Source: Tachypleus tridentatus
Taxonomy: Eukaryota; Arthropoda; Merostomata; Xiphosura; Limulidae
Length of the DNA: 64,000 bases
Assembly (NCBI RefSeq): GCF_004210375.1
Contig: NC_134830.1
Span: 66,380,326-66,444,325, forward strand
Direction of reading: 5' to 3'
This document shows positions 1-64,000 of the stretch, piece after piece. A program made the position numbers and the translations under genes. The notes below the pieces were generated by a model. It was not told the DNA's origin, did not search any database, and saw only the letters and a list, made by a program, of their open reading frames with translations. How positions within the stretch are numbered: position 1 is the stretch's first letter; each line of letters opens with the position of its first letter.

Positions 1-402
1 TGGTATTACTGGTGCATAAAAATACAACTAATAACAAAGGAAACAAAGGTCTCATGAATTAATTTACGTCAATTCTGCCTGAAATAATTTTAAGTGCCAC
101 TGCTGTTGAGGATTGTATTTTGTTTCCTCTGGGGTCATGTGAACATTTTCTACGGAACAAAAGTTACTGAGCTGGGGACACTACGTGAAAAGATCGCCAA
201 TGCAATAGCTTCTATGAGGTTTTGCGTGTTAACCACCGTTCTGATGAAAATTTAATGTCTTCTCGCTATATTAAATGCTAAAAACAGAGTTATACAGAAG
301 ACAAATGATGTATGAAGAAAACTGCGAACATGTGTCCTTCATCCACTATAAAACAGTAAGTTACTTACTGTTATTTCTTCTTATGCCTTAAATTTACTAT
401 AC
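1..402. other. Unassigned AT-rich sequence
   Basis: No ORF, repeat or RNA gene was recognised here. The last bases run into the target sequence of the MITE that follows. Confidence 0.5.
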
Positions 403-1076
403 GTCACATAATACAGTGGAGAACCATTAAGCCGCGGACCAGTAAACCGCGAAATCGCTTAAGCCGCTGTAGCAAGTCTTGTGAGCGATGTGAGCGAGGA
501 TTATCGCGGCTCACCGCTAATTTCAGAACGTGTAAAAACGCGGCTTACGAATTTAATCCTGGCTTTATAACTTCAAGGGGATATTTAAAAAGGATTTGCT
601 TTAATTTGGGAAATAAATAAAATATATTACAATAGAAATCAACCGTTAATCTACCTTATCCGCTCTCTATGTCAGCTTTATGGAGGCCGCCATTGTTACC
701 GAATCACATCTCTCCATACATTAAAGTTAATCCGCGGTAAATCCGTGAAACAAGTGATCAATAATTAAAGTATTATTTTTAATTCTATAATTCGATATAA
801 TGATCACGCAATGGCCCGGATGAAGCTCCTCGGCGGAGCTGTTGGCGACTTCGGCTTTTTAGTCACAAAGGTTTAAGCCGCGGACCACTTAAGACGCGGT
901 TAAGCAGGTTGACCCCCCAAATACCGCGGCTTAACGGCGCTCCACTCTATTCAGACAACCTGTATTTTCGTATGAGATCAAACAAGGCTTACATCAGTCT
1001 TATTGTAATATGTCACGTAATATTCAGACAACTTTTATTTTCGTATAAGGACTAACAAGGCTCACATCAGTCTTCT
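403..1076. repeat. 72-bp direct duplication, first copy split by a MITE
   Basis: The motif GTCACRTAATA followed by TTCAGACAAC, then ATTTTCGTAT and ACAAGGCTYACATCAGTCTT, occurs twice. The first copy is 403-413 joined to 948-1011, with the MITE between its two parts. The second copy is 1012-1076 and is uninterrupted. The second copy therefore shows what the insertion site looked like before the insertion. Confidence 0.8.
414..947. mobile_element. 534-bp non-coding TIR element (MITE), TA target site
   Basis: The left end CAGTGGAGAACCATTAAGCC is matched in inverted orientation by the right end, which reads GAGTGGAGCGCCGTTAAGCC on the other strand. The similarity continues inward through CCGCGG. 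The dinucleotide TA flanks both ends (412-413 and 948-949), and the neighbouring empty copy has a single TA. The element is GC-richer than its surroundings and has no ORF. CAGTGG-type ends with a TA duplication suggest a pogo/Tigger-like non-autonomous element; the superfamily is inferred from the ends only. Confidence 0.75.
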
Positions 1077-1079
1077 ACA

Positions 1080-2188
1080 ACTTTCTTAAAGAAACAGGAG
1101 CCGGTGATGTTCCTCAAGTGCTTTATTGTATTCATGAATTCTAACCATCATTTAAGAACCTGCCAGCTCCCTTGTGTAATGTAACTGGTAACTCGTGCTT
1201 AATTAAGGCATACTTTTTACTGTTAGTAGAAACGAAGACGTAAAGGCCTACTCATGTGCGACAAACGTCCTTAATCTATTATTCAGCGTATTTTATATAT
1301 TGCATGTAACTTCCGTGCTTGATGCTGTTCAAGGCATTTTTGTGTTTGTATATGAGAGCTTATACTGCACCATCTGCTTGCTCTTAGGGTAACTTATGTT
1401 TTCAGTATTTGCAGTAATCTTTCCCAAAGACTTCTGCCTGTATTTTGATATCACCACGCATGTCGTTAATTTCGCGGATGGTGCGTGTGTTAGCCATTAA
1501 TGTACTTACTGTGATTCAAAATCGCTCGTTCGACCTGTAACCACTTGTCTACTGATTTTTGCTTCACATTAGTGCTAGATAAGAAGTCAAATATGAAAAT
1601 TTCTCAATCAAACAGTACAATAGCATTCGATTCTCACATGACTGTTATCTCTTCGATTTGAAGTTAAAATTTTTAATCGATCTGTTGGAACTCAAAAACG
1701 TACGTATTTTACACTAAACAAAGGCAGAGCTAATTGTCACCCATTTATGATGTAGTAATATTAAAGATACTTTGTGTACAACACTGTTTCTATCAAGTGT
1801 TTTCCCTTAAATTCTGTAAACAACTATTTAAATTTTCATGTGTAGGCGCATGCGTGTATGAGTAACCATAATGTCGCGTGTGACCTAGTACGGAAACAAT
1901 CCTTCCTGTAAACTGTAAAAACAAACAAACCTAATTTCAATAAGATAGTTTCTTGTGTAAGATATTAAAAAACATTTAACGCTGTCAGTAAAACAGAAAT
2001 GTTTGTTGAACTAGATTTAATCAGCTATTACTGCAAAAATGCTCGATGTTTTATGAAATGGAAATATACGTTCTTTTAAAAGGAAATATATGAACAATTT
2101 TATCATATGGGGAGGTTACGTTTCCGTTAACTTCTTAATTAGTATCGCAGATTCTTTTCCTAACAACTCATTTGGTTGATATTAAAAT
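1080..2188. other. Unassigned non-coding sequence
   Basis: Unique-looking AT-rich sequence. No ORF of note, splice-bounded exon or repeat was recognised. Confidence 0.5.
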
Positions 2189-2285
2189 CCCCTGTGGTTT
2201 AGCAGTTACGCTTGAGAGCTCAAGAAACAAGAAATCCGGGTTTGATACCCACAGTGTAGACAACACCAATAGCTGGCTACTGAAA
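2189..2285 (+). mobile_element. Degraded SINE, family B
   Basis: It keeps the family B head (CCCCTGTGGTTTAGCAGT, compare CCCCCAGTGGCTCAGCGGT at 12772) and the B-box region ATCCGGGTTTGATACCC, then a decayed AATAGCT tail. The middle is rearranged. Confidence 0.55.
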
Positions 2286-2545
2286 AAAATTAAAAATCCT
2301 ACGTAAGTAGTTTATTATTTGAGAAAATTGCATAAATTGGTATAGATAAAGACTGATCATGAGAAAGTTCATGTTAACAAGTAGCATGAGATATGTACCC
2401 TTAATTATAAATTTATAATAGCAATAATAATATTAGTTTCTAACTACTTCAGTGGTGTAGTACATTGGTATATAATATTGAATGTGTTTTAAGAAATAAA
2501 CTCTTAGTGTTCTGTTGTCTACTAATTTATGTATAATAATACACA

Positions 2546-2625
2546 CCCAGCGCCACAGCGGTATGTTTGCAGACTAGCACTGCTAGAAACCGGGTTTTGA
2601 TACCCGTGGCGATCAGAGCACGTAT
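2546..2625 (+). mobile_element. SINE family B head fragment
   Basis: tRNA-like head (CCCAGCGCCACAGCGGTATG) and B-box region (GGGTTTTGATACCCGTGG), ending in GATCAGAGCAC. Its 3' tail is missing and it runs straight into the family A SINE at 2627, so it was truncated or overwritten there. Confidence 0.7.
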
Positions 2626-2626
2626 G

Positions 2627-2903
2627 ACCCGGCATGTCCAGGTGGTTATGGCGCTTGACTCATAATCTGAGGATTGCGGGTTCAACTCCCCGTCACACTA
2701 AATATGCTCCCCTTTTCAACCATGAGGGCGTTATAATGTGACGTCATCCCACTATTCGTTGATAAAAGAGTAACCCAATAGTTGGCCGTGAGTGGTGATG
2801 ACTAACTGCCTTCCTTCTAGTCTTACACTTATAACTTAGGGACAGCTAGTGCAAATAACCTCATGAAGTTTTTCGCGAAATTCAAAAATCGAAACAAACA
2901 AAC
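2627..2903 (+). mobile_element. SINE family A, near full length
   Basis: The tRNA-like head has A-box-like GTCCAGGTGG, anticodon loop CTCATAA and B-box GGTTCAACTCC. A conserved core follows (GTGAGTGGTGATGACTAACT, CTTCCTTCTAGTCTTACACT, TTAGGGACAGCTAG), then an AACAAACAAAC tail. Pol III promotion is expected from the boxes. The head is too diverged and too tightly joined to the body to be a working tRNA gene. Confidence 0.85.
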
Positions 2904-4320
2904 TAATAACAAAATAAAAAACTAGCTGCAAATACTATTATACTTTCCAATGAAGTCGCTGTTTCGAATTTCTGCAGGTATCAGTTCTTATATCCTCAAA
3001 TATTATCACTTAGGTATGCAGTTCTGTTATTAACCAGAACAACCCCATATGGCTGCTAATACAAAAGAAGCAAATGTAAGAAAAAATTAGGAAGGCATGC
3101 TCACTTTAATTAATATTAGCTTCTGATTACAGCATTGTTATATACCTAAATTGAAACTAAAAATCAATCAGATAATCAATGTAGCTAAGCACGTACGTTG
3201 GACTAAAGAGTGCAATAGATTTATTGCACACTTTTGTCATTATATAAGAGATAAGTAAAAATACACCTCATTGGTTAAGAACCCATAAATCCACTTCGGC
3301 AAGTGGAGACGTTTCTACCTTATGAGGATTGATTTAATTAACAAAAAAATAACACAACGTAGTTTTATAAATACGTTGAATATATGATTTTTTACAGTCG
3401 CAATATATACAACTCCTCAAGGTGCACTCTGTAAACCACAAAAATAAACAGCTTTTGGTGTTCGCAAAGCAAACTCTTTACCGTTTTTATCCGAATTCTT
3501 CTACAATACGTTTCGTATTAGGATGTCTACAGTAATTACCTCCATCAAAACATGTGTTAAATGGTGACAAATAACTGAAACAAAATAATGTAGTTCTTGT
3601 AACAAGGTTCTAAGGAGCTGATCAAATTTAAAAAAAAAAAACTGAAAGAAACAATATCTTAAAATGCTCGAATGATGTGTAATTTAAACAGCGCCGCCTT
3701 TACTTTATTTTACTTTTTAGTTAATAAATACCCGTTTTCTAATTAACCTAAAAATATGTCGAAATTGAAAACAAAATACAAGTTTTATATCGTCGTAGAG
3801 ACAAGGGTCCCGAATCAATTATTTTTTTTATCTCTTAAGATTTTTTTCACGGTTTGTTATTGTTCATGGTTGGCTGATGATTTTTGTAAAGTATAACACG
3901 TAAATCAAACAATGTTCATATTATTGGATGACATTCAATACATCTTTGAATGGACTCGACGATATCTTGATCAAGCTCAATAAAGCTACTTTATCAACAT
4001 TTTTGTGTTTTATAACATAATGTGAATATATTAAATTCTTAGAGTGCAATCTATTACACAATACCAGTGGAAATTTGCAGATTTCACTGAAATCTATGAA
4101 AGCGAAAAAAGCATCACAAATAAATCATTTTCATAAGATATATCATATTATTTCCCCTTAAGCTATGTTTTGCTGATACACACACATATATATGTATAAC
4201 TGATAATAATTTTGTTACATATCGTTGTTCACTAAAATGATCATTCATATTATGACTAAACCTTGAATTACTTGAAAATTGAAATTAGATTTTTTAACCT
4301 GAATACAACTTATACACACG
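2904..4320. other. Unassigned non-coding sequence
   Basis: AT-rich sequence with short A and T runs. No supported gene or repeat. Confidence 0.5.
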
Positions 4321-4615
4321 TGGGCTAAACAGTCAGGTAAGGTCAGAAACCTCCTGGCTGAAAGTATTTTAATGGTTATTATGCTAGACTGCAGGTCCGA
4401 GGTGGTTTCCGACCCCTTGTTGCAAAACTTCGCTCCGCGTTTTGGAATCGGAATGTTGCGTTATAAGATTGGCAGTCAGTTATCAGTATTTTGTTAGATT
4501 AACCTAAGATTTGGCTCTGGGTATTGTTGACTAGTTGCTCTTTGTCCCTTTAGCCTAAAATTAGACACGGCTAGGGCTGAAAGCCCTTGTGTAGCTTTGT
4601 GCAAATATCAGAAAC
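4321..4615 (+). mobile_element. Probable SINE sharing the family A core and tail
   Basis: The 3' half (about 4525-4615) has TTGACTAGTTGCTCTTTGTCC, AAATTAGACACGGCTAGGG and AGCCCTTGTGTAGCTTTGTG, all clearly related to the family A core and tail. The 5' half is not the usual family A head, so this may be a different subfamily or a chimera. Confidence 0.55.
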
Positions 4616-5563
4616 GAATCAACAGAGATCCAATTTAATACGCATTAAATCTCACTTAGTACAGATTTTACAATAAAACTGTGAGTAATGGAGAAAAATG
4701 TATCTTGTAAACAGCTGATATTAGTAACATTTCAACTAAAAACGTGATGTCATTACCCGCCTTATGAGCCCAAGGAAGCGTAAGTTAAATGTTCATTCTT
4801 GCTCTTCTTGCTTCAAAACCATATTAGTCCAAAGAAGATTAGTCTTTACAAATATTATAGTTTCATAATAACAGTCAGAGTTAAAAGGATTGTGTTTTAT
4901 TAAAGATGACGTTTCATACAGAATAACTTAGTATCTGGTATACGACTGATGTAAATAACATGTCAGCTAAGAGTGGATGCCGTAGCCTTTTGGGGATTTC
5001 TATAAATTCTGGTGCTTTATTGGCAGCAACTTTAACAGACAATGTCCACAGTAAAATATTGTTATAAAGATATATTCTTTGTCAAAACTATTTTCGGCAA
5101 CTTATGAATAGAGTTTTGTGGTCTCAAAATTGATGCTTGTTTTTTTTTTATTATTGTTTGTTTGCAACATCGGAGTGAGATATATTTCAATTACAGCAGT
5201 TTTTTAATTGTTTTACGAAGAAATATAAACATCTTCAAAGGCCGTTTAATAACAAAAACTAGTATCAGAAAAAATAACACTTCCAATACTTCTTGGTAAA
5301 GACAGGAAGTTATTGCTGCCATCTGTATGAATTTTAAATATCTAATTTATGCTTGACTGGGTAATATTTTTTAACTGGTTACTTTCCTGTTAGAGCCGCA
5401 ATAAAAAGAAATAATATCAAATTAAAACGCTTCTTCAACCAGTCAATAATATTGAGTTCATTATTTTTTATGGTAATGATTGGAAAAAAATATTCGTAAG
5501 ATCCATAGGTTCTCTTTAGTATGGTTTAGATTAACTGTTATCCCGGTTTTGTTAAATGTAAAT
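4616..5563. other. Unassigned non-coding sequence
   Basis: AT-rich, with no recognised gene, exon or repeat. Confidence 0.5.
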
Positions 5564-5834
5564 TTGTTTGTTTATTTATGAATTTCGCACAAAGCTACAC
5601 AAGGGCTATCTGCACTAGCCGTTCCTAATTTTGCAATGTAAGATTAGAAGGAAGGCAGCTTGTCATTCCTACGCTCCGCCAACTCATAGCTACTGTTTTA
5701 CCAACGAATAATAGGATTGACCACCACATAATAACTCCCTCACAGCTAAAAGAGCGAACATGTTTAGTGTGACGGGAATTGAAACTCGCAACCCTTAGGT
5801 GACCATTCGAGCACTATAACCACCTGGCCATGCC
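5564..5834 (-). mobile_element. SINE family A
   Basis: Complement of the full family A structure. On the plus strand it starts with the TGTTTGTTTATTT tail, then AAGCTACACAAGGGCTATCT, the core, and the tRNA-like head ending ACCACCTGGCCATGCC. It is moderately diverged. Confidence 0.85.
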
Positions 5835-5849
5835 ACTAAATGCGAATGC

Positions 5850-5974
5850 TTTCTTTGTATATGTTCGTTTCTTACAGCAAAGCCATATCGGATTATCTAC
5901 TGTGTCCACCCAGGGGAATCGAACCCCTGATTGTAGCGTCGCAAATTCGAAAACTTACCGTTATCCAAGTGGAC
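5850..5974 (-). mobile_element. SINE family C
   Basis: Complement of the element at 7641-7766. It shows the tail TTTCTTACAGCAAAGCC and the B-box region GGGGAATCGAACCCCTGA, and ends in GTTATCCAAGTGGAC, the tRNA-like 5' end. Confidence 0.8.
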
Positions 5975-5989
5975 TTATAACACAAAAAA

Positions 5990-6036
5990 TTGGGTTTCGA
6001 TACCCAAATAGCTAATTGTGTAGTTTTACCCAAAGC
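5990..6036 (+). mobile_element. SINE family B tail fragment
   Basis: GGGTTTCGATACCC followed by a diverged AATAGCTAATTGTGTAGTTTTA. It matches the B-box and tail of the complete copy at 12771-12904. Confidence 0.55.
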
Positions 6037-6070
6037 TTTTACTTGTTTATAATTAACATATTATATGTAA

Positions 6071-7575
6071 CACTAAGTAACAAAATTTTTACTTTTTCTT
6101 GTTCCAGAGCAGAAAGTGTTATTTCCCAATTGCTATAGCTAAAGTAAATGGAAAAGACATATTTTTTCTGTTCAAACTTTGCTTTTCTGACCTGAGTAAA
6201 GAAATTTTCAAATTTACCCATTTTACAGAATATTCCAGGTTGATTCAATGCTGAGAAGCTGATAGAGAATTTTTTCAAACTGATAAGAATTTTCAAGAAC
6301 TTTCTAGAATGTTGTAGAACTTCACTCGTCAAGATAGGCTCTGCTTCTGCCACAATGTATCCGGTCTGTGCTAGGCAACTGGAATTGCCTGTAACCCGAA
6401 TGAATGGCGCCCCTTCATTGAAAGTTCATCCAGAAGCCTCAGAGCTGTGCTACTCCATAAAGGGAATAAGTATTCGTCTCTTCCCCTGGCTCATTCGGTG
6501 CACCTCAAAGAGGAATACAACAGCGTCAAGATCTTGCTAGAAACCTTGAAGTATAACGCGTATGGCTGGGAGGTTATGGGAGACTTTAAAATGGTGATAT
6601 TCCTGATGGGTCTCCAAGGAAGCTTTACCAAGTTTTTCTGTTATCTTTGCCTTTGGGCCAGCAGGGACACCGCAGCGCACTATAATAGAAAGCACTGGCC
6701 ACAACGGACCGAGTTTTCTGTAGGGAGGCGCAATGTCAAGTGTGAGCCACTTGTGAACCTCCAGAAGGTGTTGTTCCTACCATTGCCCATAAAATTGGGT
6801 CTTATGATACAATTTGTCATTGCTCTTGATAAGGAGTCTGTAGCCTTCAAGTACCTTCGAGATTTCTATCCTAAACTGTCTGAGGCAAAGGTCAAAGCTG
6901 GTGTCTTCATTGGACCACAAATTAGAAGATCCTGGAGTGTACAGAATTCCCAAAGAAGCTCAGTAGGAAGGAAAAAAAGCTTGGGGCAGCTTTGTCGCAG
7001 TGGTTCGGGGCTTCATGGGCAACCACAAAGCCGAAAATTATATGGAACTGGTTGAGGCTCTGGTGAAGAACTACGACAAAATGGGCTGCAGGATGTCCCT
7101 GAAAGTCCATATTCTTTACGCTCATCTTGATAAATTTAAGGAGAACATGGGAGCATACTCAGAGGAGCAAGGCGAGCGCTTCCACCAAGATATACTGGAC
7201 TTTGAACGCCGCTACCAAGGAGCGTATAACGAAAGCATGATGGGGGACTATATTTGGGGGATGATACGTGAAAGTGATTTACATTACAGTCGCAAATATC
7301 GAAAAACTACTCACTTCTAAACATTTTTGTGTAACTTTAGTATAAATACATGTAAATCTTGATTCATATGTTGTTTTATTCAGACCTTACGTGAATGAAA
7401 ATGTGCAAATTTGCCCATTTTTTACATAGAAAATAGGATAATTTCTAAATTTCATTATACAGATCACAAAAGCAAAGTTTGAAGGGAATAATGGCCATTT
7501 TCTGTACTTTTACACCATAAGCAATTAAGAAATAACACATGCTATCCAGGAACAAAATTTGTGTTACCAAGAGTG
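6071..7575 (+). mobile_element. DNA transposon with long inverted repeats and CACTA-like ends, copy 1
   Basis: The left end starts CACTAAGTAACAAAATTTTT and the right end, read on the minus strand, starts CACTCTTGGTAACACAAATT. Inverted similarity continues for more than 100 bp through GTTATTTC, AATTGCT and TTCAAACTTTGCTTTT. A decayed protein-coding region lies between the ends. The relative at 42125-43524 has the same termini, which supports the boundaries. No clean target-site duplication is visible. The ends resemble CACTA-type elements, but the superfamily is not established. Confidence 0.75.
6447..7320 (+). pseudogene. Broken ORF of the CACTA-ended element, C-terminal part
   Basis: A coding trace runs in one frame from about 6438 (AVLLHKGNKYSSLPLAHSVH) to about 6930. 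It contains GDFKMVIFLMGLQG, then a cysteine pair in CYLCLW and HWPQRTEFSVGRRNVK. A frame change of the reading near 6930-7000 leads to GFMGNHKAENYMELVEAL, CRMSLKVHILYAHLDKF and GERFHQDILDFERRYQG, ending at the stop at 7318-7320. I recognise this as a protein repeated in many arthropod genomes and usually left uncharacterised. Its position inside long inverted repeats makes it a candidate transposase or accessory protein of this element. The N-terminal part, present in the relative at 42125-43524, is missing here. Confidence 0.7.
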
Positions 7576-7640
7576 ATTAGATTTTTGCGCTTCTTGTACT
7601 CATTCATTAGCTTTATTTTTGTGTTTTATTTTATAGAGAA

Positions 7641-7766
7641 GCCCTCCGCTAGTACAGCGGTATGTCTCCGGATTTACAACGCTAATATCAGGGGTTCGAT
7701 TCCCCTCCGTGGGCTGAGCAGATAACCCTATGTGGGTTTGTTATAAGAAAAACACACACACACAAA
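7641..7766 (+). mobile_element. SINE family C
   Basis: The tRNA-like head (GCCCTCCGCTAGTACAGCGG, anticodon loop TTTACAA, B-box GGTTCGATTCC) is followed by GAGCAGATAACCC, GTTATAAGAAAAAC and a CACACA tail. The acceptor ends (GCCCTCC and GTGGGCT) still pair partly, so this copy is fairly young. Confidence 0.85.
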
Positions 7767-8248
7767 TTCTAAATAGAAGTGACACAAAATAATAGCATTT
7801 AACTGATCTCAGCGTTAATTAGACAATGAACTTATATATATTTTCCCCAAAAACGTTTTACGCTAATTACTTCTTGTTTTTAAATTATAATGCATAGATG
7901 AATGCGTATAAAATTCAAAAACTCAGGATCGTAAAATCTATAGTCGCAAGCACTGTTGTTTCTTGAAAAAGAAAGCACAATATGCTAATATAATAAAAAG
8001 CTGGCAAAGAATGATTTGTAAGCCTAGTAAAGTGATTTATTTTGGGAACACACTAATGTTTTATCAATACATCGGTCTGTATTTTTCAGTTTGAAGGAGA
8101 CGAATCCTTTGGTTTTGTAACAGGGCTTATTAACCTTGTTTGAGGAATTTAGAAACCGGAACTAGGCTAATAAATAAAGCACCACTATCTTTTGAAACCA
8201 GTTATTCACTATTTTTACTTGCGGTAACTTTATTCATCATTCATAAGA
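7767..8248. other. Unassigned non-coding sequence
   Basis: No gene or repeat was recognised between two SINE copies. Confidence 0.5.
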
Positions 8249-8249
8249 G

Positions 8250-8486
8250 GGCTAGGCATGACCACGTGGTTAGGGCGTTCGATACACTGAACATGTTCAC
8301 TTTTTCAACCGTTGGGGCTTTAAGGGGTTACGGTCAATCCCATTATTCATTGGTAAAAAGAGTAGCCCAAGTGTTGGTGGTAGGTTGTGATGACTAGCTG
8401 CTTCCTCTGTAATCTTACAATGCTAAATTAGGAACAGCGAGCGCAGGTAGGCCTCATGTAGATTTGCACGAAATTCAAAACAAACA
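8250..8486 (+). mobile_element. SINE family A, internally deleted
   Basis: The head GGCATGACCACGTGGTTAGG jumps to AACATGTTCACTTTTTCAAC, so the B-box segment is missing. The core (AGTGTTGGTGGTAGGTTGTG, ATGACTAGCTGC) and tail (TTGCACGAAATTC, then AAAACAAACA) follow. Confidence 0.8.
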
Positions 8487-8971
8487 TTCAAAAGAATTGG
8501 CGAACCATTGAGCTAGTCTTATTGTTACCTAACCTTATTGTTAAACTCAACCATCTACATAATATATTGCTGCAACGCAACAAAGAGTGTTGTATCGTAT
8601 CAAATAAGCATTACTCTTTTCCTGATTGCCTATGCCCATTATACTAAGAAGAATCTCGACTACCATTAGCTAGGAGTAAAAAAAGAAAAACGTATACCAA
8701 GTTAGAATTAATTTGCTCATCGTGAACTTTCGATAAGACATCCAGTTCCAGACCAGATAGAAAACTCCGCATTGTTTGTAAAACTTTTCTATGTAACTCA
8801 TTATTTGTAATGACCGTTATTATACTTGTAATATTTTTTCTATATTGAAGTCATACAGAGCGTCATTTAATTAACTTATAAATCTAAATTACAATTTAAC
8901 TCAGGTTCAGACTTCTTCGTTTCTAATGAGCAAGAGTTTAATTGTTCAATTTGTACTCATTTCTTTGGTTT
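8487..8971. other. Unassigned non-coding sequence
   Basis: AT-rich; nothing recognised. Confidence 0.5.
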
Positions 8972-9062
8972 ATTTGTCTATAATTAAGCACGAAACTACA
9001 CAACGGGCTATTTGTGCTCTGCCCATTCCGGTTTTTAGCGTTCTAGCGAATTAGGGGATTAT
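8972..9062 (-). mobile_element. SINE family B tail fragment
   Basis: The plus strand shows ATTAAGCACGAAACTACACA, GGGCTATTTGTGCTCTGCCC and TTTTTAGCGTTCTAGCG. This is the complement of the family B tail and inner head. The rest of the head is missing. Confidence 0.7.
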
Positions 9063-10985
9063 GACTATTAATTTTCAACCAGTCAGTTAGTTACATACAA
9101 TTGTTTTGTTTTTTTTATTAATCAAACAAATAGCGCTTCATTTTCAATGGTTAAAGCTTTCTTTCATGATTCAAAACGTGTTCGATCACGTGTTTTATTT
9201 TTCTATGTAACGAATGTAGAACAGAGCTTAAAAACTTTGCTATTTCCATGAAACGTAAAAGTTATCATTTTCGATATACTTTTATTAGAAAAATATTCTA
9301 CTTAAGTAAGAAAAATTATTTAAAAATCACCAGCATTAAGTAAAGGATAAGTTTTATTCTCAAGAACAAGATTTCCATCGATATATTGTTAACTATTTCA
9401 AATGAAACTGTAAAATCATATGTATATTTTTTTTAATAAAATTGTGTGTTATCACTCAACGTTTATATGCGATGTTTGTTTACAATCATTAAAAATTATT
9501 ATACTAACATTATATAATCATTAAAAATTATTATATTAACGACTTCTGTTTTGTTTACATGTATTTAGAGAATGTTTAAAAATGAAGTTACCTTACCTTG
9601 ACCCTCATGTAGAAATAGGGCTAGTTTGGCACAATTCAGAAATTGCATTTTATTCATGTTTGAAGTCTAATTAATATTTTTTCTTTATCTCACACTTACT
9701 CAATCAATAACAAAAAGATAATATTTGTAAGAATAAAAACAAGTTTATAATATTCCTAATAATACTAGCTTTATACAATTTGTATTATTATTATTGTTTC
9801 AAACAATAAAGAGTTGTATTTAAACTGTAAGGAAAAGTTAATATTGAGCAGTAATTTCTATATCACGGAAAATCAAATATTATGTATGAATCTGTATGGA
9901 TGTTTATAAAGTGGATGTTCTGACTAATATAAACATTATTTGGAAAATCCTTATAATTACTGCGCAATGACAGATTTGTTTAAAAAACAGATGGAGAGTT
10001 ATTTTTAAAACAACAATGTTTTAAGATAACAGAAAAATAAGACTTTACAAAGGAATAAAAAAAGGGAATATTGGATGTTGTCCAACTTATTATCCAAAGG
10101 AAAAATATCATAAAGTTTCGTTGAGTCCAAAAACATAAGTTCAAATTACCTTTACATCGTGGACTGTATATTTGGGTAGCCGTACAAATACTACTAAACT
10201 CCTTTATAAAATGTATTAAAAATGAAATATTCTTATTGCATTTATGGCAAAGTTAATTTTAACTTACTGTGCAGATGGAAGATGGTAAATAAACAACACC
10301 CTATTGTCATCTATTGAGATTAAAGGATTAACTGACGCTCCTATAATGTACTTACTTCTAAAAGTGCGGGAAATATTTTGTGGTATTTTACAAATTCGAA
10401 ATCATCTCGCCAATTTCTAAATCCAGAGCTGGGATACGGAGCCAACTTTGCGCCTTGTGTTGTAAATATGCATATTTTCCAATCCGTCATTCAATGATTA
10501 TTCATAAAAACTTGGAAATATCGATTTTAAGGAAGAATTTGTTAAAAGTATTATTTTCTACCTTCTTTACTTTATAGTATAATTTTGCTGTATAAGACAA
10601 AACATAAATAACTTTTTACTTTCTGTCAAATATGTGCTAAAAATTGATATCTAAGTCAATCTCCAATGCAATCTGTTGGAAGTTCTTTTCTACATGGTTG
10701 CTCCTTAAAAATGAAGAACAAATCAACCATTAATTCCTGAGATTGTGATCTATTGATATTTAAAACCTCTCTAAAGGTATTGTGAATAAGAACAATGTTG
10801 TATGGCATGAAAGAAACAGCCTTCTAAACTCATCATCCTACAACTCACTATGTACTACATTCAACATATTGTATTATTCACATTTGGGTCATCACTAGAT
10901 AGATTTATCAATCTATTAAATGGAAGTGACAGGTCCGGAAGAACAACTTTATGCCTTTTACTATACCCGAAATGAAATGTAACAA
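9063..10985. other. Unassigned AT-rich sequence with a short tandem duplication
   Basis: At 9483-9540 a 25-bp unit (AATCATTAAAAATTATTATA plus YTAAC) occurs twice, separated by ATTATAT. No gene was recognised elsewhere in the stretch. Confidence 0.5.
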
Positions 10986-12100
10986 GAAGCTTACAAACAG
11001 GAAAACAATTAAAGATATAATAAGTAGCTGAAACAAGGTAGGTGTAAATCTTTAAAGGACGCTGTACCTATCCAATAAAGACAGTGTGGAATCAAAACTC
11101 ATCCCAAAAGGTACTAATAAAAGGAAACTGTTATACTTGTGGAAAACATAGCCATAACAACTAAGATTCTAAGAAATAAATATATGTTATTAACCCAAGG
11201 AGAATATAAACCAAGGATATGACTCTAAAATCAAAGGAACAACAAAGAGCTAATCAGACATCATAAAAACATGAATTAGTTGGACTTATGGGTCGAAGCT
11301 CATATGAAAATATTCTACTTACCATAGTTGAGATAAAAATATAATTATTTGAGGAAAATCATCCTCAATTCCATGGATTTATTGATTAAAACTCTTACAG
11401 TATGTTGATTGAAAGGTGTGAAATTGCCTCCAAAAATGAAGAAAAAAGAGAAAATGAATCGAAAAGCAGGTGGACAGAAGTTGCGTTTGTTGTAGGAAAT
11501 TTTCTTGTGTTACGTGATGTATGGCTAATGGGTGTGAGCAGTAGTGTGAGTATGTTCTCACATCCCTGCAATTGCTTTGAGAGGAGCATAGAGCCTGATA
11601 AACTTAATATTTGCCAACAAGAAATGAAACATTAAATGACTTTTGTTTGAACAATATGGCAGTTGCATTACTCTTTTAATTAAATTATATCAATCAGACA
11701 AAATTGTAGCTACAATTATAAGAAAATAAATGCAGGGGCCCAATTACTTTTTATATTGGTCACATCCTTTGTGGTTGAGCACTGGATGTGAGGTTGTTAA
11801 GCTAACTTCAAAAAGCTTCATAGTAAACAATCAAGAAGTCACTATTTATTACATGGCAGTTTAGTACATTAATGGCTGAACTTCAGAGATAACACAGAAA
11901 GTTTGTATCATACCTCAAAGAAGTGAACTATTCGTACTAAAAGACATTAGCAATAAATCTTTTTCTATTGAATAAGACATAGTACAATAAAACACTTTGG
12001 TCCGTCCTAAAGATTTGATAGTTGGAAGAGCTCTTGTAAATGTAAAAAATAAAGATGTTATACTTGATTTTATTTAAGAGAGATTAAAATCAATTTATGA
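10986..12100 (+). pseudogene. Degraded Gypsy-type gag and protease remnant
   Basis: Translation near 11122-11168 gives GNCYTCGKHSHNN, a zinc knuckle in the C-x2-C-x4-H pattern whose last Cys is replaced by Ser after a stop. About 600 bp on, one frame reads LWLSTGCEVVKLTSKSF, resembling an aspartic protease active site with DTG changed to STG. It then reads KVCIIPQRSELFVLKD and LIVGRALVNVKNKDV, like the segment between protease and reverse transcriptase in Gypsy-type elements. Several stops interrupt the frame. No reverse transcriptase or LTRs were found. The assignment rests on order and motif resemblance, not on a search. Confidence 0.5.
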
Positions 12101-12770
12101 TAAATTAAAAGACCTCTATTATACTAACATTTACAATAATATATTTCAATAAGATAACATGATAATGTTGAACAATTCTTCTTAGAAAAGAGGACAGACT
12201 TCAAACTTAAGTTTGTCTTTGGAAGGAACATGGGTTACACGGTTCGCAAGTGAGAGGATGACCAACTTAATAACTCCATAGAATAATATGAAAATGAATA
12301 AGCAGCCTGCAGAGGAACCCTGTTGCGATCATTTCCAGAAAGTCAAGAATAGAGACACCATTTAACTTATTTGACCACTTTCCTAGTTAGAATTACCCCA
12401 ATGGCGGGACAAAAGCAATGATGAAAAGGAACAAAAGACTATTTTATTTATATACCATTGATGTCGGAAGAGAAACGACGAAAAATGTTTGCTGAATAGA
12501 CATTTAGTATAGTTTTCGTTTGTCTTTTCTGTGTGTTCGAGTTACTTTACGATCCAAGAAAAGAGCACTTGTATAAGGCATATTTTCAAGGTTTTGATTT
12601 ATACATTAACTAGAGGATTCATGACTTTAGGATCGAAAAATACAGAAGAGAAGTCATAGAATACTATTAATGTTCCAAAATTGATAAATTAGAGGAGTAT
12701 TGAAGACGAGAGTAGATTATAAACATGAAAATTAGTGAGCCATTGACTCAGTGTTTTGCTATTGATGGGT
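12101..12770. other. Unassigned sequence downstream of the Gypsy remnant
   Basis: It may contain further decayed Gypsy sequence, but I could not follow a frame. Nothing else was recognised. Confidence 0.4.
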
Positions 12771-12904
12771 GCCCCCCAGTGGCTCAGCGGTATGTCTGCG
12801 GATTTACAACGCTAAAATCCGGGTTTCGATACCCGTGATGGGCAGAGCACAGATAGCCCATTGTTTAACTTTGTGCTTAATTCAAAACAACAAAACAACA
12901 ACGA
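12771..12904 (+). mobile_element. SINE family B, complete copy
   Basis: The head GCCCCCCAGTGGCTCAGCGG is followed by TATGTCTGCGGATTTACAAC and the B-box region GGGTTTCGATACCCGTGATG. The tail AGAGCACAGATAGCCCATTG leads to CTTTGTGCTTAATTC and a CAAAACAACAA end. GCACA (12847-12851) can pair with TGTGC (12872-12876). This is the reference copy for family B in the window. Confidence 0.9.
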
Positions 12905-13545
12905 CAGCTATTAGTGAATTAGTCAGTTGATTCCGGTGAGAAGAGTGCCTGTCATCCAGTGAAGTGTTTGTGTCAGTGTTGGTTATCGGATATATTTAGC
13001 AACTCGATTGATTAGACTTGATGTTGTGTAAGTAATCATACTTGACGAATCAGTCTTCTGTTTGGGTAGGCCTTGCTTTCAGTTGTGGGTGGTTGCACAA
13101 TTGGGTAGAATCATTTCGTGCTCCTAAATGAATAAACACTCCTCAGTAACTTATATACACCTTCTTGAGACCACTCTGTTTGTCTATCTCTACAAATATT
13201 GTATAGTATTTTTTAGTTTGTGAGAATAATGCTCGTGAGCGACGACTTATATGGGGAGGCTAAGACTCTTAAACAGGCCGCTCCTGCATGTAACTTTACA
13301 TTTACGTTATATTGTTACGTGAACCGGATACCGAATTATTTTCACCACATAATTTTTAAGAAATTTGTCAACAAAAGAGCGACGTTCAACAAAATGATAT
13401 TTTCTTGTTTTAATGACTTTGTTAAAAATTATTTAACTTTTTTTCTATATTTCATTGATAGCGCGATAAAGTGAAATACACTATCAAATGTTATTAAAAG
13501 TTGTTGTTCATGTAAGAAAAGGATTTGTTTTTTTGGTTGATCTGG
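12905..13545. other. Unassigned non-coding sequence
   Basis: An 84-codon open frame at 13220-13474 has no recognisable feature and an AT-driven composition. I do not regard it as a gene. Confidence 0.5.
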
Positions 13546-14170
13546 CTCCACTACCTTAGAAAGGACGTTGAATTGTTGGAAAGGATTCGGAGGAGGGATA
13601 CTAGAGTGATACATGAGATAAAAATGTTGTCAAGTGAAAATTTGTTATGATTTGCGAAATTACTTCCTTTCAAAAAAAGCGGAATTAGAGATGATTTGAT
13701 TGATATGTTTAAAAATGTTGAGAAAATTTAAAATGTTTATGCATCATTCTTCTTTCATACTTAACAGTGAGAATGGTAATACAAGGAGACACACATTTAT
13801 GAATTGTGGCATGATAGATATGATTGATTTTTTTGCTAAGACAGCTTTACTTTCCAGTAGGATGGTCGACCTTTGAAATGAGATACCTTCAGCTGCGGAT
13901 AATTTAAAGTTCAAGGAAAGGCTTAATAAATATTTGATTATGTGTGTTGTGTTTGTGCTTTCTTATAGCAAAGTCACATCGGGCTATCTGCTGAGCCCAC
14001 TGAAGGAAATCGAACCTCTGATTTTAGCGTTGTCAATCCGTAGACTTATCGCTGTACTAGTGGGAGGCCATATTTGATTATAAGGGTTGGCTTTGAATGT
14101 TCTTATCTTTATTGTAGATTTTATTATAATGAACAGGACGGCCTAGATGAAACAAGAAGTCCGTCGTAGT
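13546..14170 (+). mobile_element. CR1/L2-like LINE fragment, C-terminal end, split by a SINE
   Basis: Near 13845-13940 one frame reads TALLSSRMVDL, a stop, then NEIPSAADNLKFKERLNKYL. This matches the usual C-terminal pattern of CR1/L2-type reverse transcriptase ORFs (FFSNRVV.LWN.LP...FK.RLDKYL). Earlier traces (13546-13845) are weaker. A SINE interrupts the reading at 13942-14070, and it resumes with NEQDGLDETRSPS, similar to the acidic ends of such ORFs. Only the 3' part is present, as expected of 5'-truncated LINE copies. Confidence 0.65.
13942..14070 (-). mobile_element. SINE family C with an 11-bp target-site duplication
   Basis: Complement of family C: GTGCTTTCTTATAGCAAAGT, GGGCTATCTGCTGAGCCCAC and GAAATCGAACCTCTGA, ending CTGTACTAGTGGGAGGCCA. 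TATTTGATTAT occurs exactly at 13931-13941 and 14071-14081, fixing both boundaries and showing insertion into the older LINE fragment. Confidence 0.9.
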
Positions 14171-14428
14171 CCTCAAAATATATATGTATAATAAAGTCGT
14201 GTACTGAGTCGTTCTCATCTTGGAACAAATATATATTTTCGGAAATGCATTGCTGTGTCCCTTAGCAAATATTTTTTTTACATTCCTTGCCAATAAAAAA
14301 CACAAAAAACTCCCTGGCGTGAAGCTAGAGAACTAGAAGATCCTTGATCGTTTGGTAAGTTATTAGTACCGAAGTGAAATTAAGACAATTTATTGGTGTA
14401 GTTAATCTGTAAAATTCAACTCTTAAAT

Positions 14429-14692
14429 ATGGCTCTGGAGAAGGTAATTGTTCATGCTGGTGCTCCTGAAGACGAAGAAGAGGAAGAAGAGCTTGTTGAC
14501 CCTCATGAGACATTAAAAACTGAATGTGCTGAAGAATCAAAATGTACTGCCCTTCAAGCAAGGTTGGATGAGTGTAATAGTAGAGTGAACAACACTGAAG
14601 GCACCGAAGAAAATTGTACAGAAGAACTCTTCGATTTTTTGCATTGTGTTGACCATTGTGTTTCACACTCACTTTTCAAGCAGTTAAAATAA
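14429..14692 (+). CDS. UQCRH: Cytochrome b-c1 complex subunit 6 (hinge protein)
   Basis: This 87-residue protein matches the small acidic hinge subunit of respiratory complex III (inner mitochondrial membrane, intermembrane-space side), which helps cytochrome c1 dock cytochrome c. An acidic run (residues 14-21) is followed by LVDP, then the cysteine-rich part with Cys33, Cys39, Cys49, Cys63, Cys73 and Cys77, the family signature CTEELFDFLH (63-72) and the ending DHCVSHSLFKQLK. The family forms twin disulfides in a helical hairpin. Cys73 looks additional, since the human protein has Ala there. Length is normal. The start codon has A at -3 and G at +4. The ORF is intact and has no intron. Either the gene lacks introns or this is a functional retrocopy; no poly(A) tract or target-site duplication was seen. 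LINE fragments lie on both sides. Confidence 0.93.
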   Translation: MALEKVIVHAGAPEDEEEEEELVDPHETLKTECAEESKCTALQARLDECNSRVNNTEGTEENCTEELFDFLHCVDHCVSHSLFKQLK

Positions 14693-14904
14693 GAAATATT
14701 TTATTAGATTACATTATTGTAGAAAAGGTTCGTATTCTTAGAAGTAGCAAGTTAAAGTATGTTGTTTCACTTATAAGTAATTTAAGTTATAAAGTTAGTA
14801 AATTTATACTCGCAGGCACATACTGACAATGGACATCCAAATAATACTATTACTAATAATTCACATTACCCAATTGTATAGGTATAAATATATATAAATA
14901 GTTG

Positions 14905-15560
14905 GGATTCTTAAGAAGGGCATTTCATTGTTGGAAACGGTTCACAGCAGGACTATTAGGATAAAAACTTGGATAGAAATGTCATACAAGAACAGGTTAA
15001 GAGTTCTGAAAATGTTTACTTTTGGAAAGTGTGTGGGGGAATCTGATTAAGGTGTTTAAGTTTGTTTACAATTTGTTTGTTGTTTGTGTAAACCTGCCTG
15101 CCACCACATGCACAAAGATTTACAAATTTTTGCAGTGGGACATTCAGAAGGTTGCATGCAAAATGCTTGCATGATATGATGCCAGCTGTTACCTGTTCAA
15201 CCATCATATGATGTCAGTTGCAGCTGAAGAATTAAAAGGATTAATAGTATTGATATACCATATTTTTTATATATAATGGAGGAAATGGTTGGAAAAGAAA
15301 ATGCACATACAAATTTTGGCAGGGTAGGAGTCGTAGTTGGCTCATAGTTTTATTTTTCTAGTATGGTTGTGGACCTTTAGAATCTATTGCCTTAAGATGT
15401 GGCAAATGTAGTAAATTTGAGGGAGTTTAAGGAAAAACCAGATAAATATTTCAGTTATGATGGCTGACTTTGAGGTTTTTTTAAATTTAGTTTAATGGTT
15501 GGCACATCCTTGATGATCTAACAAGCTTCTTATTGTCCTTGGGTGTTGTATATATTTTGA
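14905..15560 (+). mobile_element. CR1/L2-like LINE fragment, C-terminal end
   Basis: About 14912-15030 reads KKGISLLETVHSRTIR then MSYKNRLRVLKMFTFGK, like the LE..QRRATR ... YEERLK.L.L.TLE segment of CR1/L2 ORFs. About 15345-15450 reads FSSMVVDL, a stop, NLLP and LREFKEKPDKYF. About 15495-15550 reads FNGWHILDDLTSFLLSLG. An unrelated-looking AT-rich segment (about 15060-15270) separates the parts. It is the same kind of fragment as at 13546-14170 and has the same orientation. Confidence 0.65.
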
Positions 15561-17037
15561 TTACTACTGATGAGTAATGTCATTGTTACATGGCTTAGGC
15601 ATTAATGTAATAATGGAATTTTATTTTATTTTCTTTGTGACATAAAGTCCAGTTTTGCTGTATTAACACTATTCCACATTTTGTATATGTAACAAGTATA
15701 ATTAAAGTAAATAGTTTAAACCATCAACAGCCACTATTCAAAAACCATTGAATCACTTTCATTACCTCTCTTTCTCTGCTCTTTTTATTGAAATTGTCCT
15801 TATGTGACTTTTGATCCTTGCAAATTTTATCTTTTTTTTTTAATCTCTGCTAGTGTTTACACTTATAGTTGTTAAATTTCACTTTTAATTCCCAGTTTGT
15901 TTTACTCTGTGATGACAAAAATCCACTTGAAGTAAAAATGTATTCTTAACACAGCTGGTATGAGTATTAGCACTTTAATTAAAATAAAGCTTTGACCTTT
16001 ATTTTCTGTTTCTATTCTATTTTGTCACTATCCAGATTTTCATTTTGGAGGAGATGAAGGTTTTAGTTCAAAGTAACAAGTTTGTCTGTTTACTGCATTA
16101 ATTTTTGTTTTTATGTAACTGAATACCTTGCATTTGTATTCTATAATGGTCAGGATGGGATTATGTACTTGGGACTTTAATTCTTATAGTTTAATTGGTA
16201 TAGTTTCGGGTTCGGAATGCTAATATGAGCCACAGGCAGATTTCATAGTATCCTAATGTTTGTAATGTACATTTAGTGCTTTTTAAACTTTTTTAATGCT
16301 ATTCATCATTCAGTCATTATCACAACATTTCATTCACTTCTTTATGAATTGTTTATGTTCCATTTTTCCTTTCTCTATACATACAGTTAGAATTGAAATG
16401 TCATCATGTCTCTCCTAACCAAAGTTCCTAATAATGAGCACAATGAGTTGCTTTTTTAAGTATTTCCTTTATTATGTAATCTTGCTCTACAATTACCTTA
16501 GTCTTTTACAGTACTGTAATTTTTTGTAAATTCAGTGTTTGTACACAATGAAATTAATAAATCAAATTATAATAAAACATTTCTTTCTCTCTCTAAAATA
16601 ATAACCTTCTGATAGAAATGTTTAAAGTTTTTTTTCCTTTGTTACTGAGACACTAGTAGTGGTTTTAAGCATTTCTATTAATATTATCTGAAGTGGATGT
16701 AGAATGTTGAGAAAAATTGTATTATCCAAGGAATATAGTGCTAAAAAAGTATACTTGCTTCATTCCTATCCCACAAAACACAAAAAAATATAACTTAAAG
16801 AGTTTTGCTTTTCTTTAACAGTGAACACAATTAATATAATGTCATTGGAAATTTAGTTTTCTGAAAATGGTATACATTTCTCATCTAAACTCATGTATAT
16901 GTGTTCATTATTGTATTGTTTTTAACATTTAGTAATTAGTATTTTACAGTGCAACATGAAGAATACCCCATGTGTGAACTAATTAAAACAAATAGTTGGT
17001 ATTAATTCTACTATGAATTAAAATATTACTTAATACA

Positions 17038-17080
17038 TACACACAGATGTGTGTGTATATATATACATATGTATACTTCT
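17038..17080. repeat. CA/TG and TA microsatellite tract
   Basis: ACATACACACAGATGTGTGTG followed by TATATATA and CATATGTATAC. It is partly palindromic and short. Confidence 0.7.
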
Positions 17081-17301
17081 AGCTTCTAGTTAAATTTTAT
17101 TATGTTAACTTGTATATTCTTATAATAGCAGTCACAATTTTACTGGATTTCTAATGTAGAGAAAAGTGATATAATTATTTAATTACACTAATTTAACTAT
17201 TTGTAACTGTCTGTGACTGAGAGTTTATGAATTAAAAGGATATGTGTATCTGTGCATGTAGTTTTGGTTAGAGCTTTAAGAATGTGTATTTTTCAGTATT
17301 G

Positions 17302-17317
17302 TGTGTGTGTGTGTGTT
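17302..17317. repeat. (GT)n microsatellite
   Basis: An uninterrupted GT run inside non-coding sequence. Confidence 0.7.
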
Positions 17318-18999
17318 AGACAACATACTTATACAGTTTAGAATTTTCAAGAACTTATGTGGCTTCCTAGAAATATACCTGGGGTGTTTTTGTAGCAATA
17401 GAACATATGATGTCAAAAAGCCTTACTTTTCCAAATATCCAACTATAATTGTAAAACTTGTGCTACAAAACAGATCTTGTTGTTCTGTGCATTGGCTGAT
17501 ATGAGTTTCGTATCTCTGTTGCAATATTTTGTATTGAAAATGTCCATGTTGGATGATTATATTAGATAATAACATTAACTTAAGTATAGTTGAATGGAAA
17601 ACATATTAATGTTAAAGATGTACTGGCATAATATGTCAAATGCATCTAATGAAATGAGATATTTGTGTGTTTTTAGAAAAAAAGAGAAAACAGGCTTACA
17701 GAGTTTAAATCAGTTTTAAACAAAATTTGTTTCTAGGGTTAAGTACAATAAAAAACATATTTTCTAAGGAGATTGTAATGAGATAAATATTCTTTAATTG
17801 TATAGAAAGGTACACCAATAAAGTAAGTTTATAAGGAAAATAGGAAAAACATTTTGATATGTGATGCTAAAACAGTTTATGTATATAAATATCTTAATGT
17901 AAATAACTGTGGAAATAGGAGTCACAGAGAAAGTAATAAAAACTAGATAGTGAATTTATTAATGGTGCAAAACATTATCACAGAAAAGCACATATATTGC
18001 ACAAGTCACAAATTTTTGTATATTAGCAGTTACCTTTTTACAGATTAATACATCTTGTTTTCATGCTACTATACAATTTACTGATGTGTTACTTTGGGAT
18101 ATTGTAGAAATATCCTGCATTACTCTTCATAATTCAGACATGTTTGTAGGTCACCTTTTGACCTTCTCAGTTTTTACAAGTCAGTCCAGTCCATACACAC
18201 AAAAGAATGTTCTATTTGGATTTTGTGTAAGTCAAGCCATAATTGTAAGTGTTCTATCACCTTTTTTACTTTCAAGGTATTGTTTGTTTATGTTTGCAGT
18301 ATGCTTGGGAGCATTGTATTGTTGGAAGATTAATCAGTTCCTGATGAGTCATGTTCTTAAGAGAATGATGTAATGGATTACATCTCTGTACCTATCAGCA
18401 TTTAAGGTGCCATCAGTCACGTGTAGATTACAGAACCATTGGCAAAGTTGCTAGTTGCTGGATTTAAATTCAGACTGATTCCACACCCATGCTTCATTGT
18501 AGATGTTGACATTGAAAGAAGGTTCTGTTCTTTCAGGTTACCTCCTCTGGGATCTAAACATCCACCCACATGTTTGCTGTGTGTGACGACCCGTGAAGGG
18601 GAGGAGAGGATCCTGGTGGTTGAGTGGTCCAACCCTAACACACCACTGTGGCCTTGAATTTCTGTAGACAGGCTGCCTTTGGGTGGCCCCCTTGGGTCAA
18701 TTGGTCTACTTTGGGCAAGAGCCAACCAAGTACCAGTGTTGGAAGTTCTTAATGGGTGTTGTGGACATTGTGTCTGATGCTGGTGTTTGGGTATAGTGCT
18801 CATGAAACCCTGGTGTTGCTGCAGTGTCCTTGCTTGACATTGTAGTGAGTCCCCTTGTAGGGCTCCATGGTGGGTGGGGTCAGTGAGCACCAAAATTTTC
18901 TTTTTTCCTGTGGATCCTCCTACAAAAAAATAAAAAAAATAGTGAAAAAACAGTCAATAGGTAAACGACTGCGTCTTGAAGACTAATCAGCAATCTACA

Positions 19000-20058
19000 A
19001 TGTCTGTACCACCAACTGTACCTCATTTACTCATCCTACATTCTCTCTCAGAAAAACTTTCAGAGCAAATGTCCCCCTTTTTTATTCAGAAGGGACTGGA
19101 GGGATTTGCTGGCTCTCCAAAGTCAGTAAAGAAGCTTCTTTCTGGAGACATATTGGTTGAAACATCCACATCCCAACACAGTGAACTCCTCTTGAATTCA
19201 AAGGCTATTGGGGATGTACCTATTGAGGTTACCCTTCATGCTATCTTGAATTCATCATGAGGAGTTATTGTTGAGAGGGATTTGAAGGACGTCCCTGAGT
19301 CAGAGATTCTTTCTGATTTCTCCACTCAAGGAGTTTCTGCAGTGAGGCGCATCTCCACTCGTGAAGATGGAGCTACACTGCCGAAAATATCCTCGTTTTG
19401 ACATTTACATCACCACATGCACCTGCCACCATCAAGGCAGTTTATCTAAATTGCAGGGTATGGCCATATATTTCAAACCTTCTCCGATGTTTCCAGTGTC
19501 AGAGGTTTGACCACTCAAAGACGTCATGTTGTGGTTCCCTGACATGCTTGTTGTGGTGGCAAAGACCGTGATACCTATGAGTGTGAAACAGACCCACATT
19601 GTGTCAACTGCAATGCTTCTCACTCTTCCCACTTTCGTTCTTGCCCTAAATGGTTGGAGGAAAAAGAGGTGCAGCATTTGAAAACAACTCATAACATTAC
19701 TGATCCTGAGGCTGGGAAATTGCTGTTCACCACTTTATCTCGGACATATGCTGCTGCACTTCATTCCACCACTGGAATGGGAGTGCAGACAGATCTCGCT
19801 GTGTCTCCAAGAGAATTGTTCTGAAAACAAATGAAAAGCCTTTTGACCTCCATGGTTAAAGTTGATGAATCAACTTCTACATCCATCTCTGTTCCTCCCA
19901 TACATTCCAACAAACCCCATGATCCACATCCTCTGGTTCCAGGAACAGGCATTTCTTCAGATACATCTTTTTCTCCTACCTCAAGTTGGAAAACAATCAT
20001 TTGTTCACATCCTCAGTCACTGGAATCCCCTTCCAACAACAAAGACCTGCCCGTTTGA
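19000..20058 (+). pseudogene. LINE ORF1 (gag-like, zinc knuckles), broken
   Basis: Starting at ATG 19000, the frame reads PHLLILHSLSEKL and KLLSGDILVETSTSQHSELL, and stops at 19258. Coding similarity continues in shifted frames: IVERDLKDVPESEILSDF and AVRRISTREDG, then a cysteine-rich region at about 19490-19660 with CFQCQRFDHSKTSC and HCVNCNASHSSHFRSCPKW. These are zinc-knuckle patterns of LINE ORF1 proteins, which bind the element RNA. A Ser/Thr/Pro-rich C-terminal part follows. At least two frame changes separate the pieces. Confidence 0.7.
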
Positions 20059-20174
20059 CCCAGGGCAGGATCCATGGAGGTCGATAGACCTCCCCCAAAT
20101 AAGGACAGTAAGGAAAAAAGATGTGGCCATAAACAGAAGGGTTTTCCAGCCTATTCACCTACACATCATTAAAA

Positions 20175-23100
20175 ATGGCCACCTTGATACAATGGAATTA
20201 TCGAGGTTTACATTCTAATCTGGATGTTATCAAAACACTGATTGCTTCCTACCATCCTGTATGTCTTTCCTTACAAGAAACATTTCTAAAACCTGCCGAT
20301 ACAGTCACCTTTCAGCAGTTTTCTCTGTACAGAAATGACAGGCTGTGTGATGGATGAGTACATGAAGGGGTGGCACTATTGGTTGATCAGCATGTGCCCA
20401 CCCTGTATTTGTCACTCAACACACCCTTGGAAGCCGTAGTCATCCGTGTTTCCTTGAGTCATACCATCACTGTTTGTTCTCTCTACCTGTCACCTGGAGA
20501 GACATATGATCAATCAGACCTTGATGCACTCATTTGAACAGTTGCCATCTGCCTTTCTAATCCTGGGGGACTTTAATGGACATCATCCCCTCTGGAGAAG
20601 TGCTGTTATTGATAGGAGGGGTCGCTCTGTAGAGCGTATGCTCTCTGGTCACAACCTTTCTCTTTTCAATACTGGTTCTTCCACTTACTTTCATGCACCT
20701 AGTCAGTCCTTTACCGCTATTGATCTCTCAGTTTGCTTCCCTTCATTATTCTCCCATTTTTCATGGAGGGTTGACAGTAATCCACGAGGCAGTGATCATT
20801 TTCCTACACTTTTCAGAGAGACTGGCCATGGTCGATGCCACCCTACTTGCATGCCTCGATGGAAGCTGGATCAGGCAGACTGGTATACTTTCACTGCTCT
20901 CGCAGAATTTGATCCTGCCATTGTCTATTGGTGACTGTGTGGCAGCAGTAACTGACTGTACTATACAAGCAGCTACTCAATGTATTCCTAAAACCTCGAC
21001 ACATTTTCCACTATATCCTCGTCCGTGGTGGAATCTTGCCTGCCACATGGCACGGAAGGCTCAAAAATTGGCCTGGGATACTTTCCGTAAATATTCCACA
21101 CTTTCAAACTGCATCGCTTTCCAGCAGGCCTGTGCACATGCTTGGTGGGTAAGATGTCAAAGTCAGAGGGAATCTTGAATTAAGTTCACAACTGGCATAT
21201 CTTCTACCACCAGTTCCAAGGTCGTATGGGACAGGATTCGAAAGGTCAGTGGGCACTACAATCCTGTCTCCCTCTTGATCTTTCTCTGATGGCCAAGAAG
21301 TAGCTGATTTTCGGAGCATTGCTGATACTCTAGGTGAAAGCTTTTGCCGGGTATCTAGCACTTTTGCTTGTTCCTCCACCTTCATGGCCATCATGGCAGA
21401 GCATTCACCTCTTTCCTTTCGAACTGACTATCTCTTTGGCTATAATTGTTCTTTACACTGGTGGAACTGAAACTGGCCCTTCATAGGTCTGACTGTATAT
21501 GTGTTGGACCAGATGATGTACACTATGAAATGCTGCATCATCTATCTCCTGCTTCTCTTGATATTCTTCTAATTGTTTTTAACCAGATCTGTCAGGATAA
21601 TTTTTGCTAATGCTTGGTGCCAGGTTATTATCTTACCTTTCTCTAAGCCTGGGAAGATCCCAAGATTCCTTCAAACTACTGTTCAATTGCTTTGATGAGC
21701 TGTCTCTGTAAGACCTTAGAGAGGATGGTTAATGCTTGTCTTGTTTGGTTCCTCGAATGAAACATCCTCCTCTTGCCTACTCAGTGTGGGTTTCGATGAC
21801 AGCACTCCACCATGGACCACCTAATTGGACTTGAAACATCAATCAGAGAAGCTTTTCTCAAACAACAACATCTTGTATTAATATTCTTTGACATTGAGAA
21901 GGCTTATGACACAACATGGAGGTATGGCATTTTGCGAGACCTGCATATATATGGGTTACGTGGCCATTTACCCATTTTTATTAAAAAATTTTTAACGGGC
22001 AGGAGATTCCAAATTTGTGTGGGTTCAACACTTTCCTGTTCTTTTATACAAAAAATTTGGGTCCCTCAGGGCTGTGTTTTGAGTGTCACACTTTTCAGCG
22101 TAAAGATTAATGCCATCACTGAACAACTCCCTCTCACTGTTGCAAACGGGCTCTATGTCGACGACTTTCACATTTCGGACCAGTCGTCAAACATGAGATA
22201 TATTGAACGGCAACTACAAACTGCCCTCGATTGTGTTCTGAAGTGGACAACGGCATTAATTTCTCTCTCTCTAAAACTGTTTGCATGCACTTTTGCTGCC
22301 AACGGGGTATTCACACTGATCCTGAACTCCGTATCAGTGAAGTTTTGCTGCCTGTGGTTCCTGAGACCAAGTTCTTAGGGCTTATTTTTCACTGTAAGCT
22401 GACCTTTATACCACACTTAAAGCAACTATGGGTCAAATGCACAAGAGCACTGAACATCCTCCGTGTCCTCTCTACCACCAGTTGGGGAGTGGATCATTGT
22501 TTTCTGTTAAAGATATAATGTACTCTTATTCGATCGAAACTCAACTATGGATCACTGGTTTATGTCTCTGCCAGACCCTCGGCCTTAAAGATGCTGGACC
22601 CCATTCATCATCAAGGACTTCGACTTTGCACTGGGGCTTTCCGCACCTCCCCAGTTCAGAGCTAAAACATAGAATCTCATGAACCTTCTCTGCACCTTTG
22701 TTGTTTACAACTGTCTTTACTATATTCTTCGAAACTTCGTTCCTTACCAAAGCATCCCACCTGGGGTTGTGTTTTCCTTTCTTGTCTGTTCTGAAAAAGT
22801 GTGGCCCACCGATCTGTCATTGCTCCTTTTGGCCTTTGCGCCCAGGTGCAATTGGATGAATTGGGTCTGTCCTTGGATTACACTGCAGAATCCACTGGTC
22901 AGCCCATCCCACCATGGCTTATTGCAGTCCCCAAATGTGACCTTTCTTTAAGTCATCTGAGAAAGGCAGATACTCCCGATTGGAAGTACCATCTTTTATT
23001 TACTGAACATCTTTCGAACAATCTTTTCATTCCAATTTATATGGATGGTTTCAAATCAGGTGACTCTGTGGGCTCTGCCATGGTTTGTTGCAGTTTAGTG

Positions 23101-23859
23101 GTTGAGCATAAAATCCCCTCTACAGCTTCTGTGTTCACTGCTGAACTGTACGCCATTTCTTTTACCCTGGATCCTATTGAAGCTAAGCAGTACTCCAATT
23201 GCACTATTTATACTGACTCACTTAGTTCTCTACTGGCCCTGGAATCGCTTCACGTTAGTTCACACCCTGTTCTCGCTGGTATTCAAAACTGACTGGCCCA
23301 TTTCTTATTAACATCTACTTCTATCCAGTTTTTCTGGATACCAGGCCACGTTGGTATTTGCAGGAACCAGCTTGCAGACAAGGCAGCTAAATCTATCTGC
23401 TCTGGCACTATCACCACTGTGCCTATTCCATACATGGACTATGGTCCTGTATTCACGGCTCAGATCCATGCCAGCTGGCAGTCAACTTGGAGTGAGCAAC
23501 GCGACAACAAGCTCTTCCAAATAAAACCCTATATTGGGCTTTGGCCATCTAGCTTCCGTAAGGATCAGGAGGAAGTTGTTCTGACTAGACTACACATTGG
23601 TCACTGTTTTTTAACTTATTGTTTTCTTTCATTTGGAACTGTTGCACTCATGTGTAGTTTGTGTAACACTCAGATCACTGTAATTCACATTTTACTTTCT
23701 TGCCATCGTTACAACTCTCAACAACAGCACTATTTTAAACAAGGTCTGTCCCAAGGTTTTTCTATAACATTAGACAGTGTTATTGGTGACAGTGACACTG
23801 TCCACCTTGATAAAGTTTTTAGTTTTTTAATGGCCATTAATGTTTTTAATGTCATTTAA
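20175..23859 (+). pseudogene. LINE ORF2: endonuclease, reverse transcriptase, RNase H, broken
   Basis: ATG 20175 starts MATLIQWNYRGLHSN. Endonuclease motifs are SLQETFL (about 20265), LGDFNGHHPLW (about 20565) and GSDHFPT (about 20790). Reverse transcriptase motifs are FDIEKAYDTTW (about 21888), PQGCVLS and YVDDF (22154-22168, catalytic pair intact). The RNase H region has YMDGFKSGDSVGSA (about 23038), FTAELYAI, IYTDSLSSLLAL and IPGHVGICRNQLADKAAK (about 23338). A zinc-finger-like CSLCNTQITVIHILLSCH lies at about 23654. Stops at 20355 and 20932 and later frame changes destroy the ORF. In a live element it would nick DNA and copy the RNA at the target. Confidence 0.85.
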
Positions 23860-23970
23860 GTGTTTTATATTTATTCATTAAACATTTTTATTGTGGTTCT
23901 CTTTTAAGAGTCACAATCTTTCTAGTTTGATTTGAAATTGGAAAATGGCCATGACATTAAATAACTCAAT

Positions 23971-24780
23971 ACCAGGACTGGAAAGGCCGACTTCAGGTGA
24001 ATAACGCTGCTGTTTGGACTGTCCGTTTGAACTACCCATTTATCGTCCTGGCGAGTTATTATGACAATTTTTTGCTGCATGTCTTTTAACACTTTTATTT
24101 CTTTACTTTTTGATACTGGCCATAATGACACATAACCTGGAACCAGGACTGGAAAGGCCAACTTCAGGTGACTGACAGTGGTTCTTGCACTTACCTGTTA
24201 GTCTTCCTGGCTGGTTATGATAATTACCATTTTGCTACAGAAAGTCCTTTACAACTTCTATTACTGTAGTTTCTCTCTTGACATTGTAAACTGGATGTCA
24301 ACATTGGTTTTATGCCATTTATGGTTTTAATTGCTGTTTTGTTTTACCTTCATTTCCTTTTATGAATTTTACTACATTTACTTTTTTTTACCTTTTTACT
24401 GGATGTTTGGCAAGTTATTATTACAATTTTGCTACATGTCTTTTAAAACTTTTATTACTTTATCTTTTGATAATGGCCATAATGACACATAACCTGGAAC
24501 CAGGACTGGAAAGGCCAACTTCAGGTGACTGATGGTGGTTTTTGTACTTACTTGTTAGTCTTCCTGGTGGGTTATGATAATTACCATTATGCTACAGAAA
24601 GTCTTTTACAACTTCTCTTACTCTGGTTTCTCTCTTAACATTGTAGACTAGATGTCAACATTGGTTTTATGCAATTTATGTTTTTCAATGCTGTTTTGTT
24701 TTACCTTCATTTCCTTTTATGAATTTTACAACATTTATTTTTTTTACCTTTTTAACGGAAGTTTGGCACAGATAGCCTAG
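23971..24780 (+). repeat. Internal repeats in the LINE 3' UTR
   Basis: The block ACCAGGACTGGAAAGGCC plus RACTTCAGGTGA starts at 23971, 24142 and 24499, at spacings of 171 and 357 bp. The 357-bp unit, which includes GGCCATAATGACACATAACC and GATGTCAACATTGGTTTTATG, is nearly identical in its last two copies. Confidence 0.85.
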
Positions 24781-24830
24781 CTGCTTTGTGCCATAAAACA
24801 CTAAGTCAACCAACCAACCAATCCTCTCTG
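24765..24830 (+). promoter_or_regulatory. LINE 3' terminal hairpin and tail, shared with SINEs
   Basis: GGCACA (24765-24770) can pair with TGTGCC (24787-24792) around GATAGCCTAGCTGCTT. ATAAAACACTAAGTC and CAACCAACCAACCAA follow. The loop sequence and position match the tails of SINE families A and B. A role as the reverse-transcriptase recognition site is inferred from known LINE/SINE partnerships. Confidence 0.6.
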
Positions 24831-26339
24831 ACAGCAGAAATCTCATTGATTATTGACAAGTAGTTGAACTGGAATTAGTTTGTAGATTTTATAGTTCTAT
24901 TCCCATTTCAATTTTTTAGTTTAGCTACAAATTCTCACCAGTAGTTGTTGAATAGCTATTTGTCCAGTAAGACCACTTTGTGCTAGTGTGGATTTTTCTA
25001 TATTATTCTTTTGGAGGTAGCATACAAACCTGTATTTACAGAAATATTGGCAAAATCTACACTTGACCAAAATTTGTTTCTTGAAGAATGCACTTTGAAG
25101 TTACTTCATTTTTGAAGAAATCTGGTTTTTACCATCTGTTATTAACAATGTCAGTTTGAAGAACCCTCTTTAGAGTTTTACATATACCTTCTGTAACATA
25201 AAATATTGGCATAATTGTTTGCATGGAGTATTCTTGACTAACAAAAGCTTTACTACGTTTTTTCATGCAGTATTTCAGTCCTAGGAGCCATGACCACATA
25301 CACATTTTAACTGTTACTACTACTAGGAAGTGCATGACTGTGTACTTTTGTTGGCTGTATACTGGTGTAGTATTTTTTGACTGATGTATTAGACGTCTGT
25401 AAAAAGTTTACATAGTCACTCTTCTGAGGTCCAAACCCCATCACAAAAAATTAATTTAAAAATATTTTAATAACAATAAATTATTTTGAAAACTGAAAAC
25501 ACATTCAAAATAATTTCCTTTACTAATCAATAAACAAACTGAATATTACAACTTGTTTCTTTTTTACCACCCAAACTAAGTGGAACAGCTTAAGAAAAAC
25601 TAACTGTATACTGCTGTAGTAAAATTAACATTTATATTCAAAACAATATATTTAGTAATATCTTCCTCATCACAACCTTTACATGTGAACTGAATTATCG
25701 AGTGCTCTCTGCACCTTTCTTGTGTGTGCTGTATGTTGTTTTATTCTTTCCATCCTTGGACCTTTTATAGTAATGGCACTGACCTTTCATGATTTCAGTG
25801 TGTGTGTTGAAATGCTGAAGGGGTAAATCTGTCTATGCTATCTTTGACACTAACATGATCTAACATGAAATATGTGTCTCTTAATTGTTTCATATACATC
25901 CCTCAAAGACACTAAACATGGGGTAAGCAGTGCTGCATGACAAAGAACCAAGTCCCATGTCTAAACATGAAAGTATGGGAATGAGACCACTCCAGTGATG
26001 CCCTCTGTAGGGAGTATTAGGAAGCTACCAAGAACAACAAGGATGAATGAATTTCACATTTCAGCAGAGATATTTGAAAATATTTCAGGTCTGTAAAGAC
26101 TGGGGTACACTTGCACAGGTGTAACAGTGTAACTATCAAAAAGTGATTGAATTTTTGTTTTTTCATTATATTATTTGCTTTTGATATAGCTATTTTTTCA
26201 CACCATTCTTGTAATTGTAACTAATACAATGTGTATGTTTTGTTTTTAAAATTATAGATTATTAAACCTGTAATAAAAATAGTTTTTTTATAGTTTTACT
26301 ATTCTTTGTAATTTTTTAACATCTTATTTTTCCTTCTAG
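24831..26339. other. Unassigned non-coding sequence
   Basis: No recognised repeat. If the exon at 26340 is real, this may be intronic sequence into which the LINE inserted. Confidence 0.45.
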
Positions 26340-26453
26340 GTTTTCCAGCTGTTATTAGTAATCAAGACTGGAAGAGAACAGAAAGATATGATTAGGCCAT
26401 TATAATAAAGACTATGTACTGTGCTTAGAATATTCAGTATTAGTTCCAATAAA
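26340..26453 (+). other. Candidate terminal exon with poly(A) signals
   Basis: A strong acceptor context (TTATTTTTCCTTCTAG, AG at 26338-26339) opens onto GTTTTCCAGCTG. Two frames are possible: VFQLLLVIKTGREQKDMIRPL then a stop, or GFPAVISNQDWKRTERYD then a stop. AATAAA occurs at 26404-26409 and again at 26448-26453, the second followed by GT-rich TGCTGTTGTCAG. The layout fits the last exon of a plus-strand gene, but no upstream coding exon was identified and the peptide was not recognised. Confidence 0.35.
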
Positions 26454-27580
26454 TGCTGTTGTCAGCATGAATTTCTGTTATACACTTATAATTTCTCTTT
26501 ATACACTTCACAAGTGTAAATATTAGTTAAAAATTACAAATGTAAAAAATAAAGTTTTGTTCATTTTCAGAAGATTAGATCTAGTTTATTGTGATTAACT
26601 GACAAATGTAGCTGGAAGTAATGGAAATTTTGTGTGTAAATTATTCTTCAGTAACCTACAGTAGCTTAAAAGCACACAATTTTTTACTGATGCATACTGT
26701 TAACCTGAAATAGTTGGAGTACTGTGCATGAGAATGTGTCAGACTAGGTGAATGTGTATTATTTACAGCAACAATTTCACCTAGACAATTTGCTTGTGAG
26801 AATCCATGTGCAAAAAGAGAATGATACATATAGGTATGAAGCAAACTTGATATAATTGTTAAGCACCCATTATTTTGAATCTAATAATGATTAAGTTTTA
26901 GTGTTATACAATAGTTATAATATCAACTTAATAAGACATGATAATTTCAAAAGAAGAAAAAAACAAGCAAGGTTAGAAATTTCACAAACCTGTAGCAGGC
27001 TAGGTTAAAATGGTTATATGACTAGAATTTAAACTACTGCATAAAGTTAAGTGGTGTGGAAGCCTAATTTATAGGATAAGATTGTTAAACATTTGTTTTT
27101 CATGTCTGTAATTTTGTTGAAAGATTTGTGAATGCACATTATCATTGTGCATGTGTCATAAATAGTTTTTTTGTTCAATAATGACTATTGTTACTGGAAA
27201 TCCTTACTTTATGATGATGGTTTCAATTAGAAACATGCCTGTTATTTTTTTCCACTGAATTCTTTCAGGACTGGTGGCTAATTGGTTTGTTTCAATGGGA
27301 AACTGTATGACTTACTGAATGAAGAAATAATTATAGTTAAATATACGACTCATGTGTACAAAAGGTTGTTAGTCTAATGAAAAAAGGGTTGTAACAGATA
27401 TATAAAACACTCTAACCTTATCTTAAAGAACACCTGAAGCTAAAACCATATCATGTCATGATTCCCAGGGTTCCAGGAAAAGGACAGTTATATAATTCTA
27501 CTATTTTTGACTTGAAGAACTTAAATTTGATTTCAGTAAAACTGAGGAAATAAAAATTACAGTAGTTACTAATAACCAAG
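26454..27580. other. Unassigned non-coding sequence
   Basis: AT-rich; no gene or repeat recognised. Confidence 0.5.
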
Positions 27581-27815
27581 ATAATCTGAAGGTCATAGGT
27601 TTGAATCCCTATCACACCAAACATGCTCACCCTTTCAGCCGTTGGGACATTATAATGTGATGGTCAATCCCATTATTAGTTGGTAAAAGTGTAAACCAAA
27701 AGTTGGCTGTGAGTGGTGATGACTAGCTGCCTTCCCTCTAGTCTTACACTACTAAATTAGGGGCAGCTAGTGCAGATAGCCTTTGTGCAGCTTTGTGCAA
27801 AATTCAAAAACAAAC
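27581..27815 (+). mobile_element. SINE family A, 5'-truncated
   Basis: It begins inside the anticodon arm (ATAATCTGAAGGTCATAGG), keeps the B-box (GTTTGAATCCC), and has the full core and the tail GCAGCTTTGTGCAAAATTC then AAAAACAAACAA. Confidence 0.85.
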
Positions 27816-28449
27816 AATACAAAGACAATAAAAGAAAGAAAAGAAACATTTAGAACACATACATTGGCAATCTGTAACTGAATAATAAACTTCATAATTT
27901 TAAAGTTTCTGATCATAAAACAGAGTAGTTGTTAACAAAGGAAGGAGAAGAATTACAATTTGATATCATACTAACTCAATGAAGACCTAAACAATGATAA
28001 AATTATACAAAAAACACTGACTACAAATTAAACCCTTTTACAGTTAATAAAAATCAAAATAGAGCATAATTCTACATTACCCAAAAACTTATCAGTGACA
28101 CATTTAGTAAAAGGAAATGGTGCAGCATGAAACAACCCCTCAACAAATTTCTAATTGCAACATATATTATATTGCAAAAGAATATCAATTACACAAGATA
28201 GTACAAAGAATAAGAAATTTCTTTAAGGTTAAATATGTAAATATTGTTTCTCAACAATATAAAATAAAATAGGCCCTTGACATAATACATGTATATTCAT
28301 AATAATATGAATAAAAAACAAAACATAATTACACTTATATGTAACAAAATAAAAAATTTAAAAGTAAAATGAATAGGTTACATATGAAAAGGGAATAAAA
28401 AATACAGAGGTACATAGAATTAACAAATCTGTATATTCAACTTTAAAAA
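27816..28449. other. Unassigned A-rich sequence
   Basis: Very A-rich; nothing recognised. Confidence 0.5.
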
Positions 28450-29256
28450 AAATTACAGAATTCACTTTTACCCAGTTAAGAAGGTTAGATTTGCCTCAAC
28501 CCAAAGAAAAGATCCTAATGGCAGTGAGCCCTCGTATACTGTTGTGGCTGTTTTCAGAGCCTCTTATGTGACAGGGCTAGACTAGCATTGAGATAAAGGC
28601 CTCTTTCTTCATTTTGTTTATTGCTGTCATTATGTTATTTAGCTGGCTGTTGAGGTAGAAGCCAACTTGTTGATTGGCAATGGTGGTGGTGTGATGGGAA
28701 ACAAGGTCCTGACAGCCAAACAGATCATAATTTCAAAGTACTATGAATAGTCAATATGGTGGAAGGCTTAGTCCTGGAGTACAAGTTGTTAAAACCTTTC
28801 CAGAACTTGGTTGACCCCAAGAGGACTTGAGCTCTATAAATGTTTCATTTGGTATTTAATGGCCCCACTGGTGGGAGGCACACAACTGGTACTTGGTGAA
28901 CAGGTTACCTCAATAATAGATTCTGATGTTTCTAGGAAGGACTAGCCAACTTCTGCATCATAGTTAATATTGATGGAGCCATCTGTCACTGAGACACTTG
29001 GAAATTTAACTCACTTGTTGCCAGAATATTCAATTAATGCTTTGCTTTAGATGGAACTTTGAGGGCTGATGTGGCTATTTGACTACAGGAGATTTCAATG
29101 CTATCCCATCAGCCAACTGAGTTAGGTTTTTGACATCCATTGCATCATCCATGGTATCAACTGGACTTAAAGTCAGGCCAGATCTGGAAACCATAGGTAT
29201 GGCCACAACATCCAAATCCTCAATGAAGAGGAAGTCCTTGGCATATTGGCTTTTAG
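28450..29256 (-). pseudogene. Decayed coding-like region of unknown identity
   Basis: The stretch is richer in GC than its surroundings. On the minus strand, 29256 down to about 29078 is open and reads KSQYAKDFLFIEDLDVVAIP and VDTMDDAMDVKNLTQLADG. After a stop, coding-like text continues in shifted frames with ALKVPSKAKALIEYSGNK, SVTDGSININYDAEVG and SCVPPTSGAIKYQMKHL. The amino-acid make-up looks like a real protein and not chance AT-rich sequence, but I do not recognise it. It could be a processed pseudogene of a host gene or a fragment of an unfamiliar element. Confidence 0.4.
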
Positions 29257-30040
29257 CATAATTATTTTTTATTATGTAGCATTAAAAGGTTTTTAAGCAC
29301 AGAACAAAAATCACAGCTGGTTAGTTGAAGAGAAAAGATGGCAAGAAGGGTTAAATAAAAAAATGAAGAGATAAGAATATGAGGGTAGATCAATTTCTAT
29401 TGTTCAGCAGTTCAGCCAAACGTGTAGGGTATAATATTGTAACAATTTATAACACTATACCATAAAATATTTAGAGGCTTACGTGTACTCATGCATATAT
29501 CACCTGTAGACATCTTGGTCAAGGTTTATTTAGTTTCCCATTGACCAACATATTATTGAGTTATTCTCTATCATTATTGCCCTGACAACAGCGTACTCAT
29601 ACACTTAGATTTGTATTCTTCGCAGTACTGTTGTTGTGTAAATAAAGCCCAGATGCAGGAAGAAATAAATCGAGATTGAGGATGTAGACCCTGGATCTTA
29701 CGTATGATAACTGACCCAGACTACCCATTGTACAAGTGCATAACTCTAAGTTTCGATCATTGTCTCTTCTTTTGGAATTACTTTCTGATAAAACTTTAGT
29801 ACATAACTTTTGACATTCATAAAATTAATAATCACAAGCAGAAATAATTTAAGCTGAGACTTTTCAGCTGGAATTGCCGTCAGCTATGGTTAATATTCAT
29901 GTCACTGCTACAGTATACGAGAGCTGTTTCCAGTTTGACTGTGTGGGTATTTGGGTATTGATGTTGTTAAATACCCAGGAGGGTCAGGTACATTTGACCT
30001 CTTCCTCCCTCCCGAACGATTATAGCGTCTGTCTTTAGGG
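29257..30040. other. Unassigned non-coding sequence
   Basis: No supported gene. It ends at the poly(T) tract that marks the 3' end of the minus-strand LINE. Confidence 0.5.
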
Positions 30041-32236
30041 GTTTTTTTTTTTTTTTTTTAAAGCTTTGGGCCAGAGTAAAGTATAACATCATACTCAGGT
30101 CCATTTCAGGGCTCAGTCCATGCATGGACGAACAAGAAGTTTTTTTTTTTCCATTTAATTTTTTTTTTTTGTATTTTCATATATATATATATTTTTTGTA
30201 TTTTTCTCCTTTTCTCGATTGAGAGAATGCTACTACTACTTGTAGTAACACAACCACTCACACAGAAAAGAAAGTAATAATAATTATTATTATTCAATAC
30301 TTGAATAATAATTCAAAAAGAGAAGAAAATAAAATAATAATAATGATTAAAAAAAAGAAAATAATAATTATAAAAATAAAAGAATCAAGGACTAAGTGTC
30401 TAGTGCATAGTGGCCAGCTTGTGTTACATTTCTTAAATATATGTTAAGGGGAGAGGTATTTAGTACCATTTACATCATGTACGTGATATCTGTCGAGATC
30501 ACACATTAAGTCATTTTGTGCCAATTCTTATTGAAATATTTTAGAGAATTATGCAAGAGTCTTTCAGCTATTGTATCTATGTTTGCATACTTGTGCATGA
30601 ATGTGGTTGAGGTGCTACGTGGTACTTTGTATGCTGAAGTTAGTACAGAATTTTGTATACGTTGAAGTTTCTGTACATGTGTGGGTGCTATGTTAATCCA
30701 GGCAGGTGATGCATATTCTATTGTTGGTCTAATGTACGTTTTGTAGATTTTAAGTATGTTGTCTGGTGATGTTCCTTGGATTTTACCTGAAAGACTTCTT
30801 GCATAGTTTGCTCTTTTCCAGATTCGTATCAGTACATTTTTAATATGTGGTAGCCACGTTAATTTTGAGTCATAGGTTAGACCTAGAAATTTAGCAGAAG
30901 TAGCAGTCAGTAAAAGTGATCCATTCATATAGAGTTTTGGTGGATCTTTTTTCAGCTTATTCAGTCTGCTGAATACTATGACTTGGGTTTTTGGAATATT
31001 AATTTTGATTCTGTATTTCTGGCAGTATTCTTCGATGTTATTTAGGACTGGTTGTAGGTTCGTTGCTGCTATTGACGGAGTGGGGCACTTTTCCAGACTG
31101 CTACATCGTCAGCGAACTGTGATGCATAACCTAAATTTAGGTCCGACAGAGGCATATTACTCACGTACATGATAAATAATATAGGGCTAACAACCCCTCC
31201 CTGCGGGACTCCTGCTTCGGGTGCAAAGGACCCTGAGTGGGCCCCATTTACATTTACTTTACACATTCTGTTATCCAGAAAGTTGGACAGCCAGCGAATA
31301 GTTTCCTGGGGTAATGCCATTTCAAGCAATCTATGTCTTAAGCCGTTATGCCACACTGTGTCAAATGCTTTCTCAATGTCGAGAAAGCAAGCTACAGTGC
31401 ATTCTTTTTTTTGTTGAAGCTGTCGGTAATTGATTCTGTAAGTCGAATCAGGTGGTCTGTAGTTTGGCGGTTTTTTCGAAATCCGTTTTGAATTTCTGGT
31501 AATTTTGAATTTTCTTCTAAGTAAACTGACAGACGATTACTAATTATCCTCTCTAATACTTTGCCAATACAACTGGTTAAGCTAATCGGGCGGTAGTTGT
31601 TTGGTTTATTCGCTGACTTTCCTTCTTTCTGGAACATTAATACTATTGCTTCCTTCCAAGAAACGGGGATATATCCAGCTGATAGTGAGAGATTAAATAA
31701 CGCTGTTAGGTGTTCATATAATCTCTGAGTGCCTTGTTTTAGGAGGATAGCTTGAATACCATCTTCTCCAGGAGCTTTGTTTTTTGTGTTTTTAATAGCA
31801 GTTACTACTTCTGTAACAGTGATATGTTTTACCAGTTGATGAGTGCTCCAGTCTTTTGTTTTTCTTGGTGTGTAATATTGTTGACTGGAAATTTAGGTGT
31901 AAAATGCTTCTGTTTTGGTCAATAAAGTTTGTGACTGTATTATAAAAGTATCTGTTCATGTCTGGTTCATGATGTGTTTTGAACGTGTTTTCTAGGTGTT
32001 TTTAAATATCTCGGCTTTTTCTGTGTTAGTGTATGCTGTTTCTCCATCCAGTTCCAGTGGTGGATATACTGTGTTTGTTGTTCCTGTGTTTGTAAATCTT
32101 TTCAAATGTGTCCAGAATTGTTTAGGATCAGTTTTATGATTTAGATCGGAACAGAAGGTGTCCCAGTTTTCTTGTTTCTGTTGTCTGATTAAGTTTCGTA
32201 TTTTATTTCTTATTGTGTTTATCTAAGCTTAGTAAC
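30041..32236 (-). mobile_element. Jockey-like non-LTR retrotransposon, 5'-truncated
   Basis: Poly(T) at about 30043-30059 is the complement of a poly(A) tail at the 3' end. An AT-rich 3' UTR with A/T runs and TA repeats (about 30060-30500) precedes, in coding order, the reverse transcriptase ORF. The copy ends abruptly near 32236, next to a mariner element, and no endonuclease was seen. 5' truncation is the usual fate of LINE copies. Confidence 0.8.
30506..32220 (-). pseudogene. LINE reverse transcriptase, frameshifted
   Basis: On the minus strand, from high to low coordinates: APGEDGIQAILLKQGTQRLY, AGYIPVSWKEA, NNYRPISLTSCIGKVLERII (about 31600) and GFRKNRQTTDHL. A frame change near 31390 leads to DIEKAFDTVW, VPQGGVVSPILFIMYVS (motif B) and QFADDVAVW (catalytic motif, about 31094-31120). 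After another break comes FLGLTYDSKLTWLPHI and YKTYIRPTIEYASPAW, ending at 30506. This is the normal order for a Jockey-type LINE reverse transcriptase. Both catalytic aspartates remain, but at least two frame breaks make it non-functional. No RNase H was seen. Confidence 0.8.
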
Positions 32237-32244
32237 AAGGTTTA

Positions 32245-33129
32245 CGAGGGCTGTTAAAAAAATACGCGGACTGTTTGAATTGCGCGGCTCTAGTTGGTTC
32301 CAAGGGAATCCGCTAGGTTCGCACAGATCAGCTGATTACGACGCCATTTCCCGATTGCAGATATCTTCATTTGTGTATTAGCTACGCGGTTTTAAGTGAA
32401 GTGCGATTTTTTCGTTTGGCGGATTTCAGAATGAATGACCTGAAGGAGCAACGACTTGCTGTGAAATTTTGTGTTAAACTTGGAAAATCTGCGACTGAAA
32501 CTTTTGCTATGCTTAACATGGCTTACGGTGATGTTGCTATGAAGCGTACGGCATGTTTCAAGTGGCATGAACGTTTTAAGGATGGTCGACAGTCCATTGA
32601 AGATGGACGTCCTTCCACGTCAACTGACGACCCACACGTCGACAAAATCAACACCCTGGTGCGGGCAAATCGACGTCTGACTGTCAGGGGAGCTTGCTGA
32701 AGAGTGTGGGATATCAGTTGGATCTTGTTAAGAGATTTTGACCGAAAAATTGAAGATGCACCGCGTTGCTGCGAAATTCAGCCCTCAGAACTCGTGAGTG
32801 TTTGGCCAAACACTCGATCACTGTTCTTCCCCACCCCTCCTACTCACCTGACCTTGCTCCTTGCGATTTTTCTTGTTCCCCAAACTCAAAAGACCCTTGA
32901 GAGGAAGAAGATTTGAGACGATTCCTGAGATTAAGGCAAATGCGACGAAAGAGCTGGAGGACATTACAAAAGAAGCGTACCAGAACTGTTTCAACAAGTG
33001 GAAACACCGTTGGGATAAGTGTGTGCGTTGGGGATGAGAGTACTTTGAAGGGGTCCCAGATCTGTAACATCTAAATAAAGTACATTTTGTTTTATGACGT
33101 AAGTCCGGGTATTTTTTGAACAGACCTCG
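32245..33129 (+). mobile_element. mariner element, internal deletion derivative
   Basis: The left end CGAGGGCTGTTAAAAAAATA and the right end, on the minus strand CGAGGTCTGTTCAAAAAATA, are inverted repeats of about 28 bp. TA flanks both (32243-32244 and 33130-33131). Full mariners are about 1.3 kb; this copy is 885 bp because the middle of the transposase gene is gone. Confidence 0.88.
32431..33060 (+). pseudogene. mariner transposase, catalytic core deleted
   Basis: ATG 32431 opens a frame reading MNDLKEQRLAVKFCVKLGKS, then AYGDVAMKRTACFKWHERFK and GRPSTSTDDPHVDKINTL. This is the mariner N-terminal DNA-binding helix-turn-helix region. It stops at 32698. After MHRVAAKFSP-like text the reading jumps to PPLLLT and LFPKLKRPLRGRRFETIPEI, then AYQNCFNKWKHRWDKCV, the normal C-terminal end. 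The catalytic domain with its three aspartates is almost entirely missing, so this copy could only be moved by another transposase. Confidence 0.85.
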
Positions 33130-33133
33130 TATA

Positions 33134-34686
33134 TACACTGCTGGCCAATGAACATAAAGAAAAAAATATGCATTTTGCGTTGTTATAATCAACCACTTAA
33201 TTGAGTGAAGCTCCGAATGATGAAAATAAGAAAAGGGAAAATAAAAATAAAAAACTGTTAGCATTTAAAAGGGACAAGGTGAACACAAACTAGCCTAAAT
33301 ACTAGCTGGTCAAAAGTTTAAGACCATACCAAAATGAAGTCCTAAACAGGGTAGGAAATGTCCAACAAGAGGTTTCAGTAGTGAGTTGCATGGCCGCAAT
33401 TGCGAATAACTTCAAACATTCGCTTTGGCCTGGTCGATATAAGCGTTTGCAAAAGGCTGGCTGGAATGTTATTCCAAGTGGTGAAGATGGCTTCAGGAAG
33501 ATCATGCACTGTTTGGAATTGACGTTCATTTCTATAGACTTCCCTTGTCATCCACCCCTAACATTTTCAATGGGGTTCATTTCGGGCGAACGCGCTGGAT
33601 GGTCCAAAAGAATCACGTTATTCGCCATGAAAAAAGTCCTTTGTCCTGCTGGCATTGTGGATTGCAGCGTTGTCCTGCTGAAAGATCCAGTCATTTCCAC
33701 ACAAGCGAGGGCTTTTACTCAATAAGGATGCTCTATCCAATATGTCAATGTAGCCAGCTGCTGTTTGATGCCCCTGTATAACCTGAAGCTCCATTGTTCC
33801 ATGAAAGAAGAAAGCACCCCAAATCATGATGGAACCTCCTCCTCTGTGTCGTGTAGAAAATGTCTCCAGTGGGATATCCTTATCGTGCCAGTAACGTTGG
33901 AAGCCATCTGGACCATCCAAGTTAATTTTTTTCTCATTAGAGAACAAAACTTTCTTCCACTTTTCTACGTCCCATATTTGGTGCTTCTCAGCAAAGTTTT
34001 ACCGAGCTGTCTCGTGGTGTGGAAGGAGGCGTGGTCTTTGAAGACATTTATGGTTTTTAAAGCCTTTCTCTCGTAGATGCCGTCTAATTGTTCTTAAGCT
34101 GCATTCTGCTTCCGTAAGGGCCTTAATCTGGTTCGATGATCGACGTGTCTTGCCGGACAACCCGTTGAATTATCCTGCTCAACGCCGCCGAAATTTGGGC
34201 CGACCACTTGAGATTCTTGTTCCGTATCTCTCAGGGTCTTTTAAGAAATTTGCAACAGCAGTTTTACTACGCCCAATCTCATCAGCGATGACTCGTTGAG
34301 AGAGACCTTCCTTTTGCAGCTCGACAATTCTGCCACATCTAACTGTCAACTTTTTAGTCTTTGCCATGTTTTCACCCAGTGAACACAGGAGATGTCAGTG
34401 GTAGATGTTGACAACGCTAATGCTTGAACACAAATGACTAAATTTCGTTTCGTGTTTACCGATTAACGCTTCGTTTCAATATGGTCTTATACTTTTGACC
34501 AGCTAGTATTTAGGCTAGTTTCATAGTGTTTACATTGTCCCTATTAAATACTAAAAAAGTTTTTTATTTTTCCTTTTCTTATTTTAATCTTTCGAAGCTC
34601 TACTCGAATAAGCGGTTGAGTCTAACAACGCAAAATGCATATTTTTCTTTATGTTTATTGGCCTTAAGATTTTGGCCAGAAGTGTA
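33134..34686 (-). mobile_element. Tc1-like transposon with long inverted repeats (IR/DR type)
   Basis: The left end TACACTGCTGGCCAATGAAC is mirrored at the right end, on the minus strand TACACTTCTGGCCAAAATC. Inverted similarity extends for about 200 bp, to inner blocks CTAGCTGGTCAAAAGTTTAA and its complement near 34495. The outer TGGCCAA and inner TGGTCAAAAG blocks look like paired transposase sites. TA flanks the element (33132-33133 and 34687-34688). The left end lacks about 15 bp present on the right. Confidence 0.85.
33310..34367 (-). pseudogene. Tc1-like transposase, broken
   Basis: The minus strand starts MAKTKKLTVRCGRIVELQKE (34367), then GLSQRVIADEIGRSKTAVAN, the N-terminal helix-turn-helix DNA-binding part. 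It breaks near 34180. The catalytic part (33947-33618) has [20 protein letters not shown], where the expected first catalytic Asp (SDE) is Asn, then [12 protein letters not shown] and [13 protein letters not shown] with the second Asp. NPIENV with the Glu follows after a frame break (about 33555), and a stop comes soon after. Frameshifts and the Asp-to-Asn change both predict an inactive enzyme. Confidence 0.82.
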
Positions 34687-34688
34687 TA

Positions 34689-36479
34689 TATGCATCAATT
34701 CATACTCAGCGGAACACGGTGTCCTCACAACAGAAAACGAAACTAAATATATATAAATATACAAGGGATGGTCATACAGTGTGTTCCATAAAATTCTCGT
34801 CACTCACTTGATTTAGGGGAGTGATTCTGTGGTTTTAAAAGCAAGGGTATCAATGCCTTATCAGCTGAGTCTTCAATCTCCTAGTGACCAACTTCAGTTG
34901 AACAAACTTTTGATATTTTATGCATTACACGTAACATCTTCAGTCATTATAACTATATAATGACTGAGCAGTTATCATATTAATCGTGTTGCCACTCCTT
35001 GAAATGAAACAACTTAATATCTTGGACAGTAAAAATCACAAAGCATTTTGGTCAAACTGATCTTATGACCAATCATTTGTCCTCTTTTGACAATCAAATA
35101 TAAATCACGAAATGCAAATAGTGAACTGTGAAATATCATTAAATATCTCGGCAAACAAGGAACAGGTTTGTAAATTATTGATCTATTGGTTGATCTAAGT
35201 CAGATGTGAGGATTGTCTCTGTTCTCTGACTCTGAAGCTTCTCATTTTAACTCAGCCATGTATGCACATTCAACGTTTTACTCCTAAATGGTGAAACTGA
35301 AGTGATATGAAATGGCACTGTTATCCCCTTCTATGATTCTTCCGCCTCAACCTTTCATTCTTGGTCACGTCAATGCACATGATATTCGTCTGTAGCTTAT
35401 GGATATAAGTTGTTAAGATGTTCCACACTTTAACTATCAATGGGCTAATCTGTCAGACTATGAGATAAGAATCTGTCAAGATAGAGCCGAGACACTTGCA
35501 TTCCACTGACATATACCAAACACTGAACCTCCTAATGGTACCATAACGTCTTATATTATATAGTTGCTATTTATGTTCACAAATAAAATACAATGCAGTA
35601 AATGGTGTTTTTTCTCGCTGTCGGAGCGGGAAGAGTACGCCAAACGAGAAAAGATACCTGGTTAATCCTACCAGTAGTCATGTGTTTGTTTGAGCCCTGC
35701 CTTGAATCCCACTAAAACCCAAGCCAAACACATAAAAAGTAAATAAATTCGAGAAAAATAAAAAACATTTAGCTTCAATAATACTTACATCAACTTCACC
35801 ATTACAATTAAATGTTTTGTCTTACATTCTTACAGAACTTATCATGGAAGAGACCAATAACATTATCAGCAAATCCAGTATTAGAATTAATTTTCTGAAG
35901 CGCATTAGTGGACCAAATAAGGGCTGCTCAGCCAAAACCATTCTGACAATCTATATAGCTTGTCGAGTATTGCAGTGCCACTACTTGTAACATGTCCAAC
36001 AATTTATATTCAAGACTACATCACCTTAGAACAAAGTTATCAAAATCGTGTTCAGACTACCAAATTAAATGTACCTTGAAACATTAGCTGAGCTACTCCC
36101 TCTGCAAGATCATGTCATTAAACTTGCCTCCAGATACTACAAACGTACTCAGAATCGGAATACACAAACTCGCCAAATAACATACATGATTAAAACTCCT
36201 TCCTCCTAGACTGAATGTAGCTCCCCTCTTAATATGATAAACAACTTCACCTGAAAGAATAGAACCTTACTACCATTATTATGCATTGACCATCATTATA
36301 TTATTTTCAGCTATGGGCACTGGGTAGGTAGAATATTCGGCACCTGTGGCCCTGAAAGGATCTCCTCTTCCGTTTTTATTTCTATATCATGTTATTGTTA
36401 ATAATTTTTATTAGTAGTATTTTTAGCTTTACTTATCTATCTTTTTCTCTCTCTCCTCTTTGTCCCGTATATCGCCAGA
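34689..36479. other. Unassigned sequence beside the Gypsy remnant
   Basis: No ORF. A purine-rich stretch on the minus strand (about 36359-36378) could be a polypurine tract before a 3' LTR, but no LTR pair could be matched by eye. Confidence 0.35.
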
Positions 36480-38160
36480 CTTGATGTAGGCTGCATCTCC
36501 CTGCTCAAACTACAATATCTGCAGTTCACCATATTTTGGCTTTCCCGAGGGCACCTGCATGGCTTTTCCGGGCATCTTAGACCAGTGCTTTACCTTTCAA
36601 GCGACTAATCGCTAAGCATCGAATCAACCCCACATCTTTATCATCTAATCTTATCTCGTGCGCAGGATGAAGAGAAACTGAAGTTTCTGAGCTCCCTGGT
36701 TGTCTTCAAACCCCTTCAGGGCATGTGAGATTTAAAACCAAAACGACTACTAAGTATGATTGGATTGGATTCGATTTTCAAACTTGTGCACATCAACTAA
36801 AACAGTTCTTAATCTCTTCACATATTCTTCTGGATACCTTGGGACGTCTCCCTACAGAGAGTAAGACCATATTTAGCAAATAAAACATCAGTATGTTCCA
36901 TATGACAAGTGCCTATCCCATCCAAATGGGCAAAGATTAACACACTATGTAAGCATTCACTTGAAATTTGGTATCATCTGCTTTGCTGAGCCATTCAACT
37001 GGAATGGCACAAGGAAGTGCACATCTTCACTGCTCCTAACATTTTTAACAATTCAAAAACAGCTGACTTGAAATTAGTTCTTCAGGTCATGTGGATTTCT
37101 TTTGATGCTCCACAATGCTATGCTAGCATATCAAGTATGGACTGTGCCAAAATAATTTAAGTTTCTAGAAATAGATCAATGATATCCAGGGTTATTCTTT
37201 ATAGAGAAGTACCGATATTCTGTTTTGGACTTTCATCTGTTTAGACCAGCTCTTTCTACAAGTGGCATGCACTGTGTAATAATTTACGCCAGAACTGAAC
37301 ATCTCCACTCAAATGATGTTAGGTGAATTGATACTGAAAGCTAATACAAGTATATGTAATACCATGGTGCTCTTCAGTCTTTCTGTTATGCATAACGTAG
37401 ATTCTCATGACACAGAGCTATAGGGGCCATGAGTCTTTGATCAATAGTGACGGTGGAGCACACATTCCTGCTCCTTCAGGTTCCATTATGTTTATCTGTG
37501 ACAAGTTCCTCAGTACGATGAAAAACAAAGGAAATTCGAATTTTCTCTTCATTCTTCGTTGAGGTCAATCTCTTAGTACTATGGTTTTTGCAGGATCTAT
37601 GGAGATCCCTTCTCTTCCCACAATATGATAAAAAAATTTAAGCTATTTCAATGGAGTTCACATTTTTATACTTTTAAAGGTGCCTTTTATGTATGTTGAA
37701 ATACTGCTTTTAGGATCTTAGTCACAGATATTAATGTGAAACCAAATACCAAGGCATCATTTACATACATTAGACATTACAGGCTCTCTGTTATATCTAT
37801 TAGCTTCTCAAAAATAGAATGTGTGTTAAACCATGCTGAATAACAAGATGCAAAATTCATAAAGTGAGCATTCATTTTAAGCACTATTTAGATCCACTGT
37901 ATGACTATCATAGGTTCAGTTTGTCAGTTTATGGATACCAGGTTTAAAAGTGTTGAACCAATGGACCTCTCCCATTCAACTGTCCATGGTTTGCCCTCCT
38001 TTCTGAAAATTACTTCAGGAGAAGTTAAAACACTCTCTAAATGTAGTTTGATCCAAATCCAGTCTTTTAATCCTCAGTGTATCCAAATATTGGTCACATC
38101 CCTAATGTCTCAAGGAAGCTGACTTGGTGGTACTTAATTGGATATGTGTCATCTGTATCT
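36480..38160 (-). pseudogene. Degraded Gypsy-type pol (reverse transcriptase to integrase)
   Basis: Minus-strand frames from high to low coordinates: FMNFASCYSAWFNTHSIFEK (about 37865), in the place of the usual PFGL.NAPATF..LM region; MYVNDALVFG (37741-37770), the catalytic YVDD box with the first Asp changed to Asn; HIVGREGISIDP (37592-37627); and VPRYPEEYVKRLRTVLVDVHKF-like text (36780-36848), which resembles the region after the integrase core. RT and integrase ends are much closer than normal, so RNase H and most of integrase are deleted or unrecognisable. Many stops interrupt it. Confidence 0.6.
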
Positions 38161-40872
38161 CTGTGCAAGTGAGTTAGTTGTTTGACCCAGTTGGTCACCT
38201 GATCCTATAGATACATGGGCACATTCAACCAACAGATCAATGAGTTGCTGAAACTATGGTGGGCCCATATTAGCTGTATAATCCGTAACTAGTAATCTCA
38301 GATGTGTTAGAAACTATCTACTTACTCTTAGACGTGGTACAATTTATGCAACCTGAGTATTATGGCTAGTCTCACTAACTTCTACTTTGCTTACCATACC
38401 GACGATCACTCCAATAAAAATTGGATAGGTAATTGTCTATCATTCTGCAATAATAGGCAATTAGCTATCCATTTTTTTAACACTAGGAGCTCATCCATCT
38501 TTGAACAGATAACTGCCTGAACTAATGTTGTTAACTTTTTGGACAGAAAATAGTGCATTTTATTCATAGACTCTACTACAACATAACATGGGTTAAGAGT
38601 TCTTGAACTGGTTCTGGTCAGCATTGAATAAATATCTCATGTAATATAACTTCACTTGATACACAGGAAAATTTTGCCAGTGTGAAAACCAAGTTCAGAA
38701 ATGAGTTACTTCATTCTGAAAGTAATGATTCTGGGCATCTTGAAAACTTGTCTCTCCATTCACATTTGGTCTATGACCATTTGCTAGAATAAAGTCAGTA
38801 TAAACTGGCTCAAATGATGGTTTTAGTAAGAGTTTTTGATATATCCTGAAGTCCGCCAGTATTCTGGTGTCTCCTGTATTAATCAGAAACTCTTATCTCC
38901 TGTCCTTGTAGTTTGAATAGCGCATGTCAAGCTCGAACTAGCTGCGAGACATTTGGGCTAACTGCCAGGTATTTTGTACTGTCTGTTGCAACTCCGCAAG
39001 GAGTGGCCATTAGTCTCTAAATTTGTAGAAAACGTGCTTACATCTTGTTGTAGTCTTTCAATTTTTTGTACCATCAGTCGAAATCGATATCTTTGGCTAC
39101 TTTGATCAATGGCAAGATATAGTCAGTTCACTCTATAGTGACCTAACACTCCATATCCAAATCATATGTTTTCCCTTACTTAACATAATCTGGGTGGGGA
39201 CATTATTGGAGGACCAGAATAGCCATGCTCATTCACTTGGAATCAGTGCAGTTGTGTTGCTGCATCATGATGTATGAGGGGATGGTTGAACCTAGGCATG
39301 GCTCAAGCTTGGAGTGATGCACTCACTTGTGTGGGATGGACTGTCCAAGGTATCGCCACAGCAGCTGCTAATGCAAGATGTTTCCCTCATGCGACCAATT
39401 CTAAATTAACCTTGAACCTTATAATAACAGAAACTGTATATTTTAGAGTAAGGATATATCTCATTATCCAAGTGATATGCTCTCAGTTTTTTGTGTAGTC
39501 TCTCGATAAACTCTTGAGACCGTTACAAGGATGCCTTGCCACCTCTAATTTACATGAGATTTTTAAAGTAAACAATCAAGATTTTGGTAACATTTCTCTA
39601 CTGAGCCTTAAGCTCAAATGTATTGCTCTGTTTTCCATTTGATTAATGACTGTGTTTCTACCCCAAATTTATACCTAGATCAAGTGCTGGAAGTGTCGGA
39701 TCTTTCTTGTATGGATAATAATATGTTTTGTCTTCTAGATGGACATTCATACATTTGCTTTAAACTCATAAAAAGGTAGTGAAGGGAATTATTAGCTGAA
39801 AAATATAATGCACTCATTGGGGATACAAGTACATCTACCATTATTGCCTTGTGGTGGCAACACATTTTTCAATAACACACTTGATCTGTTGGTCACATTC
39901 TTCTTTTCATCACTGGCTCCTCTTTGGTTATTCTTCAACAATAGTGAGGCGGAGAGTTGTTGAATTACTTCTATATTGGCTGCGAATGAAGGAGTCGACA
40001 TTGATTATAGTGTTTTTTTCTTGACCACGAATTCACAAGCTTGGCATCTTTGAGACCTACTGCTTCTGAAGGGAGTTTTCAGCCCATGTAGATTCCAAAG
40101 CTAATTTGATGATAGATGATATGAATTCCTTGATGGCTAATGCATAAACAAGCAGCACGTTTTTATTCATGGGCTTAGCCATAACGAATGTCAGGCCGGC
40201 TTATGGAGTTCTAGATTTGACAATATTGTCAGCACCCTCACATTAGAAGTGCTGTGCATCTTGGCAGAAAAAGCTTCAGATTGAGAAACTTCAATAATAA
40301 AACAAACATGTTAACTAATGGCTATCCTACAAAACGAAAAATTAACCATGGTTACAATTTAACCTTGAACACTAAAAATACAAATTCGAGTCCAAATGTG
40401 AATAATTTTAATCAATCAAAAGCTTAGCCTATGATCATGCAGCACATAATTTAAGTAGGTTGTACCACGTCGTTACTACCATGAACTTTCGTACCAGTTT
40501 TTGCTAAAATAACATTTCTGTAAGTTTTGCGGTACTTATACACTCTATATTATCATTCATAAAACATATATCCTGAGAAAATAAGAACTTTCTGATCTCC
40601 AAGTTTCTGCATATTCTACTAGTGACAAATCACCTGTAGACATGTTTTTCTTTGTTGTCCTTGCTGTATAATGGAGCATTGTATTGTCCCTGACTTGGAT
40701 TTGTTCTTCTTTTTACTTTGTACACGTGTAGAAAGTGCTTGGTTCCAGTGGGAAGAAATGGGGCTTCAGAGTGAAGCAGGTTTCTATATACTTAGCTGAC
40801 TTAACCATTTCTTCTGATATAAAATCCTTTGTCTCTATACCCTTGTTGCTTACTGGTGTATTCTTTGTGCAG
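38161..40872. other. Unassigned, possibly decayed gag/protease of the same Gypsy copy
   Basis: On the minus strand a coiled-coil-like KIERLQQDVSTFSTNLET lies near 39050, and open stretches occur at 38406-38624 and 39792-40001. The position upstream of pol would fit gag and protease, but no zinc knuckle or protease active site was found. Confidence 0.3.
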
Positions 40873-41442
40873 TTTGTTTGTTTGATTTTAATTTCGCGCA
40901 AAGCTACTCGAGGGCTATCTGCGCTAGCCGTCGCTAATTTAGCAGTGTAAGACTAAAGGTTTGTTTGTTTTGTTTTGGAATTTCGCTCAAAGCTACTCGA
41001 GAGCTATCTGTGCTAGCCGTCCCTAATTTAGCAGTGTAAGACTAGAGGGAAGGCAGCTAGTCATCACCACCCACCGCCAACTCTTGAGCTACTCTTTTAC
41101 CAACGAATAGTGGGATTGACCGTCACATTATACGCCCCCACGGCTTGGAGGACGAGCATGTTTAGCGCGACGCGGGCGCGAACCCGCGACCCTCGGATTA
41201 CGAGTCGCTCGCCTTACGCGCTTGGCCATGCCAGGCGTAAGACTAAAGGGAAGGAAGCTAGTCATCACTACCCACTGCCAACTCTTGGGCTACTCTTTTT
41301 ACCAACGAATAGTGGGATTGACCGTCACCTTATAACGTCCCCACGGCTGAAAGGGTGAACATGTTTGGTGCGATTAGGATTCGAACCCGCGACCCTCAGA
41401 TGACGAGTCGAACGCCTTAACCCACCTGGCCATGCCAGGCCG
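40873..41442 (-). mobile_element. SINE family A, outer copy interrupted by another
   Basis: The tail and part of the core lie at 40873-40958, the rest of the core and the tRNA-like head at 41237-41442. Read across the insertion they form one complete element. The outer copy keeps the paired stem bases GCGCA (40896-40900) and TGCGC (40920-40924). Confidence 0.92.
40959..41236 (-). mobile_element. SINE family A inserted into a SINE, 12-bp target duplication
   Basis: A complete 278-bp element from the GTTTGTTTGTTTTGTTTTGG tail to the GCCATGCCAGGC head. The target sequence GTAAGACTAAAG is exact at 40947-40958 and 41237-41248. The head keeps GAACCCGCGACCC (B-box, complement) and anticodon-loop TTACGAG. 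Confidence 0.95.
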
Positions 41443-42124
41443 GATTTCGAATAATTGCATGGGATGACTTCTGAACACTCAATTAAAGGATTCAAATCTG
41501 ATGGAATATGGCTCCCACAATTATCTAGAACGTCTCTGTATGTAGTGGTTGTTTTTGAAAATGGCAATTATTGCTTTAAAAGGCTCATAGGTTTATTGCA
41601 TATTCTAAACGTATATGTTTTATTTAAAAAGACCAATTTTTTTACTGGTAAAATTGTTTTCGCTCTTATTAGGGGTTATGTTTTAGTCTAGGAACATATC
41701 TGCCCATTGCTATGCATTATAAGGAGAGAATTTAGTTACACAGAAATTATAAATGCTGATTATATTCTCAAGCACATTTCCATTGTAATTTCGAGTTGCA
41801 ACTTAACATTTACATCTCGAACTAATACGATTAAATACTCAACAGCTACAGTAAATAATCATGAACTGCATCAGCTACCTACTCACCTCTGTTTCAGGTT
41901 TAACTTTATGCCGATAATTAAAATTAAAATCAAATCCAATAAACTTTAAATCGGGACATGATCAAGAAACATGTTGACCTTTTTTTGTTTCTAAGAACAA
42001 ATAACATGCCGCATGACAACATAGCTCTTTTTTAATAAAGTACCGCACTTAATGCAATACAAGAAAATAATTCTTTAACTACACTTTAAAAGGCAGCATA
42101 ATACATTCTTAAATGTAATTATAA
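41443..42124. other. Unassigned non-coding sequence
   Basis: Open frames here (41455-41691, 41707-41949) have no recognisable content. Confidence 0.5.
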
Positions 42125-43524
42125 CACTATGTAAAACAAATTTTGTTCCTGGAAAGTATATGTTATTTCTTAATTGCTTATGTTGTAAAAGTACAGAAAA
42201 TGGCCATTATTCCCTTCAAACTTTGCTTTTGTGACCTGGACAATGAAATTTAGAAATTAACCTATTTTCTATGTAACAATGGGCAAATTTGTACATTTTC
42301 ATTTACATTAGGTCTGAAAAAACAACATATGAATCAAGATTTGCATGCATTTATACTAAAATTACACAAAAATGTTTAGAAGTGAGTAGTTTTTCGATAT
42401 TTGCGACTGTAATGTAAATCACTATTACGTAACAGCCCCCAAATATAGTCTCGGCATTCGACTTTCTTAGACCAAGATCTCTGATCATGTCATTAAGGTC
42501 TCTTTGGTTGGGGTAGTATAGGTTTCTCTTACCAGCTGCACCTCCGAAATTGTAATTTGGATCTTCAACGTCTACCTCCTCTTCTGATTTACTGCTCTCT
42601 TCTGAGGATGGCTTCTTTCTTTCTGATGATAGCAGATGCATTCTTGTCAGACCGACGTTTTGAAGGGTCCACTATGCCGAAGTAACAATTGCTTGAGTGG
42701 TCAGTGGGTTCATACTAAATTCTTGGAACAGCGAACTTCATTACTCTCTTTTTCCCCTCTGTACCATCCTGCAAAAAAGCAAAATAAAATTTTTGTTATG
42801 AAGAATAAATTTATTTCATCCACAACTAATGTGAAAGAGGTTCATGCAAAATATTTTATATGTGATATTTTTTCTATACTATTGGAAATTTAAAAAAGTA
42901 AATGAAAAGATATTTAAATTTTAAAAGGTCGAAAATTTGTATAATATAAAATCTTATTATTTAAACAAGCAAAAATTGTCCGTCTTATCTTCTAGAGTTT
43001 TTTAGCAGTGCTCTCAGAAAAAATGAGGAGCCTAGGGTTTGTCTTGATCCCTGATAGGCATGCCGAAATATGCCTTATAGGCTTCGTACATTTTAGCAGA
43101 TGCTATCACACAGTACTTTTTCGCTCTTGTCTTGATAAATTGGCCACATTCATAGCAGAATGCGTCTGGAGAATGCTTGCAGCTTCTTGATGCTATCTCT
43201 GATAAAATCAGATAGATCTATGGTTCACTTAGGCAGCTAGAACTAAACTAAAGTAGTGAGTGGTGAGCCTCTGTATATATATATTACTATGGAAAGTTCT
43301 AGAAAATTCTCGTAAGTTCGAGAAAATTTTCTATCAGCTACTCAGCATTGAATCTACTTGGAATGTTCTGGAAAATGGGTAAATTTGGAAATTTCATTAC
43401 CCAGGTTACAAAAGCAAAGTTTGAAGATTACAATAGGTCTTTTCCATTTACTTTAGGCATAAGTAATTGGGAAATGACACTTTCTTCCCAGGAACAAGAA
43501 AAAGTAAAAATTTGTAACATAGTG
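42125..43524 (-). mobile_element. DNA transposon with CACTATG ends, copy 2
   Basis: The left end CACTATGTAAAACAAATTTT and the right end, on the minus strand CACTATGTTACAAATTTTTA, are inverted repeats extending over 100 bp through TTCAAACTTTGCTTTTGTAA. Sequences inside the left end (TTAGAAGTGAGTAGTTTTTC) match the complement of the 3' part of copy 1. The coding strand is minus. Confidence 0.82.
42440..43195 (-). pseudogene. Broken ORF of the CACTATG element, N-terminal part
   Basis: Minus strand, starting near 43195: CKHSPDAFCYECGQFIKTRA, then KYCVIASAKMYEAYKAYFGM and PIRDQDKP, with stops soon after. A Cys-x2-Cys pair in FCYECG suggests an N-terminal zinc-binding module. Weaker text follows to 42660. 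Then 42641 down to 42440 reads LLSSERKKPSSEESSKSEEE, DVEDPNYNFGGAAGKRNLYY and PNQRDLNDMIRDLGLRKSNA. The large C-terminal region present in the relative at 6071-7575 is deleted; only the non-coding 3' end remains. Function is unknown. Confidence 0.7.
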
Positions 43525-45231
43525 TGATCGAAAGAAAATCCTTTAAGTCTATTTTAAACTAACTGCAAGATAATACGTTAGCTAGCAACAACCCTTTCAC
43601 TAAAAATCAAAAATTAATATGATTCTAGAATAACACACGAAATTTTAAGAAAAAATCATCATTCATAATAAAAAATGCAATATAAATACACTATATATAT
43701 AATAAAATAATCAAATGAAAGTTCTTCTTTATTCCAGTACAAAACCAAAGCACTTTTAAACAGTGAAGTAATACCCTTTAATACAAAAGGATACATAAAA
43801 TAATTTTTAAATTAAGAAATAAATCTGTTAAAATCAAAATACATAGTTTAAAATATCTTCTAATAAAGAAAAATAATATGCAAGTACACACCTACGTATG
43901 CTCAAATTCCTTAAACAAAGAATGCTGCTCTTAAAGAAACTTTAACAGTGGTTTTTTCTTACCTCTAATAATTTAAAATACAGAAAATGAGCACAGTTTA
44001 AGAAATGAAGTACAGAATACACAGTAACATAATGTAAATACGATTTAGCTTATATCAAACCCTTTAATTAAACAAGAATATGCAATCAAAATGCAAAACA
44101 AAACCTTTATATTGAATACACCAACGTATGTACAATTCAGTTTGATTTACAAAAGTCCAAATTTCAATTACTGTTTTGTCAGATTTCAAATGGTTAAAAG
44201 TTCAACTGAGTGTAAAGGCCAAAGTGGGTTGTAAGGCGTAGATTGGACCATGGACTGTGATGTTACTTGCTGGTGCACTCATACAGTATATCACTCGTAT
44301 AATGACCCTCAAAACCCGAGAACATCCCAGACTTCCACATGTCACTTCTGAAGCTATGCTTGATAGTGATGGTAGTATCATATTTATCTAAAGCCAACAA
44401 CTCTACTTATTCACTGAATAAACCATCACTTGACGAATTAAGACTTTTTACCTAAAACTCTAATTAGCCAGAATTAAAATTTGCGCTGTTATTAATGCAC
44501 TTTAATATATATTGAAAGGAAACACGACTCCTTTGTAGTTTGTAAATCTTGCATTCCTCCTTAGTAAATAAATAAAAATGTTATGAGTATAGGGCAACCT
44601 GCAACTGAGACTTTTCATCATTCAGCTAGATTACTGAAATGATTCTCTTGAAATATCAGATAAGGCTTCATTTAGTGGTTTGAAAAGTAAGGGCTACAAT
44701 ATCTTTTGAGCTACTGGTTTCATATAGCTATCATAATTTGTGTAGCAATTCAAGTGGAGAACATAAAAATGTACAATTTACATCGTAGTGTGAAGTACCA
44801 TCCGATAGTTTACAAAGCAAAGCGCCTAAAATACTTTCACCAGAGTTTTTGAACTTTTAGTTACCACCTTTAATTATACAAACAACTGATGTAATAGTTA
44901 TTTTTTTATTTACTTCCCCTGTAAGCTTTTGTTGACTAAATAGTAATTAGACATTCTGTTTTCCATTATCAGTCAGGTGCTTTTAATATTAAAAATAAAA
45001 TAAAATAAATTAATTGGCAAAATCTAACATAGTTCAGTTAGAATATTATGCTCTAAACCCCTTGATTATTCTAATGGAATCATATGTTGAGTACAAACAC
45101 TGTTATTATGATAAACATATAGGTAGTTTATTTTATATGAAATGGACGTTATGGCTTATCAGTCATTGTTTTTTCACCAGCTATGTATATTTTATTTGGA
45201 AATTCTAATATTCAAGAAAGATAGCCGTGAG
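43525..45231. other. Unassigned AT-rich sequence
   Basis: No recognised repeat or gene; possibly upstream sequence of the candidate first exon at 45232. Confidence 0.45.
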
Positions 45232-45278
45232 ATGGAACCACGGCAGAGATGCTCAGTATTGTGCGCAGTGTTGATCAA
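45232..45278 (+). other. Candidate first coding exon
   Basis: ATG at 45232 has G at -3 and +4 and reads MEPRQRCSVLCAVLI plus two bases, ending at a perfect donor GTAAGT (45279-45284). The segment has several CpG sites in a CpG-poor region. Its end phase is exactly what the candidate exon at 56805 needs. No homology was recognised, and 15 codons is too little for certainty. Confidence 0.3.
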
Positions 45279-45284
45279 GTAAGT

Positions 45285-47031
45285 TGGGATTGGTTTTTGA
45301 GGTAGGAATTTACTAGACTTTGATTTTCTAGCATGGAAAATTGTCATTCATATGGAACGTACTGCAATATTATTTGAGAGTCTTCAATGTGTAAAAAGTG
45401 AAGTTCAGTTTTATAACAATAACATATGCGTTAAAATTAAAGAAAATATACTGATGATAATTTTTAAATTGTACGTTAGGCTTAGTTGTGTAACGTAGTA
45501 TACTGTATAGTTGTATTAATGTTATTAATTTACTGATATTACTAGTAGATAACTCATATCAGTTCTTTATTTAAATTAGTTTAATGTATCTGTAATTGTG
45601 TAATTGTTTATACCCTGACAACGGGTATTAGTATTACTATAGTATTGTCTCAACAGCAACACGAAGTTCTATAGTACTTAATACTATATAATACTATTAT
45701 TACTAACATTTAAGAATAGTACTGCTGTAGTACTAGCAGTATAACAATGGTAAATATACGGTACTTTGTTATATTTAGATTAAGCTTATTTTGAATATCT
45801 TGGGTAAAATCTATATGATATAGATTAATTTTAATACTGCTGAATGTAGCTGACGAAGCATTATTTGGACATTAGCATAAAATTCATATCCTATATCTCT
45901 TACATGTACATTATCATTGGTTATTAATGAATATGACTGTTAACACAGGGATAATATGATAAACATGAGATTATACTTATATGTTAAAATAGCATGCTTT
46001 TGTGGATAAGAAATTTCTTCACTGTGTCTTCTCAGTGACATGCAACATAACACAGAACTTGTAAACATTTTAAATTGAATACTTTACCTTTTGAAACTAG
46101 TTATTTTTTTACACGGAAAAGATATATTCTAAAAATAAAAATACAATTTAAAGTAGACTGCACATATGGCAGGTTTTTAATATTAAAATAATTATGATTA
46201 AGCAAGCTATATCCATTGTATCATGATTAACAGAGTTGGTATGAAATAAAATTGGTTCATCATAACTAAAAGTTTCATTTGAAGATGAACAAATCACATA
46301 AAGTACACAAGAGTTAATATTCGTTCTAGTGATTTAGCATTCTTAATGTAAGCAAGATGGCAGCAGAAATGTAGTTTGGCAAAGAAAATACATAAATCAC
46401 AACAAAATATTTTTTTTTTTATGAGAACATATTAAAAATTATTATAAAGAGAATTGGGAAAAATACCATGATTGTCTAAAGTATGAGTGAGCTCTTGGTT
46501 TATATTTTCTGTACTATCAATAGTGAATTATTTAAATGCTGTATTTTATATATAGCATGGTGCCTTAAAATCAGATAGCAAGATTAATGTACATATTTCA
46601 GGTGTGAATGTTCATATAAATGTGTTGGTGCTTTTACTTTTATTTACTTCATGCAAATTGTTCAGAGGTTTGTAAATGTCTTTGCTCTGTTAGCTGTATT
46701 TCAGGTTGCTTTTATTTGCTGCTCTAGTCATTGTGTGATAAAGCTTACAGACAAGTGCAACCAGTTAAATGTTAAAAAACTGTGAAAGTAAACCTTGAAT
46801 GAAATATGATTATCACTTCAAGTGCACTGAAGGAAGTGGAAAAGTATTTGAAACTGAATTATTCTTAAGCATGTCATTGGTTTTTAATTATGCTAGAATA
46901 AAAATCTAAACTTCATAAAAACCAAAAACATTATTCTTTCATTTGGGTGATGACATTGTTCTTGACACTATTTAATTTTCTGTTGCATGTCATAGGAATT
47001 GCTTGTTGAGTCATTAAATGTCATTCAGCCC
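45285..47031. other. Unassigned sequence with an AGTACTA-rich patch
   Basis: At 45625-45770, short motifs of the type AGTACTA, ATACTATA and AATACTA recur on both strands. No gene or defined repeat was recognised elsewhere. Confidence 0.4.
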
Positions 47032-47817
47032 TTAACCCTCTAGCTACTGGAAGGGCTAAGTATACGTGTCATGACATTCTTACAGTTACATTCAAAATTT
47101 AATTAAAATACTGTTATCACTGCATACAAATAAACTTGGCCACAAAATATGGTTAATCAATTAAATTATAACATACAATTTTCAAGTCCTTGTTCTAAAA
47201 GGGAATATTTCACAGTATCCTTAATCTTCATCAGTATGAAAATTGTGACCTTTGTTCTATAGATCTTTTATATAATGTATTTTCTAGCTCTCTCAGAAGT
47301 ACAGAACACAGTGTAAGTTACTCATTATAATATGGATATTATTAAGGCTAAGCATAATTTTTATAGCCTTCAATCTTAGTTATTTACAGTCATAAACAAA
47401 AAATCAGTCACATGTGCCACGTCCTCTCTTTTATAAATTGCCAATAGTTCTTTTTGATGATATGTACTGTATTTGTTATAATCAGCAGAGAGTCAAAGGT
47501 TTAGTCTGTTAAGTGACCTATTTGTTGTTTTCAGTTTAGAGTATTGCCTATTTCATCTTCAGTTTGAAAATTTATGTTAAGGTGGTCATATCAACAAGCA
47601 TAAGTTAATATTTATAGACTCACATACTGAAGGCTAGAAAGCCAATTAAGTTATGAAAGCTATAGCAGATTGTTGCATCGTTGATGCTCTTATTCTTTGG
47701 TTTAAGGTGTGTTATCTAATAAGACAAAACATATTCAAAGTTATAACATGGAAACTGAGTCACTGTGGGATTAAAATGTCAGTCACATTGATCAAGCCCA
47801 TAGTGTGAGAAGGTTAA
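47032..47817. mobile_element. TTAA-flanked candidate DNA element
   Basis: TTAACCCTCTAGCTACTGG at the left and, on the minus strand, TTAACCTTCTCACACTATGG at the right, each followed within about 10 bases by GGGCT. TTAA with CCCT-type ends suggests a piggyBac-like non-autonomous element. The inverted repeats are short and diverged. Confidence 0.35.
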
Positions 47818-49084
47818 AAAGAGATATGGAAGGACTGTGGAACAATTTTTTTTGTCTGCTTATTTCATGCAGGGTGTGTGATTTGACCTTTTATTTTTTT
47901 TTCCCCATGTTATGTTTGAAATGTTTTACATTAATTTATTGATCTTAAGTACAATTTTTTTTTTCAAATATTTATTATTGTGTTGTATCATTTTTATAGT
48001 ATTTGTAGAAAAAACAATGTAAGTAGTATAAGATACTTAACATGTCTCTTGTAGGGAGTAGAGAGGTTGTAGGACTACCTCCATTGGTTAGTAATATAGG
48101 ATATTTGGTCTTTTAAAGATTAATAATTTATATTTATTTATAATGTTTCTTTCAAAGTTGTGGGTACCATTAGTTATGTAGTTTTATGGTTTGGTGTGCA
48201 GGTTCTCTGCTTTTCTCCTTTGCTTGATATTGACTTGTTTTCTCACTCAGTTAATGAAGCACTCAACTCAGTCCATTTGATCTTTGCCACAGAATAGTTT
48301 TCTTAGATTTTTAATTTTATTGAAATTTTGTTGTTAATATAATGAAATTGATTTTTTAATTTGAAAGGACTTAATTTGTGATTGTTTATCCATTTTCTGA
48401 ATCAATACTTTTATTGGGAAAAAAATCATACTTGCAATTTTCTTACAACTGAAAGATCATGGTTAGTAAACTTGTTGAGAAATGCTATACATAAACTCAA
48501 ACATTGGGATCAGAATACTTGATTTCTTTCTTACATGTAAGAAATGGTAAATTATAGTGATTAAAATTGAAACATTAGCAAGTCTAAACAAGTTTCAACC
48601 TCAATAACCAAACAGTTATGTGCACTGCCATAAAACCTCTATAATTAAAGAATCATGAACTAGTTTCCACATAGTGAACAAAGTAATAAACGTTCAAGCA
48701 AAGTGAGCAGATGATGACTTTTGACAAATTGAGTCATTCTAATGACTGCTATTTATCATAAACAGGTTTAAAATTGATATAACTATTCATAAAGATATAA
48801 ATAGTCATAACTGTTGGTCAACTAAAATCCTTTCTCTTGGTCAGGTAAAATGTTGAAAATAGGAATATTTTAAGTCCTTTTGTTTACTCAAAATGATCAG
48901 TTAATTATATTTTAAAGGTTTTTTTATGTGAATATATGGAGATGGAGGGTTGACTAATTTAAATAGAAAGGTGATTTTCATATTAGGATTAAAAGTTCTT
49001 TTATTAATCTGAGTTGTCAAATTTCATTTGCAAAACCTTACCACTTATGACATATATGTCAATTTCAAAGCAAAAACACCATTA
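47818..49084. other. Unassigned non-coding sequence
   Basis: AT-rich; nothing recognised. Confidence 0.5.
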
Positions 49085-50588
49085 TTAACCCTTTCATGAC
49101 AAGTCATGGGTCAAAGGTCATATTGTGTTTGTTGACTTGCATTCAGAATTTTATTGAACTACTATTTTATGAATTTCAGACTTTAATATTGTATATGGGT
49201 TAGTATGTTAATTTAAACATAAATAATAAAACACATCTAAATATAGATTTTAGTGAGTCATGAGATACATTGAATGCAGCACTGTTTAAAATTAGATGTT
49301 TGTGATGTCAAAATACTAAGTCTGTAGTTTTGTATGAATTAGGAACTAAGATTACTAATATTACCAAGCTAAAATACAAAATAAAAACTTTGTATCTTTT
49401 TATTTTGCTGAGATATGGCATAGGTACTTAATCAAACAGTGGTCCTGATTACCTCTCTGTTTTTGAAAATAGTTGCTTATATACACTTACTTCAATATAT
49501 GATGTGAATAATGAGTTAACATCATAGATTATCCCTAGAATGGTTTTCTCAGTCACTTTAATGTGTGAAAAGGCTGTCACATTCTTGCAGTCCAAGATTT
49601 CAAGGAGATTGGTTGCATATTTAGTCTGCTCAAACTTTCATACTTTTTAAATCTCAATACAGCTTAGTTGCTAAACTTAATAAATTATAGTGGAATTGTA
49701 TGCCAACAGTATAGTTATTTATGAATTTTCATTTATTCAACTGTATGTATAAAACCTTAAAATATTGTTTGATATCCTCCACATGTGAAATTTTAAAAGG
49801 CTTAGCAACCAAGGTTAGCTATATTGAATCATAGTGAAAAGAGATAATTTTGTTTCATTTCTTGATTTATTCTATATTTTAAGATAAATAAGCTTAATTT
49901 ATTTCTTTAATCTATATATATATATATATATATATATATGCAATGTGACTATGTATTACAAAATACTAGTCCACTAAAACACAGCCAAGACAGGGAAGAC
50001 TAAAGGATATATAATGAGTGCATGTGCACATCATTAGTGCAAGTTATGTAATGTTAGCTTGGCATAACTGGAAGGTCAATATAATAATATTTTCTGCTTA
50101 GACTAAACATTTGTATTTTCATGTTATATGTAGTCATTCTTGCAAGAAAAATGCTTAATTTGTATATATTACCTAATGTTTTTCTGATGGTTACAAGATT
50201 GGTCAAGTGACAAACTCCCACATAGAGTATAGAAAATAACATGCAATATAAAATCTTACCAAAAACAAATATTTGAAATGTATTTAAATTTTAGATATTT
50301 TGCAAATATTTGATGTTTGGGACGAAGAATAGTTTTTTAATCATAGCATGAAATCACTTTGCACTCAGATTAGTAATGAAACACTATTTTCACAAACAAA
50401 TCTTTAAAAATGTTTAATTAAAAAAATTGATCTTTTGTGTACAAAATACTTTTAATCTTTACTAAAAGTTAACCAAGTTTTGTGAAGATATACATACTGT
50501 ATGAAAAGTTACAGTGCAAGTACATAATGTATGCAAATGTGTAGACAAACTCGTGTATATTATACTGAGCCCTCAGAGAAAGGGTTAA
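49085..50588. mobile_element. TTAA-flanked candidate DNA element
   Basis: The left TTAACCCTTTCATGACAAG and, on the minus strand, the right TTAACCCTTTCTCTGAGGG share an 11-bp terminus. Inner sequence TTGCATTCAGAATTTTATTG resembles TTACATTCAAAATTTAATTA in the neighbour at 47032. No transposase ORF was found. Boundaries rest on the TTAA ends. Confidence 0.4.
49912..49939. repeat. (TA)n microsatellite
   Basis: An uninterrupted TA run of about 28 bases. Confidence 0.85.
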
Positions 50589-50739
50589 CAAAACATTATT
50601 TTACAAAAGGCATGGGTTATCTCTTTTTTTCCAGCACGCTTACCTCGCTACCATATGTAAAAGCTATCATGAACAATGTAAATTCAAATACATTTTTCAA
50701 ACCTCTTACTTTACAGCTATTACTGAACTGCTAGGGCTT

Positions 50740-52690
50740 TCTTCCTTTGCCTATTTAAGCATTGGTGTGACTTTTTTCTTGCTTGCTCCAGTCATTTGTT
50801 CTCCACTTAATTACCCTTGGTAATATGTCTAATGATACTTTCCACCTACATGAATGCAACCTTTATTCCAATACTGTATATAAGCACCTGATTCAGGTAG
50901 TATGACTTTTTCTTGACAAAGTATTCATTAATGGGTTTTTCAGCACTACAGTCATTGGAGATGTTTTGAGTGCTCTTTGTGTTACCTTGTTGTTTTTCTT
51001 TAAAAAAATTAAGTCCATATACGACATGAATTCCTGGATTATTGTTTTTTGGCACAGAGACAAGTCAGGATTTTCCTGTCTCACTTCTGATATCTTGTAT
51101 CATTCAACAGTTGAGTGGGGAAGAGTCACTCTCAGTTGAGACTGCCTGTGACCTTATTCGTATTGAGATGGAGGTGTATATTCGGTCCAGTGATGTTTCT
51201 CCAGTAGGTTCTGAGGTTGCACTTGTGACCTATTGTGGATGTTCTGTAGAAAATTATTTGATTTTTCCATTTCCTTTTCTTATTTTTTGTCTTTCCAAAA
51301 GGCTAAATTGGGATCAGCTATCTCTGGCTCATTTTCTTCAATTAGTAATTGAATTAGTAATTCAATTAGTTACTATCACCAGTTGCTTTGAGTCTGCTCC
51401 TTCCTTGATAGCATATTGGGGATAGGGATATGATATTGAGGCTCATGCATCGAAGTTTACTGCTCAATTACATTAAGGGATAGCTATGCCTTGTCCACTA
51501 TATTTGTTAGATCAACATACTTTAAGTTATCACTGTCAGGTAGACACATTTAGACTATCAAAGAATACATCTATTCCTGGAAGTTTGAGTTTCCAAATGG
51601 AGTCTGTTGTCAACATGAATAATTTTCACTTTTCAGAATTTGTCTGATCCCAACTAATATATAATGATCATTCCAACAAGTACACAAGCAAGTTTAATTG
51701 TTAGCTTCCATATTTTCCCTAGTCTCTTGGCTGGTATGTTGTCAGAATTTGTGGGGTAAAGATATGTTGTTAGAGGTGATTTCTTCTATCATCTGCTTCC
51801 CTCCATGAGTTATGTAAAGCCCACTTTCTCTGACCCTTGATTTTTCAGGTGTTTTAAAGTTCTTAGAATCAAGGGTTGATGTTGCTCATCACATTCATCC
51901 CAGTTGTTGTTGGCTTCTTGGCCTTCCTTGGCTTCTACAGGCAGTTATAGTTTAGCCTCTCATTGCTTTAGGACCAGAGTAGATTCTGTTTATCTTTTTG
52001 TGGTTTCTCTGCTTATTCAGATCAGTGCTAGTGGTAACAGTGCTATCATATGCATTTAGGATCTATGGACCCCAGACTGAAACCTGTTTCCACTCCATCA
52101 CAATATAGCACTCATTTGGGTGTCGTTTTCAACACGTATGTCAGTTGGGCTCAGCTAACTTTCATCTGGTTCCACACTGTGGAACAACAAACAATCTGTT
52201 TCTTACTCTCCTTTTTCTCCCACTGTGCAGATTGTTCTTTCTCTTTTGGGGATGTGGGCATCATCTAAATACTTCATTCCTTTAGGACAAGCACACATGA
52301 AATCCCTTCAATGGTTTCTGTGCAATTAGTGGATCATGAACAACAGTTCACTGGATTGTTTGGTCTCCTTATTCTTTAATCTCAAGTGGTGGTTAGATTG
52401 GAACAGTAACATGATAGGTGTTCATCTGCTCCCATTTTGTCCAGTAATCTATCTCTTCAGGGTTGGGGTGCATATCTTACTGGTCAGGAACTCCAAGGCC
52501 TGCATAGGACGACAAAGCTTCCTTATACAATTTTTTTATAATTTTTTGCTGTTCAAAGTATGGTGTTTTAAGGTCTGGCTTTGTTAAGGGAAAATCATTC
52601 TTCTCTTTGACAGTTCCTTGGATATGTCTTACATTTCCCATCATGGGAGCACTTGGTTCATATCTTTGTTTTCTAACCTTGGATTTTCTT
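50740..52690 (+). mobile_element. DIRS-like retroelement, partial copy 1
   Basis: It shares sequence with 61616-64000 (for example AGTCACTCTCAGTTGAGACTG and ATTGAGATGGAGGTGTAT). Translated traces give THLGVVFNT (about 52110), LSLLGMWASSKYFIPLGQAH (about 52240), LKWWLDWN (about 52380) and GWGAYLTGQELQG (about 52461), which fit the region from RT end to RNase H in DIRS-type elements. The RT catalytic centre and any tyrosine recombinase were not found. The copy stops near the start of the LINE copy at 52757. Confidence 0.5.
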
Positions 52691-52756
52691 TACTGGGTGC
52701 CTTTCTTTATATCCTACTAGCTTGTAATGTTTCAGTGGTGATGAATTTGGTGGCAG

Positions 52757-55700
52757 ATCAATTGTTTTGACCCAACTGGATTCTCCCAACAGAATAGATG
52801 CTGCATTGTGAAGTTTTTCATTGGATTTGCTCTTGGTTTGGGACACTGAGTACCAGTGTTGGGCATTCTCAACAGATATTGTGGACATTGTGTCAGATGC
52901 TGTTGTGTGGTTATGGTGCTCACAAAGCCCTGGTATTGCTACAGTGTCACTGTTTTGCTTTTTTGTTTATCACCTCTAACGACTCTATGGTGGTTGGGAT
53001 CAGTGGACACAGAATCTTCTTTTCTTGTAAATCTTCCAATCCTTGAAAAAATAGCCAAAACAGCTAATAGCTAAGCAATCATATTTAAGACTGAACATCA
53101 GCCTTCATCCCATTGTGCAACTGTACCTTTATCATATCACATTATTTGTTAGTCAAACCATTAGTGCAGTTCTTTTCCCCATTTTTAATAATGGAGATTA
53201 CTGGTTCTCCAAAGTCATAGAAGTTATGTTTGTGGAAACATCTACATCAAAACTAAGTACACTTCTCTATTTTGAAGGCCACTAGGAATATACCCTATGT
53301 GACTTTGAATCTCTCTTGAGGAATGATTGTTGAGAGGGATTTACAAAACATCCCCAAGTCCGAGATTCTTGCCAATTTCTGCTGTGCAACATATGTCAGT
53401 TTGTAAAGAGGATTATAGTGCCTACCAATGTTCTTGTATTGACATTTACATCAAGTCTGCCTGTCTTTCTCAAAGCAGATCATTTGCTGTAAAATACGGC
53501 TATGCATTTCTAACCTCTGTTTCCAATGTCAGTGGTTTAGACATTTAAAGGCATCTTGCTGCATTTTTTTTGACATGTGCTCGTTGTGACAAAGACTGAC
53601 ACCAGTGTCAACTGGACCCTTAGGGTAACAAATGTTGTTCACAGTACATAAACATTATACCTCTTTTTTTTTTTTTTTTAAACTCCACCTGCTTAGGGCA
53701 AGATCAAAGTAAGAGGTGGTGTAAACTATCACAATTGATGCAGAGAGGGTTCTGTTATCCTGAAACTTGAAACTTGACCTCTCTTCTATTTTATACTTAT
53801 TCTATTGATCTCTATTCTACTGTCATCAGAGACAATATTAAGAAGGCCAGTGGAAAGCAATAGAATGTTTAAAATAGAAAAGAGGATAACAAATTTCAAG
53901 CCTTGGGGTAACAAATGTTGTTCACAGTATGTAAACATTGTACCTCTTTTTTTAACTCCATCCACTTTAGGGCAAGATCAAAGTAAGAGGATGTGTAAAC
54001 CACCACAGTTGATGCTTTTTATTCTCTTTCCACTTTCTTCTTCAGTTGCTATGAAGTTGCTGGTGTGCAAAGCATTGTTGATACTCTCAGGGAGTGCTTT
54101 TCTTATCTCTCCAGCACTTTTGATTTTTCCCCTGCATTCTTGGACATCAAGTCTCAGAGCAATCAGATATTTCCTTTTGGGCTGATCATCTCTGTGACTG
54201 TAATAATTTTTTTACCCTGATGGAATTGAGCTTGCTCTTCATCAGGTGGGTCTGATGACATATACTATGAGGTGTTTGCTCTTGCTCTTCTTCTGGTTAT
54301 TTTTAACCAGATGTGATAAAAGAACATTTTTTCTCATTTGGCACAAGTTTCTAAGCCTGAGAAGGATTCAATTGTTTTATTAACTGCCCGTGTAAAGTTT
54401 TGAAAAGGATAGTTAATGTTTGTTTTGTTTGGATCTTTGAACCCAAACAACCTCCTCTCACCCTTCCAGTGTGGTTTCCTTCAACAGCACTCCATCATGG
54501 ACTGACTACCTGATTCAACTTGAAACCACACTCAAGGAAACCTTTCTCAAGAGAACGTCTTGTATCTGTCCCTCTCTTTGGTGTTGAGAAGGGTTATGAC
54601 ACAACATGGAGGTTTGGCATTTTGCAGGGTTACCATTGATATGGGTTTCATGGTCATTTGTCCATTTTTAACTTGGCAGATGATTTTAAGTCTGTGTGCA
54701 TTTGACCATTTCCTTTTTATTCACACAGGAACTCTCCAAGTTCCTTAGGGCTGTATTTCATGTGTTACTATTTTCAGTGTCAAGATCAGTGCTCTTGTTA
54801 ATCAACTTCCTTCTACTGTTGCAATTGGTCTCTGTGTCAATGACTTCCACACCTCTTGTCAGTCATCAAATATAAGGTTAACTGAGTGGCAGCTTCAGAC
54901 TGCTCTCACTTGTTTGTTGAAGTGGACCACAACAAAAAATGTTAACTTTTTTTTCTAAAACCATTTGCATGCATTTTTGCCACCAGTGGGTTTATATCCC
55001 AACCACAAACTCTGTCTTGGTGATGTTCTTCTTCCCTTAGTTCCTGAAGAAGTGTTCTTGAGGATCATATCTAACTGTAAGCTTACTTTCATTTTCCATA
55101 TCAACCAGCTTTGTGTCAAGTGTACAAGGGCACTTAACATCCTTTGTCTCCTCTCTTCCACCTCTTGGGGAACAGTTCAGTGCTCTCTGTTGAAGACATA
55201 TTTGGTCTTCATATATTCCAAGCTAGACTGTGGGTCTCTGTTTTATGGTTCTGCCAGGCCCTTTAACTTGATGATGCTTGACCCCGTCCATCATCTGGAG
55301 CTTTTGTTTAGTACACTGAGTTCTACAAACCTTCTCTTCAGCTCCAATGCTTGCATTTTTCTTTGCAACATACTACCTAGCTTTGATCTTAACAACAGCA
55401 TCCTACCTGGGGTTGTCTTCCTTCCTCAATGGGATATACTCTTTTAGAATAGAAGGTCTGCCATTTCTCCTTTTAGCCTTCATGTCCAGGTGCAGCTGGC
55501 TGAATTGAACTGTCATTGGATGACAATAACTGGCTTATTTACCCTCCCTACCTGTGACCTTTCTTTGAGGCATCTGAGAAAGGTGGATACTCCGGAGTGG
55601 AAGTACTGTTTTCACTTTGGCGAACATCTTTTGAAAAATTACTTGTTTTTATGAGTAGCTTAAAATTAGGTGACTTGGTGGACTCCATCAAGGTTTGTTG

Positions 55701-56557
55701 TGGCTAGATGGTTACTTGCAAGACTCCCTCTACAGTTTTCATGTTCACTGCTAAGCAGTATGCTATTTCTCTTGCCCTGGATCACATAAAGTTATGCAGT
55801 ACATTTATTGTATTATTCACACCAACTTTATGAGCTTTCTACTAGCCTTTGAATTGCTGAATGTTAATTTTCATTTTTTCTCATTGATATTTACAAATGA
55901 TTCTTCCAGTTTTCATTGTCTTCTGTTTCAGTACAGTTTTTCTAGTTACCTTGGCAATATTGGTATTCAAGGGATTAAGTTTGCTGTCACTGAAACTAAG
56001 TCCATTTGCTCTGGTGCTTTCTCAGCCTTACCTTTCCTGTATGTGGACTGCTGTCTTGCATTCAAGGCTCAATTTCATGCCAGTTGATTTGAAATGAGAA
56101 AACTCAACAAGCTATTCCAGATTAATTCTACTGTTGCTCTTTAGCTATCTTGTTTCTGCAAGGATTGGAAGGAGGAAGTTGTTTTGGCTTGAGTATGCAT
56201 TGGTTACAATTTTTAACTTGTTCTCTTTTGTCTGGGTATAATTAAAAAATGTGTGGCTTTTGTGACATTCAAGTCAGAATAGCCTATGTTTTACTGTCAT
56301 GTATGATGGCACTATTTTAGATGCAGTTGGATGGTATCATTGGCAATGGTGACACTGTCCAAATTGATTGTGTTTCTAGCTTTTTTGTAGACCTTAGATC
56401 TTTTTAATTTGATTTTGGTTGTTAGCTAATGTTTGAGCTCTGTCTAGTTTTTGACTTGCTTTATTTTTCTATTTTCTATTATTTTACTTTGAAGAATTTT
56501 ACGAGTTGTTTGGAAACAGCATAGTTGCTTTATATAAAAAAAATGTCAACCAATCAT
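52757..56557 (+). mobile_element. I-group LINE, second and more decayed copy
   Basis: It starts inside the 5' region (TACCAGTGTTGGGCATTCTC, ATTGTGGACATTGTGTC), follows ORF1 to about 53600, then resumes at about 54045 in the region before RT. RT text includes EKGYDTTWRFGIL (about 54590). RNase H and 3' parts follow, ending GCATAGTTGCTTTATA near 56540. Compared with the copy at 18410-24830, the end of ORF1 and the whole endonuclease are missing. Stops are frequent. Confidence 0.8.
53624..54015. repeat. Direct repeats around an inverted repeat, replacing the LINE endonuclease
   Basis: Direct repeats of about 110 bp lie at 53624-53740 and 53907-54015 (GGTAACAAATGTTGTTCACAG to CACARTTGATG). Between them, 53754-53793 and 53870-53912 are inverted repeats of about 40 bp (GACCTCTCTTCTATTTTA against its complement). 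Confidence 0.75.
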
Positions 56558-56804
56558 CTCTGAGAGACACTGGAAACATACAATTAGCTAATGATCTAGC
56601 AACTTTTATCATTGCCTTTAGTTATAATTTTGCCTTTCATTTTTAGTTACCATGCATTTGTTTATTTTTGCTTTATTGTGTTAATCACCATTTTTATTGA
56701 ACAACTTTCGTAACACATCAATTTTCAACAGGCATGAAGCCTCAAGAAAAATCATTGCTTTCATATGGAAGCTGGTAATCTGGTAGTCACACTTCCTTTT
56801 GTAG
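56558..56804. other. Sequence between the LINE and a candidate exon
   Basis: It includes a pyrimidine-rich stretch ending CACTTCCTTTTGTAG at 56804, the acceptor used for the exon below. Otherwise it is non-coding. Confidence 0.4.
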
Positions 56805-56908
56805 AAAAAAAAATGCAGCATATCGGCTATTGATACCAACGTGTGTTGGATTTGTGGAGGAACAGGATGATGGTGTCAAGGGAACAACATCAAAAGGAAG
56901 AAGTCCAG
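56805..56908 (+). other. Candidate internal coding exon
   Basis: A good acceptor (ACTTCCTTTTGTAG) and donor (CCAG then GTATGA at 56909) bound 104 bp. One frame stays open throughout: NAAYRLLIPTCVGFVEEQDD then GVKGTTSKGRSP. The entry phase requires two bases from the previous exon, which the candidate exon at 45232-45278 supplies. The peptide looks like real protein, but I cannot name it. The following exon would lie downstream, possibly beyond the window. Confidence 0.4.
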
Positions 56909-59498
56909 GTATGAGTAATAATAATTAAAAATATTAATGTGAGTAGTTTTTACATGTGTTGCAACTACAGTGTACATGCAGATACCCCTGAAAGATTGTA
57001 TTAACAAACAAAATATGTTTTTGAAATTTATTAAAATAATTGTTTGAAATTTGTACTCGAAGAATGTGGAAATATCTACATTCAGGCATGATTTTTATCT
57101 AAATATCATGCTTGTTACTGTATGCATATGATCTGTAAAATGTGTTTTCCTTTGTTAATATTGCTGCAATTAAGAATAGTTACTAAAGCTAGTACTTCAT
57201 TCTGCTTTCTAAAATGTAGTTGAACAACTTTTGTGCAATGTATCACTTGCATTTTGTTTGCAAATAGTCAACAGAGTACAACAGCTTGTAATATATGAGT
57301 GAGGGAGATTTTAATTTTTTGCTATAGTAATTGATTCACAAGTGATATGGTTTGTGGTAAATACTGTGTTTAGCCATAAAAGCAAACTTCAATAAAATAA
57401 AGTTTATATTGCAAAGAACTAAGTGTTTTATTACTTCTAAGTAAAGTTTAGTAATATTACAAAGCAGTAATTCATATTCTCTATGGGTTATTCAACAGGT
57501 GTTTTTATTTAGATATTAATTTTACAACACTTCATATTAAGTATCATTAGTATAATTTGATATTTACTGCAAAATATATACACAGAACTAACAAAAGTAA
57601 AATAGTTGAATGACTGTTACTGGCAATTTCATGCACTTACACACTATGTGAAAGATTTAAACATAATATATTGAGACAATTTTCTGCAAAATGTTTGTGT
57701 TACAAACCTTTATTTGAAACTTGGTTCTAAATTACTCTACATAGACGTCATAATGAGAGTATTTGCATAAAGGGGAACTTCATTGTGTTTTATCAAATGT
57801 CAAAAATACTCCAAACAAAGAATTGCTAGGAAATATTTCTCATATGTATGAAATAAGGAACTTTGTATTATTAATTCATCTGTGACTGACCTTCCATTTC
57901 ACAGTATATTATACAGCTTGATTAATGCTGGTAAAACTTCAAATGTTTTTTTCTGCATAACTTGTAGTTTCATAGAAAACTTTTAAATATTAAAATTATT
58001 TGAATTTGGTACTTTGATTACTGATGTTTTAGAGTTACATGGGACTTTTGTAATAAGAGATGTGCTTATTATCATGAAAAATAATGTCAAGTGTATTAAG
58101 TTAGATTTTATTTAGAAAATAAAAATTAAAGTTATTTTTTAAGATCATTTGAAGAATTTTAATTTTAAAGGGAAAGAATTTAACATTTTTTTATGCATAT
58201 GATCAGAACCTACAAAAAATGTTATTTTAACACTTTTGTTGCTACATGTGTAGACAAACTATCTAAAATGCTAGGTTTTAATTGTATTGTTTATCTGAAA
58301 CATTAAATTAGTGAACAGTGGGAAGTTTGAGGATCAGTAATCTTTCTTTATTGTAGTAAACAAAATTCCAGACTTTGGTTAATATTACACTTTTCAAATC
58401 TAAAACAAAGGCTATGTAGTTTGTTTTAAAACTGCTAATGATATTGTTCTAGAGGAGGACATGCACATGCATTCATGATAGTGAAAATAAACTTTTTTGT
58501 GACATGATATAGATGTTAGAAATACTGTAGAAGTGAAACTGAAAATCTGTTATAACATTATTATTATTTCTTTTAATGTTAAAATAAGACCACATTGTAA
58601 TGTTAAAATATTTCTCCCAAATCTAAGAAAAATTGTTTTTAGATAATACTGCTATGATATAAAACAGTTGGCTTATATGAATGAAGAAACTAAGTTTGGA
58701 AAATTATTGCTTATTAACTCAAAGTGACTAAAAGGGATTGCATTACTTTGAAAATACTTCATTCAAAGAAATGCATGAATTAGGAATTGTGTAAATATTA
58801 AATAACAAGAAATGACATGGTTGAAATTATATTGAGGATTGCAAAATTTGCCCATAAAATGATCAATGCTGAGATTTATCAAAACAAAAGAAACAGTTTT
58901 AAAAACTATTACTAAAGCTAAATAAAACTATGGAAGAATAGTAGTACAAAATGCCAAACAAATTTTATGGTTTTATGTTGTTGTTTTTTTAAAATTATGT
59001 TAGGGATATACTATGGGAAAAAAGATCTTGCTATAAAGGCCTCAAAATGTTCCTGTTTTGAAAACTACTCTGATTGTTTTTTCCATATTTTTAAGTGTTA
59101 CTAATATATTAGGAAAAGCTAATTCTGAGGATTATTATTATTTTGTTAAAAGTATTTGAATATTGTTGGTAAGTGGCTGAGAATTGAAAATTAATTTTGA
59201 AATTGAGGAAAGTGGTGTATCTTGTACAATGGAAAGTTGAGAAGGGATATTTCTTGTGTGAAACGAACATTAATATTGTTACATTTATAGACATTTGAAT
59301 TTAAATTTGAAATGTACTTAAGACTGGTGAGCATTGACTTTGTAGATTTTGCATGCAGTTTTGATTTATCTAGCTGAAAATTGTGGATAAGTAGGCTAGT
59401 CAAATGATTTGTGGCTTCAGATATATTTCTTATTTTGAGTTTTTTGTCCAAGCTTTTTTCTTTCATTTACCTCCCAGTGTTGGTGGCAGTTAATGGCA
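56909..59498. other. Unassigned AT-rich sequence
   Basis: No ORF or repeat recognised; intronic if the exon at 56805 is real. Confidence 0.45.
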
Positions 59499-59735
59499 TT
59501 TTTTGAAAGACAGGATGGAATGGGAGTGATGTGGCATGTGGGTTTGACTTTTTTTATTTATATATACCTCAGTAAAGTAAGACATTTATGGGCTCTAAAT
59601 TTACATAATGACTTAACAATATGTGTAGTACAAGTGTGATTGGTGGCAAATTTTGAAGATAATATAAGAATAGAAAGAAAATTTTAGGTTGTCATTTCTT
59701 TGTGAATAAGCATCATTTTACACGAAGTGAAGACT
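59499..59735 (+). repeat. Unclassified repeat, copy 1
   Basis: Shares order and wording with 61099-61325: TTTTGAAAGACAGGATGGAA, GGGAGTGATGTGG, GGGTTTGACTTTTTTTATTT, GGCTCTAAATTTACATAATG, TTGGTGGCAAATT. Both copies are in direct orientation, roughly 75% alike by eye. Confidence 0.6.
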
Positions 59736-61098
59736 GAAAGTTTATTTAAAGAAAAGTCTGATACTGCACGTAATAAAACTGTAAAGCTTATCTTGTAAAT
59801 AAATTTATGGCACTGCATTAAATCACAAATGCATGTGTCATGATAACATGGGTATCAGATATCCAATGCACCTCCCATTTTTTTGCGCATATTTGCCTGT
59901 TGACATGTGCATGTTTACTTTCAATTTATTGCTTCTTTCAATCATTATAGAAAATTTTTCTGAACATAGAAACAAACAATGGAGTTAAGTAAAGGTTTAA
60001 GTAACCATGTTTAATAGAGAAACACAATATATTCATTGCTTAACCCTTTGGTATGGAGTTGGTCCATTAAACATGATGTTCTTATTGAAAAAAAATTAAG
60101 ATTTTCTATAATTATGAATTTACCAAGTGTTTCTTTATGAAATTTGGTACAATTTTATAAACATAATGAATTGTACACAGAAAATAAATAATAAATTTTT
60201 ACAAAGTATTTGACTGAATGTATTCAATCATTGTGACTAGTCTTGAAAGCAAGGTGATTTTCATATTTAATTTGTATAAACTCCGAAACGAATACAAAAG
60301 TTTATTTTTGGTAAAACTTTATCTTGTCTTTACTGTCCTAACACTAATATTTGTAAAACTGGGAATGTGAGCTATAATGGAAAATTGAAAAGTGTGAAAT
60401 ATATTTAAGTTGCACTTTCTTTCTAGAAGCACTGCATTGTTTAACGGATAATTAAATACACTTTATTCTCACAGCTAAAGGTTACAATTTTCATATCTGG
60501 GTTCAGTTAGTTTTATTGTTTTGCTGTTGCACTTTGAATGTTCTAAGAGTGCACCAACAGTCATTTATCACAGCCAGGTTACATTTAAACAAGTGATCAA
60601 ACAAGCATAGCACAATCAGTCATGCCTTAGGATGTGCTTTTTCTATCATGATAATTTTTTTTTTCATTTAAGTTTTATTATATAACAAGTTTCAAAATAT
60701 AACATTAAAAATATACATGAAAAAACAAGAAATGTATTACTTGTTTGAACTTCAGCCAACAAGTAGCAAAGCACTGTATGTTCCTTTTTTGTTATAGCAT
60801 TGGTGGTAAGAATATTGTTACTTCAACTACACAATGTGGAACATAGAATATTATCACATGCAAAAACATAATGTCTTAACTCTTATAATTCAACTAGCTT
60901 TCTGACTAAGCTATAAATTGGTTGAAAAATTCCATTAGCTAGTCTATCCAACACCATAAAGGAAAATAATGAAACTGAGACTAATTATTTCCAAACCAGG
61001 AACATGAATAAATCAGGTGAGGAATGTTGTAGGTCAGAATTTTCTATTTCTTTTGGTTCAAAATAATTCAGTAATAAATTTCACTGACAATTATTGAT
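59736..61098. other. Unassigned AT-rich sequence with a TTAACCCTTT motif
   Basis: TTAACCCTTTGGTATGGAG at 60040-60058 resembles the ends of the TTAA-flanked elements near 47 and 49 kb, but no partner end was found with confidence. Confidence 0.4.
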
Positions 61099-61325
61099 AT
61101 CTTTTGAAAGACTGGATGAGGTAGGAGTGGTAGACTTTGGGTTTGGTTTTCTTGTTTATATTTCAATAAAGCAAGAAGTTTAGAGGCTATAAATTTACTT
61201 TATACTTAACAATGTATGTAGAATAAGTTTGTGGTTGGTAGCAAATTAATTAGATAATACAAGTATAGAAAAAAATATTAGGACGTTCAGAGTGAATGAG
61301 CAACAGGTTAGACCTATAGTGAAGA
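61099..61325 (+). repeat. Unclassified repeat, copy 2
   Basis: Diverged partner of 59499-59735. It has CTTTTGAAAGACTGGATGAG, GGGTTTGGTTTTCTTGTTTA and GTGGTTGGTAGCAAATT. No coding content. Confidence 0.6.
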
Positions 61326-61615
61326 TTAAGAAATAACTTGATTTTGTTTTTAAGAAATTAAACCTTAGAATATATTGTAAAAAATTGAATGATAAACTAT
61401 ATTTTGATGTCAAGCTATTCAATATAGATTTAAACTGTTTTAAATTAGATTTTGAATATAAGTGAAAAGTTGTGACATACACATTTGTCATTTAACATAG
61501 GGTTAAGATGTATATCAAAACATTTGAGTAGTTTTACCAATCAGTGTTTGTGTTAGTGGATGCTGGAATGTTATATGCTCAGAAGTTTCAATTGGATCTC
61601 AAATATTGAATGTGG
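61326..61615. other. Unassigned sequence before the second DIRS-like copy
   Basis: No recognisable feature. Confidence 0.4.
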
Positions 61616-64000
61616 GGAAGAAATTTGGAAGTCAATGCTTTGATCCTGTATGCTCAAATACAAAATTATTTGTGTTGTTTCTGACTGTCCCTAGGTTATT
61701 TCCAAGATATACTTACCTCTTCTCCCATGTACAGGTATCACTCAACTACCAAGGTTTCATCTTTGTCCATATAAGCATTGATTTGATATTTTTTCTTGCT
61801 TGTTAGTCTTTTATACCCCACTCAATATTCCTCAGCAATATGTCTTGTAATACTTTTCTCATACATCATTGTGCACCCTCCAGTCTGATACTTTGTAAGT
61901 CCTGCATTCAAATGATTTTATTACTTTTTTTCAACAATGTCACTAATGGGATTCCTGGTATTATGAGTTTTTGGAGATACTTTGAACATTATCATGTTAT
62001 TTGTTTGATAAATATAATTTTTTTTTCTCATTGGATTGTCAAGCCAGTTATGGTACAAATTTTTGGATTATTGTTTATGGCTCATTGGATCTCTCTTCTT
62101 CCATCTCTGAAATCTAGGATCACACAACAATTGGGGGAGCATCACTCTTAGTTGAGGCTGTCAGTGATTTTATTCATAGTGAGATGGAGACATATTTGAA
62201 TCGGTGGTGATCCTAAGAGGTGAAGGGGGATGGGTGAATCTGAGGGTGCATTTAAAGGCAGTTCTCAACATTTAGGAGTCTGAATTCACTCTTTTTGTTG
62301 CTTCTGCAAGTTTGATGGACCTCCAGCCCCTTGAGTTTGGTGGTAAGTTTAGACTCATTGCTAGGGTTTGCAGCTTGATTCTATAGGTTGGATATAATGG
62401 ATGGCTCAGTTTCTTTGCTCTTACAAAACAATTTACATCACAAGATGGCTGAAAGGTCTGTGCAAACATTTTGTGTTTTATATATGGAAAATGTGATTCA
62501 TGCTAGAAGGTTTACTTTTTAGTTACAAGTGGTACAGTTAGGCCTTATCTAACATTTTACCTGAACTTTATGATATTGCTTAAAAACATCAGGTGGGTAC
62601 AGTTATTGACTTTCAAATAATTTCTGCTCTTCAAATTTTGGAGTTCTAAAGCAGAGTTTGTAGTTCACCTGTGTAGGTGTATTTTCCCTGATGGGACAGA
62701 GCAAGTCTACGGACTTTATAATTCACCTTCAGTATTTTGTTTCATTTCAAATCTGTTGGTTAGAAGACATTCAAGATCACCAGTTTCGTTACAAATGAGC
62801 TGGATCTATTGATTTTTACACGAGTTCTACAGTACATTGGTACTCAGAATAGATTCTTTCTTTCTCTATCAAGGTTTCACTGCTTAGTTGGGTTCCCAGC
62901 AGTATTAGTGATTATTATATACCTTTAGTTGCTGTATGGGCCTGGTTCCAAGATTTTAATGGAAATGTGGTAATCTTATCCATTGATCCAGAAGCTCTAC
63001 AGATTCTTGGGTTACAATTTGGTTTAGTTCACATCTTCATGATTATCCACCCTGCATGTAGGGTTTCCATCTCCCACAGTTCCTTGCAATTTGGAACTTA
63101 ATTAAACTCAAATAATCCTAAAACTGGTGTGGGAGTAGTGAGAGTGCCATGCTAGTTCTTTAGAGTTTTATTCCTGTTAGTTGTTGGGTCTATTAAGATG
63201 AAGTTTAGTGTCCAGTCATCGGTCTTCATTGTCTATATCAATGTATAGATTGTCCAAGGTTTACAAGTTAATTATTCTTCTATCTATGTTGTTGTTCTTT
63301 TACTGGGAAGGTAGAGATCTGACTGGTTATAGTTGGCTCCTATCTGCACTTTGCCTTAGTCCCATCACTTTCAGTATTTGTGACATTCAAGGATCAGGTA
63401 TGACAGTTCCAGGATTTTTTTGTTTGGCCTCGCTTGTGCTTAACATGGATTTTGCTGTATTGTATGAGTTTTATTGACCTCTTTATTTCATCATACTGTG
63501 CACACACCATTCCATGGATGATTGGTTACTGCAAGTGACATCTCATCATTTGTTAGGCAATCATATACTGATTCTGCTTTTAGATACAACACAGATAGGC
63601 TTCTCTTTTGGGACTGCAACATTATTCATGCTCCAATTCAATATGCCATCTGTCTTGGTATTTATTTTTCATCTCTTCTTTCATTCTAACTCAATTTTCT
63701 CCCATCCTGCTTAATGTCATACAACAAGACTCCACACTCACCTTTTCTCCTCCCATTACATGGATGGTTCTTTCTTAATCCTTTATTTCTTTGAGACAAG
63801 GACACAAGTTATCTGTTTGTTGATCTTTCAACAACCAGGGATTAGATGTATTTATTATCTGGTTTACGCAGTTTTAATCAGATCTTAAGAGGTTATTAAT
63901 TTGGAATGCTACTAGAATTTGGGTTTGTCTACTGCCACCTCATCCAGAGTGTCATTTTCTTCACAAATGCTCTGCTTTGGGGATGGGGTACATGTGCCAA
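61616..64000 (+). mobile_element. DIRS-like retroelement, copy 2, running off the window
   Basis: It aligns with copy 1 in its first part (TTTTTTCTTGCTTG, AATATGTCTTGTAATACTTT, GCATCACTCTTAGTTGAGGC). Decayed reverse transcriptase and RNase H regions follow and continue to the window edge. The starting point is approximate. The 3' end, where a tyrosine recombinase would be expected, is outside the window. Confidence 0.55.
63350..64000 (+). pseudogene. DIRS-like reverse transcriptase and RNase H, decayed
   Basis: The catalytic box reads HSMDDWLLQV (DD codons within 63511-63531), matching the YLDDWLL form characteristic of DIRS-type reverse transcriptases. LGNHILILLLDTTQIGFSF follows, like the next helix. 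At 63954-63989 the sequence reads IFFTNALLWGWG, the expected RNase H start (FTDASL.GWGA) with the catalytic Asp changed to Asn. Stops lie between the parts, so it is not functional. Confidence 0.6.

Follow-up and report, generated by a model that had tools for sequence, protein, structure and literature searches.

The LINE copy and the SINE families of the window

The window, i.e. the whole analysed stretch of 64,000 nucleotides of Tachypleus tridentatus DNA, harbors on its forward strand a LINE copy broken by stops (18729-24825; the 5' boundary is approximate, the element being read to ca. 18.7-24.8 kb), which comprises endonuclease, reverse transcriptase and RNase H regions and a 3' UTR with an internal duplication. 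The domains follow one another on the + strand, within 20458-23859, in the order PF14529 (endonuclease, 20458-20934, E 1.8e-15), PF00078 (reverse transcriptase, 21800-22378, E 1.5e-13) and PF00075 (RNase H, residues 81-200 of the frame at 22795-23859, E 1.7e-7), the last being matched with the frame joined and its stops written as X, since the single pieces gave no match at 0.001. The combination of an APE-type endonuclease, a reverse transcriptase and an RNase H in one element fits a member of the I superfamily. The 3' UTR (23938-24726) shows two 300-base copies 357 apart (92% alike) and an additional, older third part of 83 bases, and several genome copies of the LINE end display a second match immediately upstream of the first.

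The element ends with a hairpin at 24765-24792 (+), read from the letters and from the fold and spelled GGCACA-GATAGCC-TAGCTGCTT-TGTGCC, in which the outer stem GGCACA/TGTGCC encloses an internal loop GAT/T, an inner stem AGC/GCT and the apical loop CTAGCT. It is followed by a tail (24793-24825, +, end approximate) closing with (CAAC)n repeats, and similar tails are found in genome copies. The genome searched comprises 2.17 Gb in 205 contigs, from which 29 loci besides the window copy were fetched with the last 321 bases of the LINE (92-94% identical). Coagulin, a protein of horseshoe crabs, has 19 matches above its family cut-off in this genome, four of which, on C11 near 9.02 Mb, span the profile in the manner of exons, vs none in 14 control genomes, so that a horseshoe-crab host is almost certain. 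The hairpin, first read directly in 16 + strand loci among them, is present in 23 of the 29 (L010-L038) when both strands are tallied, and the 3' arm reads TGTGCC in 22. An older relative, ca. 66% identical and with the decayed tail GTTTGGAAACAGCATAGTTGCTTTATAT, lies at 52849-56680 (+, ends approximate); all nine of its genome relatives (L089-L097) carry the hairpin core with 0-3 mismatches.

Three SINE families, A, B and C, are also represented. On the complementary strand, an older SINE A has a hairpin of G-C type, GCGCA/TGCGC, at 40896-40924 (read from the letters), and a younger SINE A (40960-41236, complement; hairpin GCACA...TGAGC) sits in its tail half; in this nested arrangement (40875-41250 complement; locus L039) the older copy is split at CCTTTAGTCTTAC, which is duplicated over 13 nt. 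Two decayed hairpins of SINE A type, GTGCA...TGTGC, occur at 5587-5615 (complement) and 27770-27798 (+). SINE B is found at 12771-12900 (+), its head being tRNA-like by eye only, with the hairpin GCACA/TGTGC at 12847-12876 (+, read from the letters). The hairpin of SINE C, AGCA...TGCT, is located at 13967-13992 (complement), the inner stem being AGC/ACT in this copy. Direct reading confirms the positions originally given for the hairpins of the LINE, of SINE B and of the older SINE A. B-box-like text is visible by eye in the SINE heads, and ARAGORN, run on the window and on 20 loci, called no tRNA.

The families differ in abundance and in apparent age. The SINE A tail has the loop CTCGWGTA and then GCGAAATTC, and a 35-nt pattern of this tail has 60,809 exact genome matches, with 0 in the reversed control; the best matches to the window SINE A are 92-98% identical, mostly 96-97%, over ca. 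280 of 358 letters. Judged from sequence, SINE A is abundant and young. Among the SINE B matches listed, two are 95 and 93% identical and the remainder 81-90%, which suggests that SINE B is older. Eight of nine SINE B tails listed for L099-L108 have GCAC/GTGC, as do 13 of the 23 rows of the consensus set, some of which are not B; the copies nearest the window copy read AACTTT, with one inner pair lost.

A 3' hairpin common to the LINE and the SINEs

By family, the hairpin is spelled GGCGCA-GATAGCC-TAGYT-GCTT-TGYGCC in the LINE, GCRCA-GATAGCC-CTCGWGTA-GCTT-TGYGC in SINE A, AGCACA-GATAGCC-CATTGTGTA-GCTT-TGTGCT in SINE B and AGCA-GATAGCC-CGATGT-GGCTT-TGCT in SINE C (consensus built from 6 copies). 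Constant in all four are the strands AGATAGCC and GCTTTG, enclosed by a paired outer stem, and between these strands GAU can face U in an internal loop and AGC can pair with GCU as an inner helix. What varies by family is the apical loop (third block of each spelling) and the repeats after the hairpin (AACC, AAAC, AC). The loop text had been described as conserved, which holds for the two strands flanking the apical loop but not for the apical loop itself. SINE C, on the other hand, had been thought to share only part of the tail; its complete hairpin in the window, with an outer stem of its own (AGCA/TGCT), and the 6-copy consensus rule this out.

The sharing of the hairpin between LINE and SINEs, the core of the original prediction, is far beyond chance. 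The pattern GATAGCCN{10,30}CTTTG has 31,195 genome matches vs 1,588 for the reversed pattern, and the LINE-type core pattern AAAGCNNCTWGGCTATCT has 4,326 vs 0 reversed, as the SINE A tail pattern also has none reversed. Both the consensus alignment and the genome counts show SINEs that carry the 3' end of a LINE, as in LINE/SINE pairs of stringent type. The 3' element of UnaL2 is an Rfam family; Rfam covariance models gave no match in the window at gathering score, and around the hairpin just two matches (E 0.62 and 0.79), far under gathering scores.

Concerning the fold, the LINE consensus tails form the hairpin clearly better than shuffles (z ca. -2.9), and the hairpin-only LINE and SINE A forms, from which the upstream letters are absent (see below), fold into it as well. 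SINE consensus tails reach z values of -0.9 to -1.6 against shuffles. That of SINE B keeps the outer stem in its fold, and the best fold of the window SINE A copy contains the hairpin (z 0.1). The minimum-energy fold of the SINE A and C consensus tails is a different one, where (U)AGCC is taken up by an upstream arm (GGCUA, UGGGCU).

Seven source-level consensuses, two of which (LINE_old and SINEA_mid) are inferred states, were compared for covariation: pairing holds in 58 of the 63 cells, and among the six outer pairs three change on both sides. Out of 500 shuffles, 8 reach the observed percentage paired, 20 the two-sided pairs, 51 the two-sided cells, 227 the pair types and 21 the score. With the five remaining rows the same three two-sided pairs are obtained, and 27, 17, 28, 174 and 32 of 500 shuffles reach the observed values. 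Sliding the partner by 1-3 columns leaves 17-57% paired vs 91-92% in register. The inner helix is invariant across consensuses, hence uninformative in this respect. The consensuses thus point to moderate covariation of the outer stem between LINE and SINE families. The source-level changes behind it are few, and the most important of them falls in a CpG-rich palindrome; the copies being related by descent, a Fisher test on them is descriptive only.

Within SINE A, the 100 tails listed (all on contig C1) comprise 74 with GCAC/GTGC and 13 of the G-C type seen in the older window copy. Those with the loop CTCGAGTA (87 of the 100) divide into 73 GCAC/GTGC (A-U), 7 GCGC/GCGC (G-C), 5 GCGC/GTGC (G-U), 0 GCAC/GCGC (A-C) and 2 other, and those with the loop CTCGTGTA (13 of the 100) into 6 GCGC/GCGC and 7 with scattered CpG changes, including one GCAC/GTGC. 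Since the tail pattern requires two further intact CpGs nearby, the A-U state represents a subfamily change and not decay. These spellings fit a subfamily order from G-C through G-U to A-U, with which the window agrees, as the nested SINE A, whose 5' arm is of A type, interrupts the tail half of a G-C copy.

The 5' arm of the LINE is another matter. It reads GTGC in 15, GCGC in 12, GCAC in 8 and otherwise in 13 of 48 LINE-attached copies, by which spellings it is decaying neutrally, as expected for CpG decay of GGCGCA. The A-U pair of the window LINE was considered as a compensatory change and discarded, GGCACA being copy-specific and a CpG decay product of GGCGCA; the contrast between LINE and SINE stems within the window is therefore partly accidental. 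Support for stems that covary, as originally proposed, comes from the family consensuses and the SINE A subfamilies and not from the window LINE. In its 3' arm, young LINE tails have TGTGCC in 56 of 70 and TGCGCC or TGCACC in none of the 70; 20 tails of CRCCAAACC type have TGTGCC in 10, TGCACC in 3 and TGCGCC in 1, and 35 other tails have 7, 6 and 5, respectively. TGCGCC would be the older state, now replaced by a G-U pair.

Hairpin-only insertions and their target sites

Hairpins that lack the customary upstream letters were sought with a pattern that matches 1,289 genome places and 0 in the control, and many of the 20 places fetched consist of hairpin and tail abutting unrelated flank. A pattern fixing GGCRC matches 1,945 places, of which 16 of the first 100 (all on C1) begin at the stem base; the precise start of these 16 loci was dropped as a result, since the pattern itself fixes GGCRC. 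Because the start is built in, a second sample fixing just AGATAGCC...GCTTT was used (its first 65 places, on C1, overlapping the 100-place sample). Among these 65 LINE-type 3' ends, 48 continue upstream into 52 nt or more of LINE, 14 end at or within the stem arm (12 distinct, duplicates L247 and L265 being discounted and the near-duplicate pairs L122/L125, L233/L235 and L239/L240 retained), and 3 were set aside, namely L234 (ambiguous), L248 (SINE A) and L252 (LINE-like upstream absent from the references). The hairpin-only copies consist of the hairpin and its tail, ca. 50 nt. Between 12 and 51 nt the script placed only two ends (17 and 20 nt), one belonging to L248, which is a SINE A copy, and one to L071, a hairpin-only locus extended by a chance match, whose twin L265 is placed at 4. 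Extrapolation to the 4,326 places of the LINE-type core would give on the order of 800-900 hairpin-only copies, duplicates included.

It should be noted that the locus pairs L122/L125, L245/L247, L233/L235, L239/L240 and L071/L265 have near-identical flanks, often in opposite orientation; they may be uncollapsed haplotypes or large duplications, and insertion counts may be inflated.

SINE A has its own hairpin-only copies, which make up 14 of 22 fetched loci whose loops resemble those of SINE A but whose upstream letters are atypical, the remaining 8 being SINE A bodies with small changes; these loci derive from patterns fixing GYGC or a GGCRC-like spelling, so that their start is partly built in. 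Ten of them (L203, L204, L205, L206, L209, L210, L214, L215, L220 and L228) show SINE A hairpin and tail only, with duplications of 8-13 nt.

Among hairpin-only copies, target-site duplications of at least 7 nt flank 7 of 13 and 7 of 11 of LINE type and 10 of 14 of SINE A type (locus L234 being kept in this tally), vs 4.1% of 1,406 mismatched pairs, and duplications of at least 9 nt flank 27 of 37 full-length SINE A copies. Their lengths are 7-13 for LINE-type, 8-13 for SINE A hairpin-only and 9-13 for full-length SINE A insertions, with search minima of 7, 7 and 9, respectively. Target-site duplications and a 3' repeat tail, the marks of target-primed retrotransposition, are thus both found. 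Hairpin-only loci for the duplication, target and 3'-arm tallies were picked by reading. The hairpin-only insertions with their duplications amount to natural deletion evidence which suggests that the hairpin is the mobilised unit, hairpin and tail being enough for insertion.

A shared target preference, also anticipated in the original prediction, is weakly supported. The base before the duplication is T in 20 of 25 full-length copies of SINE A and in 12 of 17 LINE hairpin-only insertions but in 5 of 10 SINE A hairpin-only ones, vs 223 of 664 chance matches, and part of this bias is a method effect, since the tails end in A or C.

A fully paired GCGC 3' arm is more frequent in LINE-type hairpin-only copies (5 of 12) than in LINE-attached ones (1 of 48), as it is in the overlapping sample (8 of 16 vs 3 of 81); L162, L169 and L201 were excluded from the LINE-attached group in this comparison. 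Either stable stems favour the hairpin-only product or such copies have a separate source. As the excess looks like the mark of a separate source, the hairpin-only copies could form an independent lineage, a ca. 50-nt retroelement (hairpin and tail) propagated in trans by the LINE, which we regard as rather unlikely; it would be, to our knowledge, smaller than any SINE.

Probable recognition of the hairpin, alternatives and known systems

In our view the hairpin probably serves an I-superfamily LINE as its 3' recognition element, and SINEs A, B and C probably use the LINE machinery through it in trans. The LINE reverse transcriptase would bind the invariant internal loop GAU/U and the inner helix AGC/GCU, and the outer stem, paired but flexible in its sequence, would hold this core. 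Target-primed reverse transcription would then start in the short repeat tail directly after the hairpin, and SINEs carrying the same element would employ the machinery in trans. Hairpin and tail (ca. 50 nt) alone would suffice, LINE- and SINE A-type insertions beginning within the 5' arm or at its base, and the short products most likely derive from RNA 5'-degraded down to a protected hairpin, or from reverse transcription ending just past it. The observations behind this reading are the sharing of the hairpin, its pairing with moderate covariation between consensuses, and the hairpin-only insertions with duplications; recognition by the LINE protein is suggested by comparison with ZfL2 LINEs, whose stem has to be paired yet tolerates exchange (PMC4176376, accessible text). 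We further infer that the LINE lineage of the window serves all three SINEs.

The attribution of SINE mobilisation to this LINE or a relative, as originally proposed, gains from the shared hairpin and from hairpin-only insertions with duplications, but a single LINE for all families is unsupported because the post-hairpin tails differ. Each SINE family might instead depend on a different LINE subfamily, each with a distinct apical loop and tail repeat, the window LINE being a relative and not the mobiliser; this is a real possibility, though less probable than the shared lineage, and apical loops and tails do vary by family. Other loops do occur among LINE subfamilies (83 of the 100 matches listed are short-looped, mostly CTAGTA), and at one locus, L207, the tail is LINE-like but the loop, CGAT, resembles that of SINE C, with CTATAA after it. 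This type is, however, unique, a genome search that allowed 1 mismatch giving no other copy, and no LINE with a SINE A loop was found among 8 loci examined of the 17 long-loop places with LINE-like upstream (among 100 listed of 208), all 8 being SINE A or hairpin-only. Nor do we favour random 5' truncation, commonplace in LINEs, or remnants of decayed LINE copies as the source of the hairpin-only loci: ends accumulate at the stem (14 of 65), both script-placed ends at 12-51 nt are accounted for, and target-site duplications lie in the flanks adjoining the stem, which makes this explanation very improbable.

Concerning the stem itself, the covariation could merely reflect neutral loss of CpGs from a palindromic GCGC in copies no longer active, the pairing being unselected. 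LINE 5' arms do behave in this way, and so do the 7 of 13 SINE A tails of the second loop type with scattered decay, but the SINE A tails of the first loop type, with 73 A-U and 0 A-C states beside intact CpGs, the 8 of 9 SINE B tails listed with GCAC/GTGC, and changes outside CpG (C-G to A-U in SINE C; the sixth pair from G-C to A-U) render it improbable. Slightly less so is a pseudoknot as the active form of the SINEs, in which the upstream arm (GGCUA, UGGGC or UGGGCU) would pair with (U)AGCC(C) beside the outer stem. Both helices are possible in all three SINE consensuses; against this stand shuffled upstream sequences, which equal it in 13%, 7% and 4% of trials, the LINE, which offers just 3 bp, and the hairpin-only SINE A insertions, from which the upstream arm is absent.

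In 3' UTR recognition the LINE may be compared with SART1 and R2, which are site-specific elements. In both, the 3' UTR is required for retrotransposition (PMC4176376, accessible text). A further parallel is offered by UnaL2 (eel) and ZfL2-1/ZfL2-2 (zebrafish), stringent pairs of the L2/CR1 group whose LINE protein recognises a 3' stem-loop followed by a short repeat, the stem being needed structurally (PMC4176376, same text). Unlike these, where specificity resides in the apical loop, the horseshoe-crab families differ in their apical loops and keep internal loop and inner helix constant, and an RNase H domain is present in the LINE. Monocot L1-clade LINEs and the SINEs ZmSINE2/3 and those of sorghum likewise share a related 3' end of ca. 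50 nt, which forms a hairpin with compensatory stem changes, as already published (PMC3747384, accessible text); they differ in belonging to the L1 clade of plants, in having their constant bases in the loop and 3' flank, and hairpin-only insertions go unmentioned for them in that text. The Drosophila I element belongs to the I clade, as our LINE probably does, and likewise ends in a short tandem repeat, there TAA; the same text mentions no SINE partner for it (PMC3747384).

Stringent LINE/SINE pairing is hence known as a kind, and the hairpin-only products and the I-superfamily case appear new, the literature searched, which covers subscription journals thinly and often in part, giving no published account of horseshoe-crab SINE/LINE tails, of hairpin-only insertions or of such hairpin pairing in the I superfamily. 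The clades named in the accessible text of PMC4176376 for 3'-recognising LINEs are CR1, Tad1 and RTE, to which a chelicerate I-superfamily element would be added. The main question in such pairs is which features the LINE enzyme requires, and hairpin and tail, ca. 50 nt, offer a natural minimal substrate, the genome itself having run the deletion experiment with insertions from LINE and SINE A sources. Moreover, the history of the SINE A stem (G-C, G-U, A-U) beside a LINE 3' arm that seemingly changed likewise (TGCGCC or TGCACC among older tails, TGTGCC in young ones) makes the idea of a parasite following its host enzyme testable.

A final observation in the window concerns inverted repeat pairs at 7246-7577 and 42121-42450, of 132 and 170 nt, 95% and 89% complementary and ca. 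35 kb apart, which belong to some other repeat family.
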